Shown one piece after another: positions 1 to 64,000 of a stretch of DNA of 64,000 nt. Position 1 is the stretch's first letter. Every line of letters starts with the position of its first letter. Where the stretch lies: the NCBI RefSeq assembly GCF_001618865.1, contig NZ_CP015136.1:4189001-4253000 (forward strand). Direction: 5' to 3'. The notes under the pieces were generated by a model. That model worked only from the letters and a program-made list of their open reading frames with translations. It made no database searches and was not told the DNA's origin. The translations under genes and the position numbers were made by a program. The DNA is from Luteitalea pratensis. GTDB taxonomy: Bacteria; Acidobacteriota; Vicinamibacteria; Vicinamibacterales; Vicinamibacteraceae.

Positions 1-2
1 CG

Positions 3-356
3 GCGCGGACGTTCGCCGAGAAGCACCAGTTGCATGTCGTGCTCAAGGGCCACCGCACGTTGGTCGCCGCGCCCGAAGGCACCATCGCCATCAACATGAC
101 GGGCAATCCGGGGATGGCGACTGGCGGCACCGGCGATGTCCTCACCGGCGTCATCGCCGGCTGGTTCGGCCAGTTGCTCGATGCCGAGGGCGCCTCGCGC
201 CTCGGCGTGTACCTGCATGGACACGCCGGTGATCTCGCCATGGCGGATCTGGGTGAGGCGGCGCTCACCGCGTCCGACCTGCTCACCTATCTCGGCGACG
301 CGGTCCTGGAACTCTCCGCGGAGCGGACGTCCAAGGGCGACGACCACGACGAGTGA
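3..356 (+). CDS. nnrD: ADP/ATP-dependent NAD(P)H-hydrate dehydratase, C-terminal part
   Basis: This is the end of a gene that enters from the left edge of the window; the frame is open from base 3, so the N-terminus is missing. The family dehydrates damaged (hydrated) NAD(P)H back to NAD(P)H in the cytoplasm, often fused to the NnrE epimerase. The visible part carries the family signature GNPGMATGGTGDVLTG (ribokinase-like nucleotide-binding loop with the catalytic Asp), followed by the usual helical tail with HGHAGDLA. The stop overlaps the start of tsaE (GTGA), a pairing common in bacteria. Whether an NnrE domain precedes it cannot be seen. Confidence 0.9.
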   Translation, partial: ARTFAEKHQLHVVLKGHRTLVAAPEGTIAINMTGNPGMATGGTGDVLTGVIAGWFGQLLDAEGASRLGVYLHGHAGDLAMADLGEAALTASDLLTYLGDAVLELSAERTSKGDDHDE

Positions 357-772
357 TCGTGATGCAGACCGAGTCGGAGGCGCAGACGCGGCGCGTCGCG
401 ATCGCCCTGGCGGACCGGCTCACGCCAGGCACCGTGCTGCTCCTGCATGGCGATCTTGGTGCCGGCAAGACGGCATTCGTGCGCGGGCTCGCCGAGGCGC
501 TGGGTTTCACCGACGATCCGGTGAGCAGCCCCACCTTCACGCTGGTGCACGAATATAAGGGCGGCCGTGTTCCGCTCTACCACGCGGATCTGTACCGCCT
601 GCCTGACGGTGGCGCAAGCCTCGACGACCTGGGGCTGGACGAGGTCGCGCAGGACGGCGTGCTCGCGATCGAGTGGCCCGAGCGCCTGGCGCGCGGTGTG
701 CCGGGCGCGATCGACGTCCGCATCGACATCGTCTCCGACACCGGTCGCCGGATCACGATCGAATACCGGTAG
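353..772 (+). CDS. tsaE: tRNA threonylcarbamoyladenosine biosynthesis ATPase TsaE
   Basis: TsaE is the small P-loop ATPase that works with TsaB and TsaD to make t6A37 in tRNAs reading ANN codons. At 139 residues it has normal family length. Walker A is GDLGAGKT (about residues 33-40), followed by the family motif SPTFTLVHEY, the HADLYRL segment and EWPERL. The GTG start overlaps the nnrD stop; an ATG nine bases further in (362) is a possible alternative. The TAG stop lies inside the GTAGGG head of a REP-like palindrome, so the repeat supplies the end of the gene. Confidence 0.93.
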   Translation: MIVMQTESEAQTRRVAIALADRLTPGTVLLLHGDLGAGKTAFVRGLAEALGFTDDPVSSPTFTLVHEYKGGRVPLYHADLYRLPDGGASLDDLGLDEVAQDGVLAIEWPERLARGVPGAIDVRIDIVSDTGRRITIEYR

Positions 773-826
773 GGCCCGCTCTCCGAGCGCGGCCCTCGTC
801 GGCCGGGTTCGGAGAACCGGCCCTAC
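769..826. repeat. Paired GTAGGG palindromes (REP/BIME-like)
   Basis: Two imperfect hairpins face each other: one begins GTAGGGCCCGCTCTCCGAG, the second ends TTCGGAGAACCGGCCCTAC, with about five bases between them. The 5' GTAG and paired layout are those of REP/BIME elements. The TAG of the first copy is the tsaE stop codon. A nearly identical pair lies at 51351-51413. Confidence 0.75.
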
Positions 827-838
827 CTTCGAGTTTCT

Positions 839-858
839 TGCCGCACGCGACTGCGGCA
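839..858. terminator. Possible terminator hairpin between converging genes
   Basis: A perfect 7-bp inverted repeat, TGCCGCA/TGCGGCA with a 6-base loop, sits in the gap between tsaE (plus) and the converging membrane protein gene (minus). No clear T-tract follows on either strand, so a role in termination is only a suggestion. The rest of 860-966 has small GC palindromes and no gene. Confidence 0.3.
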
Positions 859-966
859 CGGCTGACTGCAACACGTCACGCTGGTCGGCAGACCGCGGCC
901 GCGGACCGTTGACTACAGTCGACGGCTATAACCGGTCAGCCAAAGGCTACACGCAGGACGACTGAC

Positions 967-1248
967 CTACGCCGCTTCGGCTTCCGCGGCCACGCCGCGG
1001 TCCGGCCGCGGCGACGGCGCGACCGATATCCGCCTCTCGCGCCGATAGCGGTGCTCCGCCCACACGGCCGCCCCCAGCACGAGGACGTTGGAACCGATGA
1101 CCGGCGCGGCCTGCGTCACCAGGCCATAGGTGAGCCACAAGCACGCGCCCGACATCTGGACGCGTCGAAGTGCGGACTGGCCACGCGTGAGGTACGACGC
1201 GGTGAAGACGGCGGTCGCCGTCCATCCGATGGCGTCCGCGAGGGTCAT
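967..1248 (-). CDS. Small PQ-loop / SemiSWEET-like membrane protein
   Basis: A 93-residue protein with three hydrophobic segments in about the first 70 residues and a charged, proline-rich tail. The pattern IGWTATAVFTASYLTRG, then RVQMSGACLWLTYGLVTQ with a small-residue-rich third helix, resembles the three-helix half-transporters (SemiSWEET and YgjV-like proteins), which act as dimers in the inner membrane. No substrate can be inferred. Its ATG overlaps the stop of the HAD phosphatase gene (ATGA), so the two are translationally coupled and probably co-transcribed. Confidence 0.7.
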   Translation of the reverse strand: MTLADAIGWTATAVFTASYLTRGQSALRRVQMSGACLWLTYGLVTQAAPVIGSNVLVLGAAVWAEHRYRRERRISVAPSPRPDRGVAAEAEAA

Positions 1249-2069
1249 GCCGACTCCGCGCGCACGAGCGCCGGCATCTCCCGTAACGTCACGCGATCGG
1301 TCCGCGCCCGTTCCCAGTCCTGCATGGTGAGCCCGTAGCTGGCGAAGAGTTCGCGGATGCGCGTCGAACTCCAGCCGGCGACGTGGCCGAGAATCGGCAC
1401 CATCACGCTCAACGCACTGTCGCTCAGCACGGTGCGCCGTGCGATCCGCGCCAGGTGACGGTTCTCGGAGACCGCGATCGTGAAGCCGTCACGGTTGTTC
1501 ACGTGCAGCATGACGTGGACGTCCGAGCTGCCGTCGCCCACGTAGATCGTGTGCTCCGGGCGGCTGCTGACCCGCGCCTCGAGCTGCTCGAGCACCGCCA
1601 CCTTGCCATAGCCGGCCGGGACGTGCGTGACCGCGGTGACCTCGCCGCTCGTGGCGTCGAACTCGAGCTCGGTCCCGAAGATGTGGTCAGGAGGAACCAC
1701 GCCCGCGAGCGCCGCTTCGATGACCGGCCGCGGTGCGGCCGAGATGACAAAGAACGAGAACTGGCAGCCGGGGATGCCCTTGGCGAGCACGTCCACCAGC
1801 TGCGGGATGTCCTGCTTGAGGCGGACCCGACGCCCGGCCTCGATGAGGTGCTCGCGCCTGACGGCCCGGAACTCCGGATCGTGGCGCAGCAGGTACGCGA
1901 GTTCGCCTCCCTGATGCACGAGGTTACTGCGGGCCAGGCCCGCCACCTTCTCCTCGAACCCGGAAGCTCCGATGAGTTGGCTCAGCACCACGCCAGAGTC
2001 GTTGAAGCTCAAGGTCTGGTCGAAGTCGCTGGCCACCAGGAAATGCACCGGATCGGTCATGATTGACAT
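1245..2069 (-). CDS. HAD-superfamily phosphatase (MtnX / phosphoserine-phosphatase-like)
   Basis: A cytoplasmic HAD hydrolase of 274 residues. Motif I is SDFDQTLSF, with the nucleophile and acid/base Asp near residues 15 and 17; motif II is in FFVISAAPRPVIEAAL; motif IV is YVGDGSSDVHVM. The all-helical cap between motifs I and II matches the IB subclass, which includes phosphoserine phosphatase and the methionine-salvage enzyme MtnX; the substrate is not determinable here. I chose the ATG at 2069 because AGGAG lies four bases upstream; the frame stays open further upstream without a better start. Its 5' region is shared with the divergent GntR-type regulator. Confidence 0.8.
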   Translation of the reverse strand: MSIMTDPVHFLVASDFDQTLSFNDSGVVLSQLIGASGFEEKVAGLARSNLVHQGGELAYLLRHDPEFRAVRREHLIEAGRRVRLKQDIPQLVDVLAKGIPGCQFSFFVISAAPRPVIEAALAGVVPPDHIFGTELEFDATSGEVTAVTHVPAGYGKVAVLEQLEARVSSRPEHTIYVGDGSSDVHVMLHVNNRDGFTIAVSENRHLARIARRTVLSDSALSVMVPILGHVAGWSSTRIRELFASYGLTMQDWERARTDRVTLREMPALVRAESA

Positions 2070-2125
2070 ATCACTCCTCTGGGCCTTATCAGAGCGCCCA
2101 CGAATCAAGCATAGCAACTCCAATG

Positions 2126-2199
2126 TGGTCTGACCAGTCTAATCGGTCGAATTTACAGAATATTTACGTGGACCAAGGAATGTGGCCCAAACTGGGCCA
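2126..2199. promoter_or_regulatory. Divergent control region with two palindromes
   Basis: Between the HAD phosphatase and the divergent GntR-type gene lie two perfect inverted repeats: TGGTCTGACCA at 2126-2136 and TGGCCCA-AAC-TGGGCCA at 2183-2199. The first resembles the TGGTNNNACCA operators of several GntR-family regulators. Both are candidate binding sites for the adjacent regulator; the assignment is inference. Confidence 0.45.
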
Positions 2200-2246
2200 A
2201 ACTTTGCCATTGTCCAATGCCTCGTAGTTGTCATAACATCTTGGGC

Positions 2247-3359
2247 ATGCAACGCACGGTCTTGCTGGTGCCGAAGTACCAGGTCGTCTACGACGCGCTC
2301 CGAAAGGACATCGAGTCCGGCCGGCTGCCCGCCGGCGGCCGGGTACCCAGCGAGGCCGACCTTGGCTCCCGTTTCGGGGCGTCGCGCATCACGGTCGGCC
2401 GCGCGGTGCGCGACCTGCAGATGCAGGGCCTCGTGGAGCGACGGATCGGCTCGGGCACCTACGTACGGCGCCAGGCCTCGACGGCCGCCACCGACTGCAC
2501 CTTCGGCATCCTCGTGCCGGACCTGCCTGACATCGAGATCTTCGAACCGTTGGTCCAGGGCCTGCTGTCCGCGCCGGGCGCCCGGGCGCACGCGTTCCTT
2601 TGGGGTGGGGGAGAGTCACCGGCGACGGGCCGCGCCGCGGCCGCGTGGGCCCGTGTCCAGCAGTACATCGCCAAGCGCGTCGACGGCGTGTTCTTCGCGC
2701 CCCTCGAAGGGCTGCCGGCGGGCGACACCACCAACTTGCGGATCGTGTCTGCCCTCGACGAAGCGCGCATCCCCGTCGTCCTGCTCGACCGCTCGGTGCA
2801 TCCGTATCCGAAGCGCGGCCCCTACGACCTGGTCGGTATCGACAACCGGCGCGTGGGCTTCGCCATCACTGAACACCTGCTGAACGCCGGGGCGCGACGG
2901 GTGGCCTTCCTGGGTACCACCAACGGGGCCTCGACCATCGCCGGGCGGCGGGCCGGGTACCGTGAAGCGATCGACGTACTGCAGGCCGACGGTGCGCTCA
3001 CGCATCTGCCAGTCCCGTCTCCGGCCGATCGCGCCGCCCTGGCTGCGTACCTTGACGCGAACGAACCGGACGGCATCGTCTGCGCGCACGACCGCGGCGC
3101 GGCGCAGTTGATGCACGCGCTACTGGCCCTCGGACGCTCGATTCCCGGCGACATCCGGCTCGCCGGCGTGGACGACGTCGAGTACGCCGCGTGGCTGCCG
3201 GTGCCATTGACGACGGTCCGGCAGCCGGTGCGGGAGATTGGCGAGGCAGCGGTGGCGGCGATGCTCGAGCGCCGGATACATCCCGGGCGCCCGGCCCGCG
3301 ACATCTTCGTGCAGTGCACGCTCGTGGTGCGTCAGTCGTGCGGAGAGAAGGCGGGGTAA
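2247..3359 (+). CDS. GntR-type HTH regulator with LacI-like sugar-binding domain
   Basis: A transcription factor of about 370 residues. The N-terminal winged helix (about residues 8-75) has the GntR pattern: PKYQVVYDALRKDIESG, then RVPSEADLGSRFGASRITV and a wing ending SGTYVRR. From about residue 90 follows a periplasmic-binding-protein-like domain of the LacI/AraR kind: LVGIDNRRVGFAITEHLL, AGRRAGYREAI, DIRLAGVDDVEYA and the typical TTVRQPVREIGE near the end. AraR-type regulators bind a sugar and leave DNA. The effector is unknown. An earlier ATG at 2217 is possible; neither has a clear ribosome site. Confidence 0.85.
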   Translation: MQRTVLLVPKYQVVYDALRKDIESGRLPAGGRVPSEADLGSRFGASRITVGRAVRDLQMQGLVERRIGSGTYVRRQASTAATDCTFGILVPDLPDIEIFEPLVQGLLSAPGARAHAFLWGGGESPATGRAAAAWARVQQYIAKRVDGVFFAPLEGLPAGDTTNLRIVSALDEARIPVVLLDRSVHPYPKRGPYDLVGIDNRRVGFAITEHLLNAGARRVAFLGTTNGASTIAGRRAGYREAIDVLQADGALTHLPVPSPADRAALAAYLDANEPDGIVCAHDRGAAQLMHALLALGRSIPGDIRLAGVDDVEYAAWLPVPLTTVRQPVREIGEAAVAAMLERRIHPGRPARDIFVQCTLVVRQSCGEKAG

Positions 3360-3372
3360 CGGCACCTCGCAC

Positions 3373-3436
3373 GTAGCCGTCGACCTTCAGGTCGACGGTG
3401 TGCCACGTCGAGCGGGTCGCGAAAACCCGACCCTAT
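3373..3436. repeat. GTAG-headed hairpin pair, variant family
   Basis: GTAGCCGTCGACCTTCAG opens a perfect hairpin (CCGTCGACCT/AGGTCGACGG) and is followed by a second, inverted hairpin (GGGTCG/CGACCC) that reads TAGGGTCGGG on the minus strand. The TAG of that second head is the stop codon of the first PIG-L gene. A relative of the first hairpin lies at 13796-13822. Confidence 0.6.
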
Positions 3437-4326
3437 TTCGGGACGCGGGCGTCCAGTTCCGCGGGCTTCACCTGCCGCCCGTACTGATTCAGCTGGAACG
3501 CCTCTACGTACTTCACCTTCGAGCCTCGCTCCTGGCCGTAGCGCGCGATGAGCTGCGCGCGGTACTCGTCTGCACCCGCGGCCAGCCACCCCTTCACCGT
3601 CTCCAGGATGTGCGCCTTGCGGCCGGCGTCGTCGGCCGGCATGTTCGGCAGCGTCCGGCCCTGCCATGAATCCGCGTCGCCGAACTGCGACGGCATGGCG
3701 GCGATGCACTGGAACTTCTTCTCCGCGACCGCATCGATGTCCACCACGACGTCGGGTGCGAACGGTTTTGGCCCGGTGAATCCATCCGCGGAATTCAGGT
3801 AGATCGGATTGCCTTGTGTGGGCGGCGTGTCGGGCACGAAAAACGGGGCGCCGACCACCACCGCAGTGTCGTTGAGCAGCACGCCGACATACCGGTGGTC
3901 GGGGTGATAGTCGTAGGGCCGGTGGCCGATGACGATGTCGGCCTGCCAGTCCCGGATCTTGCGTGCGAAGGCCCTCCGAGTCGCGAGGTTCGGCTCCAGT
4001 TCACCATCGTGGATGTCGAGCACATCGGTGGTGATTCCGAGGATGCGGGCGCACTCGCGCACCTCCGCCGTGCGACGAATCGCGAGTGGGCCGCCGGCCT
4101 GGCTGAAATGGCCGATGTCGCCGTTGGTCGCGGCGACGAACTTCACCTTGTGTCCCTGCGCAGCCCACAGCGCGCCCACGCCTGCCGCCTGCAGTTCGGC
4201 ATCATCGGGATGCGCACCGAAGACGATGATGCGCAGCTGGCGTGGTGCAGCAGGTTGGGTGGCCGAGACGGCCACGCCAAGTGTGAGAAAACACAAAAGG
4301 ACAGCGGAAAAGACGCGATGGGACAT
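3433..4326 (-). CDS. Exported PIG-L family deacetylase (copy 1)
   Basis: PIG-L proteins are zinc hydrolases that remove acetyl groups from GlcNAc-containing substrates. This copy has 297 residues with a signal peptide (VFSAVLLCFLTLGVAVSA), so it acts outside the cytoplasm. The zinc motif is FGAHPDDAEL, and the distal site is HRPYDYHPDHR. The ATG at 4326 is preferred because signal peptide and core follow at once; the frame upstream runs through simple repeats and is not coding. It is a close paralogue of the next gene upstream, with identical predicted length. The substrate is unknown. Confidence 0.87.
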   Translation of the reverse strand: MSHRVFSAVLLCFLTLGVAVSATQPAAPRQLRIIVFGAHPDDAELQAAGVGALWAAQGHKVKFVAATNGDIGHFSQAGGPLAIRRTAEVRECARILGITTDVLDIHDGELEPNLATRRAFARKIRDWQADIVIGHRPYDYHPDHRYVGVLLNDTAVVVGAPFFVPDTPPTQGNPIYLNSADGFTGPKPFAPDVVVDIDAVAEKKFQCIAAMPSQFGDADSWQGRTLPNMPADDAGRKAHILETVKGWLAAGADEYRAQLIARYGQERGSKVKYVEAFQLNQYGRQVKPAELDARVPK

Positions 4327-4337
4327 GTGGGGAACCT

Positions 4338-4520
4338 GGCAGGACGGAGGACGGGGAGTGAGGAGGGAGGCGTGAGGACGGAGATAGGAAAGAGGAGGAG
4401 ATGACCGAGGTGAAGTCCTCGTACCTCTGAGCTTCGTCCTACCTCTATCCTCCATCCTCCGTCCTCTATCCTCCATCCTCCGTCCTCTATCCTCCATCCT
4501 CCGTCCTCCGTCCTCACTCC
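4338..4520. repeat. Facing purine/pyrimidine tandem repeats upstream of PIG-L copy 1
   Basis: On the plus strand a purine-rich arm (4338-4402, units like GGACGGAG) is followed by a pyrimidine-rich arm that includes three perfect copies of a 21-bp unit, CTCTATCCTCCATCCTCCGTC less one base for brevity, at 4443-4505. The arms are complementary in type and could form a large imperfect hairpin. They fill most of the gap between the two PIG-L genes. Confidence 0.8.
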
Positions 4521-4530
4521 TTGCCGTTGT

Positions 4531-5424
4531 CTACTTCGGGAACATCTCGCTGAGGGCGTCAGGCTTGACCTGGCGCCCGTACTGATTCAGCTGGAAGGCC
4601 TCGGCGTATTTCACCTTGGAGCCACGCTCCTGGCCGTAGCGGGCGATGAGCTGGGCACGGTACTGATCGGCGACGGCCGCCGATCGCTGCTTCGCGAGTT
4701 CGAGCAGGTACGCCGGCCGCTTCGCATCGTCCTTGGGCACGTCAGGGCGGGTGCGGCCCTGCCACGAGTCGGCGTCGCCGAACTGTGACGGCATGGCGCT
4801 CACGCAGGCCCACTTCTTCTCCGCCGACGCATCGATGTCGACGATGACATTCGGCTCGAACGGCTTGGGGTCAACGAAGTTGTCCGAGTAGTTCAGGTAG
4901 ATCGGGTTGCCCTGCGTGGGCGGCGTGTCGGGCACGAAGAAGGCCGCGCCGACCACGACCGCGGTGTCGTTGAGCAGCACGCCAACGTACCGGTGGTCGG
5001 GATGGTAGTCGTACGGGCGGTGGCCCATCACGATGTCGGCCTGCCATTCGCGGATCTTGCGGGCGAACATGCGTCGGTACTCGAGGTTCGGCTCGAGTTC
5101 GCCGTCATGGATGTCGAGGACGTCGGTCGTGATGCCCATGATGCGGGCACACTCCTGGACCTCCTTGTACCGACGGATGGCGAGCGGACCACCGGCCTGG
5201 CTGAAATGGCCGATGTCGCCGTTGGTCGCCGCGACGAATTTCACCTTGTGGCCGGCGGCGGCCCACAAGCTGGCCACGCCTGCGGCCTTCAGTTCGGCGT
5301 CGTCGGGGTGCGCCCCGAAGGCGATGATGCGGAGTTGACGCGGCGCGGACGGCTGGGTGGCCGAGACGGCCACGCCGAGCGCGAGGAGGCAGAGGGAAAG
5401 GGAGGGGAGAAGGCGACGAGACAT
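4531..5424 (-). CDS. Exported PIG-L family deacetylase (copy 2)
   Basis: A second PIG-L enzyme of 297 residues, parallel to the downstream copy. It has a signal peptide (LLPSLSLCLLALGVAVSA), the zinc motif FGAHPDDAEL, the GHRPYDYHPDHRYVGVLL block and the same C-terminal motif NQYGRQVKP. The two copies agree over most of their length, so this is a tandem duplication followed by modest divergence. ATG codons at 5424 and 5433 are both possible. Immediately upstream are short tandem repeats of GGTACCG, so any promoter lies in or beyond repeat DNA. Substrate unknown. Confidence 0.87.
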   Translation of the reverse strand: MSRRLLPSLSLCLLALGVAVSATQPSAPRQLRIIAFGAHPDDAELKAAGVASLWAAAGHKVKFVAATNGDIGHFSQAGGPLAIRRYKEVQECARIMGITTDVLDIHDGELEPNLEYRRMFARKIREWQADIVMGHRPYDYHPDHRYVGVLLNDTAVVVGAAFFVPDTPPTQGNPIYLNYSDNFVDPKPFEPNVIVDIDASAEKKWACVSAMPSQFGDADSWQGRTRPDVPKDDAKRPAYLLELAKQRSAAVADQYRAQLIARYGQERGSKVKYAEAFQLNQYGRQVKPDALSEMFPK

Positions 5425-5441
5425 GTCGCGCATTTTAGTCC

Positions 5442-5513
5442 GGGTACCGGGTACCGGGTACCGGGTTCCGGAATGCGGGAATGCGCGAATACGGGAATGT
5501 CGAAGACGGCACG
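5442..5513. repeat. GGTACCG tandem repeat and GGAATGCG half-element
   Basis: Nearly four copies of the heptamer GGTACCG (5442-5469) are followed by GGAATGCG-type units ending GGAATGTCGA. The second part matches one arm of the AATGCYGG hairpins at 28982, 54482 and 58209 but lacks the facing arm. Confidence 0.7.
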
Positions 5514-5629
5514 GCGAGCCGCGCGCCGGTGCGGCGCATTCCCCGACGTGTTCGCCGTAGCCGTGGCGGAGGCGGAACGGGCATGGCGTGAGACGGGCAA
5601 CGGCAGGAGGACGTCTGTGCCGCCAGGCC

Positions 5630-6170
5630 TCAGTCGAAGACGTCGCCGAACGAACGCGGATCGTTGACGTCGATGCGCGCGATTCTTCCGTCGCCGAAGA
5701 ACATGAAGCAGGTGCGAGCGTTCGGTCCGACGGGGCCGAAGGTATTGAGCGAAATCTCAATCGGGACGCGAAAGAGCGGATGGGTGATCTGCCGGAGTCC
5801 CGGCTGCCCTGGAAAGGGCAACTGCCCGGGCGGCGGGACGTCATATGCACTCTCCTCGAGTCGCTGCGCAATCTCAGCCCGCAAGGTTGTCCAGGGCCAG
5901 AAGTAGTAGGGCCATGGCGTGAGGCTCACGTAGAGCGCGGCAGCCAGCCAGGCGAAGCACCGGCCCCATGGCCGAAAGCGGGTAGGCGGCGCGGTAGGAC
6001 TGAGACCGCGCCTGCAGGCGATCGTGCTCAGCCCCAACATGATTGTCGCCGGCAGACCAACCAGGACGGGAGCAGGTTCACCAGTAACAGGTGTGCAACT
6101 GCGGCGGACACGAGAAGCAGGGTCGCCAGTGGCTGAAGGCCCACGGCCGAATGACGAAGGCCGAACTGCG
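5630..6170 (-). pseudogene. Decayed membrane protein gene (probable frameshift)
   Basis: The frame 5630-6040 encodes 136 residues with a hydrophobic segment (CFAWLAAALYVSLTPWPYYF) and a soluble C-terminus rich in aromatic residues; I do not recognise the family. Just upstream, in another frame of the same strand, about 6065-6130 reads LATLLLVSAAVAHLLLVNLL, a convincing membrane helix. That frame stops soon after, while the first frame stays open, so one indel near 6055-6068 would join them. Further upstream the sequence runs into TTCGGCC repeats and a REP-like element, so the true start may be lost. It could instead be a short intact protein beginning at 6040. Confidence 0.45.
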
Positions 6171-6175
6171 GTGAC

Positions 6176-6200
6176 GGACGCCTCGGAGAGGCGTCCCTAC
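6176..6200 (-). repeat. Single GTAGGG palindrome
   Basis: On the minus strand it reads GTAGGGACGCCTCTCCGAG and continues as a perfect stem. It starts one base after the guaB stop codon. The same unit heads the repeat cluster at 41368 and one half of the pair at 58151. Confidence 0.75.
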
Positions 6201-6201
6201 C

Positions 6202-7743
<1,542 letters not shown>

Positions 7744-7834
7744 GGGCATCAGGCGCGTGAGGACACGAAAGGCCGACGAACGTCGTCGGCCTGGTGGTGT
7801 TCGAACGGGTGCATGACGTGCCCCGTGACCAACG

Positions 7835-10954
<3,120 letters not shown>

Positions 10955-11098
10955 AGGGTGACTACCAGATGGCGGACCCGGAAGCGGGCACCGCGATCTT
11001 TCGATTGTAGGGAAGGGAACCGACCGAGGCAACCCTGGACGAGCCGCTGAGGGTTCCCGGGCGCCGTGGCGCGGCAGGCGCAGGTGCGCCGAGGCGGA

Positions 11099-12004
11099 TT
11101 ACGACGCGTCTCGCGCGACGAGATACTGCAGCGGATTGACGGGCCGGCCGTCAATCCACACCTCGTAGTGCAAATGAGTCCCGGTCGATCGGCCCGTCGA
11201 GCCCGCGTGGCCGACAATCTCGCCTCGCGTGACCGTGTCTCCGGGCCGCACCACGTATCGCGACAGGTGTGCGTACCGTGTCTCGATGCCGAAGCCATGC
11301 CATACGGTGACGATGTTGCCGTACTCGGGGTGACGGCGCACGTCCGTCACGACACCGTCGGCCGTGACGTGAACCGGGTCGCCGGCCTCGAGATCGAGAT
11401 CCAGCCCCGGATGCATGCTGGCCGCCGCGGTGAACGGGTCACGGCGTGTGCCGAAGCTCGATGTCAGCGCCCCGAGGGCCGGCCAGATGGCCGGTGTCGC
11501 CCGGGCCAGCGCCGCCCGACGCTCGAGACGGGGACGGGCGAACTCCAGCCTGGCCTCGAAGGCACTCAGCATGCTGCGCACGACGCCGACGGCGTCAGGT
11601 CCAGCCGACGGTCCAGACAGCGCCAGCCGGGCCGCTTCGGGCGACAAGCCGCCCATCGCGCTTTGTTGGACGGCCCGCGGCAGCCGCGCCATCGCCGTCC
11701 GCTCCGAGGCACTCGGTGACAGTTGTGACAGGTCGTCGACGAGTGTCTGCAACGTCGAAATCTGGGACGTGAGGGCGCCGGTGGCAGCGCGCATCGTGTC
11801 GTTCTCGCCCCGCAGGGTGACCAACTCGGTCTCGAGCGACGTGCGTTGCCATGAGGCCTTGTGCGAGGCGCCCAGGGCCATCAGCATCGGCATCGCGCCC
11901 AGCACCACGGCCAGCACCACGAGGGGGCGCAAGGACAGGGTGAGGCGCCGGACCACCCCGGTCCGTCGATTCGCGATGATGATGCTGTAACGGGTCGAAC
12001 GCAT
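11099..12004 (-). CDS. M23-family (LytM-type) cell-wall peptidase
   Basis: A 301-residue envelope protein: cytoplasmic N-terminus, one membrane helix (LVVLAVVLGAMPMLMALGA), a coiled-coil-like stretch (TELVTLRGENDTMRAA), then a C-terminal M23 domain. The zinc ligands are visible as HPGLDLD and GTHLHYEVW, with the central YAHLSRY, so the enzyme should be active and cut peptide cross-links or activate amidases. The ATG at 12004 has GAGGAG six to seven bases upstream. It stands between secA and comM on the same strand with about 110-140 bases on each side, so it is probably its own unit. Confidence 0.88.
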   Translation of the reverse strand: MRSTRYSIIIANRRTGVVRRLTLSLRPLVVLAVVLGAMPMLMALGASHKASWQRTSLETELVTLRGENDTMRAATGALTSQISTLQTLVDDLSQLSPSASERTAMARLPRAVQQSAMGGLSPEAARLALSGPSAGPDAVGVVRSMLSAFEARLEFARPRLERRAALARATPAIWPALGALTSSFGTRRDPFTAAASMHPGLDLDLEAGDPVHVTADGVVTDVRRHPEYGNIVTVWHGFGIETRYAHLSRYVVRPGDTVTRGEIVGHAGSTGRSTGTHLHYEVWIDGRPVNPLQYLVARDAS

Positions 12005-12117
12005 GCACACTCCTCGACCGGTGCGCGAACGAGCCGCGCTCCGGGTCGGGTAGTCCACCTTTGGAACGTGGCGGATGGGAGGCCCGGAGCACGAACTGCT
12101 CGGAGCAGACGCGCAGT

Positions 12118-13611
12118 CTAGCACGGCCGGAACTGCAGGGCTTCCGCTAGGTGCGCCCGTTGCACGTGCTCGGCGCCGGCCAGGTCAGCGATGGTCCTGG
12201 AGACCCGGAGCAGGCGGTCGGCGGCCCTCGCACTGAGGTCGAGCCGGGTCATCGCCTGCGCCAGCAGCCCTCCCAGCGTCGGATCCCGCCTCATCTGGTC
12301 GAGCGAGCGACCTGTGAGCCGGCTGTTGACCATCTGCTGGCGCGCCGCCTGGCGCCGACGAGCTTCCACGACCCGGGCCCGGACGACGGCGGTCGCCTCC
12401 ACCTGTGGCCGCGGTCCGGTGAGGGCGTCTGGCTCCACTGGCGGCACCTGGACGACCAGATCGATGCGGTCGAGCAGCGGCCCGGACACCCGGGAGGCGT
12501 AGCGGTCGGCTTCGCCGGGCCGACACCGACAGGCGCGGCGCGGATGGCCCTGGTACCCGCACGGACACGGGTTCATCGCCGCCACGAGGAGGAAATCGGC
12601 CGGGAACGTCAGGCTCCGTGCGACCCGCGCGATGTGGACGACGCCGTCCTCGAGCGGCTGCCGCAGCACATCCAGCGTGCGACGCTCGAACTCGGGGACC
12701 TCGTCAAGCAGCAGTACGCCGTGGTGCGCCAGGCTGACCTCCCCGGGCCGGGGCTGTGGGCCGCCGCCGATCAGTGCGGCCGTCGACACGGTGTGATGCG
12801 GCGCGCGGAACGGCCGCTCGGGGAGCAGGCCGCCCTCGGGGGGCACGAGGCCCGCCGCCGAATGCACGGCCGTCGCCTCGAGCGCCTGCTCGAACGCCCA
12901 CGGCGGCAGCAGGCCCGGCAACCTCCGCGCCAGCATCGACTTGCCAGCGCCCGGTGGCCCGGAGAACAGCAGATTGTGATGTCCCGCGGCGGCAATCTCG
13001 AGGGCGCGCCGCGCCAGCGCCTGTCCGTGCACATCGGCCAGGTCGGGACCGTTGACCCGCGTCACCGTGCTCGGGCTGACTGCTGCAGGAGCCGGGGTCT
13101 CGCCTTCCTGGAGGGCGCGTAGGGCGTCGACGAGTGATGTCGCTCCGCGCACGTCGACACCGGGCACCAGACGCGCCTCCGGGACGTTGCCACGCGGAAC
13201 CACGATCATCGCCATCGCCGCCGCTCGCGACGCGAGCGCTGCGGGCAGCACGCCGCGGCAGGGGAGTGCACGCCCATCGAGGGCGAGTTCTCCGAGGACG
13301 ACGGCGCGCGCAGGCAGCGCCGGCGGCAACTGGCCACCGGCGGCCAGGACGGCGAGCGCGATCGGCAGGTCGAAGCTGCTGCCGGCCTTGCGCAGGTCGG
13401 CCGGCGCCAGGTTCACGGTGATTCGATGAGGAGGAAATTCCAGGCCCGCGCTGCGGATCGCGCTGCGGACGCGATCGCGGCTTTCGCGGACGCTCGCATC
13501 CGGCAAGCCGACGATCGTGAATCCCGGCAGCCCGTAGCTGACGTCGGCCTCGACCCGCACGAGTTCGGCCGACACGCCCACGAGCGCCGCGGTGAAGGTG
13601 AAGGCGAGCAC
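12118..13611 (-). CDS. comM: YifB/ComM-family AAA+ ATPase (Mg-chelatase-like)
   Basis: ComM is a hexameric helicase that promotes branch migration during natural transformation. The 497 residues fit the family: an N-terminal Lon-protease-like fold with AFTFTAALVGVSAELV and the motif GLPGFTIVGLPDASVRESRD, then an AAA+ domain with Walker A SGPPGAGKSMLARRLPGLLP, Walker B LLLDEVPEF, the zinc-like cluster NPCPCGYQGHPRRACRC, and a C-terminal helical domain. The GTG at 13611 is chosen because family proteins begin within a few residues of this point; the frame upstream is not conserved-looking. Confidence 0.93.
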   Translation of the reverse strand: MLAFTFTAALVGVSAELVRVEADVSYGLPGFTIVGLPDASVRESRDRVRSAIRSAGLEFPPHRITVNLAPADLRKAGSSFDLPIALAVLAAGGQLPPALPARAVVLGELALDGRALPCRGVLPAALASRAAAMAMIVVPRGNVPEARLVPGVDVRGATSLVDALRALQEGETPAPAAVSPSTVTRVNGPDLADVHGQALARRALEIAAAGHHNLLFSGPPGAGKSMLARRLPGLLPPWAFEQALEATAVHSAAGLVPPEGGLLPERPFRAPHHTVSTAALIGGGPQPRPGEVSLAHHGVLLLDEVPEFERRTLDVLRQPLEDGVVHIARVARSLTFPADFLLVAAMNPCPCGYQGHPRRACRCRPGEADRYASRVSGPLLDRIDLVVQVPPVEPDALTGPRPQVEATAVVRARVVEARRRQAARQQMVNSRLTGRSLDQMRRDPTLGGLLAQAMTRLDLSARAADRLLRVSRTIADLAGAEHVQRAHLAEALQFRPC

Positions 13612-13763
13612 GGGGCCGGACGTTGCAAGCAGCGGGGCACATCGCCGGCGCCCCAATCCGCGCGAAAACTCAGAAAAACCCGGCATGCGCGGCGCACACA
13701 TGGCTGCAACTGCGCGGACGCGCCCGATGCCGCGTCGCCAAAACTGCAACTTCGCGCAACGAA

Positions 13764-13788
13764 GAAGGGCGCCGCGAGGGCGCCCTTC
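13764..13788 (-). terminator. Terminator-like hairpin downstream of mltD
   Basis: A perfect 10-bp stem, GAAGGGCGCC/GGCGCCCTTC with a five-base loop, lies 49 bases past the mltD stop. On the minus strand it is followed by TTCGTTG, a weak T-rich stretch. It fits an intrinsic terminator for mltD. Confidence 0.55.
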
Positions 13789-13795
13789 GTGATCC

Positions 13796-13822
13796 GTAGG
13801 CGCCGACCTTTGGTCGACGCGA
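13796..13822. repeat. GTAG-headed hairpin, variant family
   Basis: GTAGGCGCCGACC-TTT-GGTCGACGC forms a hairpin with one mismatch in a 9-bp stem. It relates to the element at 3373 (shared GTCGACC core) and sits in the mltD 3' region next to the terminator-like stem. Confidence 0.5.
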
Positions 13823-13836
13823 CACAGTTTCCGTGC

Positions 13837-15555
13837 CTACTGCGCTGCGCGAGTGCGGCTGACGCGAATGGTGAGCTTGTCGCCGACGTCGAGCTGCGTG
13901 CCCTTCATGCGGTTCCAGGCTCGCAGGTCGGCGACCGAGACGTCGTAGGCGTTGGCGATGGCGTACAGCGACTCGCCGCGCTTGACGCGATGGGTCGTGA
14001 TGCGGACGTCATCTTCTTCGTCGGGCGAGGCGGTCGGCCGGCGCGCCACGACGGCTTCGGCCTGGCGCTGCGGCTGGTCGGCGCGAGGACCGCTGGCGAG
14101 GAGCGGGGCCGACGGGGCGCGCGGAATGAGCAGGCGCTGGCCGGAGTGCACGGCGGCGCGCTGCGAGATGCCATTGGCCTCGGCGAGGTCGGCGCGTGAA
14201 ACACCGAGCTTCCTGGCAATCAGGGCAATGGACTCGCGGCGGCGTACGGTGTGGAACTTCAGTGCCGTCAACTCGCTCGGCCCTGCCGTCGCCAACCTCG
14301 CCTGCAACTGCGGCCCGGTGCCCGCCGGCACTTTCATCTCGTAGCGAGCGAAGCGTAGCGGCGTCGTCCAGCGTCGCAGTTCCGGGTTGAGCGCCTGGAT
14401 CTCATCGATGGATGCGCCGGTCCACTCGGCGACACGCCGCAGGTCCACCGCGGTGTCCACTTCCACCTTGTCGTACGCGAGCGTCTCGATCGGAGGCGCC
14501 TCGAAGCCGTACTGGGTGGGATTCTTCGCGATGATCATCGCCGCGAGGATCATCGGCACGTACTCGCGCGTCTCGCGCGGCAGATAGCGTTCGTTCGCCG
14601 TCAGTTCCCAGAAGTCCTCGACTCCGGCGGACTTCATCGCCCGCTGCACGCGCCCGGGGCCGCCGTTGTAGGACGCCATCGCAAGGTGCCAGTCCGAGAA
14701 CATCCCATAGAGCTGCTTGAAGTAGCGAGCCGCCGCCCGCGTGGCCTTTTCAGGATCGGCACGTTCGTCGATGTACCAGTCCTGCTTCAATCCGAAATCA
14801 CCGGCCGTGCCTCGCATGAACTGCCACATGCCGCGGGCACTGGCGCGCGAGAGCGCCGTCGGCTTGAAGGCGCTTTCGATCAGCGGCACGTAAGCGAGGT
14901 CGAGCGGCACGCCCTCGGCCCGGAAGACGCTCTGGACCATCGGCAGGTACTTGCTGCCTCGCTGAAGGCCGCCGGTCAGGAATTCGCGCAATCGGCCCTG
15001 GAACAACTCCACGTAGTTGAGGACGCGCTCATTGAGGGGAATGGGGATGTCGTGCGACGTCTGCGCGAGATCGAGTTGCACCGCCTGCTCAACCCCCGGG
15101 CCCGCCGGCGGCGGCGGGGCGAACGTGGCGACCTCCAGCAACTGGTCGATCGCAGCCGGTTCCGACGGTTTCTCGGTGAAGCCGTCGCCCTTCTGCAAGG
15201 CCAGGGTCTCGTGGGCGGCAATCCGGTCGACGAGACGATCGAAGTGGGTTCGCAGCCGCGGATCCACTCTCGCGCCGTCGGGCGCGTCGAGCAGGATGTC
15301 GAGCGACTTGTCGAACGCCGCGCGTGCCTGCTCCAGGTGCCCGAGCGACAACTCGCGCTCGCCAAGGTTGAAGGAGCGGTCCGCTTCGGTGAGCAGGGCC
15401 GCCGTCGGGTCGGCCGGCGCCACCGGAGCGGGGACCGGGACCGACGACACGGGGGCGGTGGGCTGAATCGGCGCCGCGACCTGCGGTGCCGGGTGGCGGC
15501 TACATCCCGCCGAAATCAGGAGGACTGCAACGGGCAGCCCGAACGTTCGTCGCAT
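13837..15555 (-). CDS. mltD: Lytic transglycosylase lipoprotein with LysM repeats (MltD-like)
   Basis: A 572-residue outer-membrane lipoprotein (lipobox LISAGC) that should cleave glycan strands of peptidoglycan. After a Pro/Ala linker and helical region (to about residue 190) comes an SLT domain: RAEGVPLDLAYVPLIESAF with the catalytic Glu, ARGMWQFM, then MASYNGGPGRVQRA. Two LysM domains follow at the C-terminus (HTVRRRESIALIARKLGVSR and HRVKRGESLYAIANAYDVS), binding glycan. It has its own promoter and an unusually long leader, and a terminator-like hairpin after the stop, so it is probably monocistronic. Confidence 0.92.
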   Translation of the reverse strand: MRRTFGLPVAVLLISAGCSRHPAPQVAAPIQPTAPVSSVPVPAPVAPADPTAALLTEADRSFNLGERELSLGHLEQARAAFDKSLDILLDAPDGARVDPRLRTHFDRLVDRIAAHETLALQKGDGFTEKPSEPAAIDQLLEVATFAPPPPAGPGVEQAVQLDLAQTSHDIPIPLNERVLNYVELFQGRLREFLTGGLQRGSKYLPMVQSVFRAEGVPLDLAYVPLIESAFKPTALSRASARGMWQFMRGTAGDFGLKQDWYIDERADPEKATRAAARYFKQLYGMFSDWHLAMASYNGGPGRVQRAMKSAGVEDFWELTANERYLPRETREYVPMILAAMIIAKNPTQYGFEAPPIETLAYDKVEVDTAVDLRRVAEWTGASIDEIQALNPELRRWTTPLRFARYEMKVPAGTGPQLQARLATAGPSELTALKFHTVRRRESIALIARKLGVSRADLAEANGISQRAAVHSGQRLLIPRAPSAPLLASGPRADQPQRQAEAVVARRPTASPDEEDDVRITTHRVKRGESLYAIANAYDVSVADLRAWNRMKGTQLDVGDKLTIRVSRTRAAQ

Positions 15556-15737
15556 CTTGGCGCTCCCCTGCCGGACCGTTCAGCACCGATGTGCCTTGCG
15601 ACCGACGGGTGGCTCACACCGGGGGGTAAGAGCCGGTCAGGTGTTACCTGCAGGCCGAAACCTGCGAACGAAGCTGGGGTCCGGAAATCCGGACATGAAT
15701 CCATCGCCTTGGATCGAAATACGACGTTCTGGCGGAC
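15556..15737 (-). other. Long structured leader upstream of mltD (unassigned)
   Basis: The 246-base gap holds no gene. From the likely start of transcription near 15737 about 180 bases precede the mltD ATG. Several stems are visible, including GTCCGG-ATTT-CCGGAC and CAGG-TTTCGG-CCTG. I compared it by eye with c-di-AMP, c-di-GMP-I, cobalamin and Moco riboswitch consensus segments and could not match any, so a cis-regulatory RNA is a possibility only. Confidence 0.3.
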
Positions 15738-15743
15738 CCGCGG

Positions 15744-15773
15744 AAGGTAGCACCCCCCGGGGAGTCCGGTCAA
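15744..15773 (-). promoter_or_regulatory. Sigma-70-type promoter for mltD
   Basis: On the minus strand TTGACC (-35) is separated by 18 bases from TACCTT (-10). The -35 box is a near-consensus match; the -10 is a weaker match but similar to the TACCCT box at 18014. Confidence 0.5.
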
Positions 15774-15801
15774 GACGACAGCGTGACGTTCTTGCGGGCC
15801 G

Positions 15802-17610
15802 CTACTCGCCCACGAACAGGTCGTTCGAGTCGCCGAGTTCCCGGGCCGCCGGGGTGACAATCGCCCGGGCTGCCAGACGAATGCGCCGGCCTGCCCGCAG
15901 GGCCTGCCGGACGTCGTCTTCGCAGACGAAATCGACAGGTGGCCCGGCGTTCTCCACCTCGACCACAGGAATGGGAAGGGCCGCCCGCTCTCCGAGCGGG
16001 CCGTCACCGGGGTGCGAGGGAACAAGTGGAGATGGACGGCTCGGAGATCCGTCCCTACCAACGACGAGGGCCGCGTCCTTCGCGATGCCTCGGCTGGCGA
16101 GGAACGTGTCGATACGGGCCGACAGGGTGGGCGCGTCGAGCGTGCGCACCCGTTCGGGCACCACGGGCCGGAGACTGGAACCGCTGTCGGTCATGGATGC
16201 CTGCTGGCCCACAGAGCGCTGCGCGGGCGCGACTGCCGGCCGGAGCTCGTAGGCCACCCGCTTGATGTTGAGCAGGTGCAGTGGCGAGATGTTGTCGGAG
16301 GTGATGTTGCCGCCGTGGCCGCCGCAGCCGAGCGTCATGGCCGGGTCGAGACCCGTGGTGAGGCCGACCGAGCCGTGCGTCGTGGGCGTGTTCACCACGA
16401 TCCGGAAGGCCGGCTTGTGCAGCCCGAACTCGAGGATCACGTCGTCGTCAGTCGCGTGGATCGACATGGTGTGCCCCATGCCGCCGTAGCGCAGCACCTG
16501 CTTGCAGCGCTCGCAGCCCTCGCGCCAATCGTCGACGACGAAGTAGGACAGGACGGGGCAGAGCTTCTCGATCGAGAGCGGATGGTCGCGACCGACCCCT
16601 TCGAGCACCGCGATCAGGGCCCGCGTGCCTGGGGGGACGGCGATCCCGACGATTTCGGCGATCTGGATCGCGGTCCTGCCGACCAGGACCGGGTTGGGAA
16701 GTCGCTGCGGCGTGACGAGCACGGCTGCGAGTTTCTGGGCCTCGGCGGTCGTCAGGAAGTGGCCACCGCTCGATGTGAGGGCCGCTTTCAGGGCCCCATC
16801 GATCGCCTTGTCGGCCACGATCGAATTCGGCGACGAGCAGAGCAGTCCGTTGTCGAACGACTTGCCGAGGATGATGTCCTGCGCTGCCTTGGCGACGTTC
16901 GCTGACTGGTGCACGTAGCACGGTGCGTTGCCCGGGCCCACGCCATAAGCCGGCTTGCCGGCGGAGTAGGCGGCACGCACGAGCCCCAGGCCTCCGGTGG
17001 CCAGGATCACCGCCACCTCGCGTTGCCGCATCAATTCCTGCGTGCCCTCGAGCGTGACGACCGACATCCAGCCGATGACGTCGGCCGGCGCCCCGGCACG
17101 GGCGGCCGCGGCGGCCATGATCTCCGCGGTCCGGCTGATGCAGCGGGCCGCGGACGGGTGCGGGCTGATGACGATGGCGCACCGCGCCTTGAGGGCAATC
17201 AGGATCTTGTAGATCGCCGTCGAGGTCGGGTTCGTGGACGGGACGATGGCCGCGACGACGCCGAATGGCTCGGCGATCTCGATGATCTTGCGCGTCTCGT
17301 CGCGGCGCAGGACTCCGACCGTCCGCATCGGGCGGATGAACTCGTGGACCTGTTCGGCGGCAAACCGGTTCTTGATGATCTTGTCGGCGTAGACGCCAAA
17401 GCCGGTTTCCTCGCAGGCCAGGCGAGCCAGCGCATCGACTTCCTGCCGCACCGCGGCAGCCATCGCGTCGACGATGGCGTCGATGCGGTCCTGTGGGAGT
17501 TCAGCGAGTTGGGCCTGGGCGACGCGGGCCGCGCGCGCGAGCGTGCGGGCCTCGGCCATCGAGGCGAGATCGCGATCCGAGTGCGGCTTGGCGGCTGGGA
17601 CGTCGGCCAT
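15802..17610 (-). CDS. CoA-acylating aldehyde dehydrogenase, microcompartment type (EutE/PduP-like)
   Basis: This family converts an aldehyde to its acyl-CoA inside bacterial microcompartments. The first 450 or so residues form the dehydrogenase: the nucleotide-binding region around PFGVVAAIVPSTNPTST, the ATGGLGLVRAAYSAGKPAYG stretch and the catalytic Cys in SFDNGLLCSSPNSIV. About 150 extra C-terminal residues follow, ending near AIVTPAARELG, a motif reminiscent of EutT-type proteins; their role is unknown. Residues about 518-544 are encoded by REP-like palindromes, probably an in-frame repeat insertion. Start: ATG 17610. The neighbouring BMC shell gene lies 57 bases upstream, so the two form an operon. 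Confidence 0.87.
   Translation of the reverse strand: MADVPAAKPHSDRDLASMAEARTLARAARVAQAQLAELPQDRIDAIVDAMAAAVRQEVDALARLACEETGFGVYADKIIKNRFAAEQVHEFIRPMRTVGVLRRDETRKIIEIAEPFGVVAAIVPSTNPTSTAIYKILIALKARCAIVISPHPSAARCISRTAEIMAAAAARAGAPADVIGWMSVVTLEGTQELMRQREVAVILATGGLGLVRAAYSAGKPAYGVGPGNAPCYVHQSANVAKAAQDIILGKSFDNGLLCSSPNSIVADKAIDGALKAALTSSGGHFLTTAEAQKLAAVLVTPQRLPNPVLVGRTAIQIAEIVGIAVPPGTRALIAVLEGVGRDHPLSIEKLCPVLSYFVVDDWREGCERCKQVLRYGGMGHTMSIHATDDDVILEFGLHKPAFRIVVNTPTTHGSVGLTTGLDPAMTLGCGGHGGNITSDNISPLHLLNIKRVAYELRPAVAPAQRSVGQQASMTDSGSSLRPVVPERVRTLDAPTLSARIDTFLASRGIAKDAALVVGRDGSPSRPSPLVPSHPGDGPLGERAALPIPVVEVENAGPPVDFVCEDDVRQALRAGRRIRLAARAIVTPAARELGDSNDLFVGE
15977..16057. repeat. REP-like palindromes inside a coding sequence
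   Basis: GCCCGCTCTCCGAGCGGGC (first hairpin) and a second one ending CGGAGATCCGTCCCTAC lie within the aldehyde dehydrogenase frame. They match the intergenic GTAGGG family, although the first copy has lost its GTAG head. They encode a Ser/Pro/Gly-rich stretch in the C-terminal extension. Confidence 0.7.
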
Positions 17611-17667
17611 GCGACTGGGGCGCGTCCGGCCCGCCAGACCCGGCGGGGGCGGCAACGCCTGGAAAGG

Positions 17668-17967
17668 CTACTTGCCGGCCGGGGCCGGCGCCGCGGCGAG
17701 CTTCGGGAGGATCCGCTCGACTTCGGCGTGCGGCCGGGGAATGACGTGCACCGAGATGAGTTCACCGACACGGCGGGCCGCGGCGGCACCGGCGTCGGTG
17801 GCGGCCTTGATGGCGCCGACATCGCCGCGCGCCATGACGGTGACGTAGCCCGCCCCGATGTATTCCTTGCCTATCAGCTGGACGTTCGCCGTCTTCACCA
17901 TCGCGTCAGCCGCTTCGATGGCGCCGATGAGGCCGCGCGTTTCGATGAGTCCGAGGGCGTCTCCCAT
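17668..17967 (-). CDS. Bacterial microcompartment shell protein (BMC-H, EutM/PduA-like)
   Basis: A 99-residue single BMC domain covering nearly the whole chain: [20 protein letters not shown] at the start, a [20 protein letters not shown] core and [12 protein letters not shown] at the end. Such proteins form hexamers that tile the faces of microcompartment shells. It is followed at once by the acylating aldehyde dehydrogenase. No pentameric BMC-P (EutN/CcmL) gene, second shell protein or signature enzyme lies nearby: mltD and a lipoprotein gene flank the pair. A complete shell would need genes elsewhere. Confidence 0.93.
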
Positions 17968-17990
17968 GAAATCGAGCGGACTCTAGCATG

Positions 17991-18019
17991 TTGCTCCGGG
18001 GCCCGCAACGGTTTACCCT
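17991..18019 (+). promoter_or_regulatory. Possible promoter for the lipoprotein gene
   Basis: TTGCTC (-35), 17-base spacer, TACCCT (-10), lying about 65 bases before the GTG start of the lipoprotein gene. It is in the 116-base gap shared with the divergent BMC operon. Confidence 0.4.
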
Positions 18020-18083
18020 TGTGCGTTTGCCGCGACCAGGTCGTCGTGGCTATCCCCCTGTCCGATCCGAGGAGCACTCCGGC

Positions 18084-18962
18084 GTGAAACCCCTAGCCGC
18101 CTGCGTAGTCGTGGCCCTGGCCGTGTCGGCCCTGGCTGGATGCAAGAAGAAGGAAGATACCCAACCGCCCGTGGCGACGGCGACGTTCTCGTCGAGCCGC
18201 GCCAAGGCCCCGCTCGGCAGTCCGCTCGACCTGACCTATCGCTTCGTGGTCGCAGCCAACGCGCCGGCGTTCGACAAGGAATACCGGGTACTGGTGCATT
18301 TCCTCGATTCCGACGATCAGCTGATGTGGACCGACGATCACTTCCCGCCGACCTCCACCAAGGAGTGGAAGCCCGGGCAGCACATCGAGTATTCCCGGAC
18401 GATGTTCGTGCCCCAGTATCCGTACATGGGGCAAGCCACCATCCGCGTCGGCCTGTACGACCCGGAGACCGGCGTCCGCCTGCCGCTCGGCGGTGAGAAC
18501 GACGGCCAGCGCGCCTACAAGGCAGGGACCCTCGAGTTGCTGCCCGCCTCCGACAACGTCTTCATCCAGTTCAAGGACGGCTGGCAAAATGCGGAAGTGG
18601 CCGCTGAAAACGCCCAGGTGGAGTGGCAGTGGACCAAGAAGGTCGCCACGCTCGCCTTGCGCAACCCGCGCCGCGACGCCACATTCTTCCTCCATTTCGA
18701 CGGCCGTCCCGACCTCGTGCCGGGCCAGACGGTCAGCGTCAGCATCGGCGGCCAGGTGCTCGACACCTCCGCGTTGACCACCAATGAGGAAGTCATCCGC
18801 CGCGTGCCCATCGCCGCGACGCAGTTCGGCGACGCCGAGAACGTGGACCTCATCATCGAGGTGAACCAGGCGTTCGTGCCGGCGCAGACGCCAGCGGCCA
18901 AGTCGTCGGACCCGCGCGAGTTGGGCATCCGCGTGTTCCACGCCTTCATCGAGCCGAAGTAG
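18084..18962 (+). CDS. Hypothetical lipoprotein
   Basis: A predicted lipoprotein of 292 residues with a short signal peptide and lipobox (VSALAGC|KKK). I do not recognise a named family. The sequence is mostly beta-type, with YRVLVHFLDSDDQLMWTDDH and an IRVGLYDPETGVRLPL segment, resembling carbohydrate- or protein-binding beta sandwiches. The GTG at 18084 has GAGGAG about nine bases upstream; the open frame before it is not coding-like. It stands alone between a divergent BMC operon and the lytic transglycosylase/pilus operon, with a REP-like palindrome after the stop. Confidence 0.8.
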   Translation: MKPLAACVVVALAVSALAGCKKKEDTQPPVATATFSSSRAKAPLGSPLDLTYRFVVAANAPAFDKEYRVLVHFLDSDDQLMWTDDHFPPTSTKEWKPGQHIEYSRTMFVPQYPYMGQATIRVGLYDPETGVRLPLGGENDGQRAYKAGTLELLPASDNVFIQFKDGWQNAEVAAENAQVEWQWTKKVATLALRNPRRDATFFLHFDGRPDLVPGQTVSVSIGGQVLDTSALTTNEEVIRRVPIAATQFGDAENVDLIIEVNQAFVPAQTPAAKSSDPRELGIRVFHAFIEPK

Positions 18963-18968
18963 TGCAGT

Positions 18969-18997
18969 GTAGGGCCGGCTCGCCGAGCCGGCCCTAC
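18969..18997. repeat. Perfect 29-bp GTAGGG palindrome
   Basis: GTAGGGCCGGCTCGC forms a complete palindrome with its complement around a single central base. It starts six bases after the lipoprotein stop codon and is the most symmetrical member of the family in the window. Confidence 0.75.
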
Positions 18998-19002
18998 AGG
19001 TT

Positions 19003-19130
19003 TCGGCATTCGGCCATCGGCCGTCGCAGAGCCTGCCGCGTTCGGCCTTCGTCAAGACCTGGGCGCGACAAGTCGGCGTTCGGCGTTCTGCGTTCGGGTC
19101 TGCGGGCGCCGGGGACCGGGTTCGGATATC
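19003..19130. repeat. TTCGGC-rich degenerate repeat
   Basis: Units such as TTCGGCATTCGGCC, GTTCGGCCTTCGTC and TTCGGCGTTC recur on one strand between the lipoprotein and slt genes. The 14-mer GTTCGGCCTTCGTC also occurs (minus strand) at about 6154-6167 beyond guaB. No gene or clear promoter is seen in the first 120 bases. Confidence 0.5.
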
Positions 19131-19182
19131 CCCGGCCTAGCTTCCGCAGGCCCGGCTGTAGTCCCTGCTACACTGGCGTCCC

Positions 19183-19866
19183 GTGCTTCTCCGTCCATTC
19201 GCCGCCCTCGCGCTGGGGGGAATCGTGCTGCTCCTGCCGGGCCGTGCGTCGGCTGAACTGGTCACGTTGACGACGGGACGCACCTTGTCGGTACGGAGCG
19301 TCCGGATCGACGGCGAGACGGCCGTCCTGGCGTTGCGCGGCGGTGGGGAAGTCGAGTGCAACGTCACCCTGCTCAAGACTGTGGCGCCCGACGAAGTGCC
19401 CTATCCCGAGCCAGAGGACCTCACCGCCGCAGCTTCAGTGGCCGCTCCGGCGCGACAGCGTTTGACCCTGGCACAGATGGCGGGGACTGAGAGCCGGCCT
19501 TATCTGCCCCTGATCGAGGCCGCCGCGCTTCGTCATCAGGTCGACCCGAGGCTGGTTCACGCCGTCATCACCGTGGAGTCCAGGTTCCAGGCGCGCGCGC
19601 GTTCGCGCAAGGGCGCGATGGGCCTGATGCAGCTCATGCCGGCGACGGCGCGCGAGCTCCAGGTCCGCAACCCGTTCGACCCGGCGACCAACATCGATGC
19701 CGGCGTCCGCCACCTCCGTCAATTGCTCGATCGCTTCGACGTCCAGCTGGCCGTCGCCGCCTACAACGCGGGCGCGGGCGCCGTACGGCGCTTCGGCGGG
19801 GTACCGCCGTTCCGCGAGACGCAGTCCTACGTGCGGCAGGTCCTCCAGCTGGCTGGAGTCTCCTGA
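19183..19866 (+). CDS. Secreted lytic transglycosylase (SLT domain)
   Basis: A 227-residue exported protein: signal peptide ALGGIVLLLPGRASA, a small beta-rich region to about residue 85, then an SLT domain with the catalytic Glu in HAVITVESRFQARARSRKGA, MGLMQLMPATA and VAAYNAGAGAV. It should cut glycan strands. It begins the pilus operon, four bases before pilC, so it probably opens the wall for the pilus machine. The GTG start has a TACACT box ending eight bases upstream, which would give an almost leaderless transcript. Confidence 0.88.
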   Translation: MLLRPFAALALGGIVLLLPGRASAELVTLTTGRTLSVRSVRIDGETAVLALRGGGEVECNVTLLKTVAPDEVPYPEPEDLTAAASVAAPARQRLTLAQMAGTESRPYLPLIEAAALRHQVDPRLVHAVITVESRFQARARSRKGAMGLMQLMPATARELQVRNPFDPATNIDAGVRHLRQLLDRFDVQLAVAAYNAGAGAVRRFGGVPPFRETQSYVRQVLQLAGVS

Positions 19867-19869
19867 TTC

Positions 19870-21075
19870 ATGGAGTTCCGCTGTCGACTCGCCACCGCGA
19901 CCGGTCAGGTGTCCGAGGGCACCTTCGTCGCCGATAGTGAGGCGGCGCTGCGCCGCGAGCTCGAAGAGAAGGGCCTGTACGTCCTCGACCTCCGCGCCGC
20001 GCACAGGGGCTTCGCCGGCCTCACTCGCGCCCGGGGCGGGCGGATCAAGCAGCACGAGTTCCTCGTCTTCAACCAGGAATTGGCGACATTGCTCAAGGCG
20101 GGCATGCCGCTGGTGCAGTCGCTCGAAATCCTGCGTCGCAACGTCCCCAATCCGGTCTTCAAGGCGGTGCTCGATGACGTGTACGACAAGGTGCGGTCCG
20201 GAACCGCGCTCTCGGACGCGTTCGAGGCGCATCCGCGGCACGTGACACCGATCTACACGGCCTCGCTGATGGCCGGCGAGCGCAGCGGCAGCCTCGAGCA
20301 GGTACTGCGGCGATACGTCTCCTACGTGCAGGTCATCAGCGCCGTGCAGCGGCGCGTCGTTTCGGCTCTCGTCTACCCAGCGGTCCTGACGCTGCTCTCG
20401 TTCGCGGTCGTGGCGATCATCGTCGTGCGCGTGGTGCCGGAGTTCAACGAGTTCTACAAGGGCTTCAACGCGCAGTTGCCGTTGGCCACCCGCGTCATCG
20501 TGGCGGTGTCGGCGACCATCCGCGGACAGATCCTGCTGATCGCGCTCGCGATGGCGGGCCTCGTCATCGGGGCCAGGTGGGCACTGCGACAGCCCGAACA
20601 GCGGCGACGCCTCGATCGTCTGGTGCTTGGCCTGCCCGGGATCGGGACCATCGCCCGCCAGTTCGCGACTTCGCAGCTGGCGCGGACGCTGGCCACGCTC
20701 CTTGGCGGTGGCATCCCGCTGGTGACAGCGCTCGATGTGGCCAGCCGCTCCGTCTCCAACCGACACATCGCCGCGCAGATGGCCGACATCACGCGACAGG
20801 TACGCGAAGGCCAGCCCCTGTCGGCAGCAATGGCCGCCAAGGGCGAGTTTCCTGACGTCTCAGTGAAGATGGTGGAGGTGGGGGAGGCAACGGGCGCGCT
20901 GCAGGACATGCTCAACGCCATCGCCGACTTCTACGACGAGGACATCGAAACCAAGCTGGGCCGATTCCTGTTGCTGATCGAGCCAATCCTGCTGGTCGTC
21001 ATGGGGATCGTCATCGCCGCCCTGCTCATCGCCCTCTACCTGCCGGTCTTCCAGCTGTCATCGGCACTGAGCTGA
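19870..21075 (+). CDS. pilC: Type IV pilus inner-membrane platform protein (PilC/GspF)
   Basis: The platform protein sits in the inner membrane and transmits motor ATPase motion to pilin insertion. Its 401 residues hold two T2SS-F domains (about residues 60-185 and 265-390), each followed by membrane helices (LSFAVVAIIVVRVVPEF; PILLVVMGIVIAALLIALYL). The first domain begins FNQELATLLKAGMPLVQSLE, the second FATSQLARTLATLLGGGIPL. Start at ATG 19870 directly after the transglycosylase gene; pilB follows after four bases. Confidence 0.93.
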   Translation: MEFRCRLATATGQVSEGTFVADSEAALRRELEEKGLYVLDLRAAHRGFAGLTRARGGRIKQHEFLVFNQELATLLKAGMPLVQSLEILRRNVPNPVFKAVLDDVYDKVRSGTALSDAFEAHPRHVTPIYTASLMAGERSGSLEQVLRRYVSYVQVISAVQRRVVSALVYPAVLTLLSFAVVAIIVVRVVPEFNEFYKGFNAQLPLATRVIVAVSATIRGQILLIALAMAGLVIGARWALRQPEQRRRLDRLVLGLPGIGTIARQFATSQLARTLATLLGGGIPLVTALDVASRSVSNRHIAAQMADITRQVREGQPLSAAMAAKGEFPDVSVKMVEVGEATGALQDMLNAIADFYDEDIETKLGRFLLLIEPILLVVMGIVIAALLIALYLPVFQLSSALS

Positions 21076-21079
21076 GAAC

Positions 21080-22768
21080 ATGGCCGCCCCGGAGCAACGC
21101 GTGAGCACACTGACCCCGTCGTCCAGTCCCGATCCGTCGGCTTTGCCCATGCCCGAGCTGCCGACGCCGGAGGGCCATCGGGCCACGCCCGCGCAGGAGC
21201 GCGAGCAGGCGCGACACCTGGCCGAGCGCTATCGGCTCGAGTTCGTCGACATGGACGCGTTCCATCTCGACAACGAGCTCTTCCGCTCGATCCCGGCCGA
21301 CGTGATGCTGCGGTACGGCTTCGTACCGCATCGCCGCGACGGCGACGCGCTCGTCATCGTCGTGTCGGACCCGACCGACCTGCTGATGATCGACGAGTTG
21401 CAGCAGTTGCTCGGCACGCGGCTGAAGGTGACCGTCGGCCCGGCCTCGGCCATCCAGGCGATGCTCAAGAAGTCCGAGAGCAGCCAGCGGGTGCTCGAGG
21501 ACGCCACCGAGAGCTTCCAGCTGCAACTGCTCAAGGAGGACGACACCGGCGAGGAGTCGCTCTCGGTCGAGAAGCTCACGAGCGACATCAGCCCGATCAT
21601 CAAGCTGATCGACTCGACCATCTTTGCCGCGCTGCAGCGGCGCGCCAGCGACATCCACATCGAGACACAGGACGATGCGGTGGTCGTGAAGTACCGCATC
21701 GACGGCGTGCTGCAGCCGGCGATGCGGCCGATCGACAAGCGATTCGCGGGCCCGATCATCTCGCGCATCAAGGTGATGGCCGAACTCGACATCGCCGAGA
21801 AGCGCGTGCCCCAGGACGGCCGCTTCAAGCTGCGCATGCGCGGCAAGACAATCGACTTCCGCGTCTCGGTGATGCCGAGTGCGCACGGCGAGGACGCGGT
21901 CATCCGCATCCTCGACAAGGAATCGATCAGTGAGCAGTTCCGCGAGCTCCGCCTCGACATTTTGGGGTTCCCGGACGAGGAATTGCGGCGCTTCCGCAAG
22001 TACATCCGCGAGCCCTACGGCATGGTGCTCGTCACCGGCCCCACCGGCTCGGGCAAGACGACGACACTCTACGCGGCGCTCTCCGAGATCAAGTCGATCG
22101 AGGACAAGATCGTCACCATCGAAGATCCGGTCGAATACCAGTTGAAGGGCATCGTCCAGATCCCGATCAACGAGAAGAAGGGCCTGACGTTCGCGCGTGG
22201 CTTGCGCAGCATCCTGCGCCACGACCCGGACAAGATCATGGTCGGCGAGATCCGCGACGCCGAGACCGCGCAGATCGCCATCAACTCGGCGCTGACCGGG
22301 CACCTGGTGTTCACGACCGTCCACGCCAACAACGTGCTCGACGTGCTCGGGCGCTTCCTCAACATGGGCGTGGAGGCCTACCAGTTCGTGTCGGCGCTGA
22401 ACTGCGTCCTCGCGCAGCGGCTGGTACGCAAGATCTGCGAGGACTGCAAGCGCCCCATGACGGTCACCGAGGCGCAGTTACGGGAAGCGGCCATGGATCC
22501 ATCGCTCGCCCATACGCACGTGTTCTACGAAGGCGCGGGCTGCCTGGAGTGCAGCGGATCGGGCTACCGCGGGCGCATGGCCATCTGCGAACTGCTCGAC
22601 CTGTCGGACACCATCCGTGACATGATTCTGGCGCGCCGGCCCAACTCCGAGATCAAGCGCGCGGTGCGCGAAGAGGGGATGCGGTTCCTGCGGGAATCGG
22701 CGGTGTCCCGTGTCCTCTCGGGCGAGACCACGTTGCGCGAGATCAACAAGGTCACCTTCGTCGACTAG
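21080..22768 (+). CDS. pilB: Type IV pilus assembly ATPase (PilB/GspE)
   Basis: The hexameric motor that powers pilus extension. At 562 residues it has an N-terminal GspE-N/MshEN domain (to about residue 170), Walker A GPTGSGKTTTLYAAL, Asp box and Walker B IMVGEIRDAETAQIA, and a zinc-binding tetracysteine region CEDCKRP...CLECSGSGYRGR near the C-terminus. The PilMNOP genes that follow make an assembly ATPase of a type IV pilus more likely than a type II secretion motor. No retraction ATPase (pilT) lies in the window. Confidence 0.93.
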   Translation: MAAPEQRVSTLTPSSSPDPSALPMPELPTPEGHRATPAQEREQARHLAERYRLEFVDMDAFHLDNELFRSIPADVMLRYGFVPHRRDGDALVIVVSDPTDLLMIDELQQLLGTRLKVTVGPASAIQAMLKKSESSQRVLEDATESFQLQLLKEDDTGEESLSVEKLTSDISPIIKLIDSTIFAALQRRASDIHIETQDDAVVVKYRIDGVLQPAMRPIDKRFAGPIISRIKVMAELDIAEKRVPQDGRFKLRMRGKTIDFRVSVMPSAHGEDAVIRILDKESISEQFRELRLDILGFPDEELRRFRKYIREPYGMVLVTGPTGSGKTTTLYAALSEIKSIEDKIVTIEDPVEYQLKGIVQIPINEKKGLTFARGLRSILRHDPDKIMVGEIRDAETAQIAINSALTGHLVFTTVHANNVLDVLGRFLNMGVEAYQFVSALNCVLAQRLVRKICEDCKRPMTVTEAQLREAAMDPSLAHTHVFYEGAGCLECSGSGYRGRMAICELLDLSDTIRDMILARRPNSEIKRAVREEGMRFLRESAVSRVLSGETTLREINKVTFVD

Positions 22769-22769
22769 C

Positions 22770-23726
22770 ATGTCGCCGCTTCCTGCCTGGCTTCAGACGC
22801 CCCCGCCCACGCTGGGGCTCCAGCTCGACGCCCAGCGCGTCACCGCTGTCCTGGTGGACCGCGATGCCCCGACGCCACTCGTGCGCGCGGTGGCGTCGAC
22901 GGCGCTTCCGCCCGGCGCCGTGGTTCCCTCGCTGACGTCGGCCAACATCCTGCAGCGCGACGTCGTCGTCTCGGCGCTACGCGGCCTCGTCGATCAGATC
23001 GGCGGCCGGCCGCGGCACGTCGCCCTGGCTATCCCGGACACCGCAGCCAAGGTCTCGCTGCTGCCCTTCGATCAGATCCCGGCCAACATCCGCGATCTCG
23101 AGCAACTGGTGCGGCTGCAATTGCGCAAGACGGTGCCGTTCCCGGTCGAGGACGCGCAGGTGACCTGGTCGCGCGGCGGGCAGCAGGAAGCCAGCACCAT
23201 CCTGGTCGTCACCGCGATGCGCCGCGAGATCGTGCAGGAATACGAAGCCGTCTGCACGGCCGCGGGCCTGCACGCGGGCACCATCGACCTGGCGACCTTC
23301 AACATCGTCAATCTTGCGCTGCTTGGCGGGCCATCGGGTGCCGGACTTCCGGGTGACAGCCTGCTCGTGCACGTCACGCCCGGGTACGCGTCGATTGCGC
23401 TGCTGCGCAACGGCGCGCTGATCTTCTTCCGCACGCGCCAGAACGACGCCACCGAACCGGTGGCCGACGTGGTCCACCAGACGCGCATGTTCTACGAGGA
23501 CCGGCTCAACGGCCAGGGCTTCGCGCGGGTGTTGCTCGTCGCCGGGCTGGACGTGCCCGACCGGGACGGGTTGTCACGCAATCTCGGCACGCTGTTCGAT
23601 GCGCCGATCGTGCCGCTGTCGCTCGACGGCATTGCCACGTTCGGTGATCGCGTCTCGGCGAGCGAGCCCCTGGTCGGCCAGATTGCCGCGCCGGCGGGGA
23701 TCGTGCTGCGGGAGCGGAGCGCCTGA
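22770..23726 (+). CDS. pilM: Type IV pilus assembly protein PilM
   Basis: PilM is an actin-like cytoplasmic ATPase fold protein that binds the N-terminus of PilN. The 318 residues show LGLQLDAQRVTAVLV at the start (phosphate-1-like motif), LAIPDTAAKVSLLPF, and VRLQLRKTVPFPVEDAQVTW typical of the family. ATG 22770 lies one base after the pilB stop; the stop overlaps the pilN start (TGATG). Sequence similarity to classic PilM is moderate, so part of the confidence comes from position. Confidence 0.85.
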   Translation: MSPLPAWLQTPPPTLGLQLDAQRVTAVLVDRDAPTPLVRAVASTALPPGAVVPSLTSANILQRDVVVSALRGLVDQIGGRPRHVALAIPDTAAKVSLLPFDQIPANIRDLEQLVRLQLRKTVPFPVEDAQVTWSRGGQQEASTILVVTAMRREIVQEYEAVCTAAGLHAGTIDLATFNIVNLALLGGPSGAGLPGDSLLVHVTPGYASIALLRNGALIFFRTRQNDATEPVADVVHQTRMFYEDRLNGQGFARVLLVAGLDVPDRDGLSRNLGTLFDAPIVPLSLDGIATFGDRVSASEPLVGQIAAPAGIVLRERSA

Positions 23727-24358
23727 TGCTGCGTGGCAATCTCTCGACCCGCCCGTTCTACAACGAGCGCGCCGTGCAGGCGCTGCTCGGCGGCCTGGCC
23801 GTCGTCCTGGGCCTGCTGTCGCTGTTCACCGTCTGGCAGTTCGTCGTCCTGACCCGACAGCAGGGCGAGCTGTCGGCGAGGATCGGGCGCGACGAATCGC
23901 GTGCCGCCGGGCTGCGACGCGAGGCCCAGCAGGTGCGCAGCCGCGTCGACGCGCAACTGCTCGAGTCGACGGTGAAAGCGACGCGCGAAGCCAATGCCGT
24001 CATCGACCAGCGCACGTTCTCGTGGACGGCGCTGTTCAACGTCTTCGAGCGCACGATCCCCAGCGAGGTCCGCCTGCGTTCGGTGACCCCCGCCAACGAT
24101 CGCGGCGTGCTGATCGTGCGGTTCACGGTGAACACGCCACGGGTGGAGCCGGTGGGCCTGTTCCTGGACCGCCTGGAAGCCGCGGGCGCGTTTGCGCGAC
24201 TGCGGTCGGTGGAAGAACAGGGACTCGAGGACGGGAGCTACAACGTCGTGTGCGAGGGAGAGTATCTCGGCCCCGGGTCGCAGCCGGCCGCGGGCGCGAC
24301 GGCACCAGTGACGCCCGCCCAGACGCCGGCAGCGTCGGCACGCGCGGGGGGGGACTGA
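23726..24358 (+). CDS. pilN: Type IV pilus assembly protein PilN
   Basis: An inner-membrane alignment protein of 210 residues. The N-terminus LRGNLSTRPFYNERA is the family's PilM-binding type motif (NL-RP-NE), followed by one membrane helix (VVLGLLSLFTVWQFVVL), a coiled coil and a ferredoxin-like domain. The tail is Ala/Pro-rich. It overlaps pilM by one base and is followed by pilO after one base. Confidence 0.87.
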   Translation: MLRGNLSTRPFYNERAVQALLGGLAVVLGLLSLFTVWQFVVLTRQQGELSARIGRDESRAAGLRREAQQVRSRVDAQLLESTVKATREANAVIDQRTFSWTALFNVFERTIPSEVRLRSVTPANDRGVLIVRFTVNTPRVEPVGLFLDRLEAAGAFARLRSVEEQGLEDGSYNVVCEGEYLGPGSQPAAGATAPVTPAQTPAASARAGGD

Positions 24359-24359
24359 C

Positions 24360-24935
24360 ATGGTGCCGACTGCCCGCATCCTCGCGGACCGGCGCCTGCT
24401 GGTGTCGGTGCTCGCCTTGCTCGCGATTGCGAACTTCATCGGCCTGGCGCTCGTCGTGGGGCCGATTCGTGCACGCGTGCGCACGCTGACCCAGCGCGCC
24501 ACGACCGCGTCCCTGGCGGTGACCACAGCCACTCGCGAATTGCACGACGCGCGACAGACGACGGCCGGCAGCGTGCAGGCGGTGTCCGACCTGCAGCGGT
24601 TCTACACGCAGGTCCTGCCGGCGAGTCAGCCCGCCGCGCGCCAGGTCACGCTCGTGCGGCTGGCGCAGTTGATGCGCGAGGCCGACCTCTCGTACGACCG
24701 CCGGGCCTTTGCCCAGGAGGAGCCCGAGAAGGACGCGGTGCTGACCCGCGCCACGCTGAAGCTGAGCGTGTTTGGAAGTTACCGGAACCTGCGGCTGTTC
24801 CTCTACAAGCTGGAGACCGGACCGGACTTCATCGTGGTGCGTGACGTCGGCGTCGCTCAGGGCGATGACCCGAAGGAGCCGCTCGAGGCCGCGCTGACCC
24901 TATCGACGTACTTCAAGGCGAGCGATGGCAGCTGA
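24360..24935 (+). CDS. pilO: Type IV pilus assembly protein PilO
   Basis: A PilN partner of 191 residues: short cytoplasmic tail, membrane helix (LVSVLALLAIANFIGLALVV), coiled coil (about residues 40-80) and a C-terminal ferredoxin-like domain with LKLSVFGSYRNLRLFLYKLE. It forms heterodimers with PilN that link the cytoplasmic platform to PilP and PilQ. The end overlaps the next gene by 11 bases. Confidence 0.85.
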   Translation: MVPTARILADRRLLVSVLALLAIANFIGLALVVGPIRARVRTLTQRATTASLAVTTATRELHDARQTTAGSVQAVSDLQRFYTQVLPASQPAARQVTLVRLAQLMREADLSYDRRAFAQEEPEKDAVLTRATLKLSVFGSYRNLRLFLYKLETGPDFIVVRDVGVAQGDDPKEPLEAALTLSTYFKASDGS

Positions 24936-25503
24936 GACGCGCCGGCAACTCGCGCTCCTGCTCGGCCTTCTCGCGCTGCTCCTGGTGGTGGCGTGGTGGC
25001 AGTTCGCTGGGGCAGGGCCGGCCGGAGCGCCCGCGGCAGCCAGGGCCACGCGACCGGTGGCACAGCCTGGGCGTACGGGAGGCGCATCGGCCGAGACGCC
25101 GGCCCAGGTGCTGGCCCGCGGCGTCGGACTGGATCGCCTGAAAACGGAGCGGCCGGCGCCGGAGGCAGCGGGCCGTGACCCCTTCCGGTCGGCTGCGGCC
25201 TCGGGTAGCGCCGAGTCGGGGGCGTCACGACCGGTCGCCCCGACGCCGCCGCCCGCTCCGGTAAACCCGGGGCCGCCACCGCCGCCTCCGGGGCCACCGC
25301 CGATTGTGGTGAAGTTCATCGGCATCGTGTCACGACGGGACGTCGGCAAGGTCGCCATCCTGAGCGATGGCAAGAACGTCTACTATGGCCGCGCGGGAGA
25401 GATCGTCGATGGACGGTGGCGTATCGTGTCCATCGGCGAGGAATCGCTGCAAATCGAATACGTCGACGGGCGTGGGCGGCAGACGGTCCGCTTGACCGGC
25501 TGA
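24925..25503 (+). CDS. PilP-like pilus lipid/peri-secretin protein
   Basis: A 192-residue protein in the pilP position. It has a membrane anchor (ALLLGLLALLLVVAWW), a long Ala/Pro-rich linker with a run of prolines (about residues 110-130), and a C-terminal beta domain starting VVKFIGIVSRRDVGKVAILS, which resembles the homology region of PilP/GspC. It should connect PilNO to the secretin. There is no lipobox, unlike classic PilP; the anchor looks like an uncleaved helix. Overlaps pilO and precedes pilQ by about 45 bases. Confidence 0.75.
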   Translation: MAAETRRQLALLLGLLALLLVVAWWQFAGAGPAGAPAAARATRPVAQPGRTGGASAETPAQVLARGVGLDRLKTERPAPEAAGRDPFRSAAASGSAESGASRPVAPTPPPAPVNPGPPPPPPGPPPIVVKFIGIVSRRDVGKVAILSDGKNVYYGRAGEIVDGRWRIVSIGEESLQIEYVDGRGRQTVRLTG

Positions 25504-25548
25504 CCGGCGAGCAAACGGGTGAACGTGCGATTACGGGTGCGCAAGCCA

Positions 25549-27987
25549 ATGCCAATCGGCCGAACCGGAGCCCTGGTGGCCCTGCTGGGAGTGCTGTGCC
25601 TCGGCGCGGCCGCATGCGCCACCTCGGGCGCGTACAACCGCGGCAAGGATGCATATCTGCAGGGTGAATACGACGTCGCCGTCGCCAACTTCAGGGACGC
25701 GCTCCAGGAACATCCCGACCGTACCGACTACAAGGGCGCGCTGCAGCAGGCCATGAGCACCGCGTCACTCGCGCACCTCAAGGCGGCGCGCGAAGCCGAC
25801 GAGAAGGGCGACCTCGAGTTGGCCGTCCTCGAGTACCGCAAGGTCTACGAGTACGACCCGTCCAATCGCAACTCGATGCTGCGCGCGGCCGAGATCGACA
25901 AGGAACTGCGCGAGCGCGCCGAGGCGGCACGGCCGCGGCCGGCGATTGAGTCAATGCGCGAGACCGCCCGCCAGCGGTCGGCGACGCCGCTGCTCAATCC
26001 CGCGTCGCGGGAGCCGCTGGAATTCCGCCTGGTCAACTCCTCGTCGCAGGACGTGCTGACTTTCATCGGCAAGGCGACGGGCATCAACGTGACCTTCGAA
26101 TCGACGTTCCGGCCGGCCATGATCACGGTGGACCTCACCGGCCTCTCGCTCGAGGAAGGCCTGGCGCAGGTGATGACGGCGTCGGGCACCTTCTATAAGG
26201 TAATGAACCCGCGCACGATCATGGTGATCCCCGATACGCCGCCCAAGCGCACGGCGTACGAGGAACAGGTCATCCGCACCTTCTACCTGTCGCACGCGGA
26301 CGCGGCGGAACTGGTGCAGACGGTGCAGCAGATCCTTCAGTTACCTGGCCTGCCCGTGCAGCCGCGCGTGCTCGCGAACAAGACCCAGAACAGCCTGACG
26401 GTGCGCGCCTCGGATCGGGTCATGAACATCATCGACCAGGTGATCCGCAACAACGACAAGCCGCGCGCCGAGCTCGTCGTCGACGTCGAGATCATCGAAG
26501 TCAACAGGGTGCGGGCCAAGGAAGTGGGGCTGAACCTGTCGCAGTACGCCGTGGGCGCGATCTTCTCGCCCGAGCAGCCGCCGAACACAGGTGAAGGTGG
26601 GCAGCCGCCCTTCAACCTGAACACCATCACGCGCGGCATCAGCGCCGCCGACTTCTATCTCACGGTGCCGCAGGCAGTGGTCAATTTCCTCGCCACCGAC
26701 AGCAACAACAAGATCATCGCCAAGCCACAACTGCGGGGCACGGAAGGCCAGGTGATCACGCTCGATCTCGGCGACGAGATCCCGGTGCCGAGCACCACCT
26801 TCGGCGGCCTCGGCGGCGGCGGGCTCACCACGATCCCGATCAACCAGTTCAACTACCGCACCGTCGGCATCAAGATCAAGTTGAACAAGCCGCGGGTCAC
26901 GCTGGAAGGCGAGATCGTCACCGAACTCGAGGTGGAGAGCAGCAATCTCGGCGCCAACATCGACATCGCCGGGCAGAGCCTGCCGACGTTCGGGACACGT
27001 CGCGTGACGTCGTTCATCCGCATGCGGGAAAGCGAGTCGCTGATGCTCGCCGGCCTGCTGCGCGAGGACCAGCGCCGGGCCCTGACCGGGTTCCCCGGCC
27101 TGCTGCACACGCCGATCCTGCGCCGTATCTTCGGTAACACGGTCGATCAGATCCAGCAGACCGACATCGTGTTCCTGCTGACCCCGCGCCTGGTGCGTTC
27201 GTCCGAAGTCACGCAGGAGAACCTGGACCCGATCTACATCGGCAGCCAGCAGAACCTCGGGTTGACCGGCGCGCCGCCCCTGATCGCCACTGAGCCCGCC
27301 CCGCCAGAGCCGGCCCCAGGTGCCGCGCCGCCGGCTGCGGCGCCCGCGGGGCCAGGCGCGCCGACACCGCTGGCGCAGCCGGTGGGCACGCTCCCGCCGC
27401 AGCCGCAGACCGGCCCGGTCACTGACCGTCCGGCCGTCCTGCCTACCGCCCCGTTGCCGCCTCCGCCGGCCGGCGGCCAGCAGGTGGTGCCCGTCGCACC
27501 GGACCCGAACGCGCAGCCGCCGGCGACGGCGCCGACGACACCACCACCGCCACCCGGGCCGGCGCCCTTGGCCACCGCACGTCTTGCGGTGACCACACCG
27601 GGGCCGGAGTTCGCCGTCGGCGGTGGTCCCTACACGGTGCCGATCACCGTCGCTGGCGCCCAGCGGCTGTCGACGGTCAGCCTGTCGATCACCTACAACC
27701 CGTCGGTGTTGCGGGTGCGATCGGTGCAGCCGGGCACGTTCCTCGCGCAGGGTGGGGTGACGCCGACGTTCACGCACCAGATCGATCCAGGTGTCGGCCG
27801 CGTCGACCTGACGGCACTGCGTCCGGGTGACCAGGTGGGCGCCACCGGCACCGGATTGCTCGCCACCCTGGTCTTCGAGGCCATCGCGCCAGGCCAGTCG
27901 ACCATCACGCCGACCGGGGTCGCGTCCACCCCGGAGCAGGGGAGCCTCGGCCTGCAGCTCGTGTCTGCGGCCGTGACCGTCCGATGA
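25549..27987 (+). CDS. pilQ: Type IV pilus secretin with C-terminal cohesin-like domain
   Basis: An outer-membrane secretin lipoprotein of about 812 residues. After the lipobox (CLGAAAC) come TPR-like repeats (about 20-110), an N0/STN domain (about 155-220), N1-type domain (about 240-320) and the secretin barrel with VPQAVVNFLATDSNNKIIAK, RESESLMLAGLLRED and DIVFLLTPRLVR. A Pro/Ala-rich linker (about 570-675) leads to a beta domain (GPYTVPITVAGAQ, LSITYNPSVLRVRSV, LATLVFEAIAPGQ) with the pattern of cohesins. The GTG at 25519 is an alternative start; I prefer the ATG for its standard lipoprotein signal. Overlaps the next gene by four bases. Confidence 0.88.
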   Translation: MPIGRTGALVALLGVLCLGAAACATSGAYNRGKDAYLQGEYDVAVANFRDALQEHPDRTDYKGALQQAMSTASLAHLKAAREADEKGDLELAVLEYRKVYEYDPSNRNSMLRAAEIDKELRERAEAARPRPAIESMRETARQRSATPLLNPASREPLEFRLVNSSSQDVLTFIGKATGINVTFESTFRPAMITVDLTGLSLEEGLAQVMTASGTFYKVMNPRTIMVIPDTPPKRTAYEEQVIRTFYLSHADAAELVQTVQQILQLPGLPVQPRVLANKTQNSLTVRASDRVMNIIDQVIRNNDKPRAELVVDVEIIEVNRVRAKEVGLNLSQYAVGAIFSPEQPPNTGEGGQPPFNLNTITRGISAADFYLTVPQAVVNFLATDSNNKIIAKPQLRGTEGQVITLDLGDEIPVPSTTFGGLGGGGLTTIPINQFNYRTVGIKIKLNKPRVTLEGEIVTELEVESSNLGANIDIAGQSLPTFGTRRVTSFIRMRESESLMLAGLLREDQRRALTGFPGLLHTPILRRIFGNTVDQIQQTDIVFLLTPRLVRSSEVTQENLDPIYIGSQQNLGLTGAPPLIATEPAPPEPAPGAAPPAAAPAGPGAPTPLAQPVGTLPPQPQTGPVTDRPAVLPTAPLPPPPAGGQQVVPVAPDPNAQPPATAPTTPPPPPGPAPLATARLAVTTPGPEFAVGGGPYTVPITVAGAQRLSTVSLSITYNPSVLRVRSVQPGTFLAQGGVTPTFTHQIDPGVGRVDLTALRPGDQVGATGTGLLATLVFEAIAPGQSTITPTGVASTPEQGSLGLQLVSAAVTVR

Positions 27988-28493
27988 CCATCACGGGCGA
28001 GGCGCTGCGCGTGGTGCGCCGCGTGTTGCCGCGCGAGGGCGGTTACTCGTTCGTGGAGCTGATCGTGGTGGCCGCCATCATCCTGGTGCTGGCCACCGCG
28101 GTCCTGCCGCTCAGCAAGGTGGGGATCCAGCGCCAGAAGGAAGTGGAACTGCGCCGGGCGCTCAGGGAAATGCGCACCGCGATCGATCACTACAAGGACG
28201 CCGCCGACCTGCAGCAGATCTCCAACCTCGAGCTCGAGCCCGACGACATGGGCTACCCCCCGGACCTCGAGACGCTGGTCAAGGGCGCCACCAAGGCCGG
28301 CGACGCGACGCAGACCAGGTTGCGCTTCCTGCGCCGCATTCCGACCGACCCGATGACCGGCGAGGCCGAGTGGGGCCTGCGCTCGTACCAGGATCGTCCC
28401 GAGTCGACGTCCTGGGGCGGGCAGAATGTGTTCGACGTGTACTCGACAGCGGGCGGGACTGGACTCGATGGCATTCGGTACAGCGAGTGGTGA
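27984..28493 (+). CDS. GspG-like pseudopilin 1
   Basis: A 169-residue prepilin-like protein. The prepilin peptidase site is REGG|YSFVE with Glu at mature position 5, followed by the hydrophobic pilin helix (LIVVAAIILVLATAVLPLS). The C-terminal region has the GspG-type pattern LRFLRRIPTDPMTGEAEWGL and ends YSEW. It overlaps pilQ (ATGA) and lies one base before a second pseudopilin. As major or minor subunit its role is open; GspG-type pilins occur in both pilus and secretion systems. Confidence 0.88.
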   Translation: MTITGEALRVVRRVLPREGGYSFVELIVVAAIILVLATAVLPLSKVGIQRQKEVELRRALREMRTAIDHYKDAADLQQISNLELEPDDMGYPPDLETLVKGATKAGDATQTRLRFLRRIPTDPMTGEAEWGLRSYQDRPESTSWGGQNVFDVYSTAGGTGLDGIRYSEW

Positions 28494-28494
28494 A

Positions 28495-28956
28495 ATGAAC
28501 CGCCAGGACACGTCACGCGCTCGGCAAGACCCGGTCTGCCGCGCCGAAGCCGAGCTCACGAGCCTTGCGAGGCGAAGGCGGGGCTTCACGCTTCTCGAGT
28601 TGATGGTGGTGATGGCCCTGATCGTCGTCCTCGCCGGGATGGCGATGGCGAGTTATCGCAACTCGGTGACGCTGGCACAGGAAGCCGTGCTGCGCGAAGA
28701 CCTGTTCCGCATGCGGGACGCGATCGACCAGTACTACGCCGACAAGAACAAGTACCCGTCGACGCTGGAGTCCCTCGTGAGCGACGGCTACCTGCGGACG
28801 CTGCCCCAGGATCCCTTCACGAAGTCCGCGTCCACGTGGCAGGAGATTCCCGCCGATCCCGACGCGAACAACCCCACCGCGGAGCCCGGGGTCTACAACG
28901 TCCGCAGTGGATCGGAGCGGATGTCGATGCAGGGCACGCCATACAGCGAGTGGTGA
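28495..28956 (+). CDS. GspG-like pseudopilin 2
   Basis: A 153-residue pseudopilin related to the preceding one. The cleavage site RRRRG|FTLLE has Glu5, followed by LMVVMALIVVLAGMAMASY. The C-terminal region has LVSDGYLRTLPQDPFTKSA and also ends YSEW. The leader before the cleavage site is long (about 29 residues) if the ATG at 28495 is used. It closes the operon; a perfect 13-bp hairpin covers the stop codon. Confidence 0.88.
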   Translation: MNRQDTSRARQDPVCRAEAELTSLARRRRGFTLLELMVVMALIVVLAGMAMASYRNSVTLAQEAVLREDLFRMRDAIDQYYADKNKYPSTLESLVSDGYLRTLPQDPFTKSASTWQEIPADPDANNPTAEPGVYNVRSGSERMSMQGTPYSEW

Positions 28957-28977
28957 ACGCTGCGGCGTTCACCACTC
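28948..28977 (+). terminator. Hairpin spanning the pseudopilin 2 stop codon
   Basis: GAGTGGTGAACGC-TGCG-GCGTTCACCACTC is a perfect 13-bp stem with a four-base loop; the TGA stop lies in the left arm. No T-tract follows, so it may protect or stop the pilus transcript, but termination is not certain. Confidence 0.5.
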
Positions 28978-28981
28978 GGAT

Positions 28982-29058
28982 TAATGCTGGAATGCTGGAA
29001 TGCTGCAATGTCGACCCCTTGCACTCGACATTCCAGCATTTTCAGCATTCCAGCATTG
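28982..29058. repeat. AATGCTGG facing-arm hairpin
   Basis: Three GGAATGCT-type units ending AATGTCGA are followed, after about ten bases, by their inverted counterpart (TCGACATTCCAGCATT and more). The arms pair over about 33 bases with one indel and a few mismatches. It occupies the gap between the pilus operon and the converging glnK gene. Confidence 0.8.
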
Positions 29059-29066
29059 TCTGGTTG

Positions 29067-29429
29067 CTAGCGCGTTGCCGGCATGACCGGTGTCACCGCG
29101 TCGGTATCGCGCTCACTGGTGCGGATGCGGATCACGCTCTCGACCGGCATGACGAAGATCTTGCCGTCGCCCACCTCTCCCGTGCGCGCCGAGTCGATGA
29201 TGGCATTGACCGTGGTCTCGACGAAGCCGTCGCTGACGCCGATCTCGAGGCGCACCTTCTCCGACAGCGCCATCTTGACCGTCGTGCCACGGTAGTTCTC
29301 GACGTGCTCGGTCTCGCCGCCGTGTCCCTGGACACGGCTGATCGTGAGCCCACGCACCTGTACGCGGAACAGCGCTTCGAGGACGGAATTGACCTTCTCC
29401 GGCCTGACGATTGCGACGACCATCTTCAT
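29067..29429 (-). CDS. glnK: PII-family nitrogen regulatory protein
   Basis: PII trimers sense 2-oxoglutarate and ATP/ADP and block AmtB. The 120 residues begin MKMVVAIVRPEKVNSVLEAL; the T-loop is GHGGETEHVENYRGTTVKMA and the C-terminal signature GDGKIFVMPVESVIRIRT. The T-loop keeps the Tyr of YRG (Tyr46) but has Val where Tyr51, the uridylylation site of proteobacterial PII, would be. The start overlaps the amtB stop (ATGA), so the pair is co-translated. Called glnK by linkage to amtB. Confidence 0.93.
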   Translation of the reverse strand: MKMVVAIVRPEKVNSVLEALFRVQVRGLTISRVQGHGGETEHVENYRGTTVKMALSEKVRLEIGVSDGFVETTVNAIIDSARTGEVGDGKIFVMPVESVIRIRTSERDTDAVTPVMPATR

Positions 29430-30709
29430 GCGCGACCCCTTTCCGTCGATACCGCCGGGGCGGCCAAGATGCTCTGGACCAGTTCGGGCCCGATGAGGAT
29501 GGCGCCATCGCCTTCGGCGTAGGCTTCCTCGCCGTGATCGGTGACGTCGAGGCCCAACGCCTCGTTGCGCGTGGTGGCGCGGAGCGGCAGGACCAGGCCG
29601 ATCAGCTTCAACAGGATGAACGTCATCGCACCGCTGTAGAAGAGGGCAGCAGCGATGCCCAGCGCCTGGATGCCGATCTGGCCGGCGTTGCCGCCGATCA
29701 GGCCGTTACCGCCACCACTCCACACCTTGTCGGCAAAGACGCCCGTCAGCAGCGCGCCAACGGTGCCGCCGACGCCGTGCGCGGCGACCACGTCGAGCGA
29801 GTCGTCCAGCCGCGTCCGGCTCCGGAAGATGATCGCGAAGTAGCTCGGGAACGCGGCAATGCTCCCGAGGAAGATCGACGACATCGGGCTGATGAAGCCA
29901 GCCGCCGGCGTGATTGCGACCAGGCCGACCACGATCGCCGTCGCACCACCGACCGCCGTCACGCGTCCCGTACGAACCACGTCGAGCAACGTCCACACGA
30001 CGAGCGTGCCCATCGGCGCGAGCATGGTGTTGGCAAACGCCAGACCGGCGATGCCGTTAGCGGCGAGCGCACTGCCCGCGTTGAAGCCGAACCAGCCGAA
30101 CCAGAGCACACCCGCGCCGAGCAGCACGAACGGGACGTTGTGGGGAAGCATCGCCTGCCGGCCATGGTCGATGCGGGGCCCGATCACGATCGAGGCGACC
30201 AGCGCCGCCGCGGCCGCGTTGACGTGCACGACGGTGCCGCCGGCGAAGTCCAGTGCGCCCATCGTCGCCAGCCAGCCGCCGCCCCAGACCCAATGTGCGA
30301 TCGGCGCATAGACCGCGATGACCCACAGCGTGATGAACGTGATGTAGGCGCCAAAGCGCATGCGCTCGACGATCGCGCCAGAGATCAGCGCCGCCGTGAT
30401 CACCGCGAAGGTGCCCTGGAACGCCATGAACAGCACATGGGGAATCGTGCCCTGCGGGTCCAGTGTCACGCCCCGAAGCAGGCTGAAGTTCAGGCTGCCC
30501 ACGAGCGATGTGCCGGGGGCGAACGCCAGCGAGTACCCCAACAGGGCCCAGGCCACGCCCGCGAAGCCCAGCGAGATGAAACTCATCATCATCGTGTTGA
30601 GCGCGTTCTTGGACCTGACGAGCCCGCCATAGAAGAAGGCAAGGGCGGGGGTCATCAGCAGCACGAGCGCCGTGGACATCAGCATCCACGCCACATCTGC
30701 GTTGTTCAT
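29426..30709 (-). CDS. amtB: Ammonium transporter
   Basis: An Amt-family channel of 427 residues with about eleven membrane helices. Family landmarks: N-terminal MLMSTALVLLMTPALAFFYG, FYGGLVRSKNALNTMMMS, and the HVNAAAAALVASIVIGPR and ARTLAHGVGG-type His regions (VAAHGVGGTVGALLTG) that line the pore. It lacks a long cleavable signal peptide. GGAGG lies four bases before the ATG at 30709. Together with glnK it forms a two-gene operon behind a sigma-54 promoter. Confidence 0.94.
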   Translation of the reverse strand: MNNADVAWMLMSTALVLLMTPALAFFYGGLVRSKNALNTMMMSFISLGFAGVAWALLGYSLAFAPGTSLVGSLNFSLLRGVTLDPQGTIPHVLFMAFQGTFAVITAALISGAIVERMRFGAYITFITLWVIAVYAPIAHWVWGGGWLATMGALDFAGGTVVHVNAAAAALVASIVIGPRIDHGRQAMLPHNVPFVLLGAGVLWFGWFGFNAGSALAANGIAGLAFANTMLAPMGTLVVWTLLDVVRTGRVTAVGGATAIVVGLVAITPAAGFISPMSSIFLGSIAAFPSYFAIIFRSRTRLDDSLDVVAAHGVGGTVGALLTGVFADKVWSGGGNGLIGGNAGQIGIQALGIAAALFYSGAMTFILLKLIGLVLPLRATTRNEALGLDVTDHGEEAYAEGDGAILIGPELVQSILAAPAVSTERGRA

Positions 30710-30811
30710 CGATCCTCCGGACGGAGACGACGGGCCAGGCGGGACCTCGTGCCCCGCGCGTGTCGTGTCCGCTCGCACGAATAGCTAGCAAGAACGGTGC
30801 TCACCGCTCAT

Positions 30812-30828
30812 GCGCAGACTGTGTGCCA
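30812..30828 (-). promoter_or_regulatory. Sigma-54 promoter for amtB-glnK
   Basis: On the minus strand TGGCACACAGTCTGCG carries the invariant GG and GC dinucleotides at the correct -24/-12 spacing (consensus TGGCAC-N5-TTGC). It lies about 105 bases before the amtB start, with an enhancer-like palindrome about 70 bases further upstream. Confidence 0.7.
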
Positions 30829-30891
30829 TCCACAACCTGTTGATATCGCGAAGCTTACGAGCGGCTACCGATTGTGGGGGAGATTCAAGAT

Positions 30892-30907
30892 CCGACATTC
30901 CTGTCGG
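30892..30907. promoter_or_regulatory. Enhancer-like palindrome upstream of amtB
   Basis: CCGACA-TTCC-TGTCGG, a perfect 6-bp inverted repeat with a four-base spacer, about 70 bases upstream of the -24 box. The same arms and spacing occur at 33977-33994 upstream of the porin gene. It is a candidate binding site of the adjacent sigma-54 activator. Confidence 0.6.
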
Positions 30908-30936
30908 GTATCAGGTGAGATCGAACAAAAACGTCG

Positions 30937-32493
30937 TTACTCGCGGCGGAAGCGCCGGAGGTCAATCCCAAGTTTCTTCACCTTGTACGCGATGATGCGC
31001 TCGGTGGTGTCGAGCAGGCGCGCGGTCCGCGCGAGGTTGCCACTCGAGGTCTTCAGCGCGTCCTGGATCAGGTCCATTTCCAGGGCCGACGTGGCCGAGG
31101 CGAGCGAGATGCGGGGCAGGGTGCCGGAGACCTCCGCGGTCTGCAGGCTCGGAGGCAGGTCATGGCCGTGGATCACGCCACCGGCCGCCACGAGGACCGC
31201 ACGTTCGATGCAGTTCTCGAGTTCACGCACGTTGCCCGGCCAGTGATAGCTCATGAGCATGTCGATGGCCGTCGTGGCAAGGCGTCGGACATCCCTGCCG
31301 TGCGCAGCGGCGTACTTCTCGACGAAATGATCGGCCAGCAGCAGGATGTCCGGCTTGCGGTCGCGCAGGGGCGGCAGGAACAACGAGAACACGTTGAGGC
31401 GGTAGTAGAGGTCCTCTCGAAACGTGCGCTCGCGGACGGCGTCCTCGAGATTCCGGTTGGTCGCCGCGATGAGCCGGACGTTGACGCGCAGCGTCTGCGT
31501 GCCGCCGAGGCGCTCGAACTCGCGTTCCTGCAGGACCCGCAGCAGCTTGACCTGGGTCCCGAGCGACAACTCACCGACCTCGTCGAGGAACAGCGTGCCG
31601 CCGTGCGCAAGCTCGAAACGGCCCTTGCGCGCGGTACGCGCGTCGGTGAAGGCGCCGGCCTCATGGCCAAACAGCTCCGACTCGACCAGCCCCTCGGGCA
31701 GCGCGCCGCAATTGACCTTTATGAACGGCTTGCTGGCCCGGGTCGAGTGGTAATGAATCGCGTGCGCGATGAGTTCCTTGCCGCTGCCCGATTCGCCGCG
31801 GATCAGCACCGTCGTCTGGCTGCGCGCGACCTGCGTCACCTGCCCGTACAACGCCTGCATGGGACGACTGCTGCCAACGATGTTGCGAAAATCGTAGCGT
31901 TCGCGCAATTCCTCGCGCAGTTGCGCGTTCTCGGCCACCAGTTGCTGCCGCTCGGCCTGTTGCAGCGAGTGCACACGGACGGCATACCCGAGCAGGGAAG
32001 CGACGACACCGAGAAACTGCAGCAGGCGTTCCATGTCCGCCGCGTCCGGGCGGTGCGGCCTGGCGAGTCCAACCGCACCGACACAGGCCCCCGCCGCGCA
32101 GATCGGGACGCACACGAACGTGGTGTCCTCGCCCGCGGCAGCCGCCTTGTGAATGCCGGTGCGATTGAGGAACAGGGGTTCCTGGCTGGCCCGTGGCACG
32201 ACGACGGGTTTGCCGGTCTCGACGACGCGCCCGATGATGCCCTCGCCGACCTTGTAACGGACGCGCTGGGCCGTCTGCCAGGAGATGCCGGTCGCCGCCG
32301 CGACCGACAGTTCGGGCGTGTCGCCCTCACGGAGGGCGATGAGTCCGCTGCGTGCGGATACGGCCTCGGCCACGTGCTCGAGAGCGCGGGCCAGGGCCGT
32401 TTTCAGGTTCGGGGCCGCGCTGAGCACAGGACCGAGCGACAGCAGGGCCGAGAGATGATCGCTCTCGGCCCGGACGGCCACTTGTCTGGGCAT
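30937..32493 (-). CDS. Sigma-54-dependent activator with GAF domain (NifA-like)
   Basis: A 518-residue enhancer-binding protein. The N-terminal GAF domain (about 15-175) senses a small molecule or partner such as PII. The AAA+ domain (about 205-435) has Walker A IRGESGSGKE, Walker B GGTLFLDEVGEL, the arginine-finger region and RLNVFSLFLPPLRDR. The sigma-54-contacting loop reads GAFTDA instead of the usual GAFTGA. A Fis-type HTH ends the protein (NLARTARLLDTTERIIAYKV). The order GAF-AAA-Fis is that of NifA. It lies between porin and amtB, all on the same strand. Confidence 0.92.
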   Translation of the reverse strand: MPRQVAVRAESDHLSALLSLGPVLSAAPNLKTALARALEHVAEAVSARSGLIALREGDTPELSVAAATGISWQTAQRVRYKVGEGIIGRVVETGKPVVVPRASQEPLFLNRTGIHKAAAAGEDTTFVCVPICAAGACVGAVGLARPHRPDAADMERLLQFLGVVASLLGYAVRVHSLQQAERQQLVAENAQLREELRERYDFRNIVGSSRPMQALYGQVTQVARSQTTVLIRGESGSGKELIAHAIHYHSTRASKPFIKVNCGALPEGLVESELFGHEAGAFTDARTARKGRFELAHGGTLFLDEVGELSLGTQVKLLRVLQEREFERLGGTQTLRVNVRLIAATNRNLEDAVRERTFREDLYYRLNVFSLFLPPLRDRKPDILLLADHFVEKYAAAHGRDVRRLATTAIDMLMSYHWPGNVRELENCIERAVLVAAGGVIHGHDLPPSLQTAEVSGTLPRISLASATSALEMDLIQDALKTSSGNLARTARLLDTTERIIAYKVKKLGIDLRRFRRE

Positions 32494-32595
32494 GTCGGCA
32501 CAAGCCTACGCCGAAATGGCGTCACACGTGCCCCCAGTCGGTGTCCATGACGCAATGCGGGTGGCCTGGTGCGGTGTACCGGGCGGGCACGCCTC

Positions 32596-33855
32596 CTACG
32601 GCGAAGCCAGGGCGTACACGAAGCCGAACAGGATCGTGTTCTGGTTCGAGCGGAACTCGTCGGTCTTGTATTCGAAGAAGTCCTCCGTGGACCAGTCCCT
32701 CCGGTACTCCACGCGGAGAGACAACCCCTTCAGCAATGTGTGCTCGCTGGTCAAGGTGAGTTCGCGGATGGTCTGGGCGGTGCCGGTGGCGAAACCGTCG
32801 CGATCTTCGAAGATCTCGTAGCGGGGCGTGATCCACCACGAATCCAGCACCCCGAATCGCGCGTACGCGGCGACGCCATGCCAGGCGGCCGTCTGCCCCT
32901 CGTAGGTGTCCCTGCCGATGTCGACGTTGCCCATCAGGGACACCCGCGGCGAGATAGTCCACGTGGCGATGGTGTCGTACAGGTTGCGCCACCCGACGGC
33001 CCCGTCAGGCCCCTCGGGCCCGCCCATCCACGCCTGCGTCAGCGTGAGCGACGGGGTGACCTTCCATGCGACCTGAGCCGCTCCCGTCTTCGCGTCGTTG
33101 TTGTCCTTGGCGTTGTTCCAGCCGTTCACGAGAAACGCGGTGGCGGTGACGGTGTCGGATACGGGCAGGGCGGCGCGCACGCCCATGTGGTAATACGGCG
33201 CCGCCCAAGCAAACAGCAGCGATCGCGAGTAGTTCCAGTTGTACGCGGTTTCGGTGGGTTCGGCGCCGATCGGGGTGTTGAACTTGCCGACGTCGATCTG
33301 CATGCCACGCCCGACTGGCGCGAGCACGCTGGCGTAGGCCTGCTGCACGTACTCGAGCGCGCCGTCATTGGGATCGAAGGAGTTGACCCACGTCGCCGTC
33401 GGGCCGAATCCGATATCGGCGCGGAAGCCGACCCAGCGTTTCTCGGTGGGCAGGAGTTCGAACGTGGTCTCGAAGTAGCTGAACGAGAACTCGTTGTCGT
33501 TCTCGTCGAAGTTGCGAAGGACGTTCTTCCCGGATGCCGGCTGGTTGCCGTTGTAGGCGTAGTAGGTATCGAGAGTCGTGGTGAACTTCACCGGGCCCAG
33601 GAACTTCCACGGCGTTGGTGCCGGCGCGGCGGGGACGTCACCCGGCTGGGTAGCTGCGGGCGTCGCAGCCTCGGGACTCGCTCCAGTCGGTGCCCCGGCA
33701 GAGGTCGCCGTCGTCGTCACTGGCGCGCTGGTAGGCTCGGGCGCGGCGGGCGTCTGCGCCATCCCCAGCACTGGGCAGGCAAGAGCCGCTGCCAAGGCGA
33801 TGGGGAGGGCCGCGGGTGGAGTCCAACAAAGTGCAAAGCGCGCTGCTCGTGTCAT
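32596..33855 (-). CDS. Outer-membrane beta-barrel porin (BBP2/OmpL-like)
   Basis: A 419-residue protein with signal peptide (ALPIALAAALACPVLGMA), a low-complexity Ala/Pro/Thr linker (about 35-80) and a beta-barrel domain: FTTTLDTYYAYNGNQP, alternating strands such as FSFSYFETTFELLP, VDIGKFNTPIGAEPTETAYN and a terminal aromatic strand (ILFGFVYALASP). It resembles the putative beta-barrel porin-2 family. Its place beside amtB-glnK and a sigma-54 activator suggests uptake of a nitrogen compound under nitrogen limitation; this is inferred from context. Confidence 0.85.
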   Translation of the reverse strand: MTRAARFALCWTPPAALPIALAAALACPVLGMAQTPAAPEPTSAPVTTTATSAGAPTGASPEAATPAATQPGDVPAAPAPTPWKFLGPVKFTTTLDTYYAYNGNQPASGKNVLRNFDENDNEFSFSYFETTFELLPTEKRWVGFRADIGFGPTATWVNSFDPNDGALEYVQQAYASVLAPVGRGMQIDVGKFNTPIGAEPTETAYNWNYSRSLLFAWAAPYYHMGVRAALPVSDTVTATAFLVNGWNNAKDNNDAKTGAAQVAWKVTPSLTLTQAWMGGPEGPDGAVGWRNLYDTIATWTISPRVSLMGNVDIGRDTYEGQTAAWHGVAAYARFGVLDSWWITPRYEIFEDRDGFATGTAQTIRELTLTSEHTLLKGLSLRVEYRRDWSTEDFFEYKTDEFRSNQNTILFGFVYALASP

Positions 33856-33868
33856 GCACGCCTTCTAC

Positions 33869-33885
33869 TACCAAGGGCCGTGCCA
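33869..33885 (-). promoter_or_regulatory. Sigma-54-like promoter for the porin gene
   Basis: TGGCACGGCCCTTGGT on the minus strand has a perfect -24 half (TGGCACG) but GG instead of GC in the -12 half. It lies only about 15 bases from the ATG at 33855, so transcription would start very near that codon; the real start codon may be further in. Confidence 0.45.
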
Positions 33886-33976
33886 GCGCTTTTGAACCAC
33901 TCCGGGATAATCAGGCCAATCGGTTGAGGGGCAACGGTTTACAGAAAAGTTTGCAGAGATGTTGCAAAACCTGCAA

Positions 33977-33994
33977 TCCGACAATTGTGTCGGA
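33977..33994. promoter_or_regulatory. Enhancer-like palindrome upstream of the porin gene
   Basis: TCCGACA-ATTG-TGTCGGA, a perfect 7-bp inverted repeat with the same core and spacer length as the site at 30892, about 100 bases upstream of the sigma-54-like -24 box. The remainder of 33886-34145 is AT-richer than its surroundings and holds no gene I can support. Confidence 0.6.
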
Positions 33995-34145
33995 CAACTC
34001 AGACAAAGCGACATTCGTGTTGCGCGGCTCGCCTGTGCGCGATCTCACGGAAGGCAGAAAAGCACTTTGTTTGAAGTAGTTGTCTGCGACTTCGCGGCCT
34101 GAGCAGCGCCCCCGGTTCGGGGCGCGCCTTTCACCTGCCTGGCCT

Positions 34146-35363
34146 CTACTGCACGAGGATTTCGATGAACGCTTCGCCGCGCTGGCCGGCCGCATTTACC
34201 ACTTCCAGGGTGACGCGCCGTCGGCCGGAGGATCCGTAGACCTTGCTGGTGCTGGGCCCGGTGGTGACGCGAGTGTCGCCGTCGCCCAGGTTCCAGTTGT
34301 AGCTCACGATGTTGGTACCTGACGCCGTCGCGGTGAACTGGACGACCGTGTTCACCGCCGGGTTGGACGGCGAGGCGGTCAGCGTCACGTTGATGACCCG
34401 TTCCTCGACCGTCACGGTGGTCGCGGCCGTCGTGATCTCGCCGCCGGTGTCGGTGACGGTCACCGTGACCGCGTACGTGCCCTTTCGGGCATACGCCTTC
34501 TGAATCGTGCGCGATCCGGTCAGGGCGCCGAGGGAGCGACGTTCACCGTCGCCGAAGTCGATCACGGCGTCCCGCACCGCGTCGCCGTTGGCCTGGGCCT
34601 GGACGTTCACCGTGAAGGTCGTGGTCTCGCCCTCACCGATGGCCGCGGTTGGCCCGGTCAGGGTAATCACCGGCCGGGTCGTGACGCGGACGGTGGTCGT
34701 GGCCGAGACCGTGCCGACCGTGGCGGTGACGGTGGCTTCCCGCGTGGTCGTCAACACCGTGCGCGCCTCGCCGTTGCCGTCGGTGATGACGTTGGAATCG
34801 CGCAGGGTGCCGGCACTGGTGCCGAAGGTAACCGGCACGCCGGGCAGCCGCTGGTTGTTCTCGCCCGTGGCGACGGCCAGGATCTCCACGGTGCCGCCGT
34901 TGGGCCCGACCGCGCTCGGCGTGGCGGTGACCGTCAACTGCGACGCCGCCGCGGCGCCGACCCGCACCTCGAGCGCCTCGGCCTGGGCGCCTCCGGAAAA
35001 GGCGCGGATCTGCGCCACGCCCGACGCCGTCCCCGCATTCAGCCGCGCGCTCGCCCGGCCGCCGCTGGTGCGGGCCTCCGCCGGCTCGATGTTGCCGAGC
35101 GTCGTCGTAAAGTTGACCTGCGTGCCGTTCTGCACCGGAACGCCGCCCGGTTCGGTGACGTTGGCGGTGATCTCGACCGAGCCATTCAGCGCCACGACGG
35201 TCTGATTTGCAAAGAGCGTCACGGCCGAATCGGTGGGCGCCGTCAGTGGCGCCTTGTCGCACCCGACGAGCACGGCACCCAGCGCCATCGTGGTCGTGCC
35301 CAGGGCCGCCCTGAGGGCGAGAGCCCGGACGAACGACGACACGCGACGTTGCGGTGCTAGCAT
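34146..35363 (-). CDS. Ig-like/PKD repeat lipoprotein
   Basis: A 405-residue surface or periplasmic lipoprotein (lipobox GAVLVGC). Two bacterial Ig-like (Big_1) domains come first: VTEPGGVPVQNGTQVNFTT and the matching GENNQRLPGVPVTFGTSAGT, each with the intimin-type pattern. Two PKD-type domains follow, marked by VIDFGDGERRS and YNWNLGDGDTRV. The ATG at 35363 overlaps a possible start of the divergent gene. Such proteins serve as adhesins or scaffold components; no enzymatic part is seen. Confidence 0.85.
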   Translation of the reverse strand: MLAPQRRVSSFVRALALRAALGTTTMALGAVLVGCDKAPLTAPTDSAVTLFANQTVVALNGSVEITANVTEPGGVPVQNGTQVNFTTTLGNIEPAEARTSGGRASARLNAGTASGVAQIRAFSGGAQAEALEVRVGAAAASQLTVTATPSAVGPNGGTVEILAVATGENNQRLPGVPVTFGTSAGTLRDSNVITDGNGEARTVLTTTREATVTATVGTVSATTTVRVTTRPVITLTGPTAAIGEGETTTFTVNVQAQANGDAVRDAVIDFGDGERRSLGALTGSRTIQKAYARKGTYAVTVTVTDTGGEITTAATTVTVEERVINVTLTASPSNPAVNTVVQFTATASGTNIVSYNWNLGDGDTRVTTGPSTSKVYGSSGRRRVTLEVVNAAGQRGEAFIEILVQ

Positions 35364-35385
35364 GGCAGCCAAGAATAGCAAAGGC

Positions 35386-36144
35386 ATGAGGCACGCTGCA
35401 TCCATTCCGACGGAGTCCGACGCGCGAGGCTACGCGATGGCCGTGCTGCTGGTCGCGATGGCGGTCATGCTCACGCTCATGATGGTGGCGATGCCGGTGT
35501 GGCGTCAGCAGCAAAAGCGCGAGCGGGAAGAGGAACTGCTGTTTCGCTTGAAGCAGTACGCGCATGCGCTGGTGCTCTATCAGCGCCGCCTCCCTGGCGC
35601 CGCGCCGGCCAACCTCGACGACCTCGTCAAGGAACGCTTTCTCCGCAAGAAGTACACGGACCCCGTGACCGGCAAGGACTTCGCCATCCTGCGCGTCGGC
35701 CAGGTGTCGCCGGGGATGACCTCGCCCTTACCCGGCCTCAATGCGCCCGGCCCGGGGACGTCGACGCGCCCGGGACAGATCTCGGGGCAACCGGCGGGCG
35801 GTAGCACGGGGCCGCAGATGGGGAGCGGGCCGGGGTCCGGCATGAACACGAATGCGCGGCCGGGCGGCATCGGCGGCGCCGGGACCCAGGTGGGCGCCAT
35901 CCGCGGCGTGATGAGCACCAGCACGGACAGCTCCTTGCGGGTGTGGAAGGGCCGCACACGGTACGACCAGTGGGAAGTCTCGATCGAGGACCTGACGCCG
36001 CGAGGGTTTGGCGCCCAGACGCCGAAACCGGGGCAGAGCAATCGGCCCAACGGTCCCGGACAGTCGCGTCCAGGCCAGATGGGGCCCGGACAGTCGCCAT
36101 CGCAACTCCCTGGCAACCCGTACGGCGGCACGATCAAGCGCTAG
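35386..36144 (+). CDS. Pseudopilin-like protein with Pro/Gly-rich tail
   Basis: A protein of about 252 residues with a class III-like leader, ARG|YAMAVLLVAMAVMLTLM, then an amphipathic region (QQKREREEELLFRLKQYAHA) and LDDLVKERFLRKKYTDPVTG, the GspG-like core. Mature position 5 is Val, not Glu. The second half is low-complexity Pro/Gly/Gln (about residues 120-170 and 215-250). ATG at 35386 is assumed; 35362 is an alternative. It may be a minor subunit of the pilus encoded at 19-29 kb. Confidence 0.75.
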   Translation: MRHAASIPTESDARGYAMAVLLVAMAVMLTLMMVAMPVWRQQQKREREEELLFRLKQYAHALVLYQRRLPGAAPANLDDLVKERFLRKKYTDPVTGKDFAILRVGQVSPGMTSPLPGLNAPGPGTSTRPGQISGQPAGGSTGPQMGSGPGSGMNTNARPGGIGGAGTQVGAIRGVMSTSTDSSLRVWKGRTRYDQWEVSIEDLTPRGFGAQTPKPGQSNRPNGPGQSRPGQMGPGQSPSQLPGNPYGGTIKR

Positions 36145-37310
36145 GACGGTGTCGCGGCGCGCGGCAGGCTGAGGCGGTAGGCCGCCCACATCCCCAGGGC
36201 GAGCGCCAACGGTATCGCGGCGAGCACCCGGCCTCCCGCGATTGGTAGCGTCAGCCCCATGACCCAGGGCAGCAGCATTGCGCCACCGCAGCCGATCGTC
36301 GACACAGCCGAGACCGCAAATGCCGCCCGGTCGGCAAACCGCTGCGTCACCACGCCGAACATCGACGGATAGATCGGGCCGGTCGCGACGCCGAGCAACA
36401 CCAGCGCCAGCATCGTCAAGCCGGCATGGCCGACGCCGAGCGCCAGCACGACCCCGCCCACGGTGAGCGCGCCCAGGGCACCTTGCAACACCGCCGCTGG
36501 GCCGATGCGGAGCGCCAGGGCCGTCGACACAACGCGGCCGGTCACGTACGAGAGCCAGTAGATCGACGTTGCGAGTGCCGCGTCTGCCGGCGTGACGCCC
36601 AGCGTGCGCTCGAGATACGTGGGTGCCCAACCGCTGAAGCCCGATTCGACGCCGCCGTACATGAACACGAGCGCCCCAATCAACAGCACGGCGGCCGGCA
36701 CCGCCGTAGGGCGCGGAGTCGGGATGGCTTCGGGCATTCGTCTTCGCCCATCGTGAGGGAGCACACGAAAGGCCCACGGCAGCAGGATCACTGCCGCGAG
36801 TCCGCCGATCGCGGGCACCCAGCGCGCCCGTCCACCCGCGCGCAGGAACCAGCTCGTGATGAGCGGACCGATCACGGTGCCGACCCCGTAGAGCACGTTG
36901 ATCAGGTTCACGACGAGGCCAGGCCGGTGTACGAGCAGGCGTGACGCGACCAGGTTGATCGCGATCGTGCCGAAGCCGTAGCCCATGCCGAACACGGCGC
37001 TCGCCGCGAGCAGCGTGACGACGTTGACCGCCATCGCCAGGCCCAGGCTGCCTGTCGCGAAAACCGCGAGCGCCCACAGGATGACCACGCGAGTGCCGGT
37101 GCGCTCCAGCAGCAGCGCGGACGTGATCTGAGACAGCAGGAAGCCGGCAAACAGCGCGCTGTAGAGCACGCCGATCGAGGACACGTCAATCGCGGCAACG
37201 GCCGCGAACTCGGGGAGCGCCGGGCCGAGCGAGGCGATGCTCAGCCCGACAGCCACGAACGCAGCACAGAGGAAGGCGATGATGGGCCGCGCCGCGCCAG
37301 CCTCACGCAT
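36141..37310 (-). CDS. MFS transporter
   Basis: A 389-residue major facilitator protein with twelve predicted helices and the family's loop motif in LLLERTGTRVVILWAL. It begins with REAGAARPIIAFLCAAFVAVG. It overlaps the serine hydrolase gene by eight bases and shares its strand, so the two are in one operon with the glycosidase-like gene. In this context a muropeptide or amino-sugar substrate (the AmpG/sugar-porter role) is likely but not shown by sequence. Confidence 0.85.
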   Translation of the reverse strand: MREAGAARPIIAFLCAAFVAVGLSIASLGPALPEFAAVAAIDVSSIGVLYSALFAGFLLSQITSALLLERTGTRVVILWALAVFATGSLGLAMAVNVVTLLAASAVFGMGYGFGTIAINLVASRLLVHRPGLVVNLINVLYGVGTVIGPLITSWFLRAGGRARWVPAIGGLAAVILLPWAFRVLPHDGRRRMPEAIPTPRPTAVPAAVLLIGALVFMYGGVESGFSGWAPTYLERTLGVTPADAALATSIYWLSYVTGRVVSTALALRIGPAAVLQGALGALTVGGVVLALGVGHAGLTMLALVLLGVATGPIYPSMFGVVTQRFADRAAFAVSAVSTIGCGGAMLLPWVMGLTLPIAGGRVLAAIPLALALGMWAAYRLSLPRAATPS

Positions 37311-38361
37311 GACGCGCTCCGGTCCACGCGGCGCCGAGCAGGTCGTGCACGTCGCGGCGAATGACCGCCATGTCGGCAACGGTCGCGCGTCCGGCGACAC
37401 GGTTGGTGAGCAGCACGACGTACCGATCGCACTGCGGATCGATCCAGAGTGACGTGCCCGTGAACCCCGTATGGCCGATGGCGCGCGGAGAAAGGAAGCG
37501 TCCACTCGACGATGTGGGCAGTGCGGTGTCCCAGGCCAGCGCGCGTGATGAGCCGGGGATCGGCGAGCGGCGTGCGAAGGCCCTGATCGCCCACGAAGGT
37601 ACGAAACCGGTCTCGTCGCCGTGCAGGCCGCGCAACGCGAGCCGCGCGAGGTCCCCGACACCGGCGGCGCTCCCGAACAGGCCGGCGTGCCCGGCCACTC
37701 CGCCCATCGCGGCGGCGTTGTCGTCGTGCACCTCTCCTGCCAGCGAACGGCCGCGCCACGCACTGTGTCCGGTGCCCACCACGGGGCCGGCGGACACGGG
37801 ACCGAACGACGGTGGCACCGCGGTCACACCGGTCAGCAGCGTCGCCAGTTGTGCATCCAGGGAACGATCGGCCACACGTTCGAGGGCTCGGCCGAGCACG
37901 ATGAAGCCGAGGTCGCTGTAGATGGCGGTCGTTTGCGGCGGCGCTACGAGGGGAACCGCAGCGATGGCGGCGACCAATGCGTCGGCCCCGCTGCATCGCT
38001 CGTAGAGCGGCAGGTGGGAGGGCAATCCGCTGGCATGCGTCAACAGGTCGCGAAGCCGGATGTCGGCGCCGTCGGTTCGCCGCCATTCGGGCAACGCCTC
38101 GGTCACCGGCAGGTCGAGATCCAGGTGGCGCGTCGCAAACAGGTCCATCGCAACCAGCCCGGTCGCGAGGACCTTGGTCAGCGAGGCCAGGTCGTAGATC
38201 GCATCGGCAGGTACCGCGAGGTTGATCCCTCCGAGCACGCCTCCCGCATCACCGATTTCGAGCACGGCCGAGGGCAACACGCCGTCCGCGACGCGCATGG
38301 CGAGGTACGCGCCGGCAGCGGCCAGTCCGGGCGGACCCTCCGCGGGATCAGCGGGACGCAC
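37303..38361 (-). CDS. Serine hydrolase of the beta-lactamase / DD-peptidase fold
   Basis: A 352-residue class C-type serine hydrolase. The catalytic SxxK is in YDLASLTKVLATGL; the YxN-like motif is YSD in TAIYSDLGFIVLG; the third motif is HTG in IGHTGFTGTSLWID. No clear signal peptide is seen from the GTG start at 38361, which overlaps the upstream gene by 14 bases; the longer frame is not credible. Relatives hydrolyse D-amino-acid peptides or esters. With murQ, nagB and a GlcNAc-type kinase nearby it may trim cell-wall peptides. Confidence 0.83.
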   Translation of the reverse strand: MRPADPAEGPPGLAAAGAYLAMRVADGVLPSAVLEIGDAGGVLGGINLAVPADAIYDLASLTKVLATGLVAMDLFATRHLDLDLPVTEALPEWRRTDGADIRLRDLLTHASGLPSHLPLYERCSGADALVAAIAAVPLVAPPQTTAIYSDLGFIVLGRALERVADRSLDAQLATLLTGVTAVPPSFGPVSAGPVVGTGHSAWRGRSLAGEVHDDNAAAMGGVAGHAGLFGSAAGVGDLARLALRGLHGDETGFVPSWAIRAFARRSPIPGSSRALAWDTALPTSSSGRFLSPRAIGHTGFTGTSLWIDPQCDRYVVLLTNRVAGRATVADMAVIRRDVHDLLGAAWTGARHA

Positions 38362-39619
38362 CGGCTTGGCCGAGGGCCGGGTCGCGGAAGGCGCGGCGCT
38401 GCAATGTCGCGAGGTAGGGCGACGAGCGCCCCTGGCCACCGGTCATGCTGTCGTAGGAGTAGAGCATCACGCCGCTGAAGCCCATCGCGCGCGTCGTTTC
38501 GACGCGCCGCGCCGCCTCGTCGGCGCTGATCTTGAAGGCGCCGATGCCAGGCCAGACGCCGCCAGATGCCTGCGACGACAGTACCTGCAACTGGCGTTCG
38601 AAGCTGGAGCCGCTCGACATGTACATCATGGGACAGGCCGCATCGATGAGACCGTCACGTAGCCATCCGCTCCAGTCCTGCAGCTTGTAGTCGCGCGCAT
38701 GAGTGGCGTCAGGCCAGACGGCGGCGGTCATCCTCAGGCCAGGGCGGTTCGCGCGTGCAGTGGTCCCGAGGCGGGTGACGAGGCGGGTCAGTCGGTCGCG
38801 CCGGAATGACACCCAGCGCGCCGGGAAGTCCTCGACGAACGCGAGCGGCGCCGACGCCGCACGGGCATCCAGTGCGGTCAACTCGCGGGGGGTGAGTTCG
38901 GGCACCAGCGCTTCGCGGAACATGTCGAGCGCGGCACGGCTGCAGTCGAAATCCGGGGACGGATACCGGATGTAGTCGAGGTGGAGCCCGTCGAGTTCGT
39001 AGGCCCACGTCAGGTGGGCGATCGTGGCTTCGAGCCGTTCCTGCGCACCTTCCGGGATCGGCGAGCTGAACACGCCCTCGATGGTCGTGGTGTGGCGAGC
39101 ACTCCAGTTCGCGATCGTCGACAGGTAGCGCGGATCACGCGGCGAGAGGGGCAGGACCGTGGACACCAGCGGCCGCGGCACCATGACCCACTCGGGGTGC
39201 TGCACGGTGACGTGCTGTGCCGCCACGGGCATGGCCGTGGCGCCCGCGACGAGATTCACGTTCATCCACGCGTGGACCTGGACGCCTGCGGCGCGCGCGC
39301 GGCCGACCAGGTCGCCAAGCGGGTCGAATGTCGCCGCTTGCTGGGAAAGCAGGGTGGCACGCGGGTCGGGCCCGCCCCGGTAGAACGCGTCACCGCGCCC
39401 ACGAACCTGTACGAAGATCGCAGTGAACCCGTGACGGCGCGCATCATCGACCACCTGCGCCACCTGCGCCGGGGTGGTCATCCAGCTGCGCGTCACCCAG
39501 AGCCCACGCATCTCCGCGCTGGCGGCCGGACGCGCGACACTGGCGCGGGGACGACCCAGCGAGATCAACACGGATGCGAGGGAGAGCCGCAGCAGGTCGC
39601 GGCGCGAAGGAACGGGCAT
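38348..39619 (-). CDS. Glycoside-hydrolase-like protein (GHL10/YngK type), Tat-exported
   Basis: A 423-residue protein with a twin-arginine signal (SRRDLLRLSLASVLISLG) and a TIM-barrel GHL10 domain: MRGLWVTRSWMTTPAQVAQV, FTAIFVQVRGRGDAFY, DGLHLDYIRYPSPDFD, PMMYMSSGSS and MGFSGVMLYSYDSM. GHL10 proteins are thought to act on polysaccharides or glycan-peptides in the periplasm. It heads the minus-strand operon with the serine hydrolase and MFS gene and is divergent from the kinase gene. Confidence 0.88.
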   Translation of the reverse strand: MPVPSRRDLLRLSLASVLISLGRPRASVARPAASAEMRGLWVTRSWMTTPAQVAQVVDDARRHGFTAIFVQVRGRGDAFYRGGPDPRATLLSQQAATFDPLGDLVGRARAAGVQVHAWMNVNLVAGATAMPVAAQHVTVQHPEWVMVPRPLVSTVLPLSPRDPRYLSTIANWSARHTTTIEGVFSSPIPEGAQERLEATIAHLTWAYELDGLHLDYIRYPSPDFDCSRAALDMFREALVPELTPRELTALDARAASAPLAFVEDFPARWVSFRRDRLTRLVTRLGTTARANRPGLRMTAAVWPDATHARDYKLQDWSGWLRDGLIDAACPMMYMSSGSSFERQLQVLSSQASGGVWPGIGAFKISADEAARRVETTRAMGFSGVMLYSYDSMTGGQGRSSPYLATLQRRAFRDPALGQAGASR

Positions 39620-39660
39620 CGATCAGACGCGGTCGAACTAAGGCGCGTGCGCTCGAAGTA

Positions 39661-39666
39661 TATACT
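39661..39666 (+). promoter_or_regulatory. Possible -10 box for the kinase gene
   Basis: TATACT ends 12 bases before the ATG at 39679; no good -35 is visible at 16-18 bases. The transcript would have a leader of only about six bases. It lies in the 59-base gap between divergent operons. Confidence 0.35.
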
Positions 39667-39678
39667 CCCGGTCGCGTG

Positions 39679-40659
39679 ATGCAGGGTCCTCATACACCAC
39701 CGCTCGTCATCGGCATCGACGCAGGTGGCACCAAGACCGAGGCCGTTCTCGCCGATGGCCAGGGCGAGGTGATCGCGCGCGCCCGGCGCGGCGGCGCCAA
39801 TCTCGCCGCCCACGGCGAACTCGAGGTGGAGAAGACGCTGCACGAACTGATCGAGGAAGTCCTCGGCGACGGCCCCGCGCGCCCCGACGTGATCTGCCTC
39901 GGCATCGCCGGCGTCGACCGGCCCGACGACAGCGCGATCATCCACGGCATCATGCGGCGCATCGGCGCGCGGGCACGCTTGCTGGTGACCAACGACGCAC
40001 TCATCGCGCTCGTCGCTGGCGCCGGCGTCGGTCCCGGAGTCGTGGTCATCGCCGGCACCGGTTCGATCGCCTACGGGCGCAACGCGCGCAACGAAGCGGC
40101 GCGGGCGGGTGGTTGGGGCTATATCCTCGCCGACGAAGGCAGCGGCTTCTGGATCGGCCGCCAGGCACTGCGCGCGGTGGTTCGGGCCGCCGACGGCCGC
40201 GGACCGGCGACGGCGCTGACGCCGCTCGTGCTCGATTTCTTCGGCGTGTCTCGCGCCGAGCAACTCGTGCGGGAGGTCTACCGCACCTATCTCAAGCCGA
40301 GCGACATCGCCCGATGTGCCCGGCTGGTACAGCAGGCGCGCGAGGGCGGCGATGCCGTCGCCGCCCACATCGCGTCAGTGGCTGCTGACGAATTGTCGGC
40401 AGCCGTCCGCTCCGTGGTCCGGCAGCTCGAGCTGGACGGCGGTTTCCCCGTGGTGATGGCCGGCGGCGCGTTCCATGCCGTGCCCTGGCTGCAGGATGCA
40501 CTGCGCGCGCGGCTCGCGGAGGCCTCGATCGCCCCCGCGGCGCAGGTGCACCTGCTCACAACCGACCCGGCGCTCGGCGCCGTGCGACTCGCCCTGGCAG
40601 AAGCCCGGGGCGGCGCATCCATTCCGACATACAAGACCCGTGATCATCTCGCTCTGTGA
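39679..40659 (+). CDS. BadF/BcrA-type N-acetylhexosamine (GlcNAc-like) kinase
   Basis: A 326-residue sugar kinase of the ASKHA fold. It opens LVIGIDAGGTKTEAVLADGQ (phosphate-1), has VLVTNDALIALVAG-type and VVIAGTGSIAYGR (phosphate-2) motifs, the GWGYILADEGSGFWIGRQAL signature shared with human NAGK, and VVMAGGAFHA (adenosine). It probably phosphorylates GlcNAc, MurNAc or a related sugar to the 6-phosphate. The stop overlaps nagB by 20 bases, so they are coupled. ATG 39679 is used; GTG 39676 is an alternative. Confidence 0.88.
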   Translation: MQGPHTPPLVIGIDAGGTKTEAVLADGQGEVIARARRGGANLAAHGELEVEKTLHELIEEVLGDGPARPDVICLGIAGVDRPDDSAIIHGIMRRIGARARLLVTNDALIALVAGAGVGPGVVVIAGTGSIAYGRNARNEAARAGGWGYILADEGSGFWIGRQALRAVVRAADGRGPATALTPLVLDFFGVSRAEQLVREVYRTYLKPSDIARCARLVQQAREGGDAVAAHIASVAADELSAAVRSVVRQLELDGGFPVVMAGGAFHAVPWLQDALRARLAEASIAPAAQVHLLTTDPALGAVRLALAEARGGASIPTYKTRDHLAL

Positions 40660-41371
40660 CGACCCGCAGGATGTTGCCGATCTCGCCGCCCAACGCGTGG
40701 CGGGCCTCCTGCACGATTCTCCCCGCGCCGTGCTCGGCCTGCCCACCGGCCGCACGCCCATCGTGCTGTACGACCTGCTGGCGCAACAGCATGCGGCCGG
40801 CCAACTCGACTTCTCGCAGGTCGAGTCGTTCAACCTGGACGAGTTCGTCGGAATCGGCCAGGACCATCCCGGCAGCTATCGCTCGTACATGCAGCGATAC
40901 CTCTTCGATCGCGTCAACCTGACCAACGGGCAGGGCCATGTCCTCGACGGCCTCGCACCTGATGCCGACGCCGAGTGCGCGCGGTTCGAGCAACTGATCG
41001 ACGCCGCGGGCGGCATCGACCTGATGATCCTCGGCCTCGGCGCCAACGGGCACATCGGGTTCAACGAGCCGGCCGACAGCCTCAAGGCGCGCACGCATCG
41101 CGTGACGCTGCTCGAGTCGTCGCGTGCGGCCAACGCCGGCTTCTTCGGTGGCGACCCGGCGCAGGTGCCGGCCGAGGCGATGACCATGGGAATGGGGACG
41201 ATCCTCAAGGCGCGCCGCATCCTGTTGCTGGTGACTGGCGCCGAGAAGGCGCCGACGGTCGCCGCGATGATTCGTGGCGCGGTGACGACGCAGCTGCCCG
41301 CGTCGTTCCTGCAGTTGCACGATGAGGTGGAAGTGATCTGCGACGCCGACGCCGCAAGTCAGATCAGGTAG
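40640..41371 (+). CDS. nagB: Glucosamine-6-phosphate deaminase
   Basis: NagB converts GlcN-6-P to fructose-6-P and ammonia, ending amino-sugar breakdown. The 243 residues show LGLPTGRTPIVLYDLL, FNLDEFVGIG with the catalytic Asp region, LGLGANGHIGFNEP and TMGMGTILKARRILLL. The GTG start at 40640 overlaps the kinase gene. The TAG stop is part of the GTAGGG head of a REP-like palindrome. A NagA deacetylase is not present in the window; the two PIG-L proteins are exported and are not replacements. Confidence 0.92.
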   Translation: MIISLCDDPQDVADLAAQRVAGLLHDSPRAVLGLPTGRTPIVLYDLLAQQHAAGQLDFSQVESFNLDEFVGIGQDHPGSYRSYMQRYLFDRVNLTNGQGHVLDGLAPDADAECARFEQLIDAAGGIDLMILGLGANGHIGFNEPADSLKARTHRVTLLESSRAANAGFFGGDPAQVPAEAMTMGMGTILKARRILLLVTGAEKAPTVAAMIRGAVTTQLPASFLQLHDEVEVICDADAASQIR

Positions 41372-41539
41372 GGACGCCTCTCCGAGGCGTCCAACTCCAA
41401 CTCCGCAATGTCTCCGAGGCGTCCAACTCCAACTCCGCAATGTCTCCGAGGCGTCCAACTCCGTTGATGACGGTGCGGCAACGATAGCCGTTGATGTGCG
41501 AAGCGAGGTGATTTGGACCGCTCGGAGAGCGGTCCCTAC
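41368..41539. repeat. REP-like cluster between nagB and murQ with a 32-bp tandem
   Basis: A GTAGGGACGCC hairpin starts in the nagB stop codon. Its right arm begins a 32-bp tandem unit (starts CTCCGAGGCGTCCAACTCC) with copies at 41380-41411 and 41412-41443 and a partial third to 41466. A facing hairpin, ending GAGAGCGGTCCCTAC, lies at 41515-41539. The 41467-41514 stretch has no visible feature. Confidence 0.75.
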
Positions 41540-41540
41540 C

Positions 41541-41600
41541 TACTTCTTGCGGTCTCTACCTACTTCTTGCGGTCTCTACCTACTTCTTGCGGTCTCTACC
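41541..41600. repeat. Three 20-bp tandem copies at the murQ 3' end
   Basis: TACTTCTTGCGGTCTCTACC is repeated exactly three times. Read on the minus strand each unit contains AAGAAGTAGGTAGAGACCGC, a copy of the last codons and stop of murQ joined to the GTAG head of the neighbouring palindrome. Confidence 0.85.
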
Positions 41601-42550
41601 TACTTCTTCTCGAGTCCCAGCAACGCGCGGAGGCGCGGTTCGGCGTCGTCGCCGACCGCCTCGCGAACCGAGTCGTGCGACTTGCGCAGCGTCGCCAGCG
41701 CCTTCGACAGCGACAGTCCTGTCCGCTGCATCACGATCGCCGCCTTGACGTCATTGCGCGCGGATTTGAGCAGCTTGCCGGCCGTCTCGTAATCGACCCC
41801 GGTCGCCGTGGTGATGATCCGTCGCGCCCGATCCTTCAGCTTGTCGTTGGTGGCCTGCACGTCGACCATCAGGTTGCCGTAGGTCTTGCCGCTGCGGACC
41901 ATGGCAATGGTGGTCAGCATGTTGAGCACCATCTTGGTCGCGGTGCCAGCCTTCAGGCGTGTCGATCCGGTCAGGATCTCGGGGCCCACCGCCGGCGCGA
42001 TGATCAGGTCGACGAAGGTCTGGAGTTCGCTGCCCGGCCAGCAGGTCACGAAGATGATGCGCAGGCCCGCCTTGCGCGCGCGCGTCAGCGCGCCGCGCAC
42101 GAACTGGGTCACGCCACTGGCCGAGATCCCGATGACGACGTCACGTTTTTGCGGCCGCAGGCGCGCGATTGCCCGGGCCCCTTCCTCGTAGTCGTCCTCG
42201 ACACCTTCCTTGGGGAGGAAGACGGCGTCCTTGCCGCCGGCCATGATCGCGCGGACGCGTGTCGTCGAGACGCCGAACGTCGGCGGCATCTCGGCCGCCT
42301 CGACGACGCCCAGGCGCCCGCTCGTGCCGGCGCCAACGAAGATCACGCGCCCGCCCTTGCGGAACGACTCGGTGATCATCTGGACGCCCGCGGTGATGCG
42401 CTCCTTCTCGCGCTGCACGGCGCTGACGACCTTGCGGTCCTCGTTCACCATCAAGTCGATGACGTCGCCAATCGAGGCCGTGTCCAGCGCCAGGCTGTTG
42501 GGATTGATCGCTTCGGTGGGGAGGGATTCCCACTTGGACATGGTTGGCAT
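41600..42550 (-). CDS. murQ: N-acetylmuramic acid 6-phosphate etherase
   Basis: MurQ cleaves the lactyl ether of MurNAc-6-P to give GlcNAc-6-P and D-lactate. About 316 residues from ATG 42550 (ATG 42541 also possible): the N-terminus LPTEAINPNSLALDTASI is family-typical, followed by a SIS domain with VIFVGAGTSGRLGVVEAAEM and PTFG, GISASGVTQFV and LKAGTATKMVLNMLTT. It converges on nagB. With the kinase and nagB it makes a path from MurNAc/GlcNAc to fructose-6-P, except for the missing nagA. Confidence 0.94.
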   Translation of the reverse strand: MPTMSKWESLPTEAINPNSLALDTASIGDVIDLMVNEDRKVVSAVQREKERITAGVQMITESFRKGGRVIFVGAGTSGRLGVVEAAEMPPTFGVSTTRVRAIMAGGKDAVFLPKEGVEDDYEEGARAIARLRPQKRDVVIGISASGVTQFVRGALTRARKAGLRIIFVTCWPGSELQTFVDLIIAPAVGPEILTGSTRLKAGTATKMVLNMLTTIAMVRSGKTYGNLMVDVQATNDKLKDRARRIITTATGVDYETAGKLLKSARNDVKAAIVMQRTGLSLSKALATLRKSHDSVREAVGDDAEPRLRALLGLEKK

Positions 42551-42684
42551 GAGGAAGGTGCTCGCCCGCAGGTGCCGGAAAAACCGCTGAAGCGTAGCGC
42601 GGCCGTTGAGGCGTGTCAACGAAACGTCCCGGCCGCCGCCGTCGTCGGAGGAGGCACGGACCGGTTGCTACAATCGCTGCCCAG

Positions 42685-43677
42685 ATGCCCTTGCGTGCAC
42701 CCTCGATCGACGACGCGGCCCTCCTCGGCCAACGGCTGGAAGCGGAGCTCGGACGGACGATCGTCGGCCAACGGCCGGTGCTGCGGGAGATCCTGACGAC
42801 GTTTTTCGCCGGCGGGCACTGCCTGCTGCGTGGCGTGCCCGGACTGGCCAAGACGCTGATCATCAAGACGCTGGCGCGCACGGTCGATCTGTCGTTCAAC
42901 CGCATCCAGTTCACGCCCGACCTGATGCCCTCCGACATTGTCGGCGCCGAGGTCATCGAGGAAGACAGGTCCACGGGCCGGCGCGAAGTGCGGTTCATGC
43001 AGGGCCCGGTGTTTGCCCACATCCTGCTTGCCGACGAAATCAACCGGACCCCGCCGCGCACCCAGGCGGCGCTGCTCGAGGCCATGCAGGAACGGCAGGT
43101 GACCGTCGGTGGCGTCCGCTATGACCTGCCTTCGCCGCAGTTCGTGCTCGCGACACAGAACCCGATCGAGCAGGAGGGGACGTACAGCCTGCCCGAGGCG
43201 CAGCTGGACCGGTTCCTGCTCAACGTGGTGATCGGATACCCCAGCGCGGCCGAGGAGCGGCAGATGCTCGCACAGACCACGGTGGCACCGACCGGGCGGC
43301 CGCAGGTGGTCGCGACAGGGGAGGACATCGCTGCCGTCCACGGCCTCGTCCGCGAGATACCAGCCGCCAGCAATGTCGTCGACTACGCGACCCGCCTGGT
43401 CCGGGCAACGCGGCCCGACGGCGGCGAAGCCGCCACGGTGGTGTCGAAGTATGTGCGATGGGGCGCCGGCCCGCGTGCCGGGCAGGCGCTGCTGCTGTGC
43501 GGCAAGGCGCGGGCCCTGCTCGAGGGGCGTGCCACCGTCGCGCTCGAGGACGTGCAGGCGCTCGCCCTGCCGGTGCTGCGCCATCGTGTGCTGGTGAACT
43601 TCCAGGCAGAGGCGGAAGGCCTCGACGCAGACGCCATCGTCGCGCGGCTGCTCACCGAGGTGCCGTCCCGGGCGTGA
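42685..43677 (+). CDS. MoxR-family AAA+ ATPase
   Basis: MoxR ATPases act as chaperones for VWA/DUF58 partners. The 330 residues contain Walker A LLRGVPGLAKTLIIKTLA, RIQFTPDLMPSDIVG, Walker B ILLADEINRTPPRTQAALLE and the sensor LATQNPIEQEGTYSLPEAQL. The ATG at 42685 is chosen; the frame extends upstream into Arg-rich non-conserved sequence. A TACAAT box ends ten bases before it, which may make the message leaderless. It begins a five-gene operon with overlapping starts. Confidence 0.92.
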   Translation: MPLRAPSIDDAALLGQRLEAELGRTIVGQRPVLREILTTFFAGGHCLLRGVPGLAKTLIIKTLARTVDLSFNRIQFTPDLMPSDIVGAEVIEEDRSTGRREVRFMQGPVFAHILLADEINRTPPRTQAALLEAMQERQVTVGGVRYDLPSPQFVLATQNPIEQEGTYSLPEAQLDRFLLNVVIGYPSAAEERQMLAQTTVAPTGRPQVVATGEDIAAVHGLVREIPAASNVVDYATRLVRATRPDGGEAATVVSKYVRWGAGPRAGQALLLCGKARALLEGRATVALEDVQALALPVLRHRVLVNFQAEAEGLDADAIVARLLTEVPSRA

Positions 43678-44618
43678 GCGTCCCCACCTCGCCCCTCTCG
43701 CTCGATCCGGCGCTGCTTGCCCGCATCGCCGACCTCGAGCTCGCGGCTCGATTGATCGTGGAAGGCGCGCGACTGGGCTCGCATCGCAGCCCGTTCACGG
43801 GCAGCGGCGCCGAGTTCCAGCAGATGCGTCCCTACCTGCCGGGCGACGACCTCAAGCACCTGGACTGGAAGCACTACGCACGCACCGATCGCCTGTTCAC
43901 GCGCGTGTACCGTGAAACCACCGAATGGCCGGTCATGCTCGCGATCGATACGAGCCGCTCCATGGCATTTGTCGATCACCAGGGCATGAGCAAGCTGCGC
44001 ATGGGCGCCTTGTTGGCCGCAGCCTTGACCTACCTGCTCGTGCACCAGGGCGAGGCGGTAGGGCTCGTCACGCACCCGCCTCCGCCAGCGGCTTCGGCGC
44101 GCCAAGGTGGTGCCGACACTGGCGACGCGTTGCCCGCGCGGACCGGCCGCCCGCATCTCGTGCGCATGCTCGGTCTGCTGTCGCGGATCAGGGCCGGTGG
44201 CGGCACCGATCTCGCCGGCGCGATTCGGCGCGCGGCTGCGAGACTCGGACGCCGTGGCTGTCTCGCATTGATCTCGGACCTGTACGGCGCCGACGACATG
44301 CACCACGCTTTGCGAGAGGTGCGACGCATGGGCCACGAAGTCGTGGTGTTCCATGTGCTCAGCCCGCAAGAGCGGCGCCTGGAGGCGTCCGGCGACGTGG
44401 AGTTCGTCGACCTCGAGACCGATGAACGCCTGATCGCAAACGCGCCGACGATTCGTGATGTGTATGCGGCTCGCGTCGCGGCTTTCATCGCGGAGCAGCG
44501 AGCGTTCGCGACGGCTGAGGGCATCACGTTCGTCCAGGCCGGCACCGATCGTCCAATCGACCTCGTGCTGCGCGCGTTCACGCAGCAGCGCGCGCCACAG
44601 GCGGGGGGCGGCAGGTGA
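43674..44618 (+). CDS. DUF58 protein (VWA-like MoxR partner)
   Basis: A 314-residue DUF58 protein. It has the family signature GSGAEFQQMRPYLPGDDLKH followed by LDWKHYARTDRLFTRVYRE, then a VWA-like fold with the metal-site motif LAIDTSRSMAFVD and GGGTDLAGAIRRA, LISDLYGADD. It should be the client or partner of the MoxR ATPase. The GTG start overlaps the moxR stop (GTGA) and its own stop overlaps the next gene in the same way. Confidence 0.9.
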   Translation: MSVPTSPLSLDPALLARIADLELAARLIVEGARLGSHRSPFTGSGAEFQQMRPYLPGDDLKHLDWKHYARTDRLFTRVYRETTEWPVMLAIDTSRSMAFVDHQGMSKLRMGALLAAALTYLLVHQGEAVGLVTHPPPPAASARQGGADTGDALPARTGRPHLVRMLGLLSRIRAGGGTDLAGAIRRAAARLGRRGCLALISDLYGADDMHHALREVRRMGHEVVVFHVLSPQERRLEASGDVEFVDLETDERLIANAPTIRDVYAARVAAFIAEQRAFATAEGITFVQAGTDRPIDLVLRAFTQQRAPQAGGGR

Positions 44619-45967
44619 TCTGGGCCGCTCCGGCGGCATGGGCGCTGGCGGTGCTCGCCACGCTGCCGCTGATCGCGCACTTGTGGTCACGCAGGCGGCC
44701 CGCGCCGCTGCCCTTCCCGACGCTCCGGTTCCTGCGTGCGGCGTCGCCGGTCTCGAGACGCCTGCGCCGGGTGCAGGAGTGGCCGCTGTTACTGCTGCGC
44801 CTGGCGATCGTCGTCGTCATCTGTGCCGCCGCGGCGGGGCCGACACTCGCGGCGCATTGGCGTCAGCGCGCCTGGCGCACGCGCCTGCACCGCGTGATCG
44901 TTGTCGGCGCGGACGTCGCGGGCACGACCGCATCGGAGGCGGTGACTGACCTCGAGAAGACCGCCGCGTCGTCGACCGTCCTCGGTCCGGCGGACATTGC
45001 CGACGTCTTCGACGAGGCAATCGCGCAGGCCAATCGCAGCGCCGGCGATCGCCGCACGGAACTCGTCGTCGTCTGGAGCGGGTCACGTACGAACCTCGCG
45101 GACGTCGATGTATCCGACATTCCGGCCCGCGTCGGTGTTCGACTCGTGCTCGTCGAGGGAGGCACCACGTCACCCGCCAGCGCCGCCACGAGCACGCCGA
45201 CCGGCGACATCGACATACAGACACCGGACGCGGCGCTTCGAGAGTCCCTTCACGCGGACCTGGGTACTCTTCGCCTGCCCCCGTCCTCGGCGCCCATTCG
45301 GCTGCGCTGGGAAGGGGAGTCGGCCGCACGCGATCCGCAAGGTGATCAGGACCGGGAGTCGGGAGTCGGGAGTCGGGAGTCGCCGAGGGAGCATCCGGCT
45401 GCTGGCCGTAACGCCCGTACCGTCGACGGGACGCGCTCTTCTGCCGAGTGCCGCGGCGGGCAGGCGCGCGTGCTGCGGGCACTCGACGAGATGTCCGTCG
45501 ATGTTCGCCTCCGAGAGGCCGCCGATCGATCACTCCGTGACGAGAGCTTCGTTGGCCGCGGCTCCGAACGTGCTACCGCGAAGGTGTTGGCGCGATCGGC
45601 CGCCGGCGAGGTACTGCTGCGCGGGTGGGCCGAGGGTGGGTGCCTGGTCCTCGATCTGGACTCGGTGCCGCGATCGCCACTGACATGGTGGTCGCTCGTG
45701 TCCGCGCGCGAGGCACTGGCGCGCGTCGATCGCATCGAGCCAGCGGAGAACTGGACCGCGGCCGATGTGGTCAAGGCCAATCGTGACGGACTCGCGCCGA
45801 CCGATTCCATGCTCCCTGGTGGCCTCGACACGCGCAGCGCATGGGCCGTCGCGCTCGCGTTGCTGCTGGTAGAGCAGACTTGGCGCCGTCGTGGCGCCAC
45901 TGCCCGCAAGCGCGACGGATCGGTGCCCACTCACGCCGCCACCCGAGAGCCCGTCGATGCCGCCTGA
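44615..45967 (+). CDS. BatA-domain membrane protein
   Basis: A 450-residue membrane protein. The N-terminal BatA region has a first helix (AAWALAVLATLPLIAHLWSR) with RRRPAPLPFPTLRFLRAAS and a second helix (LLRLAIVVVICAAAAGPTLA), as in aerotolerance (Bat) proteins. The rest is periplasmic with a VWA/GATase-like remnant, and a C-terminal helix ends the chain. Residues about 247-256 are encoded by four copies of a heptamer, so copy-number change would shift the frame. Starts GTG, coupled to the DUF58 gene. Confidence 0.78.
   Translation: MIWAAPAAWALAVLATLPLIAHLWSRRRPAPLPFPTLRFLRAASPVSRRLRRVQEWPLLLLRLAIVVVICAAAAGPTLAAHWRQRAWRTRLHRVIVVGADVAGTTASEAVTDLEKTAASSTVLGPADIADVFDEAIAQANRSAGDRRTELVVVWSGSRTNLADVDVSDIPARVGVRLVLVEGGTTSPASAATSTPTGDIDIQTPDAALRESLHADLGTLRLPPSSAPIRLRWEGESAARDPQGDQDRESGVGSRESPREHPAAGRNARTVDGTRSSAECRGGQARVLRALDEMSVDVRLREAADRSLRDESFVGRGSERATAKVLARSAAGEVLLRGWAEGGCLVLDLDSVPRSPLTWWSLVSAREALARVDRIEPAENWTAADVVKANRDGLAPTDSMLPGGLDTRSAWAVALALLLVEQTWRRRGATARKRDGSVPTHAATREPVDAA
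45354..45381 (+). repeat. GGGAGTC heptamer x4 in coding sequence
   Basis: Four perfect tandem copies of GGGAGTC lie inside the BatA-like gene. Seven is not a multiple of three, so gain or loss of one copy shifts the reading frame, the configuration of a contingency locus. Confidence 0.85.
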
Positions 45968-47960
45968 CCTGCCTCGCGATGGTTCGGGAAGCCACGGCGC
46001 GACCCCGACACCGGATGAGCACTGGCTCGAGGCCTGGCTGACCACGGCCTGGCGACGCTGGCGTGTGTGGATCGGACTACGCAGCATCGCTGGTGCACTC
46101 GGCGTGGGCTTGCTCACATATGCAACTCTGACCGGCCGCACGCCGCTGGCGTTCGCCCTGGCAGCTGTGATCGGGATCGTGGCGTTCACAATCCTGCTAT
46201 TCGCCGAACGTGGCCTGCGCGACTGGCGCCCGGTCGTTCTCGCCGCGGAGGCTGCGGCGCCTGCGACACGTAATGCACTGGTGGCGTGGCAGGAGATGCG
46301 CGGCGAGGTGTCGCCGATCATTGCGGCGCGATTAGCGACACAGGCACGTCGATCGCTGGAGGTGGCGGGCTGGCCACGCCCGCGATCGCTGGCGCCATGG
46401 GGCGTGTCGCTGGTACTCATCGCCGCTGGCATCCTCGCCAACATCGTGGGGACGCGATCGCCCACACTTGCGGACGCGGATCGCGAGAGATTGATTGCCC
46501 GAACGCCCGCCGCACCACTCGCGCTCGGATGGACGGCGATCGCGACGCCGCCGGCCTATGCCCACAGGCCGATGGAACGGGTGCATCAACCCTCGCGTCT
46601 CGACGTGCTGGCCGGCACGCGCGTCGAGATCCAGTTCCGCAACTGGCCAGATGGGGCGCGCGCCCGCCTCGGCCACATCGATGCCGCGACAACCATGGGC
46701 GGGACGCTGCGGTCTGTCCACGTCATGCCCGCGGCTTCTGACGTGCTGCAGGTGTACGGCCAGGAGCAGCAGGTCCTGGCCTCCATCACGCTCGTGGTCG
46801 TTCCCGACGCGGCGCCAACGGTGCGGATTACCGCTCCCGCTTCCGACTTGCGCAGGGACGCGGCGACGGGGATCGTGCCGATACGGATCTCCGCCCAGGA
46901 CGACCTCGCACTGCGGGACCTGCGCCTCCGCTTCACGAAGGTGTCGGGCAGCGGCGAGAGTTTCACGTTCGAGGATGGCGAGTGGCCAGTCCAGGTGCGC
47001 CGTCCCTCCGAGCGACAGTGGACAGGCTCGCATGAGATCGATCTCGCAGCCCTCGGCCTCGGCCCTGGCGATTCGCTCGTCTACCACGCCGTGGCACACG
47101 ACGCGCGAATTGGCGCCGACGGCGCCGCCGAATCGGAACGGTTCCTGATCGAAATCACGCGGCCCGGCGCGCTTGCGGCAGGAGACTTCAGCTTGCCCGA
47201 GAAGGAAGAGAAGTTCGCCCTCAGCCAGCGGATGGTGATCCAGCTCACCGAACGCCTGCTGGAGAAGCGCCCGCGCATGAGTGCCGAGGCCTTCGGCGAG
47301 CAAGCCCAGGCACTTGCCATCGCGCAGCGGCGCGTACGAGCGGAGTTCGTGTTCATGCTCGGCGGCGAGGTGGAAGACGAGTTCGAAGAAGCGGCGCAGG
47401 CGCACGAAGTGGAGGAGGGGCGTCAGGCCAACCAGGGCAGGGGCGACCTGACCGAGGCCGTGCGTCAGATGTCGCAGGCCGAGACGCGGCTGACGGCTCA
47501 CGATGTCAGGGAGGCGTTGCCTTACGAGTATCGGGCCCTGACCGCGTTGCAGGCGGCGTTCGGCAAGGCACGCTACTTCATGCGGACGTTGCCAGCGGCC
47601 GTTCAGATCGACACGTCGCGGCGTCTCCAGGGCGATCGCACACGCGCGGCGTCGGCGCAATGGCGAGTGACGCCGCTGCCCGATGCCATGCGGACCGCCG
47701 GGCTCGCGTTGCTTGGCCGGCTGGAGTCGGCTGGCGCGCCAATCGATGCGCTGCTTCCGGAACTGGTGGCGCTCGACCGCGGTAATCCGGCCTGGGTCGC
47801 GCTCATCCAAGAAGCGGCCACGACCGAGGGCGCCAAGGGCGTCGGCCGAGCGCTTCGGGCGCGGCTGCTGCCGGGCAGTCCCGCGTGGATGCCGATGCCG
47901 CTCGCACGGACGACAGCGGAAGCGGCCGTCACGACGCCGGTAGCGAGGGCCCCGCGTTGA
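45957..47960 (+). CDS. DUF4175-like membrane protein
   Basis: A 667-residue protein with two N-terminal membrane helices (SIAGALGVGLLTYATL with FALAAVIGIVAFTILLFAER, then GVSLVLIAAGILANIVG), an extracytoplasmic beta region (about 190-400) with IRISAQDDLALRDLRLRF, and a helical C-terminal part (KEEKFALSQRMVIQLTERLL, then a Glu-rich EVEDEFEEAAQAHEVEEG). The layout resembles DUF4175 proteins that accompany MoxR systems. The ATG overlaps the previous gene by 11 bases. Function is unknown. Confidence 0.75.
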   Translation: MPPDLPRDGSGSHGATPTPDEHWLEAWLTTAWRRWRVWIGLRSIAGALGVGLLTYATLTGRTPLAFALAAVIGIVAFTILLFAERGLRDWRPVVLAAEAAAPATRNALVAWQEMRGEVSPIIAARLATQARRSLEVAGWPRPRSLAPWGVSLVLIAAGILANIVGTRSPTLADADRERLIARTPAAPLALGWTAIATPPAYAHRPMERVHQPSRLDVLAGTRVEIQFRNWPDGARARLGHIDAATTMGGTLRSVHVMPAASDVLQVYGQEQQVLASITLVVVPDAAPTVRITAPASDLRRDAATGIVPIRISAQDDLALRDLRLRFTKVSGSGESFTFEDGEWPVQVRRPSERQWTGSHEIDLAALGLGPGDSLVYHAVAHDARIGADGAAESERFLIEITRPGALAAGDFSLPEKEEKFALSQRMVIQLTERLLEKRPRMSAEAFGEQAQALAIAQRRVRAEFVFMLGGEVEDEFEEAAQAHEVEEGRQANQGRGDLTEAVRQMSQAETRLTAHDVREALPYEYRALTALQAAFGKARYFMRTLPAAVQIDTSRRLQGDRTRAASAQWRVTPLPDAMRTAGLALLGRLESAGAPIDALLPELVALDRGNPAWVALIQEAATTEGAKGVGRALRARLLPGSPAWMPMPLARTTAEAAVTTPVARAPR

Positions 47961-49708
47961 CCGCGATCGCCGCATCGCTTCGTGCCGTCGGTGTGCTGGC
48001 GGTCGTCGGTGCCCTGCTCGATCCCGGGTGCGCGCAGGCACGCCGCCCGACGCTCGACGTCGCGTTCGCGGGCGACGTCGCTGACGAGGTGCGCGCACAG
48101 GAGCTCGCGCGGATCGCTGCTGAAGTCCCGTGGGCAACGGTGATGGACGCTCGCCGGACGTCGGTTGGGAACGGCTCACCCTCGACGGCGCTTCGCGTCG
48201 TCGTGGGTGACGCGGCGCCGGTCCTGGCCGATCTCCAGGCGCGCTCCGCCGCGATCGCGTGGCAGGCCACCACACCTTCCCTGGCATTCACATCGGTGCA
48301 CGCTCCCGCCCGCGCCGTGAGCGGTACTCGTGCCGACGTGAGCGTGAACATCGGCGACGTGCCGGCTGCCACGAGGGTGCTGCGCGTCGTCGTCACCGAC
48401 GCCGTGACCGGGCGCGAGCAAGGACACGCCGAGCTGACGCGCGCCGCCAGCGACACTCGTGTCGGCGTCAGCGTAGTGGTGCCGTGGCTTGCGACACGCG
48501 TCGGTGAGCAGCGGCTGCGTGTCGTGGCCTCGGCACCTGGCAACGACTCGGTACGGCCGTCGCCGCCCGGCGACGTCATCGTGGATGTACGCCCGGCGAC
48601 GGTCCGCGTCGACGTGCTCGAGGCGAGGCCAACGTGGGCGGCGCGATTCGCACGGCTCGCGCTGAGCGCGGTCGCCGGTGTGGACTTGCAGACCGAAGTC
48701 CGTGTCGCGCCCGGGATTGCCGCCCGCACGTCGTCGCCGGAGTCAGGGCCGACCGCCAGGCACCGCGACGCTGACGTTCTCCTGGTTGGCGGGGTCGACG
48801 CCCTCACTTCGGGCGATGTCACGCGCCTCGAGGCGGGTGTCCGGGAGCGCGGACAGGCGCTCGTCCTCCTGATGGACGAAGCTCCCGGCACCGGGCCCTG
48901 GCGACGTTTGTGGCCCGACTTTTCCGCTTCGATCCACAGCGTCCCGACACCGGCCATTGGCCGTGTCGGCGGGCATGCATGGAAGGTACGCGAGTGGCTG
49001 GACGTGCCCCTGTCAACGCGCGGCACGCCGCTGGCGTTTCTGGAGTCGAGCGCCGCGCCCATCGTGATCGGGCGGGCCGTTGGTGCCGGTCGGGTGGTGC
49101 TGGTGACGGCCCTCGACGCGTGGCGCTGGCGTGCCGATACGGACGTGGCGTTCGCCGCCGGATGGCGAGCCCTGGTGCAGAGCCTCGGCGCCGATGTGCC
49201 GCCGGAGGTCGCCACGACCGCGTGGGTCAGCGGGCGGGGTCGCGCACGCACCCTGCAAGTCGACGTCGCGGCACGTCCTGACCTGCTGCGGACGGGCAAC
49301 CCCAGCGTCACGGCCGACGTCGGCTCACCCAGGCAGGCGATGCTCATGCACCAGGTGGAGGCGGGGCGATGGCGCGGGGCGGTTCGAGTCGGGGCCGCTG
49401 AAAACGGCCCCCTGGTGGTCCAGGCGCGTGCCGGCACCACCGTCGTGCGGCAGGCGCAGGCCTCCGTCGACGTGACGCCATCCGCGCTCGTGGCTTCGTG
49501 GGACGATGTCGCGCGTCACCAGGAGGCGCACGGGCGCCTGGCCGCCGGGCGTGAGGCACGGTCTGCCGCCATGCGCCCCCTCCGGGAGTCGCTGCGGCCG
49601 TCGGACGCGGACCGATGGTTCGTGACCCGAACGTGGTGGTTCGCCGGGCTCGCACTCTGCGCGCTCGGAGCTGAATGGATTCTCCGGCGGCTCGCCGGGG
49701 CACGGTGA
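47957..49708 (+). CDS. Membrane-anchored protein of the MoxR/Bat operon
   Basis: A 583-residue protein with an N-terminal signal-like helix (SLRAVGVLAVVGALLDPG) and a C-terminal helix (WWFAGLALCALGAEWIL). Between them are Ig-like beta regions (about 100-210) and a GATase1-like segment (RHRDADVLLVGGVDALTSG). It looks like the last component of the Bat-type assembly; I cannot name a family with confidence. The start is TTG overlapping the previous stop (TTGA), a rare choice that the operon spacing supports. Confidence 0.7.
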   Translation: MTAIAASLRAVGVLAVVGALLDPGCAQARRPTLDVAFAGDVADEVRAQELARIAAEVPWATVMDARRTSVGNGSPSTALRVVVGDAAPVLADLQARSAAIAWQATTPSLAFTSVHAPARAVSGTRADVSVNIGDVPAATRVLRVVVTDAVTGREQGHAELTRAASDTRVGVSVVVPWLATRVGEQRLRVVASAPGNDSVRPSPPGDVIVDVRPATVRVDVLEARPTWAARFARLALSAVAGVDLQTEVRVAPGIAARTSSPESGPTARHRDADVLLVGGVDALTSGDVTRLEAGVRERGQALVLLMDEAPGTGPWRRLWPDFSASIHSVPTPAIGRVGGHAWKVREWLDVPLSTRGTPLAFLESSAAPIVIGRAVGAGRVVLVTALDAWRWRADTDVAFAAGWRALVQSLGADVPPEVATTAWVSGRGRARTLQVDVAARPDLLRTGNPSVTADVGSPRQAMLMHQVEAGRWRGAVRVGAAENGPLVVQARAGTTVVRQAQASVDVTPSALVASWDDVARHQEAHGRLAAGREARSAAMRPLRESLRPSDADRWFVTRTWWFAGLALCALGAEWILRRLAGAR

Positions 49709-49726
49709 GGACGAGAACGAAACGAG

Positions 49727-51334
49727 ATGGCCCAGAACCGACGAGAGTTCCTGAAGGTAGCCGGCGCAGCCGGCGCGGCGTGGTCGCTGTCGGACGCATG
49801 GCTGGCACCGGTCTCCGCCCAATCGCCGAAGGGCCGCACCGGTCCGTGGCGCACGTGGGGCACCGACGCGCTCAAGCAGGCCCGAGGCCTCGGCTGCACA
49901 TACGCCGATATCCGCTTTGGCCGGAAGCGATCACAAGCCTTGAACGTCCGGAACGGCCAACTGACGAGCGCCGGCGGTTTCAGCTTCGGGGGCTTCGGTG
50001 CCGTGCCCGGCGGCGGGATCTCGGACACCTTCGGCTTCGGCGTGCGCGTCGTCCACTCCGGCGTGTGGGGCTTCGCGAGCAGTCCGATCGTCTCGGCCGA
50101 CGAGATCGGCCGCATCGTCCAGGAGGCCACCGCCATCGCGAAGGCGAGCGCGATGGCCAAGCGCTTCGACGTCAAGCTCGCGCCAGTGCCCGCGTACGAC
50201 GAGTTCTACGAAACGCCGCACGAACGCGATCCCTTCGAGGTACCGCTCGAGGAGAAGCTTGCGGTGCTCACGGACGCGACCGACGCCATCCAGAAGAACA
50301 AACAGATCCTGTTTGCCACCGCGCAGGTGAGCTTCTCGCAGGACTGGAAGTTCCTCGTGACGTCGGAAGGGTCCTTCATCGAGCAGAGTCTCTACTACTG
50401 CTCGTGCGGCACCTCCGCGACGGCGCGCTCGAAGGGCCAGGTGAAGACCCGGATCTACACACCTGGAGCGTCGACGGCCGGTTACGAGTTCCTGGTGAAG
50501 GCCGACCTCAAGGGCAATGCCGAGCGCGTCGCCGCCGAGGCGGTCGAGCACAGCCTCGCAGCGCCGGTGCAGACCGGGTTGAAGGACCTGGTGCTCAAGC
50601 CGTCGCATATCGCCCTGACGATGCACGAGATCATCGCGCACCCCACCGAACTCGATCGCATCGTCGGCTATGAAGCCAACTACGCGGGCACGAGCTTCGT
50701 GAAGCTCTCGGACCTGGGGAAGTTGAAGTACGGCAGCCCGCTCCTCAACATTTATGCGGACCGCACCCACGTCGGCGGCTGCGGCACGGTGGGCTTCGAC
50801 GACGATGGCGTCAAGTCGCAGCGTTGGCCAATCATCCAGGAAGGGCGCCTCGTCGGTTTGCAGACCAACCGCGAGACCGCGCACTACATGGGCGAGACCG
50901 AGAGCCGCGGCTGCACCTTCGCCAATCACTGGCGCAACTACCCGTTCCTGCGGATGCCCAACATCCAGATGGAGCCGGGCAAGCCCGGGTCCCCGAGCAT
51001 CGAACAGATGATCGGCGACGTGAAGGACGGCGTGCTCGTCGAGGGGTCGGGCAGTTTCAGCATCGACCAGCAGCGCTACAACGGCCAGTTCGGCGGCAAC
51101 GCCTTCTGGGAGATCAAGAACGGCAAGGTCACGCGGATGGTGACCGACTTCACCTACAACGCGATCACGACGGACTTCTGGGCCAATCTCGACGCCGTCG
51201 GACCACCCGAGAGCTGGGAGCACCACGGCATGGACGGCGACGCCAAGGGGCAGCCCGTCCAGTCCAACTATCCGTCGCACGGCTCTTCTCCATGCCTGAT
51301 CCGCAAGGTGATGGTCGGGGCGGCTTTTTCGTAG
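49727..51334 (+). CDS. Tat-exported TldD-family metallopeptidase (copy 1)
   Basis: A 535-residue TldD homologue. In E. coli TldD pairs with TldE to degrade unfolded peptides and mature microcin B17 in the cytoplasm. Here the chain starts with a Tat signal (NRREFLKVAGAAGAAWSLS). The zinc motif HEXXXH is HEIIAH (His300 to His305), followed by PTELDRIVGYEANYAGTSF. A Gly-rich stretch (GGFSFGGFGAVPGGG) precedes the family core. It lies 18 bases after the Bat operon and begins a tldD-tldE-tldD run. Confidence 0.88.
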   Translation: MAQNRREFLKVAGAAGAAWSLSDAWLAPVSAQSPKGRTGPWRTWGTDALKQARGLGCTYADIRFGRKRSQALNVRNGQLTSAGGFSFGGFGAVPGGGISDTFGFGVRVVHSGVWGFASSPIVSADEIGRIVQEATAIAKASAMAKRFDVKLAPVPAYDEFYETPHERDPFEVPLEEKLAVLTDATDAIQKNKQILFATAQVSFSQDWKFLVTSEGSFIEQSLYYCSCGTSATARSKGQVKTRIYTPGASTAGYEFLVKADLKGNAERVAAEAVEHSLAAPVQTGLKDLVLKPSHIALTMHEIIAHPTELDRIVGYEANYAGTSFVKLSDLGKLKYGSPLLNIYADRTHVGGCGTVGFDDDGVKSQRWPIIQEGRLVGLQTNRETAHYMGETESRGCTFANHWRNYPFLRMPNIQMEPGKPGSPSIEQMIGDVKDGVLVEGSGSFSIDQQRYNGQFGGNAFWEIKNGKVTRMVTDFTYNAITTDFWANLDAVGPPESWEHHGMDGDAKGQPVQSNYPSHGSSPCLIRKVMVGAAFS

Positions 51335-51350
51335 CCTGCAGGCACTCACG

Positions 51351-51413
51351 GTAGGGCCCGCTCTCCGAGCGCGGCCCACACGTCAAGGGCCGGGTTCGGA
51401 GAACCGGCCCTAC
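51351..51413. repeat. Paired GTAGGG palindromes (REP/BIME-like)
   Basis: Nearly identical to the pair at 769-826: first hairpin GTAGGGCCCGCTCTCCGAG, spacer ACACGTCAA, second hairpin ending CGGAGAACCGGCCCTAC. It lies 16 bases after the TldD stop. Confidence 0.78.
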
Positions 51414-51473
51414 CGTCGTCTCGAATTCGAGGTCACCGTCGGACACAGTCCGACGGCTACGCATGAGGATTCA

Positions 51474-52829
51474 ATGAGTTATTCGCGCGAAGAAGTGAAA
51501 GCGATCACCGACAAGATCCTGAACATGGCCAAGGCCGACGCGGTCGAGGTCGACTTCCAGGGCGGTGAGCGCTCGGCCACGCGGTACGCCAACTCCAGCA
51601 TCACGGCGAACCTGATCGAACACGACCAGCAGGTCAGCATCACCGTGTACTACGGGCAGAAGAGCGCCAGCACGGTGACCCATCAGTTCGACGACGCCTC
51701 GCTCAAGACGGCGATCGAGGAAGCGCAGATCCTGGCGAAGCGGAAGCCGGACAACCCGGAGACGATGCCGCTCGTCAAGCCGCCGCAGAATTACGTCCCG
51801 GTGGACGCCGTGATCGACCGCACGGTCAACTTCGGCCCTGCCGAACGTGCGGCGATGGTGAAAAAGAGCCTCGACATCTGCGAGAAGAAGGGCGTAGTCG
51901 GGGCCGGCTACATCCCGAAGCTGCACTGGACCACCGCCAGAGCCAACAGCGAGGGACTGTTCTCGTACTTCCGCTACGCCGAAGCCAGCTTCATCCTCAC
52001 TTGCCGTACGCCCGACGGCACCGGCTCCGGCTGGGCCGGGCAGACCGGCCTCAAGGACGTGAACCTGATCGACCCGGTATCGATCACCGAGACGGCCGCA
52101 AACAAGGCGCTCAAGTCGCAGAAACCGCGCGCCATCGAACCGGGCGACTACACGGTGATCCTCGAACCGCGTCCGGCCGCACGTTTTCTGTCGCTGCTGA
52201 TGACGGCGATGGACGCGCGGTCGGCCGAGGAAGGCCGCAGCTTCATGAGCGGCGCGGAACGTGGCCAGACCAAGGTGGGGCAGAAGCTGTTCGGCGACAA
52301 CGTCACCATCAAGAGCGTCATCAATCACCCGGTGCTGCGGCAGTCGCCAATCGGCGAGGACGGCTTGGCCGCGCAGGACGTGACCTGGATCGAGAAGGGT
52401 GTCGTCAAGAACCTGTACTACAGCCGGTACTGGGCGCAGAAGGCCGGCAAGGCCCCGACGGGCACGCCGCCGGGCCTGAGCATGGTCATGGACGGAGGCA
52501 CGACCTCGGTGGAAGACATGATCAAGACCACCAAGCGCGGCCTGCTCGTGTCGTTCTTCTGGTACATGCGTCCGGTCGAGGCGATGTCGATCCTCTACAC
52601 CGGGATGACGCGTGACGGGCTGTTCCTGATCGAGAACGGCGAGATCACCGCCCCGGTCCAGAACTTCCGGTGGAACGAGACGCCGGTAGTCGGCCTCAAC
52701 AACATCAGCGCGCTCGGGCCGCCCCAGCCGATGCACACCGGCGAGGCGTACGACCAGCCGGGCACCGCGATGATCCCGGCGATGCGCATCGAAGACTTCA
52801 CCATGACCTCCGTGTCCCCGGCGGTCTGA
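51474..52829 (+). CDS. TldE/PmbA-family protein
   Basis: A 451-residue TldE/PmbA homologue, the non-catalytic partner of TldD; no HEXXXH is seen. It starts MSYSREEVKAITDKILNMA without any signal peptide, unlike both flanking TldD copies. Family features include VEVDFQGGERSATRYANSSI, VSITVYYGQKSASTVTHQFD and RGLLVSFFWYMRP. If the proteins form the usual TldD-TldE heterodimer, one partner must be exported by another route or the compartments differ. Confidence 0.87.
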   Translation: MSYSREEVKAITDKILNMAKADAVEVDFQGGERSATRYANSSITANLIEHDQQVSITVYYGQKSASTVTHQFDDASLKTAIEEAQILAKRKPDNPETMPLVKPPQNYVPVDAVIDRTVNFGPAERAAMVKKSLDICEKKGVVGAGYIPKLHWTTARANSEGLFSYFRYAEASFILTCRTPDGTGSGWAGQTGLKDVNLIDPVSITETAANKALKSQKPRAIEPGDYTVILEPRPAARFLSLLMTAMDARSAEEGRSFMSGAERGQTKVGQKLFGDNVTIKSVINHPVLRQSPIGEDGLAAQDVTWIEKGVVKNLYYSRYWAQKAGKAPTGTPPGLSMVMDGGTTSVEDMIKTTKRGLLVSFFWYMRPVEAMSILYTGMTRDGLFLIENGEITAPVQNFRWNETPVVGLNNISALGPPQPMHTGEAYDQPGTAMIPAMRIEDFTMTSVSPAV

Positions 52830-52837
52830 GGCGCATC

Positions 52838-54454
52838 ATGAGCACGAATCGTCGAGACTTCATCAAGACCATCGGCGCGACCAGCGTCGCGCTCGCGTCC
52901 AGCGACCTCGTGGCGTCGCTCGTGGCCCAGTCGCCGAAGGGGCGCGTCCTCGAGTCGAAGTTCAAGGGCCTCTCGGACGTCGCACTCGGGGAGGCGAAGC
53001 GCCTCGGGGCCACCCACTGCGACGTGCGGTTCACCCGCAACCTCAGTGACTCCCTCACGGTGCGCGACCGCATCGTCGGCGGCGGCGGCTTCGGTGGCGG
53101 TGGGGGAGGCGGCGGTGGCTTCGGCGGTGGCGGCGGCCGCAACGAGAGCGCTGGCTTTGGCGTCCGCGTCCTGCACAGCGGCGTGTGGGGCTTTGCCAGC
53201 AGTCCGAACGTGACCGAAGACCAGGTGCGGCTCATCACACGGCAAGCCGTGGAGGTCGCGCGTGCGAGCGCCGTCGCCAAACGGTTCGACGTCAAGCTCA
53301 CGGCAACACCTGCATATCAGGTCAACTGGTCAACGCCGATCAAGGTGGATCCGTTCACGGTCTCGCTCGACGACAAGATCGCGTTCCTGCTCGGGATCAA
53401 CGAGCAGTTGACGAAGACCAAGGGCATCATCCGCACGCAGTCGTCGATTGCCCAGGACTACGAGTGGAAGTACTTCGCCTCGAGCGACGGCTCGTACATC
53501 GAGCAGGAGTCCTGGCGGATGGCGCCGAGCTTCACCGCGATCGCGCGTGCCAATGGCAAGGTCAAATCGCGCACCTACACCGTGCAGGCGCGGACCGGCG
53601 GATACGAGGTGGTCACCGGCGGCGCCATGCTGGAGAACGCGGACCGCATCGCCGCCGAAGCGGTGGAGCACGCGATGGCGCCCTCGGTGTCGCCGGGGCT
53701 GAAGGACATCGTGATGACGCCCTCGCACTCGATGCTGACCATCCACGAGATCATCGGACACCCGACCGAGCTCGATCGGATCCTCGGCTACGAGGCCAAC
53801 TACGCCGGCACGAGCTTCATCAAGCTGACCGACGTGGGCAAGATGAAATACGGCAGCCCGCTGTTCAACGTCACCGCCGACCGCACCATGCCGGGCGGCC
53901 TCTGCACCGCCGGTTACGACGACGATGGTGTGAAGACGCAGTCGTGGCCGATCGTGCGGGAGGGGATGCTGGTCGGTCTGCAGACCAACCGCGAGACCGC
54001 GCACTTCATGGGCGAGAAGGAGAGCCGCGGCTGCACGTTTGCGACGTCATGGCGGAACTACCCGTTCCTGCGCATGGCCAACGTCCACGTCGAGCCCGGC
54101 GACGACAAGGCGCCCAGTGCCGAGGAGATCATTGCTGACACGAAGGATGGCCTTCTGATCGAAGGCCGCGGCAGCTACTCGATCGACCAGCAGCGCTACA
54201 ACGGCCAGTTCGGCGGCGACGTCTTCTGGGAGATCAAGAACGGCAAGAAGGTGCGGATGGTGGCCGACGTGACCTACAACGCCATCACCACCGACTTCTA
54301 CGGCAATCTCGACGCCATCTCGAACAAGGGATCGTGGGAGATGCACGGCACCACGGGTGATGCGAAGGGCCAGCCGGTACAGATCAACCACATCTCGCAT
54401 GGCGCGCCATGGATGCGCGTACGAAAGGTGATGGTTGGCGCCGCGTATCTCTGA
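52838..54454 (+). CDS. Tat-exported TldD-family metallopeptidase (copy 2)
   Basis: A 538-residue paralogue of the gene at 49727. It has a Tat signal (NRRDFIKTIGATSVALASS), the zinc motif HEIIGH (His303 to His308) and the same PTELDRILGYEANYAGTSF block. At about residues 80-97 it has a run of glycines broken by Phe, longer than the Gly-rich segment of copy 1. ATG 52838 lies 8 bases after the tldE stop. Both TldD copies keep the metal ligands, so both may be active. Confidence 0.88.
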   Translation: MSTNRRDFIKTIGATSVALASSDLVASLVAQSPKGRVLESKFKGLSDVALGEAKRLGATHCDVRFTRNLSDSLTVRDRIVGGGGFGGGGGGGGGFGGGGGRNESAGFGVRVLHSGVWGFASSPNVTEDQVRLITRQAVEVARASAVAKRFDVKLTATPAYQVNWSTPIKVDPFTVSLDDKIAFLLGINEQLTKTKGIIRTQSSIAQDYEWKYFASSDGSYIEQESWRMAPSFTAIARANGKVKSRTYTVQARTGGYEVVTGGAMLENADRIAAEAVEHAMAPSVSPGLKDIVMTPSHSMLTIHEIIGHPTELDRILGYEANYAGTSFIKLTDVGKMKYGSPLFNVTADRTMPGGLCTAGYDDDGVKTQSWPIVREGMLVGLQTNRETAHFMGEKESRGCTFATSWRNYPFLRMANVHVEPGDDKAPSAEEIIADTKDGLLIEGRGSYSIDQQRYNGQFGGDVFWEIKNGKKVRMVADVTYNAITTDFYGNLDAISNKGSWEMHGTTGDAKGQPVQINHISHGAPWMRVRKVMVGAAYL

Positions 54455-54481
54455 GCCGTCGGCTTCGCTGGAGGGCTCGCA

Positions 54482-54575
54482 TCAATGCCGGAATGCCGAA
54501 AATGCCGGGATGTCGAGATCTCAGGTCCTCGACATGTCAGCATTTCGGCACTTCAGCATTTCAGAATTCGCGAAT
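54482..54575. repeat. AATGCCGG facing-arm hairpin (degenerate)
   Basis: Units of the AATGCCGG type ending GGATGTCGAGATC face an inverted arm starting CTCGACATGTCAGCATT. The inner 8-bp stem (ATGTCGAG/CTCGACAT) is perfect and the outer arms pair with several mismatches. It is in the gap before the TonB-dependent receptor gene. Confidence 0.7.
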
Positions 54576-54675
54576 GTCGTCTCCCCGGGGTGGCTCGCGC
54601 GAAGAGCCAGTGGTCCGACATCTCGGGCATGTGGACCGCCGGCCGGCCGGCGCAGCCCCGCTTTTGGGCGCCCAC

Positions 54676-54705
54676 TTGATCCCGACTTGTCGACCGGAGT
54701 AACCT
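54676..54705 (+). promoter_or_regulatory. Possible promoter of the TonB-dependent receptor gene
   Basis: TTGATC (-35), 18-base spacer, TAACCT (-10), about 107 bases before the ATG at 54813. The rest of the 358-base gap holds the hairpin at 54482-54575 and GC-rich palindromes; no further gene is supported. Confidence 0.4.
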
Positions 54706-54812
54706 CTCGGCCTATTGAACAGTTTCTGGGGAGTCCTGCGGCAATGGGCTCGGGTGTGCGGTCGCCACGTGGCGGCCGCGCAGAGGGCCGCGGTGTCTTC
54801 GAGGGGGAAGCA

Positions 54813-57800
54813 ATGGGACAAAGCACGCGACAAATGACGATTGGGGCCTGCCTGGCGATGGCCATGGCGCTGGTCCCCACGATGACGTGGGCGCAGGCGA
54901 CACGGGGCTCACTCGTAGGGACGGTGACCGACACGTCCGGCGGAGAGGTGCCCGGCGCAACGGTGACGATCACCGAAGTGAGCACCAACATCGTCGCCAC
55001 GGGCGTGTCCAATGAGAACGGCGCCTACACGTTCCCGAACCTGAAGGACGGCCGATACCGCGTCGCGGCCGAACTCGCGGGGTTCAAGAAAGTGGTGCGC
55101 GAGAACGTCCAGGTGGACGTGAACACCACCATTCGCGTGGACTTCCGCCTTGAACCGGGCGATCTCGCAGAAACGCTGACGGTGACCGCGGAGTCGCCGG
55201 CCCTGCAGACCGACCGCTCCGATACCGGACGCATCATCCAGGGCGAGCAGATCGCGGCGATGCCTCTCGGCTTCGGGCGCAACTTCCAGGGGATGCTCGC
55301 GACGGTACCGGGCGCGTCGCGCCCCTTCAGGCCGCACTCGGAGTTCTTCAACTCGCAGGACTCGCTCTCCTCCAACGTCAACGGCCAGTCGCGCCTCGCC
55401 AACAACGTGATGATCGAGGGGATCGACAACAACCAGAAGACCGGGTTGCTGTCGGTCATCATCCCGTCGGCCGAAGCGCTCGAAACCGTCGCCGTGACGA
55501 CGAGCAACTACGACGCCGAGTTCGGGCGCGCCGGCGGTGCGGTGACCAACGCGACGATCAAGTCCGGCACCAATCAGTTCAGGGGATCCGGCTTCTGGTT
55601 CGGCAACAACGAGAAGACGCAGGCGACCAACGCGTTCGTCGATCGCACGCTGGCCAAGGAACGGCAGAAGCCGGAGACGCTCTACAACCAGTTCGGCTTC
55701 ACCTTCGGCGGGCCGATTATGAAGAACAAGTTGTTCTTCTTTGGCGACTACGTCCGGACCAACGACGATTTCGGACGCGTCAACCGGTACGTCCTGCCGA
55801 CCGCCGATCAGCGCGCCGGCAACTTCAGCGGCTCCTCGGTGCCGATTTACGACCCGCTCACCGGCGATCCGGCGACGGGCGCGAACCGCGAGCAGTTCCC
55901 GGGCAACGTGATCCCGGCCAACCGGATCAGCCCGATCGCCCAGAAGATTCTCGCGGGCGTCCCACTGCCGAACATCCAGGGGGCGGGGTCCGGACAGATC
56001 AATTACCAGGACACGACGATCCGCGAGCGACGGACGGACGGCTTCGACGCGAAGATCAACTATCAAGCGTCGACGAAGGATCAGATGTCGGCCCGGTACA
56101 GCTTCATGCGGCCCACGGCCACGGAACCCGGGAACTTTTCGAACGATATTGGCGGGCCGTATCAAGGCGGCTTCATCGGCACCGGCGTGAACACGAGTTG
56201 GAGCGTTGCTGGCAACTGGGTGCGCACGTGGACCAACTCGCTCGTGATGGACGTCCGGACCGGCGTGATGAGCTATCACAACGAGGCACTCATCGCGACA
56301 ATCGGCAAGAACACGGCGTCGGAGATCGGCATTCCTGGGGCGAACCTCGACACCTACACGAGCGGGATGACCCAGATCAACATTAACCAGGGAATCAACA
56401 ACAACAACCCGATCGCCGGCTTCTCGGCCTCGCTGCCCTGGAATCGTGGCGAGACGACTGTGGACCTCTCCACCACGGTAACCAAGCTCGCGGGGAACCA
56501 CACCATCAAGGTCGGCGGCACCTATCGGCACAACCGCGACTACCTGCTGCAGACGCAGGACCAGGGCGGGCCGCGCGGCGTGTTCAACTTCAGCGCGAGT
56601 CAGACCGGCAGCCCTGCCAACGCCGCGTCGCAGACCAACATCAACAACCCCATCGCCGCGTTCCTACTAGACCGCCCGAGCGGCGCCGGCCGTGACCTGG
56701 CCGTCATCCAGGAACCCGGCACCGTGCACTCGGCCGTGTTCGCGTTCGTGCACGACAAATGGCAGGTCTCACCAAAGCTGACCGTCGACCTGGGGTTGCG
56801 CCACGAGTACTACACGCCGCTCGTCGGCATCGAGACGCAGGGCGGTCTCTCGAACTACGATCCGTCCACAAACACCCTGCGGGTGTCTGGCTACGGCGAC
56901 GTGGGCGACGCCATCGGCGTCAAGTCCAACTGGAAGAACTTCAACCCGCGGCTCGGCCTGTCGTATCGCTTCGACGACAAGTCTGTCGCGCGCGCCGGCT
57001 ACGGCATGAGTACCATCCCCTTCGGCGACAACACGTACGCATTCAATTACCCGGTCAAGCAGAACAACCAGTTCAACGCCGCCAACGCCTTCGTCCCGCC
57101 GACAGGCGTGAGCATGGCGGCAGGCTTCCCGGCGCCGGTCGTGGCCGACATCCCGAGCAACGGCATCATCGATGTCGGTGCCGATGCGCGCTTGCGCAAC
57201 GCCTCGTACGCCTACTTCCCCTCGAACCTGAAGGAAGGGCAGATCCACTCGTGGAACGTCGCGTTCCAGCGCGAGATCGGCTACAACTTCACGGCCGAAG
57301 TCGCGTACGTCGGCAACCATGGCCAGGACATCATCCAGCGCCTCAACCTCAACGCCGGCTACGTGCTCGGCGCCGACAACCTCGGGCGGCCGCAGTTTGC
57401 GTCCACCGGCAGGACCGCCGATACCATTGCGTTCCTGCCCTACCACACCGACTACCACTCGATGCAGGTGAAGGTCGACCGCCGGTTCCGCAACAATTTC
57501 CTGGTGACCAACTCGTACACGCTGGGTAAGGGCGAGAGCTACGACGCGGGCGACTCGAACGGCACCATCAATACGCCTGCCGACATCGAGCGGAGCTGGG
57601 GGCGCACGAGCAACGATCGTACCCACGTGTTCGTCAGCAGCTTCGTCTACGGCCTGCCCTGGCGCACGGATGGTATCGTCGGATGGCTCGTGAACGGGTG
57701 GCAGGTGTCCGGCCTCTTCACCGCGCAGAGCGGTACGGCCCTTGACATCCAGATGAGCGGGGCGCTCCTGCGCGCGCCGGGGAACACCCAGCGGCCGGAC

Positions 57801-58136
57801 ATGAACGGGGAATCCTCCATTCAGGGGGGCATCGGCGTGGGGAAGACCTGGTTCGACACGAGCGTGTTCAGCGATCCGGCGGCCAACACGTTCGGCAACC
57901 TGACGCGCAATGGCGCGGGGATCGACGGGCCCGGGTATGTGAACCTCGACGGCTCGCTCGTGAAGCGGTTCGGGATGGGGGCGAAGTACGGCGAGTTCCG
58001 CGTGGACGCGTTCAACGTGACCAACTCGCTCCACGCCAACAACCCGAACACCACGTATGGCAATGCGGTCTTCGGACAGATCAACGGGTCCTACGGCGAA
58101 CGCCTCGTCCGGTTCGGCCTGAAGATGGTGTTCTAG
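54813..58136 (+). CDS. TonB-dependent receptor with carboxypeptidase-like N-domain (Oar-like)
   Basis: An outer-membrane receptor of 1107 residues. After the signal peptide (ACLAMAMALVPTMTWA) comes a carboxypeptidase regulatory-like Ig fold (about 25-110: RGSLVGTVTDTSGGEVPGAT), a plug domain (about 115-240) and a long beta barrel ending RLVRFGLKMVF. Proteins of this architecture are abundant in Acidobacteria and import large molecules through TonB energy. No TonB box is obvious, and the substrate is unknown. GGGGG lies a few bases before the ATG at 54813; the open frame before it is not coding-like. Confidence 0.93.
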   Translation: MGQSTRQMTIGACLAMAMALVPTMTWAQATRGSLVGTVTDTSGGEVPGATVTITEVSTNIVATGVSNENGAYTFPNLKDGRYRVAAELAGFKKVVRENVQVDVNTTIRVDFRLEPGDLAETLTVTAESPALQTDRSDTGRIIQGEQIAAMPLGFGRNFQGMLATVPGASRPFRPHSEFFNSQDSLSSNVNGQSRLANNVMIEGIDNNQKTGLLSVIIPSAEALETVAVTTSNYDAEFGRAGGAVTNATIKSGTNQFRGSGFWFGNNEKTQATNAFVDRTLAKERQKPETLYNQFGFTFGGPIMKNKLFFFGDYVRTNDDFGRVNRYVLPTADQRAGNFSGSSVPIYDPLTGDPATGANREQFPGNVIPANRISPIAQKILAGVPLPNIQGAGSGQINYQDTTIRERRTDGFDAKINYQASTKDQMSARYSFMRPTATEPGNFSNDIGGPYQGGFIGTGVNTSWSVAGNWVRTWTNSLVMDVRTGVMSYHNEALIATIGKNTASEIGIPGANLDTYTSGMTQININQGINNNNPIAGFSASLPWNRGETTVDLSTTVTKLAGNHTIKVGGTYRHNRDYLLQTQDQGGPRGVFNFSASQTGSPANAASQTNINNPIAAFLLDRPSGAGRDLAVIQEPGTVHSAVFAFVHDKWQVSPKLTVDLGLRHEYYTPLVGIETQGGLSNYDPSTNTLRVSGYGDVGDAIGVKSNWKNFNPRLGLSYRFDDKSVARAGYGMSTIPFGDNTYAFNYPVKQNNQFNAANAFVPPTGVSMAAGFPAPVVADIPSNGIIDVGADARLRNASYAYFPSNLKEGQIHSWNVAFQREIGYNFTAEVAYVGNHGQDIIQRLNLNAGYVLGADNLGRPQFASTGRTADTIAFLPYHTDYHSMQVKVDRRFRNNFLVTNSYTLGKGESYDAGDSNGTINTPADIERSWGRTSNDRTHVFVSSFVYGLPWRTDGIVGWLVNGWQVSGLFTAQSGTALDIQMSGALLRAPGNTQRPDMNGESSIQGGIGVGKTWFDTSVFSDPAANTFGNLTRNGAGIDGPGYVNLDGSLVKRFGMGAKYGEFRVDAFNVTNSLHANNPNTTYGNAVFGQINGSYGERLVRFGLKMVF

Positions 58137-58150
58137 CGAAAGTGCCGCAG

Positions 58151-58205
58151 GTAGGGACGCCTCTCTGAGGCGCACCCTCTGGCCGGCTCAGAGAGCCGGC
58201 CCTAC
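58151..58205. repeat. Paired GTAGGG palindromes (REP/BIME-like)
   Basis: GTAGGGACGCCTCTCTGAGG (first hairpin) and a second ending CAGAGAGCCGGCCCTAC, separated by a short spacer, 14 bases after the receptor stop. The loops carry CTCTGAG/CTCAGAG, where other copies have CTCCGAG/CTCGGAG. Confidence 0.75.
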
Positions 58206-58208
58206 CTC

Positions 58209-58287
58209 GCAAATGCCGGAATGCCGGAATGTCGAGATCTAAGTACTCGACATTCCGGCATTTCAGCATTCCAGCATTTTCGGCATA
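58209..58287. repeat. AATGCCGG facing-arm hairpin with perfect 17-bp stem
   Basis: AATGCCGGAATGTCGAG (58220-58236) and its exact complement (58246-58262) flank a nine-base loop. Further AATGCCGG and AATGCTG units extend both arms. The right arm reaches the end of the split outer-membrane protein gene and may form its last codons. Confidence 0.85.
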
Positions 58288-59095
58288 CCTGACCGACCTA
58301 TCGGCCGAACGCAACCCCCGACGAAGAAGACCGCGCCGCCGAGCGATGTGTCACCGGTGACGGCCGAGACGCCGCTGTCGCCGAGGGCGCCGGGCACGGC
58401 GCGGTAGCGGAACTCGGCGCGGATGGCGAAGCGCGGCTGCAGGTAGACGTCCACGCCGCCGAGGACGTGATACGACGCGAATGTGTCGTCGACGGTCTCA
58501 TCCTCTTCTTCGAACTCGTCGGACTCGCGGTAGAGCAGGACGCCCGCGCCACCGCCGATGTACGGCACCACGCGCCGCCGCGTACCCGGGGCACCGTCGA
58601 ATCGCCAGCCGGCCGTGAAGTCGATCGGCACCATCCGGATGTCCAATGGAATCCCGAGCGGGTATCGCCCTCCTGCATCGTCGAGAAAGACCCGCTCGCC
58701 AGTCTCGCCCGACCAGTCGACTGACCCGCGAACGAAGAGCTGCCGATAGACACGCGTCGCCTCGACGCCGCCACCGAATGCCAGCAGATTGCCCGTGATG
58801 CCGACGGCGTCGAACGAGTCGCGGGCATCAGGCGCGAACAACCCGACGCCGGCAAACCCGATGCCACCCGGCCCAGGCTTCTTGGGCGCCTGGTCTGCCG
58901 GCGCCGCGTCCTGCGCAGGCGGAGGCGGTGGCAGCGGCCGCAAAGGCGGCCCGGGGACGGCCGGCTCACCTGGCGAAAGCACGAGTCGATGGACGTATCC
59001 CACGACCGGAGGGTCGCCAGCCCGGACGCGCCACCAGTCGCCCTCCAGGCGCTCGAGGACCTCGACCCTTGCGCCGCGTTCCAACCGCGCCAGGA
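58263..59095 (-). pseudogene. SH3-like / outer-membrane protein gene, 3' part, cut by IS21
   Basis: The larger piece of a gene split by an IS21-family element. It keeps the second half of an SH3-like domain (LERGARVEVLERLEGDWWRV), a Pro-rich linker and a beta-barrel region with outer-membrane repeats (AFGGGVEATRVYRQLFVRGS, RRVVPYIGGGAGVLLYRES, VDVYLQPRFAIRAEFRYR). Joining base 59089 to the 5' part at 61638 gives one open frame through the SH3 domain (GPVL-ARLERG). The last residues (SGMPKMLEC) lie in repeat DNA and are probably not original. An in-frame start in the element could give a truncated product without signal peptide. Confidence 0.85.
59090..59095. repeat. Target-site duplication, left copy
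   Basis: CCAGGA directly before the TG end of the element; the same six bases follow the CA end at 61638-61643. Confidence 0.85.
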
Positions 59096-59291
59096 TGCGG
59101 GCGCCGCTCAGAAAGTAGACCAGTCCGCCGCTCGGAAAATGATCCACCTGCGGGGCCTCATTCTACGCGGAGCGGGCCGGTAGGCCCGCCTGCCATGCCC
59201 TCATCGTGAGGGGTGGTCTTGTCCTTGACGGCCTGCGGGCGGCTTGGCCCCCGCTCTGAGGGGCCAGGCCGGCTGCAGGCCGTGCGCCGCG

Positions 59292-60053
59292 TCAGTCGGC
59301 GCTGGTCCGCCGTTTCTTCATGCGGTAGCTCTTGCCCTTGGTCGTGATCACCGTGGCGTGATGCGCCAGACGATCGAGCAGCGCGGTCGTCAGCTTCTCG
59401 TCGCCGGCAAAGACCGTGACCCACTCGGCAAACGCGAGGTTCGTGGTCACCACCGTCGCGCGCCGCTCATAGCGATCGGCGATCAGATTGAAGAGCAGTT
59501 CGCCGCCGACCCGATCAAACGGGACGAAGCCCAGTTCGTCGATGATCAGGACGTCCTGGGTGAGCAGGCGTCGCTGCAGCCGTGCGAGCTCGCGCGCATC
59601 ACGCGCTTCGAGGAGCTGACGTACCAGATCGGCGGCGCGCGTAAAGAGCACGCGCCGCTTCTGCCGCGTCGCTTCGACGCCGAGCGCGATCGCGAGGTGC
59701 GTCTTGCCCGTGCCGATCGGGCCCGCGAGGATCAGGTTCTCGGGGCGCGTGACCCACTCCCCACGGGCGAGCGTGTGGATCTGCGCGGCGTGGACCCCCT
59801 CGGCCGTCGCAAAGTCAAAGGTCTCGAGCGTCTTGACCTCCGGGAAGCGGGCCTCGCGCAGCCGCTGGCGGATCACCGACTCGTGGCGCGAGGTGTGCTC
59901 GGCGTTGAGTACCTCGTGCAGGTAGTCCTCGTAGGGCCAGTGCGCGGCCTGCGCCTGACGCGCCAGCGCTTCAAAGCTGCGGGCCACGCCCGGGAGTTTG
60001 AGCGCGCGCGTGTGGCCGACGATCAGGTCGCGCGTGATCGCGGGCGTGCTCAT
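59292..60053 (-). CDS. istB: IS21 helper ATPase IstB
   Basis: IstB is the AAA+ helper that directs IstA to target DNA. The 253 residues have Walker A LAGPIGTGKTHLAIAL, Walker B DVLIIDELGFVPFD and the family N-terminus RDLIVGHTRALKLPGVARSF. The ATG overlaps the istA stop (ATGA). The C-terminus is basic (SYRMKKRRTSAD). The frame is intact. Confidence 0.95.
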   Translation of the reverse strand: MSTPAITRDLIVGHTRALKLPGVARSFEALARQAQAAHWPYEDYLHEVLNAEHTSRHESVIRQRLREARFPEVKTLETFDFATAEGVHAAQIHTLARGEWVTRPENLILAGPIGTGKTHLAIALGVEATRQKRRVLFTRAADLVRQLLEARDARELARLQRRLLTQDVLIIDELGFVPFDRVGGELLFNLIADRYERRATVVTTNLAFAEWVTVFAGDEKLTTALLDRLAHHATVITTKGKSYRMKKRRTSAD

Positions 60054-61528
60054 GCCGCACCGTCCTGCAGCCAGCGGTCGTAGTCCGCGGCCACGCCGCT
60101 CGTGATCGCCACATCGCGGAGCGACGCCGGCACGGCCTCCGCGCCGAGCACCGGTGGCGCCTCCGCATGCACGGCCAGTCGGAGGGGCGTGCCGTCGCGC
60201 AGGGCACGCTCGAGTGCCGGCACGACGACGGCCGCACCGGCGGCGTGCAGATCGCCCAGGATCTTGGCGAGATGCCGGGCGGCGTCCCGCGGCGCATGCT
60301 GCGCCGTCAGGTTGGCCCACACCGCGGGGAAGGGATCGCCGAGATCGCGCACCAGATCGGGCGCGACCTGGCGGACCGCCTGCGGCTTGATCGCCAGTGC
60401 GGGCAGGTAGTGGCGATAGTCGATCGAGCGGCCGCCAAAGCGTTGCCGCGGATGGGAGATGCGCCGACCGTCGCGGCCGACGATGGTGACCGTCGTCGCG
60501 CCGACCCAGGCCGTCAAATCCAGCCCGGCCCACGCGCACGGCACCGAGTACCACGCGCCGTGGACCCGGGCCAGCGCGCGCGGCGCGATGCTCACGGGGA
60601 CGGCCGCCTCGGCGACAAACGGCACATCGAGCGGACGCAGGAGGCGCTGCTCCTCGGCGGAGCGCACGCCGATGGTGGCCTCGGTGCCATGCCGGCGCGT
60701 GTCGCGGCGCGCATCGAGCTGCGCCAGCAGTTGCGTGTTGATCGCGTCGAGGGTGTCGCCCGCGGGAATTGGCGTCAGTGCCTGCAGCCGGATGTACTTG
60801 CCGCGCGATTCGACGCCGCCCTTGTCGTGGCCGACGCCCGGGCGACAGAAGCTCGGCTCGAAGAGATAGTGCGAGGCGAGCGCCGCAAAGCGGATCGTCA
60901 GGGCCCGCTCGCCGCCGGCGAGGATCCGGGCCACCGCCGGTTTGAGATTGTCGTACGCCACCCGCGTGGGCGCGCCGCCCAGATGGGCAAAGGCGCGCAC
61001 GTGGCCGTCGAGAAAGCTGACCTGATCCTGGCGCTCGTAAATCCAGCCGAAGTCGCGGCCCGAGTACATCAGGCGCAGCACGAAGAGCCACGCCTTCTGG
61101 CGCCGGCCCGCCACATCGACCTGCACTTCAAAGAAGTCGACCTCCGCCAGCTCGCCCGGGCGATAGGTCAGCGGAATCAGCGGCTCGCGTCGCTGCCGCT
61201 TCCACTCCGCCACGGCCGCCTTGACTAGGGAGACGCCGACATCGTGACCTTCCGCCCGGAGCAGCTGGTGCAGCCGCGTGGCCGTCAGTCGCTGTTTGGG
61301 CGTGGTCCAGCGCGGCGCCTCCTCGAGCAGCGCGGCGATGCGCGGTGCGACCGCCGCGCTCACGGGCCGCGGTCGCGGCTGCGCCTCGTGCCGCACCGGC
61401 GCGGCCTGCGCCAGGTACTTCTTCACCGTCACCCGCGACAGCCCCAGCTCCCGCGCCACCGCTCGCTGCGATCGTCCCTCGACCAGCACCTTGTGCCGGA
61501 CCACATGCACCTGATCCATCCTGAGCAT
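60050..61528 (-). CDS. istA: IS21 transposase IstA
   Basis: A 492-residue DDE transposase. The N-terminus has an HTH (GRSQRAVARELGLSRVTVKK) and the rve core: EVDFFEVQV (first Asp), RVAYDNLKP (second Asp) and HDKGGVESRGKYIR (Glu). The C-terminal Mu-like beta barrel is visible in WYSVPCAWAGLDLTAWVG. It is followed without a gap by istB. The open frame shows no damage. Confidence 0.95.
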   Translation of the reverse strand: MLRMDQVHVVRHKVLVEGRSQRAVARELGLSRVTVKKYLAQAAPVRHEAQPRPRPVSAAVAPRIAALLEEAPRWTTPKQRLTATRLHQLLRAEGHDVGVSLVKAAVAEWKRQRREPLIPLTYRPGELAEVDFFEVQVDVAGRRQKAWLFVLRLMYSGRDFGWIYERQDQVSFLDGHVRAFAHLGGAPTRVAYDNLKPAVARILAGGERALTIRFAALASHYLFEPSFCRPGVGHDKGGVESRGKYIRLQALTPIPAGDTLDAINTQLLAQLDARRDTRRHGTEATIGVRSAEEQRLLRPLDVPFVAEAAVPVSIAPRALARVHGAWYSVPCAWAGLDLTAWVGATTVTIVGRDGRRISHPRQRFGGRSIDYRHYLPALAIKPQAVRQVAPDLVRDLGDPFPAVWANLTAQHAPRDAARHLAKILGDLHAAGAAVVVPALERALRDGTPLRLAVHAEAPPVLGAEAVPASLRDVAITSGVAADYDRWLQDGAA

Positions 61529-61637
61529 CCTCTCCAGCGGACCCCGGCGCCGCGTACGCCGGCAAGTCCGCCCGTCAGACCCTCAGGTGGTCTACTTTCC
61601 GAGCGGCGAATGGATCACTTTCCGAGCGGCGCGCCCA

Positions 61638-61643
61638 CCAGGA
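61638..61643. repeat. Target-site duplication, right copy
   Basis: CCAGGA directly after the CA end of the IS21 element; partner of 59090-59095. Confidence 0.85.
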
Positions 61644-61830
61644 CGGGCCCACGCACACTCGGGGCGCCACGCAAGAACGTCGCGTCCGTGTTGACGTGCA
61701 TCGCGCTGCCGTCCCGTGCCGGCGCTGCTGGCGGCGTGGCGGGTTGTGCGCCGGCGAGGCCGGCGCGACTGGCCAGCATGGCGATCAGTGTCGCGGCCGA
61801 CAGGATGCGGGGGACGTGGCGATCTCTCAT
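61638..61830 (-). pseudogene. SH3-like / outer-membrane protein gene, 5' part, cut by IS21
   Basis: The 5' piece of the split gene: ATG 61830 with GGAGG four bases upstream, a signal peptide (SAATLIAMLASRAGLAGAQ) and the first half of an SH3-like domain (VNTDATFLRGAPSVRGPVL). The frame then enters the element and stops at 61615. Without the element it continues into 59089 and below. The padR gene lies 69 bases upstream on the same strand and may have been co-transcribed. Confidence 0.83.
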
Positions 61831-61898
61831 GGACCTCCGGGGCCTCTTCGTGCGTGCCTCGTCAAGGGTTCGGTGGTAAGCGCCCCGCCGGACCCGTG

Positions 61899-62234
61899 TC
61901 ACTGCTCGTCGAACCGGAGGACGTGCCGGACACCCTGGACCAGCTTCTGCCACTTGGCCTCTTCCTCGTCGAGCTGGCGGCGCCCAGTCGGCGTCAACGC
62001 ATAGACGCGGGCCTTGCGCTGGCTTTCGGTGACACTCCACGAGGACTTGACCCAGCCCTCCTGCTCGAGTCGCCGGAGGGCAGGGTAGAGGGAGCCCTCC
62101 TCGACACGCAGCAGGGCGTGCGATGTCTGCTGGATGTGCTGGGCGATGGCGTAGCCGTGCCTTGGGCCCGCGTCCAGTGTCTTCAGGATCAGCAGGGTCA
62201 GCGTGCCCTGGAGGGCATCAGTCCTTGGCGGCAC
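61899..62234 (-). CDS. PadR-family transcriptional regulator
   Basis: A 111-residue PadR regulator: GTLTLLILKTLDAGPRHGYA, IQQTSHALLRVEEGSLYPAL and LRRLEQEGWVKSSW form the winged helix, with a C-terminal dimerisation helix. It starts with GTG at 62234. In Acidobacteria PadR genes commonly precede MacB-like ABC permease genes; here the next gene is the IS-split outer-membrane protein. Effector and targets are unknown. Confidence 0.9.
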   Translation of the reverse strand: MPPRTDALQGTLTLLILKTLDAGPRHGYAIAQHIQQTSHALLRVEEGSLYPALRRLEQEGWVKSSWSVTESQRKARVYALTPTGRRQLDEEEAKWQKLVQGVRHVLRFDEQ

Positions 62235-62356
62235 GGGGCCCCCGAATGCGATGCATCGACATCTATGCCTCGAATTCTATGCCTAGAGAAGCGAGTGTGC
62301 ACATCGCGATTTCAGGCGATGTGAAAACGGCAGATTCGCGCGGTTATGCTGGCAAG

Positions 62357-63268
62357 GTGTCAGCGGACTCACCCAGCCCCAGCGACGCCCGGATCGACGC
62401 CTACCTCGACCATCTGCGGGTGGTGCGGCGACTCCAACCGCTGTCGATCGAGAGCTACAACCGCGACTTGCTCCAACTGGCACGGTTCGCGGCAGGCCGG
62501 GGGAGCTCGCCAGAGGTGCTGTCACTCCAGGACCTCGAGGCGTTCGTCCGGGCACTCATGGCGGAGGGATACTCGCCGCGATCGGTGGCGCGCATGGTTG
62601 CCGGAGTGCGCGGGTTCTACAAGCACCTGCTGGTCTCGCGGGTCATCGCGTCGAATCCGTCCGAGGATTTGCGCCCACCCCGGGCCTGGCGGACTCTCCC
62701 GCGGTACCTCTCGCTCGAGGAGGTCGATGCCCTGCTCGGGGCGCCCGATCTCTCCACGCCCCGGGGCCTGCGCGATCGCGCCCTGCTCGACGTGCTGTAC
62801 GCAACCGGCCTGCGCGTGTCGGAACTGGTTTCGCTGCGACCGCCCGACCTGAACCTGGAGGTCGGATTCCTGACCTGTATCGGCAAGGGCGACAAGCAAC
62901 GCATCGTGCCGGTGGGCGACCTGGCGATCGCGTCGCTGCGCGCCTACCTTGGCGGCGGCCGCATGGCGCTGCTGAAGGGGCAGGCGTCGCCGTGGCTGTT
63001 CCCCGGGGGACGCGGCACATCGGCGCTGACCCGGGTGGGGTTCTGGAAGCTGCTCAAGGGCTACGCGCTCAAGGCCGGCGTCTCGCACGACGTGTCGCCG
63101 CACGTCCTGCGCCACTCGTTCGCGACACACCTGCTGGATCGCGGCGCCGACCTCAGGGCCATCCAGATGATGCTGGGCCACGCCGCCCTGTCGACCACGC
63201 AGATCTACACGCACGTGCTCGAGGCGCGCCTGAAACGTGTCTACGATGCTCACCACCCGCGCGCGTGA
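62357..63268 (+). CDS. xerD: XerC/XerD-type tyrosine recombinase
   Basis: A 303-residue tyrosine recombinase, probably for chromosome dimer resolution at dif. The N-terminal SAM-like domain runs to about residue 110. The catalytic residues are visible: Arg in LYATGLRVSELV, Lys in GKGDKQRIVPVG, His and Arg in SPHVLRHSFATHLL, His in MMLGHAALSTT and Tyr in QIYTHVLEARL. Length and lack of mobile-element context favour XerD over an integrase; XerC cannot be excluded. GTG 62357 is used, with a TATGCT box ending six bases before it. Confidence 0.88.
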   Translation: MSADSPSPSDARIDAYLDHLRVVRRLQPLSIESYNRDLLQLARFAAGRGSSPEVLSLQDLEAFVRALMAEGYSPRSVARMVAGVRGFYKHLLVSRVIASNPSEDLRPPRAWRTLPRYLSLEEVDALLGAPDLSTPRGLRDRALLDVLYATGLRVSELVSLRPPDLNLEVGFLTCIGKGDKQRIVPVGDLAIASLRAYLGGGRMALLKGQASPWLFPGGRGTSALTRVGFWKLLKGYALKAGVSHDVSPHVLRHSFATHLLDRGADLRAIQMMLGHAALSTTQIYTHVLEARLKRVYDAHHPRA

Positions 63269-63270
63269 GA

Positions 63271-63461
63271 AACCGGAACGGGGGATCAGGAACGCAGGAT
63301 CTGAGGAACGCAGGAACGCAGGGATCAGGATCTCAGGAATCCAGAAATCCAGGAATGACAATGCGCACGGTCGAGCGTTGTCGGCCGGCCGACTTTGGTC
63401 TGCGATCGCTTACGCTTCCAGGATTCGGGTGGGTGTTCCTGCGTTCCTGTGCTCCTGTGCT
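63271..63461. repeat. GGAACGCA facing-arm repeat
   Basis: Units such as GGAACGCAGGATC and GGAATCCAG run from about 63271 to 63357; a pyrimidine-rich arm with TTCCTGCGTTCCTGTGCTCC lies at 63435-63456. The arms would pair over short tracts. They fill the gap between xerD and the converging lptF/lptG gene. Confidence 0.65.
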
Positions 63462-64000
63462 TTACGTCCGTGCACTGACGACGAGGTACGCGGCCACGGC
63501 GATGAAGAGGATGTTGGGCGCCCATGCCGCGAGCGGGGGAGCGATAGCCCCGGCACTGCCCACGGCCGCGAAGAGGCTCTGTGTCGTCCAGTAGAGGATC
63601 GCGAGGACGATCCCGATCCCGATACCGAAGAGGGTGCCCTTGCGGCCCGTGGTGACGCCAAAGGGAATGGCGATCAGGGTCATGATCAACGTGATGAACG
63701 GGAAGGCCATCTTGCGGTGCAGCGCCACCTGCAGGGGCACGCTGTTGTAGCCCGCCTGATCGAGCTCTGCGATGTGTTGCCGGAGTTGCCCGACCTTCAT
63801 GCGCTCGGCCAGCACCGCCTCCGGTTCCTCGACGCCGAAGTAATCCGGCGTCTCCATGGAGACGGTCCTGGTGGGGAAGACCGAGAAGGCAGTAACCGCG
63901 TTGCGGTCCCCAAAGCTACGCTGCCATCCCAGGTCGGCTCGCCAGGTGTGCGCATTCATGTGTGTCGTGACGCGCGCAAACGTGCGGCCCGTGACGTTCC
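63462..64000 (-). CDS. lptG: LptF/LptG-family permease, C-terminal part
   Basis: This gene is cut by the right edge of the window; about 180 C-terminal residues are visible. It shows a periplasmic region (YFGVEEPEAVLAERMKVGQL), then PLQVALHRKMAFPFITLIMT and two more helices (LFGIGIGIVLAILYWTTQS, NILFIAVAAYLVVSA), the pattern of the C-terminal half of LptF/LptG. These permeases extract LPS from the inner membrane. LptG is preferred to LptF only by resemblance; no ATPase gene is visible to support it. Confidence 0.82.
   Translation of the reverse strand, partial: NVTGRTFARVTTHMNAHTWRADLGWQRSFGDRNAVTAFSVFPTRTVSMETPDYFGVEEPEAVLAERMKVGQLRQHIAELDQAGYNSVPLQVALHRKMAFPFITLIMTLIAIPFGVTTGRKGTLFGIGIGIVLAILYWTTQSLFAAVGSAGAIAPPLAAWAPNILFIAVAAYLVVSART

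Follow-up and report, generated by a model that had tools for sequence, protein, structure and literature searches.

Elements of the IS21 family are described, in the passages of PMC10122671 that deal with them, as carrying istA followed by istB, two or more repeats at each end and a terminal CA. IS5376, a member of this family, is the closest described system to the element analysed here, and the two share, as far as those passages go, the istA-istB order, a DDE transposase with an AAA+ helper, paired repeats at each end and the terminal CA (PMC10122671). For IS5376 insertions, parts of PMC10122671 and PMC11208146 give 5-bp direct repeats, whereas our element, which is distant from IS5376 in sequence, is flanked by 6 bp at the copy studied and by 5 bp at its other copy. 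The copy studied lies in a window of 64,000 nucleotides (the whole stretch of DNA that was analysed) from Luteitalea pratensis. Among sequences of solved structures IS5376 is the best match for both proteins: only two sequences matched IstA at E <= 0.001, both of them IS5376 IstA (best E 7.4e-20), and IS5376 IstB tops the list for IstB (E 1.3e-45). By inspection, the D, D and E of our IstA align with those of IS5376 IstA. The host of IS5376 is Geobacillus stearothermophilus. In addition, IstA scores 245.6 bits against the NCBIfam IS21 transposase model NF033546 (cut-off 160) and IstB 284 bits against the IS21 helper ATPase IstB model NF038214 (cut-off 200). The element is an ordinary IS21-family insertion, a further member of a family that is already known. 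Our analysis makes it almost certain that an active-looking element of this family was inserted by IstA/IstB transposition into the gene of an SH3-plus-beta-barrel outer-membrane protein, duplicating six bases (Table 1). The intact element, its ends, the duplicated bases, the open joined frame, the homologue across the junction and the identical second copy are all seen directly; IstA and IstB would have carried out the insertion, the gene would now be inactive, and the event would be recent on an evolutionary scale.

Table 1. Features of the interrupted locus, in window positions
Feature	Position	Strand	Basis
Host gene, 3' part: remaining SH3 domain, proline-rich linker, OMP_b-brl barrel, stop	58263..59095	-	joined frame, domain search
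Hybrid frame, 294 aa, GTG start in left end of element; possible truncated product, no signal peptide	58263..59147	-	ORF list, domain search
Target duplication CCAGGA, left copy	59090..59095	.	sequence comparison at element edges
IS21-family insertion sequence, 2,542 bp, TG...CA ends	59096..61637	- (istA/istB strand)	ends, profile matches, identical second copy
Left terminal repeat, outer, 21 bp	59102..59122	+	repeat search
Left terminal repeat, inner, 21 bp	59126..59146	+	repeat search
GC-rich hairpin 3' of istB, no U-tract seen	59228..59283	-	inverted-repeat search
istB, AAA+ helper ATPase, 253 aa	59292..60053	-	open frame; domain, structure-sequence and NCBIfam matches
istA, DDE (rve) transposase, 492 aa	60050..61528	-	open frame; domain, structure-sequence and NCBIfam matches
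Right terminal repeat, inner, 21 bp	61588..61608	-	repeat search
Right terminal repeat, outer, 21 bp	61611..61631	-	repeat search
Target duplication CCAGGA, right copy	61638..61643	.	sequence comparison at element edges
Host gene, 5' part: signal-like N-terminus (by inspection), start of SH3 domain; ATG 61830-61828	61638..61830	-	joined frame, domain search
PadR-family regulator, just upstream of host gene, same strand	61899..62234	-	domain search

The sequence-only reading had proposed an element of IS21 type with TG...CA ends, and the ends (TGCGGG...GCCCA), the IstA and IstB models and the second copy all agree with it. At least two repeats are present in each terminal inverted repeat, the 3' ends are CA, and the target duplication is short at both copies. 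The same reading had counted two 20-bp repeats at each end; the number stands, and the length is 21 bp. Its intact istA and istB are indeed both open on the minus strand, with a 4-base overlap and istB directly downstream. The ends are fixed independently, because the exact second copy (G000:C1:6045561-6048102, or L020 5562-8103), which lies 1.8 Mb away in the same genome (G000) and is identical over 2,542 bp, has different flanks and its own 5-bp duplication, GGCGT. The 6-bp duplication CCAGGA that had been claimed is found at both edges, and a chance match is unlikely, since 6-mers coincide in only about 0.0007 of random position pairs in the window. Across the two ends the terminal repeats correspond crosswise, left-outer to right-inner and left-inner to right-outer, each pair agreeing at 95% of 21 bases (59102-59146, 61588-61631); this pairing is also seen by inspection in the element of G003, a genome of the same genus, and is absent from some relatives. 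Just inside the istB-side repeats, at 59158-59167 on the minus strand, stands CGTAGAATGA, which by inspection is present in five of the seven elements compared, with CATAGAATGA in its place in one and an altered form in that of G003.

A 6-bp duplication might be thought unusual. We rejected this idea, as lengths of 6 and 7 bp are also met with in related elements. The survey of duplications took in 44 of 61 loci (17 partial or edge matches were dropped) and five further rows, 49 in all, of which ten are without recognisable ends; rows L106 and L108 are G116b and G112. Thirteen rows have the same ends as our element and represent 11 distinct insertions, both own copies included, as two rows are the same insertions seen twice, with identical flanks. 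Six of these show a 5-bp duplication, one (this copy) 6 bp and one 7 bp; of the other three, two lack an exact duplication (by inspection, one of them agrees at 4 of 5 bases) and the third sits at the end of a contig. Six bases are thus within the range, because same-end relatives show 5 to 7 bp in 8 of 11 insertions. Identical copies in one genome here adjoin duplications that differ by one base (6 vs 5 bp). Among more distant elements, whose ends are uncertain, L112 has 6 bp, L120 has 7 bp, and L123 and L139 have 5 bp. Identical element flanks link order-level relatives to sequence records, G116 to MELF01000013 and G122 to JADZCN010000005, and the same contig end links G056 to JAENWD010000207; all three belong to Acidobacteria or Vicinamibacteria, which places the window in an acidobacterium.

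When the element and one CCAGGA are removed, the flanks join into a single open frame of 339 codons that begins with the ATG at 61830 and stops at 58263. The sequence across the junction is GGG CCC GTC CTG GCG CGG TTG GAA (GPVLARLE), and the junction falls between residues 64 and 65, within the SH3 domain. The earlier claim that the codons join to ARLERG without a shift therefore holds, although it is RGPVL, and not the GGPVL that had been given, that precedes the junction. The SH3-like domain followed by an outer-membrane region, likewise predicted, is recovered once the parts are rejoined: SH3_3 covers residues 50-99 with 37.2 bits (Pfam cut-off 27) and OMP_b-brl residues 137-296 with 33.4 bits (cut-off 28.7).

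The sequence-only reading was to count as refuted if no homologue spanned the junction; a near full-length, uninterrupted one does so without a gap in G002 (locus L012), which like G003 belongs to the same genus. It shares 60% identity over 321 aligned codons, with dN 0.33 and dS 0.90, whose ratio is an average over the periods preceding and following the insertion and has no bearing on the age of the insertion. In domains it has SH3_3 over the Pfam cut-off, whereas its barrel, at 21.6 bits, stays below 28.7, and its gene neighbourhood is, by inspection, unlike that of the host gene. The joined protein has a match in 78 of the 162 genomes of the order set, which holds one genome per species and includes our own (77 of the 161 others). 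Own gene aside, matches reach from residue <=31 to >=317 in three genomes: G002, G064 (31% identity, ungapped at the junction) and G052 (from residue 31 to about 320). In G056 the match begins at residue 61, and the remaining order matches begin further on; in the remaining five family genomes the start lies in the linker or barrel (residues 95 to 146). A paralogue in the own genome (G000:C1:5660263-5660901) likewise matches from the linker or barrel onward. The barrel paralogues L014, L015, L017 and L019 show no SH3-like stretch by eye, and in a pattern scan of the contigs with the joined host protein none of the 197 matched stretches encodes a relative.

The age of the insertion had been given as young. 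The identical second copy is the best support for recent movement, strengthened by the perfect CCAGGA duplication and by flanks that are still open; the claim carries no date, and gene conversion could keep copies identical. The insertion could in principle be old and look young, if gene conversion had kept the copies alike and the flanks had drifted stop-free by chance. Such a history fits the presence of only two full copies, as well as the final nine residues of the host frame, which are unmatched in G002. We nevertheless consider it improbable, given the perfect duplication and the 275 codons that run past the junction without a stop. Those nine residues also qualify the claim that the host gene is otherwise undamaged: the flanks are open, but this stretch, which nothing in the G002 homologue matches, enters by inspection a repeat-like sequence. 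As a separate observation, a head-to-head pair of the dispersed palindromic repeat TCGACATTCCGGCATT stands directly beyond the host gene stop, window positions 58220-58262, and the repeat recurs at 54484-54516. The own genome holds 90 sites of TCGACATTCCGGCATT at <=1 mismatch, 33 of them exact, against none for the reversed control, and its four Y1_Tnp matches all lie 10 kb or more from any listed TCGACATTCCGGCATT site.

As the host gene stands, the frame of its 5' part ends after 71 residues and holds part of the SH3 domain. The gene is regarded as inactivated, since the 5' part would give at most a 71-aa stub and the 3' part is without a signal peptide. It had been suggested that a start codon inside the element's left end may allow a truncated product, and the GTG at 59147 does open such a frame, although the product would be without a signal peptide. 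It is conceivable that the split gene still works, the GTG being read on the istA-istB transcript to give a useful 294-aa barrel protein. The frame is open from this GTG, a GAGG lies 8 nt upstream (by inspection), the direction is that of istB, and between istB and the host-gene part the terminator scan listed nothing on the minus strand. Against this, no signal peptide is seen in the product by inspection, its SH3 part scores slightly under the Pfam cut-off (26.2 vs 27 bits), and a stable hairpin separates istB from the GTG; the segment 59180-59300 folds with a z of -2.51, a stability equalled or exceeded by 4 of 200 shuffles. We therefore think a working split gene unlikely. It is more doubtful still that the element serves as a reversible switch, in which the exact restoration of the frame on exit and the element's own start codon would let the population alternate between the full secreted barrel and an altered form.

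That an assembly error has joined a repeat to unrelated sequence is the least credible account, as assemblies can be misled by identical repeats but the own genome is a single 7.48-Mb contig with exactly two full copies, each with its own flanks and its own duplication, and both flanks here join into one conserved protein. The element is, by our main reading, probably a live IS21 element, with its two identical copies as indirect support. The flanks of the second copy, when rejoined, give an open frame of 103 aa from an ATG, a putative gene. Neither Pfam nor NCBIfam yields a match for it, the other 161 order genomes contain none either, and the own genome has a single weak match at another place (53% over 38 residues, E 3.5e-5).

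A like-for-like empty site was found neither at the locus of G003 with PadR and XerD nor in the neighbourhood of the G002 homologue. Beyond PadR, upstream of the host gene, lies a profile match to XerD. XerD is present at E <= 1e-60 in 5 of 7 family genomes, and absent at that threshold from G001 and G002. In the 9-kb stretches around it in G003, G004, G005 and G006, an LptG-like frame occurs in each, and G003 alone has PadR. There PadR and XerD stand together, and PadR is followed by an 866-aa frame, permease-like by inspection, with no host gene. The empty site itself is not seen because the G003 locus has the permease-like gene and the G002 homologue has different neighbours. Since PadR is followed by this frame in G003, the host gene is patchy among relatives.

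Related IstA proteins occur at E <= 1e-50 in 9 of 162 order genomes and at E <= 1e-150 in 3 of 396 phylum genomes, the own genome included in both counts. Plasmid records held no near match to the element. A literature search on IS21 and insertion sequences in Acidobacteria returned no paper titled on this element, and 'IS21' is absent from the main text of PMC5900883. What the locus adds is a record of a probably live IS21 element, present as two identical copies, from a genus with five genomes compared (two of them single-contig), together with an SH3-plus-barrel gene which this strain seems to do without. It raises no question of long standing. An IS21 element in G003 (G003:C1:4291241-4293775) has 82% DNA identity over its full length and the same end sequence, and differs in lying at a different site with a 5-bp duplication, AGAGC. 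Beyond the two copies of the element, the own genome holds three more long IstB-family matches (G000:C1:3444596, 3360762 and 4738960).
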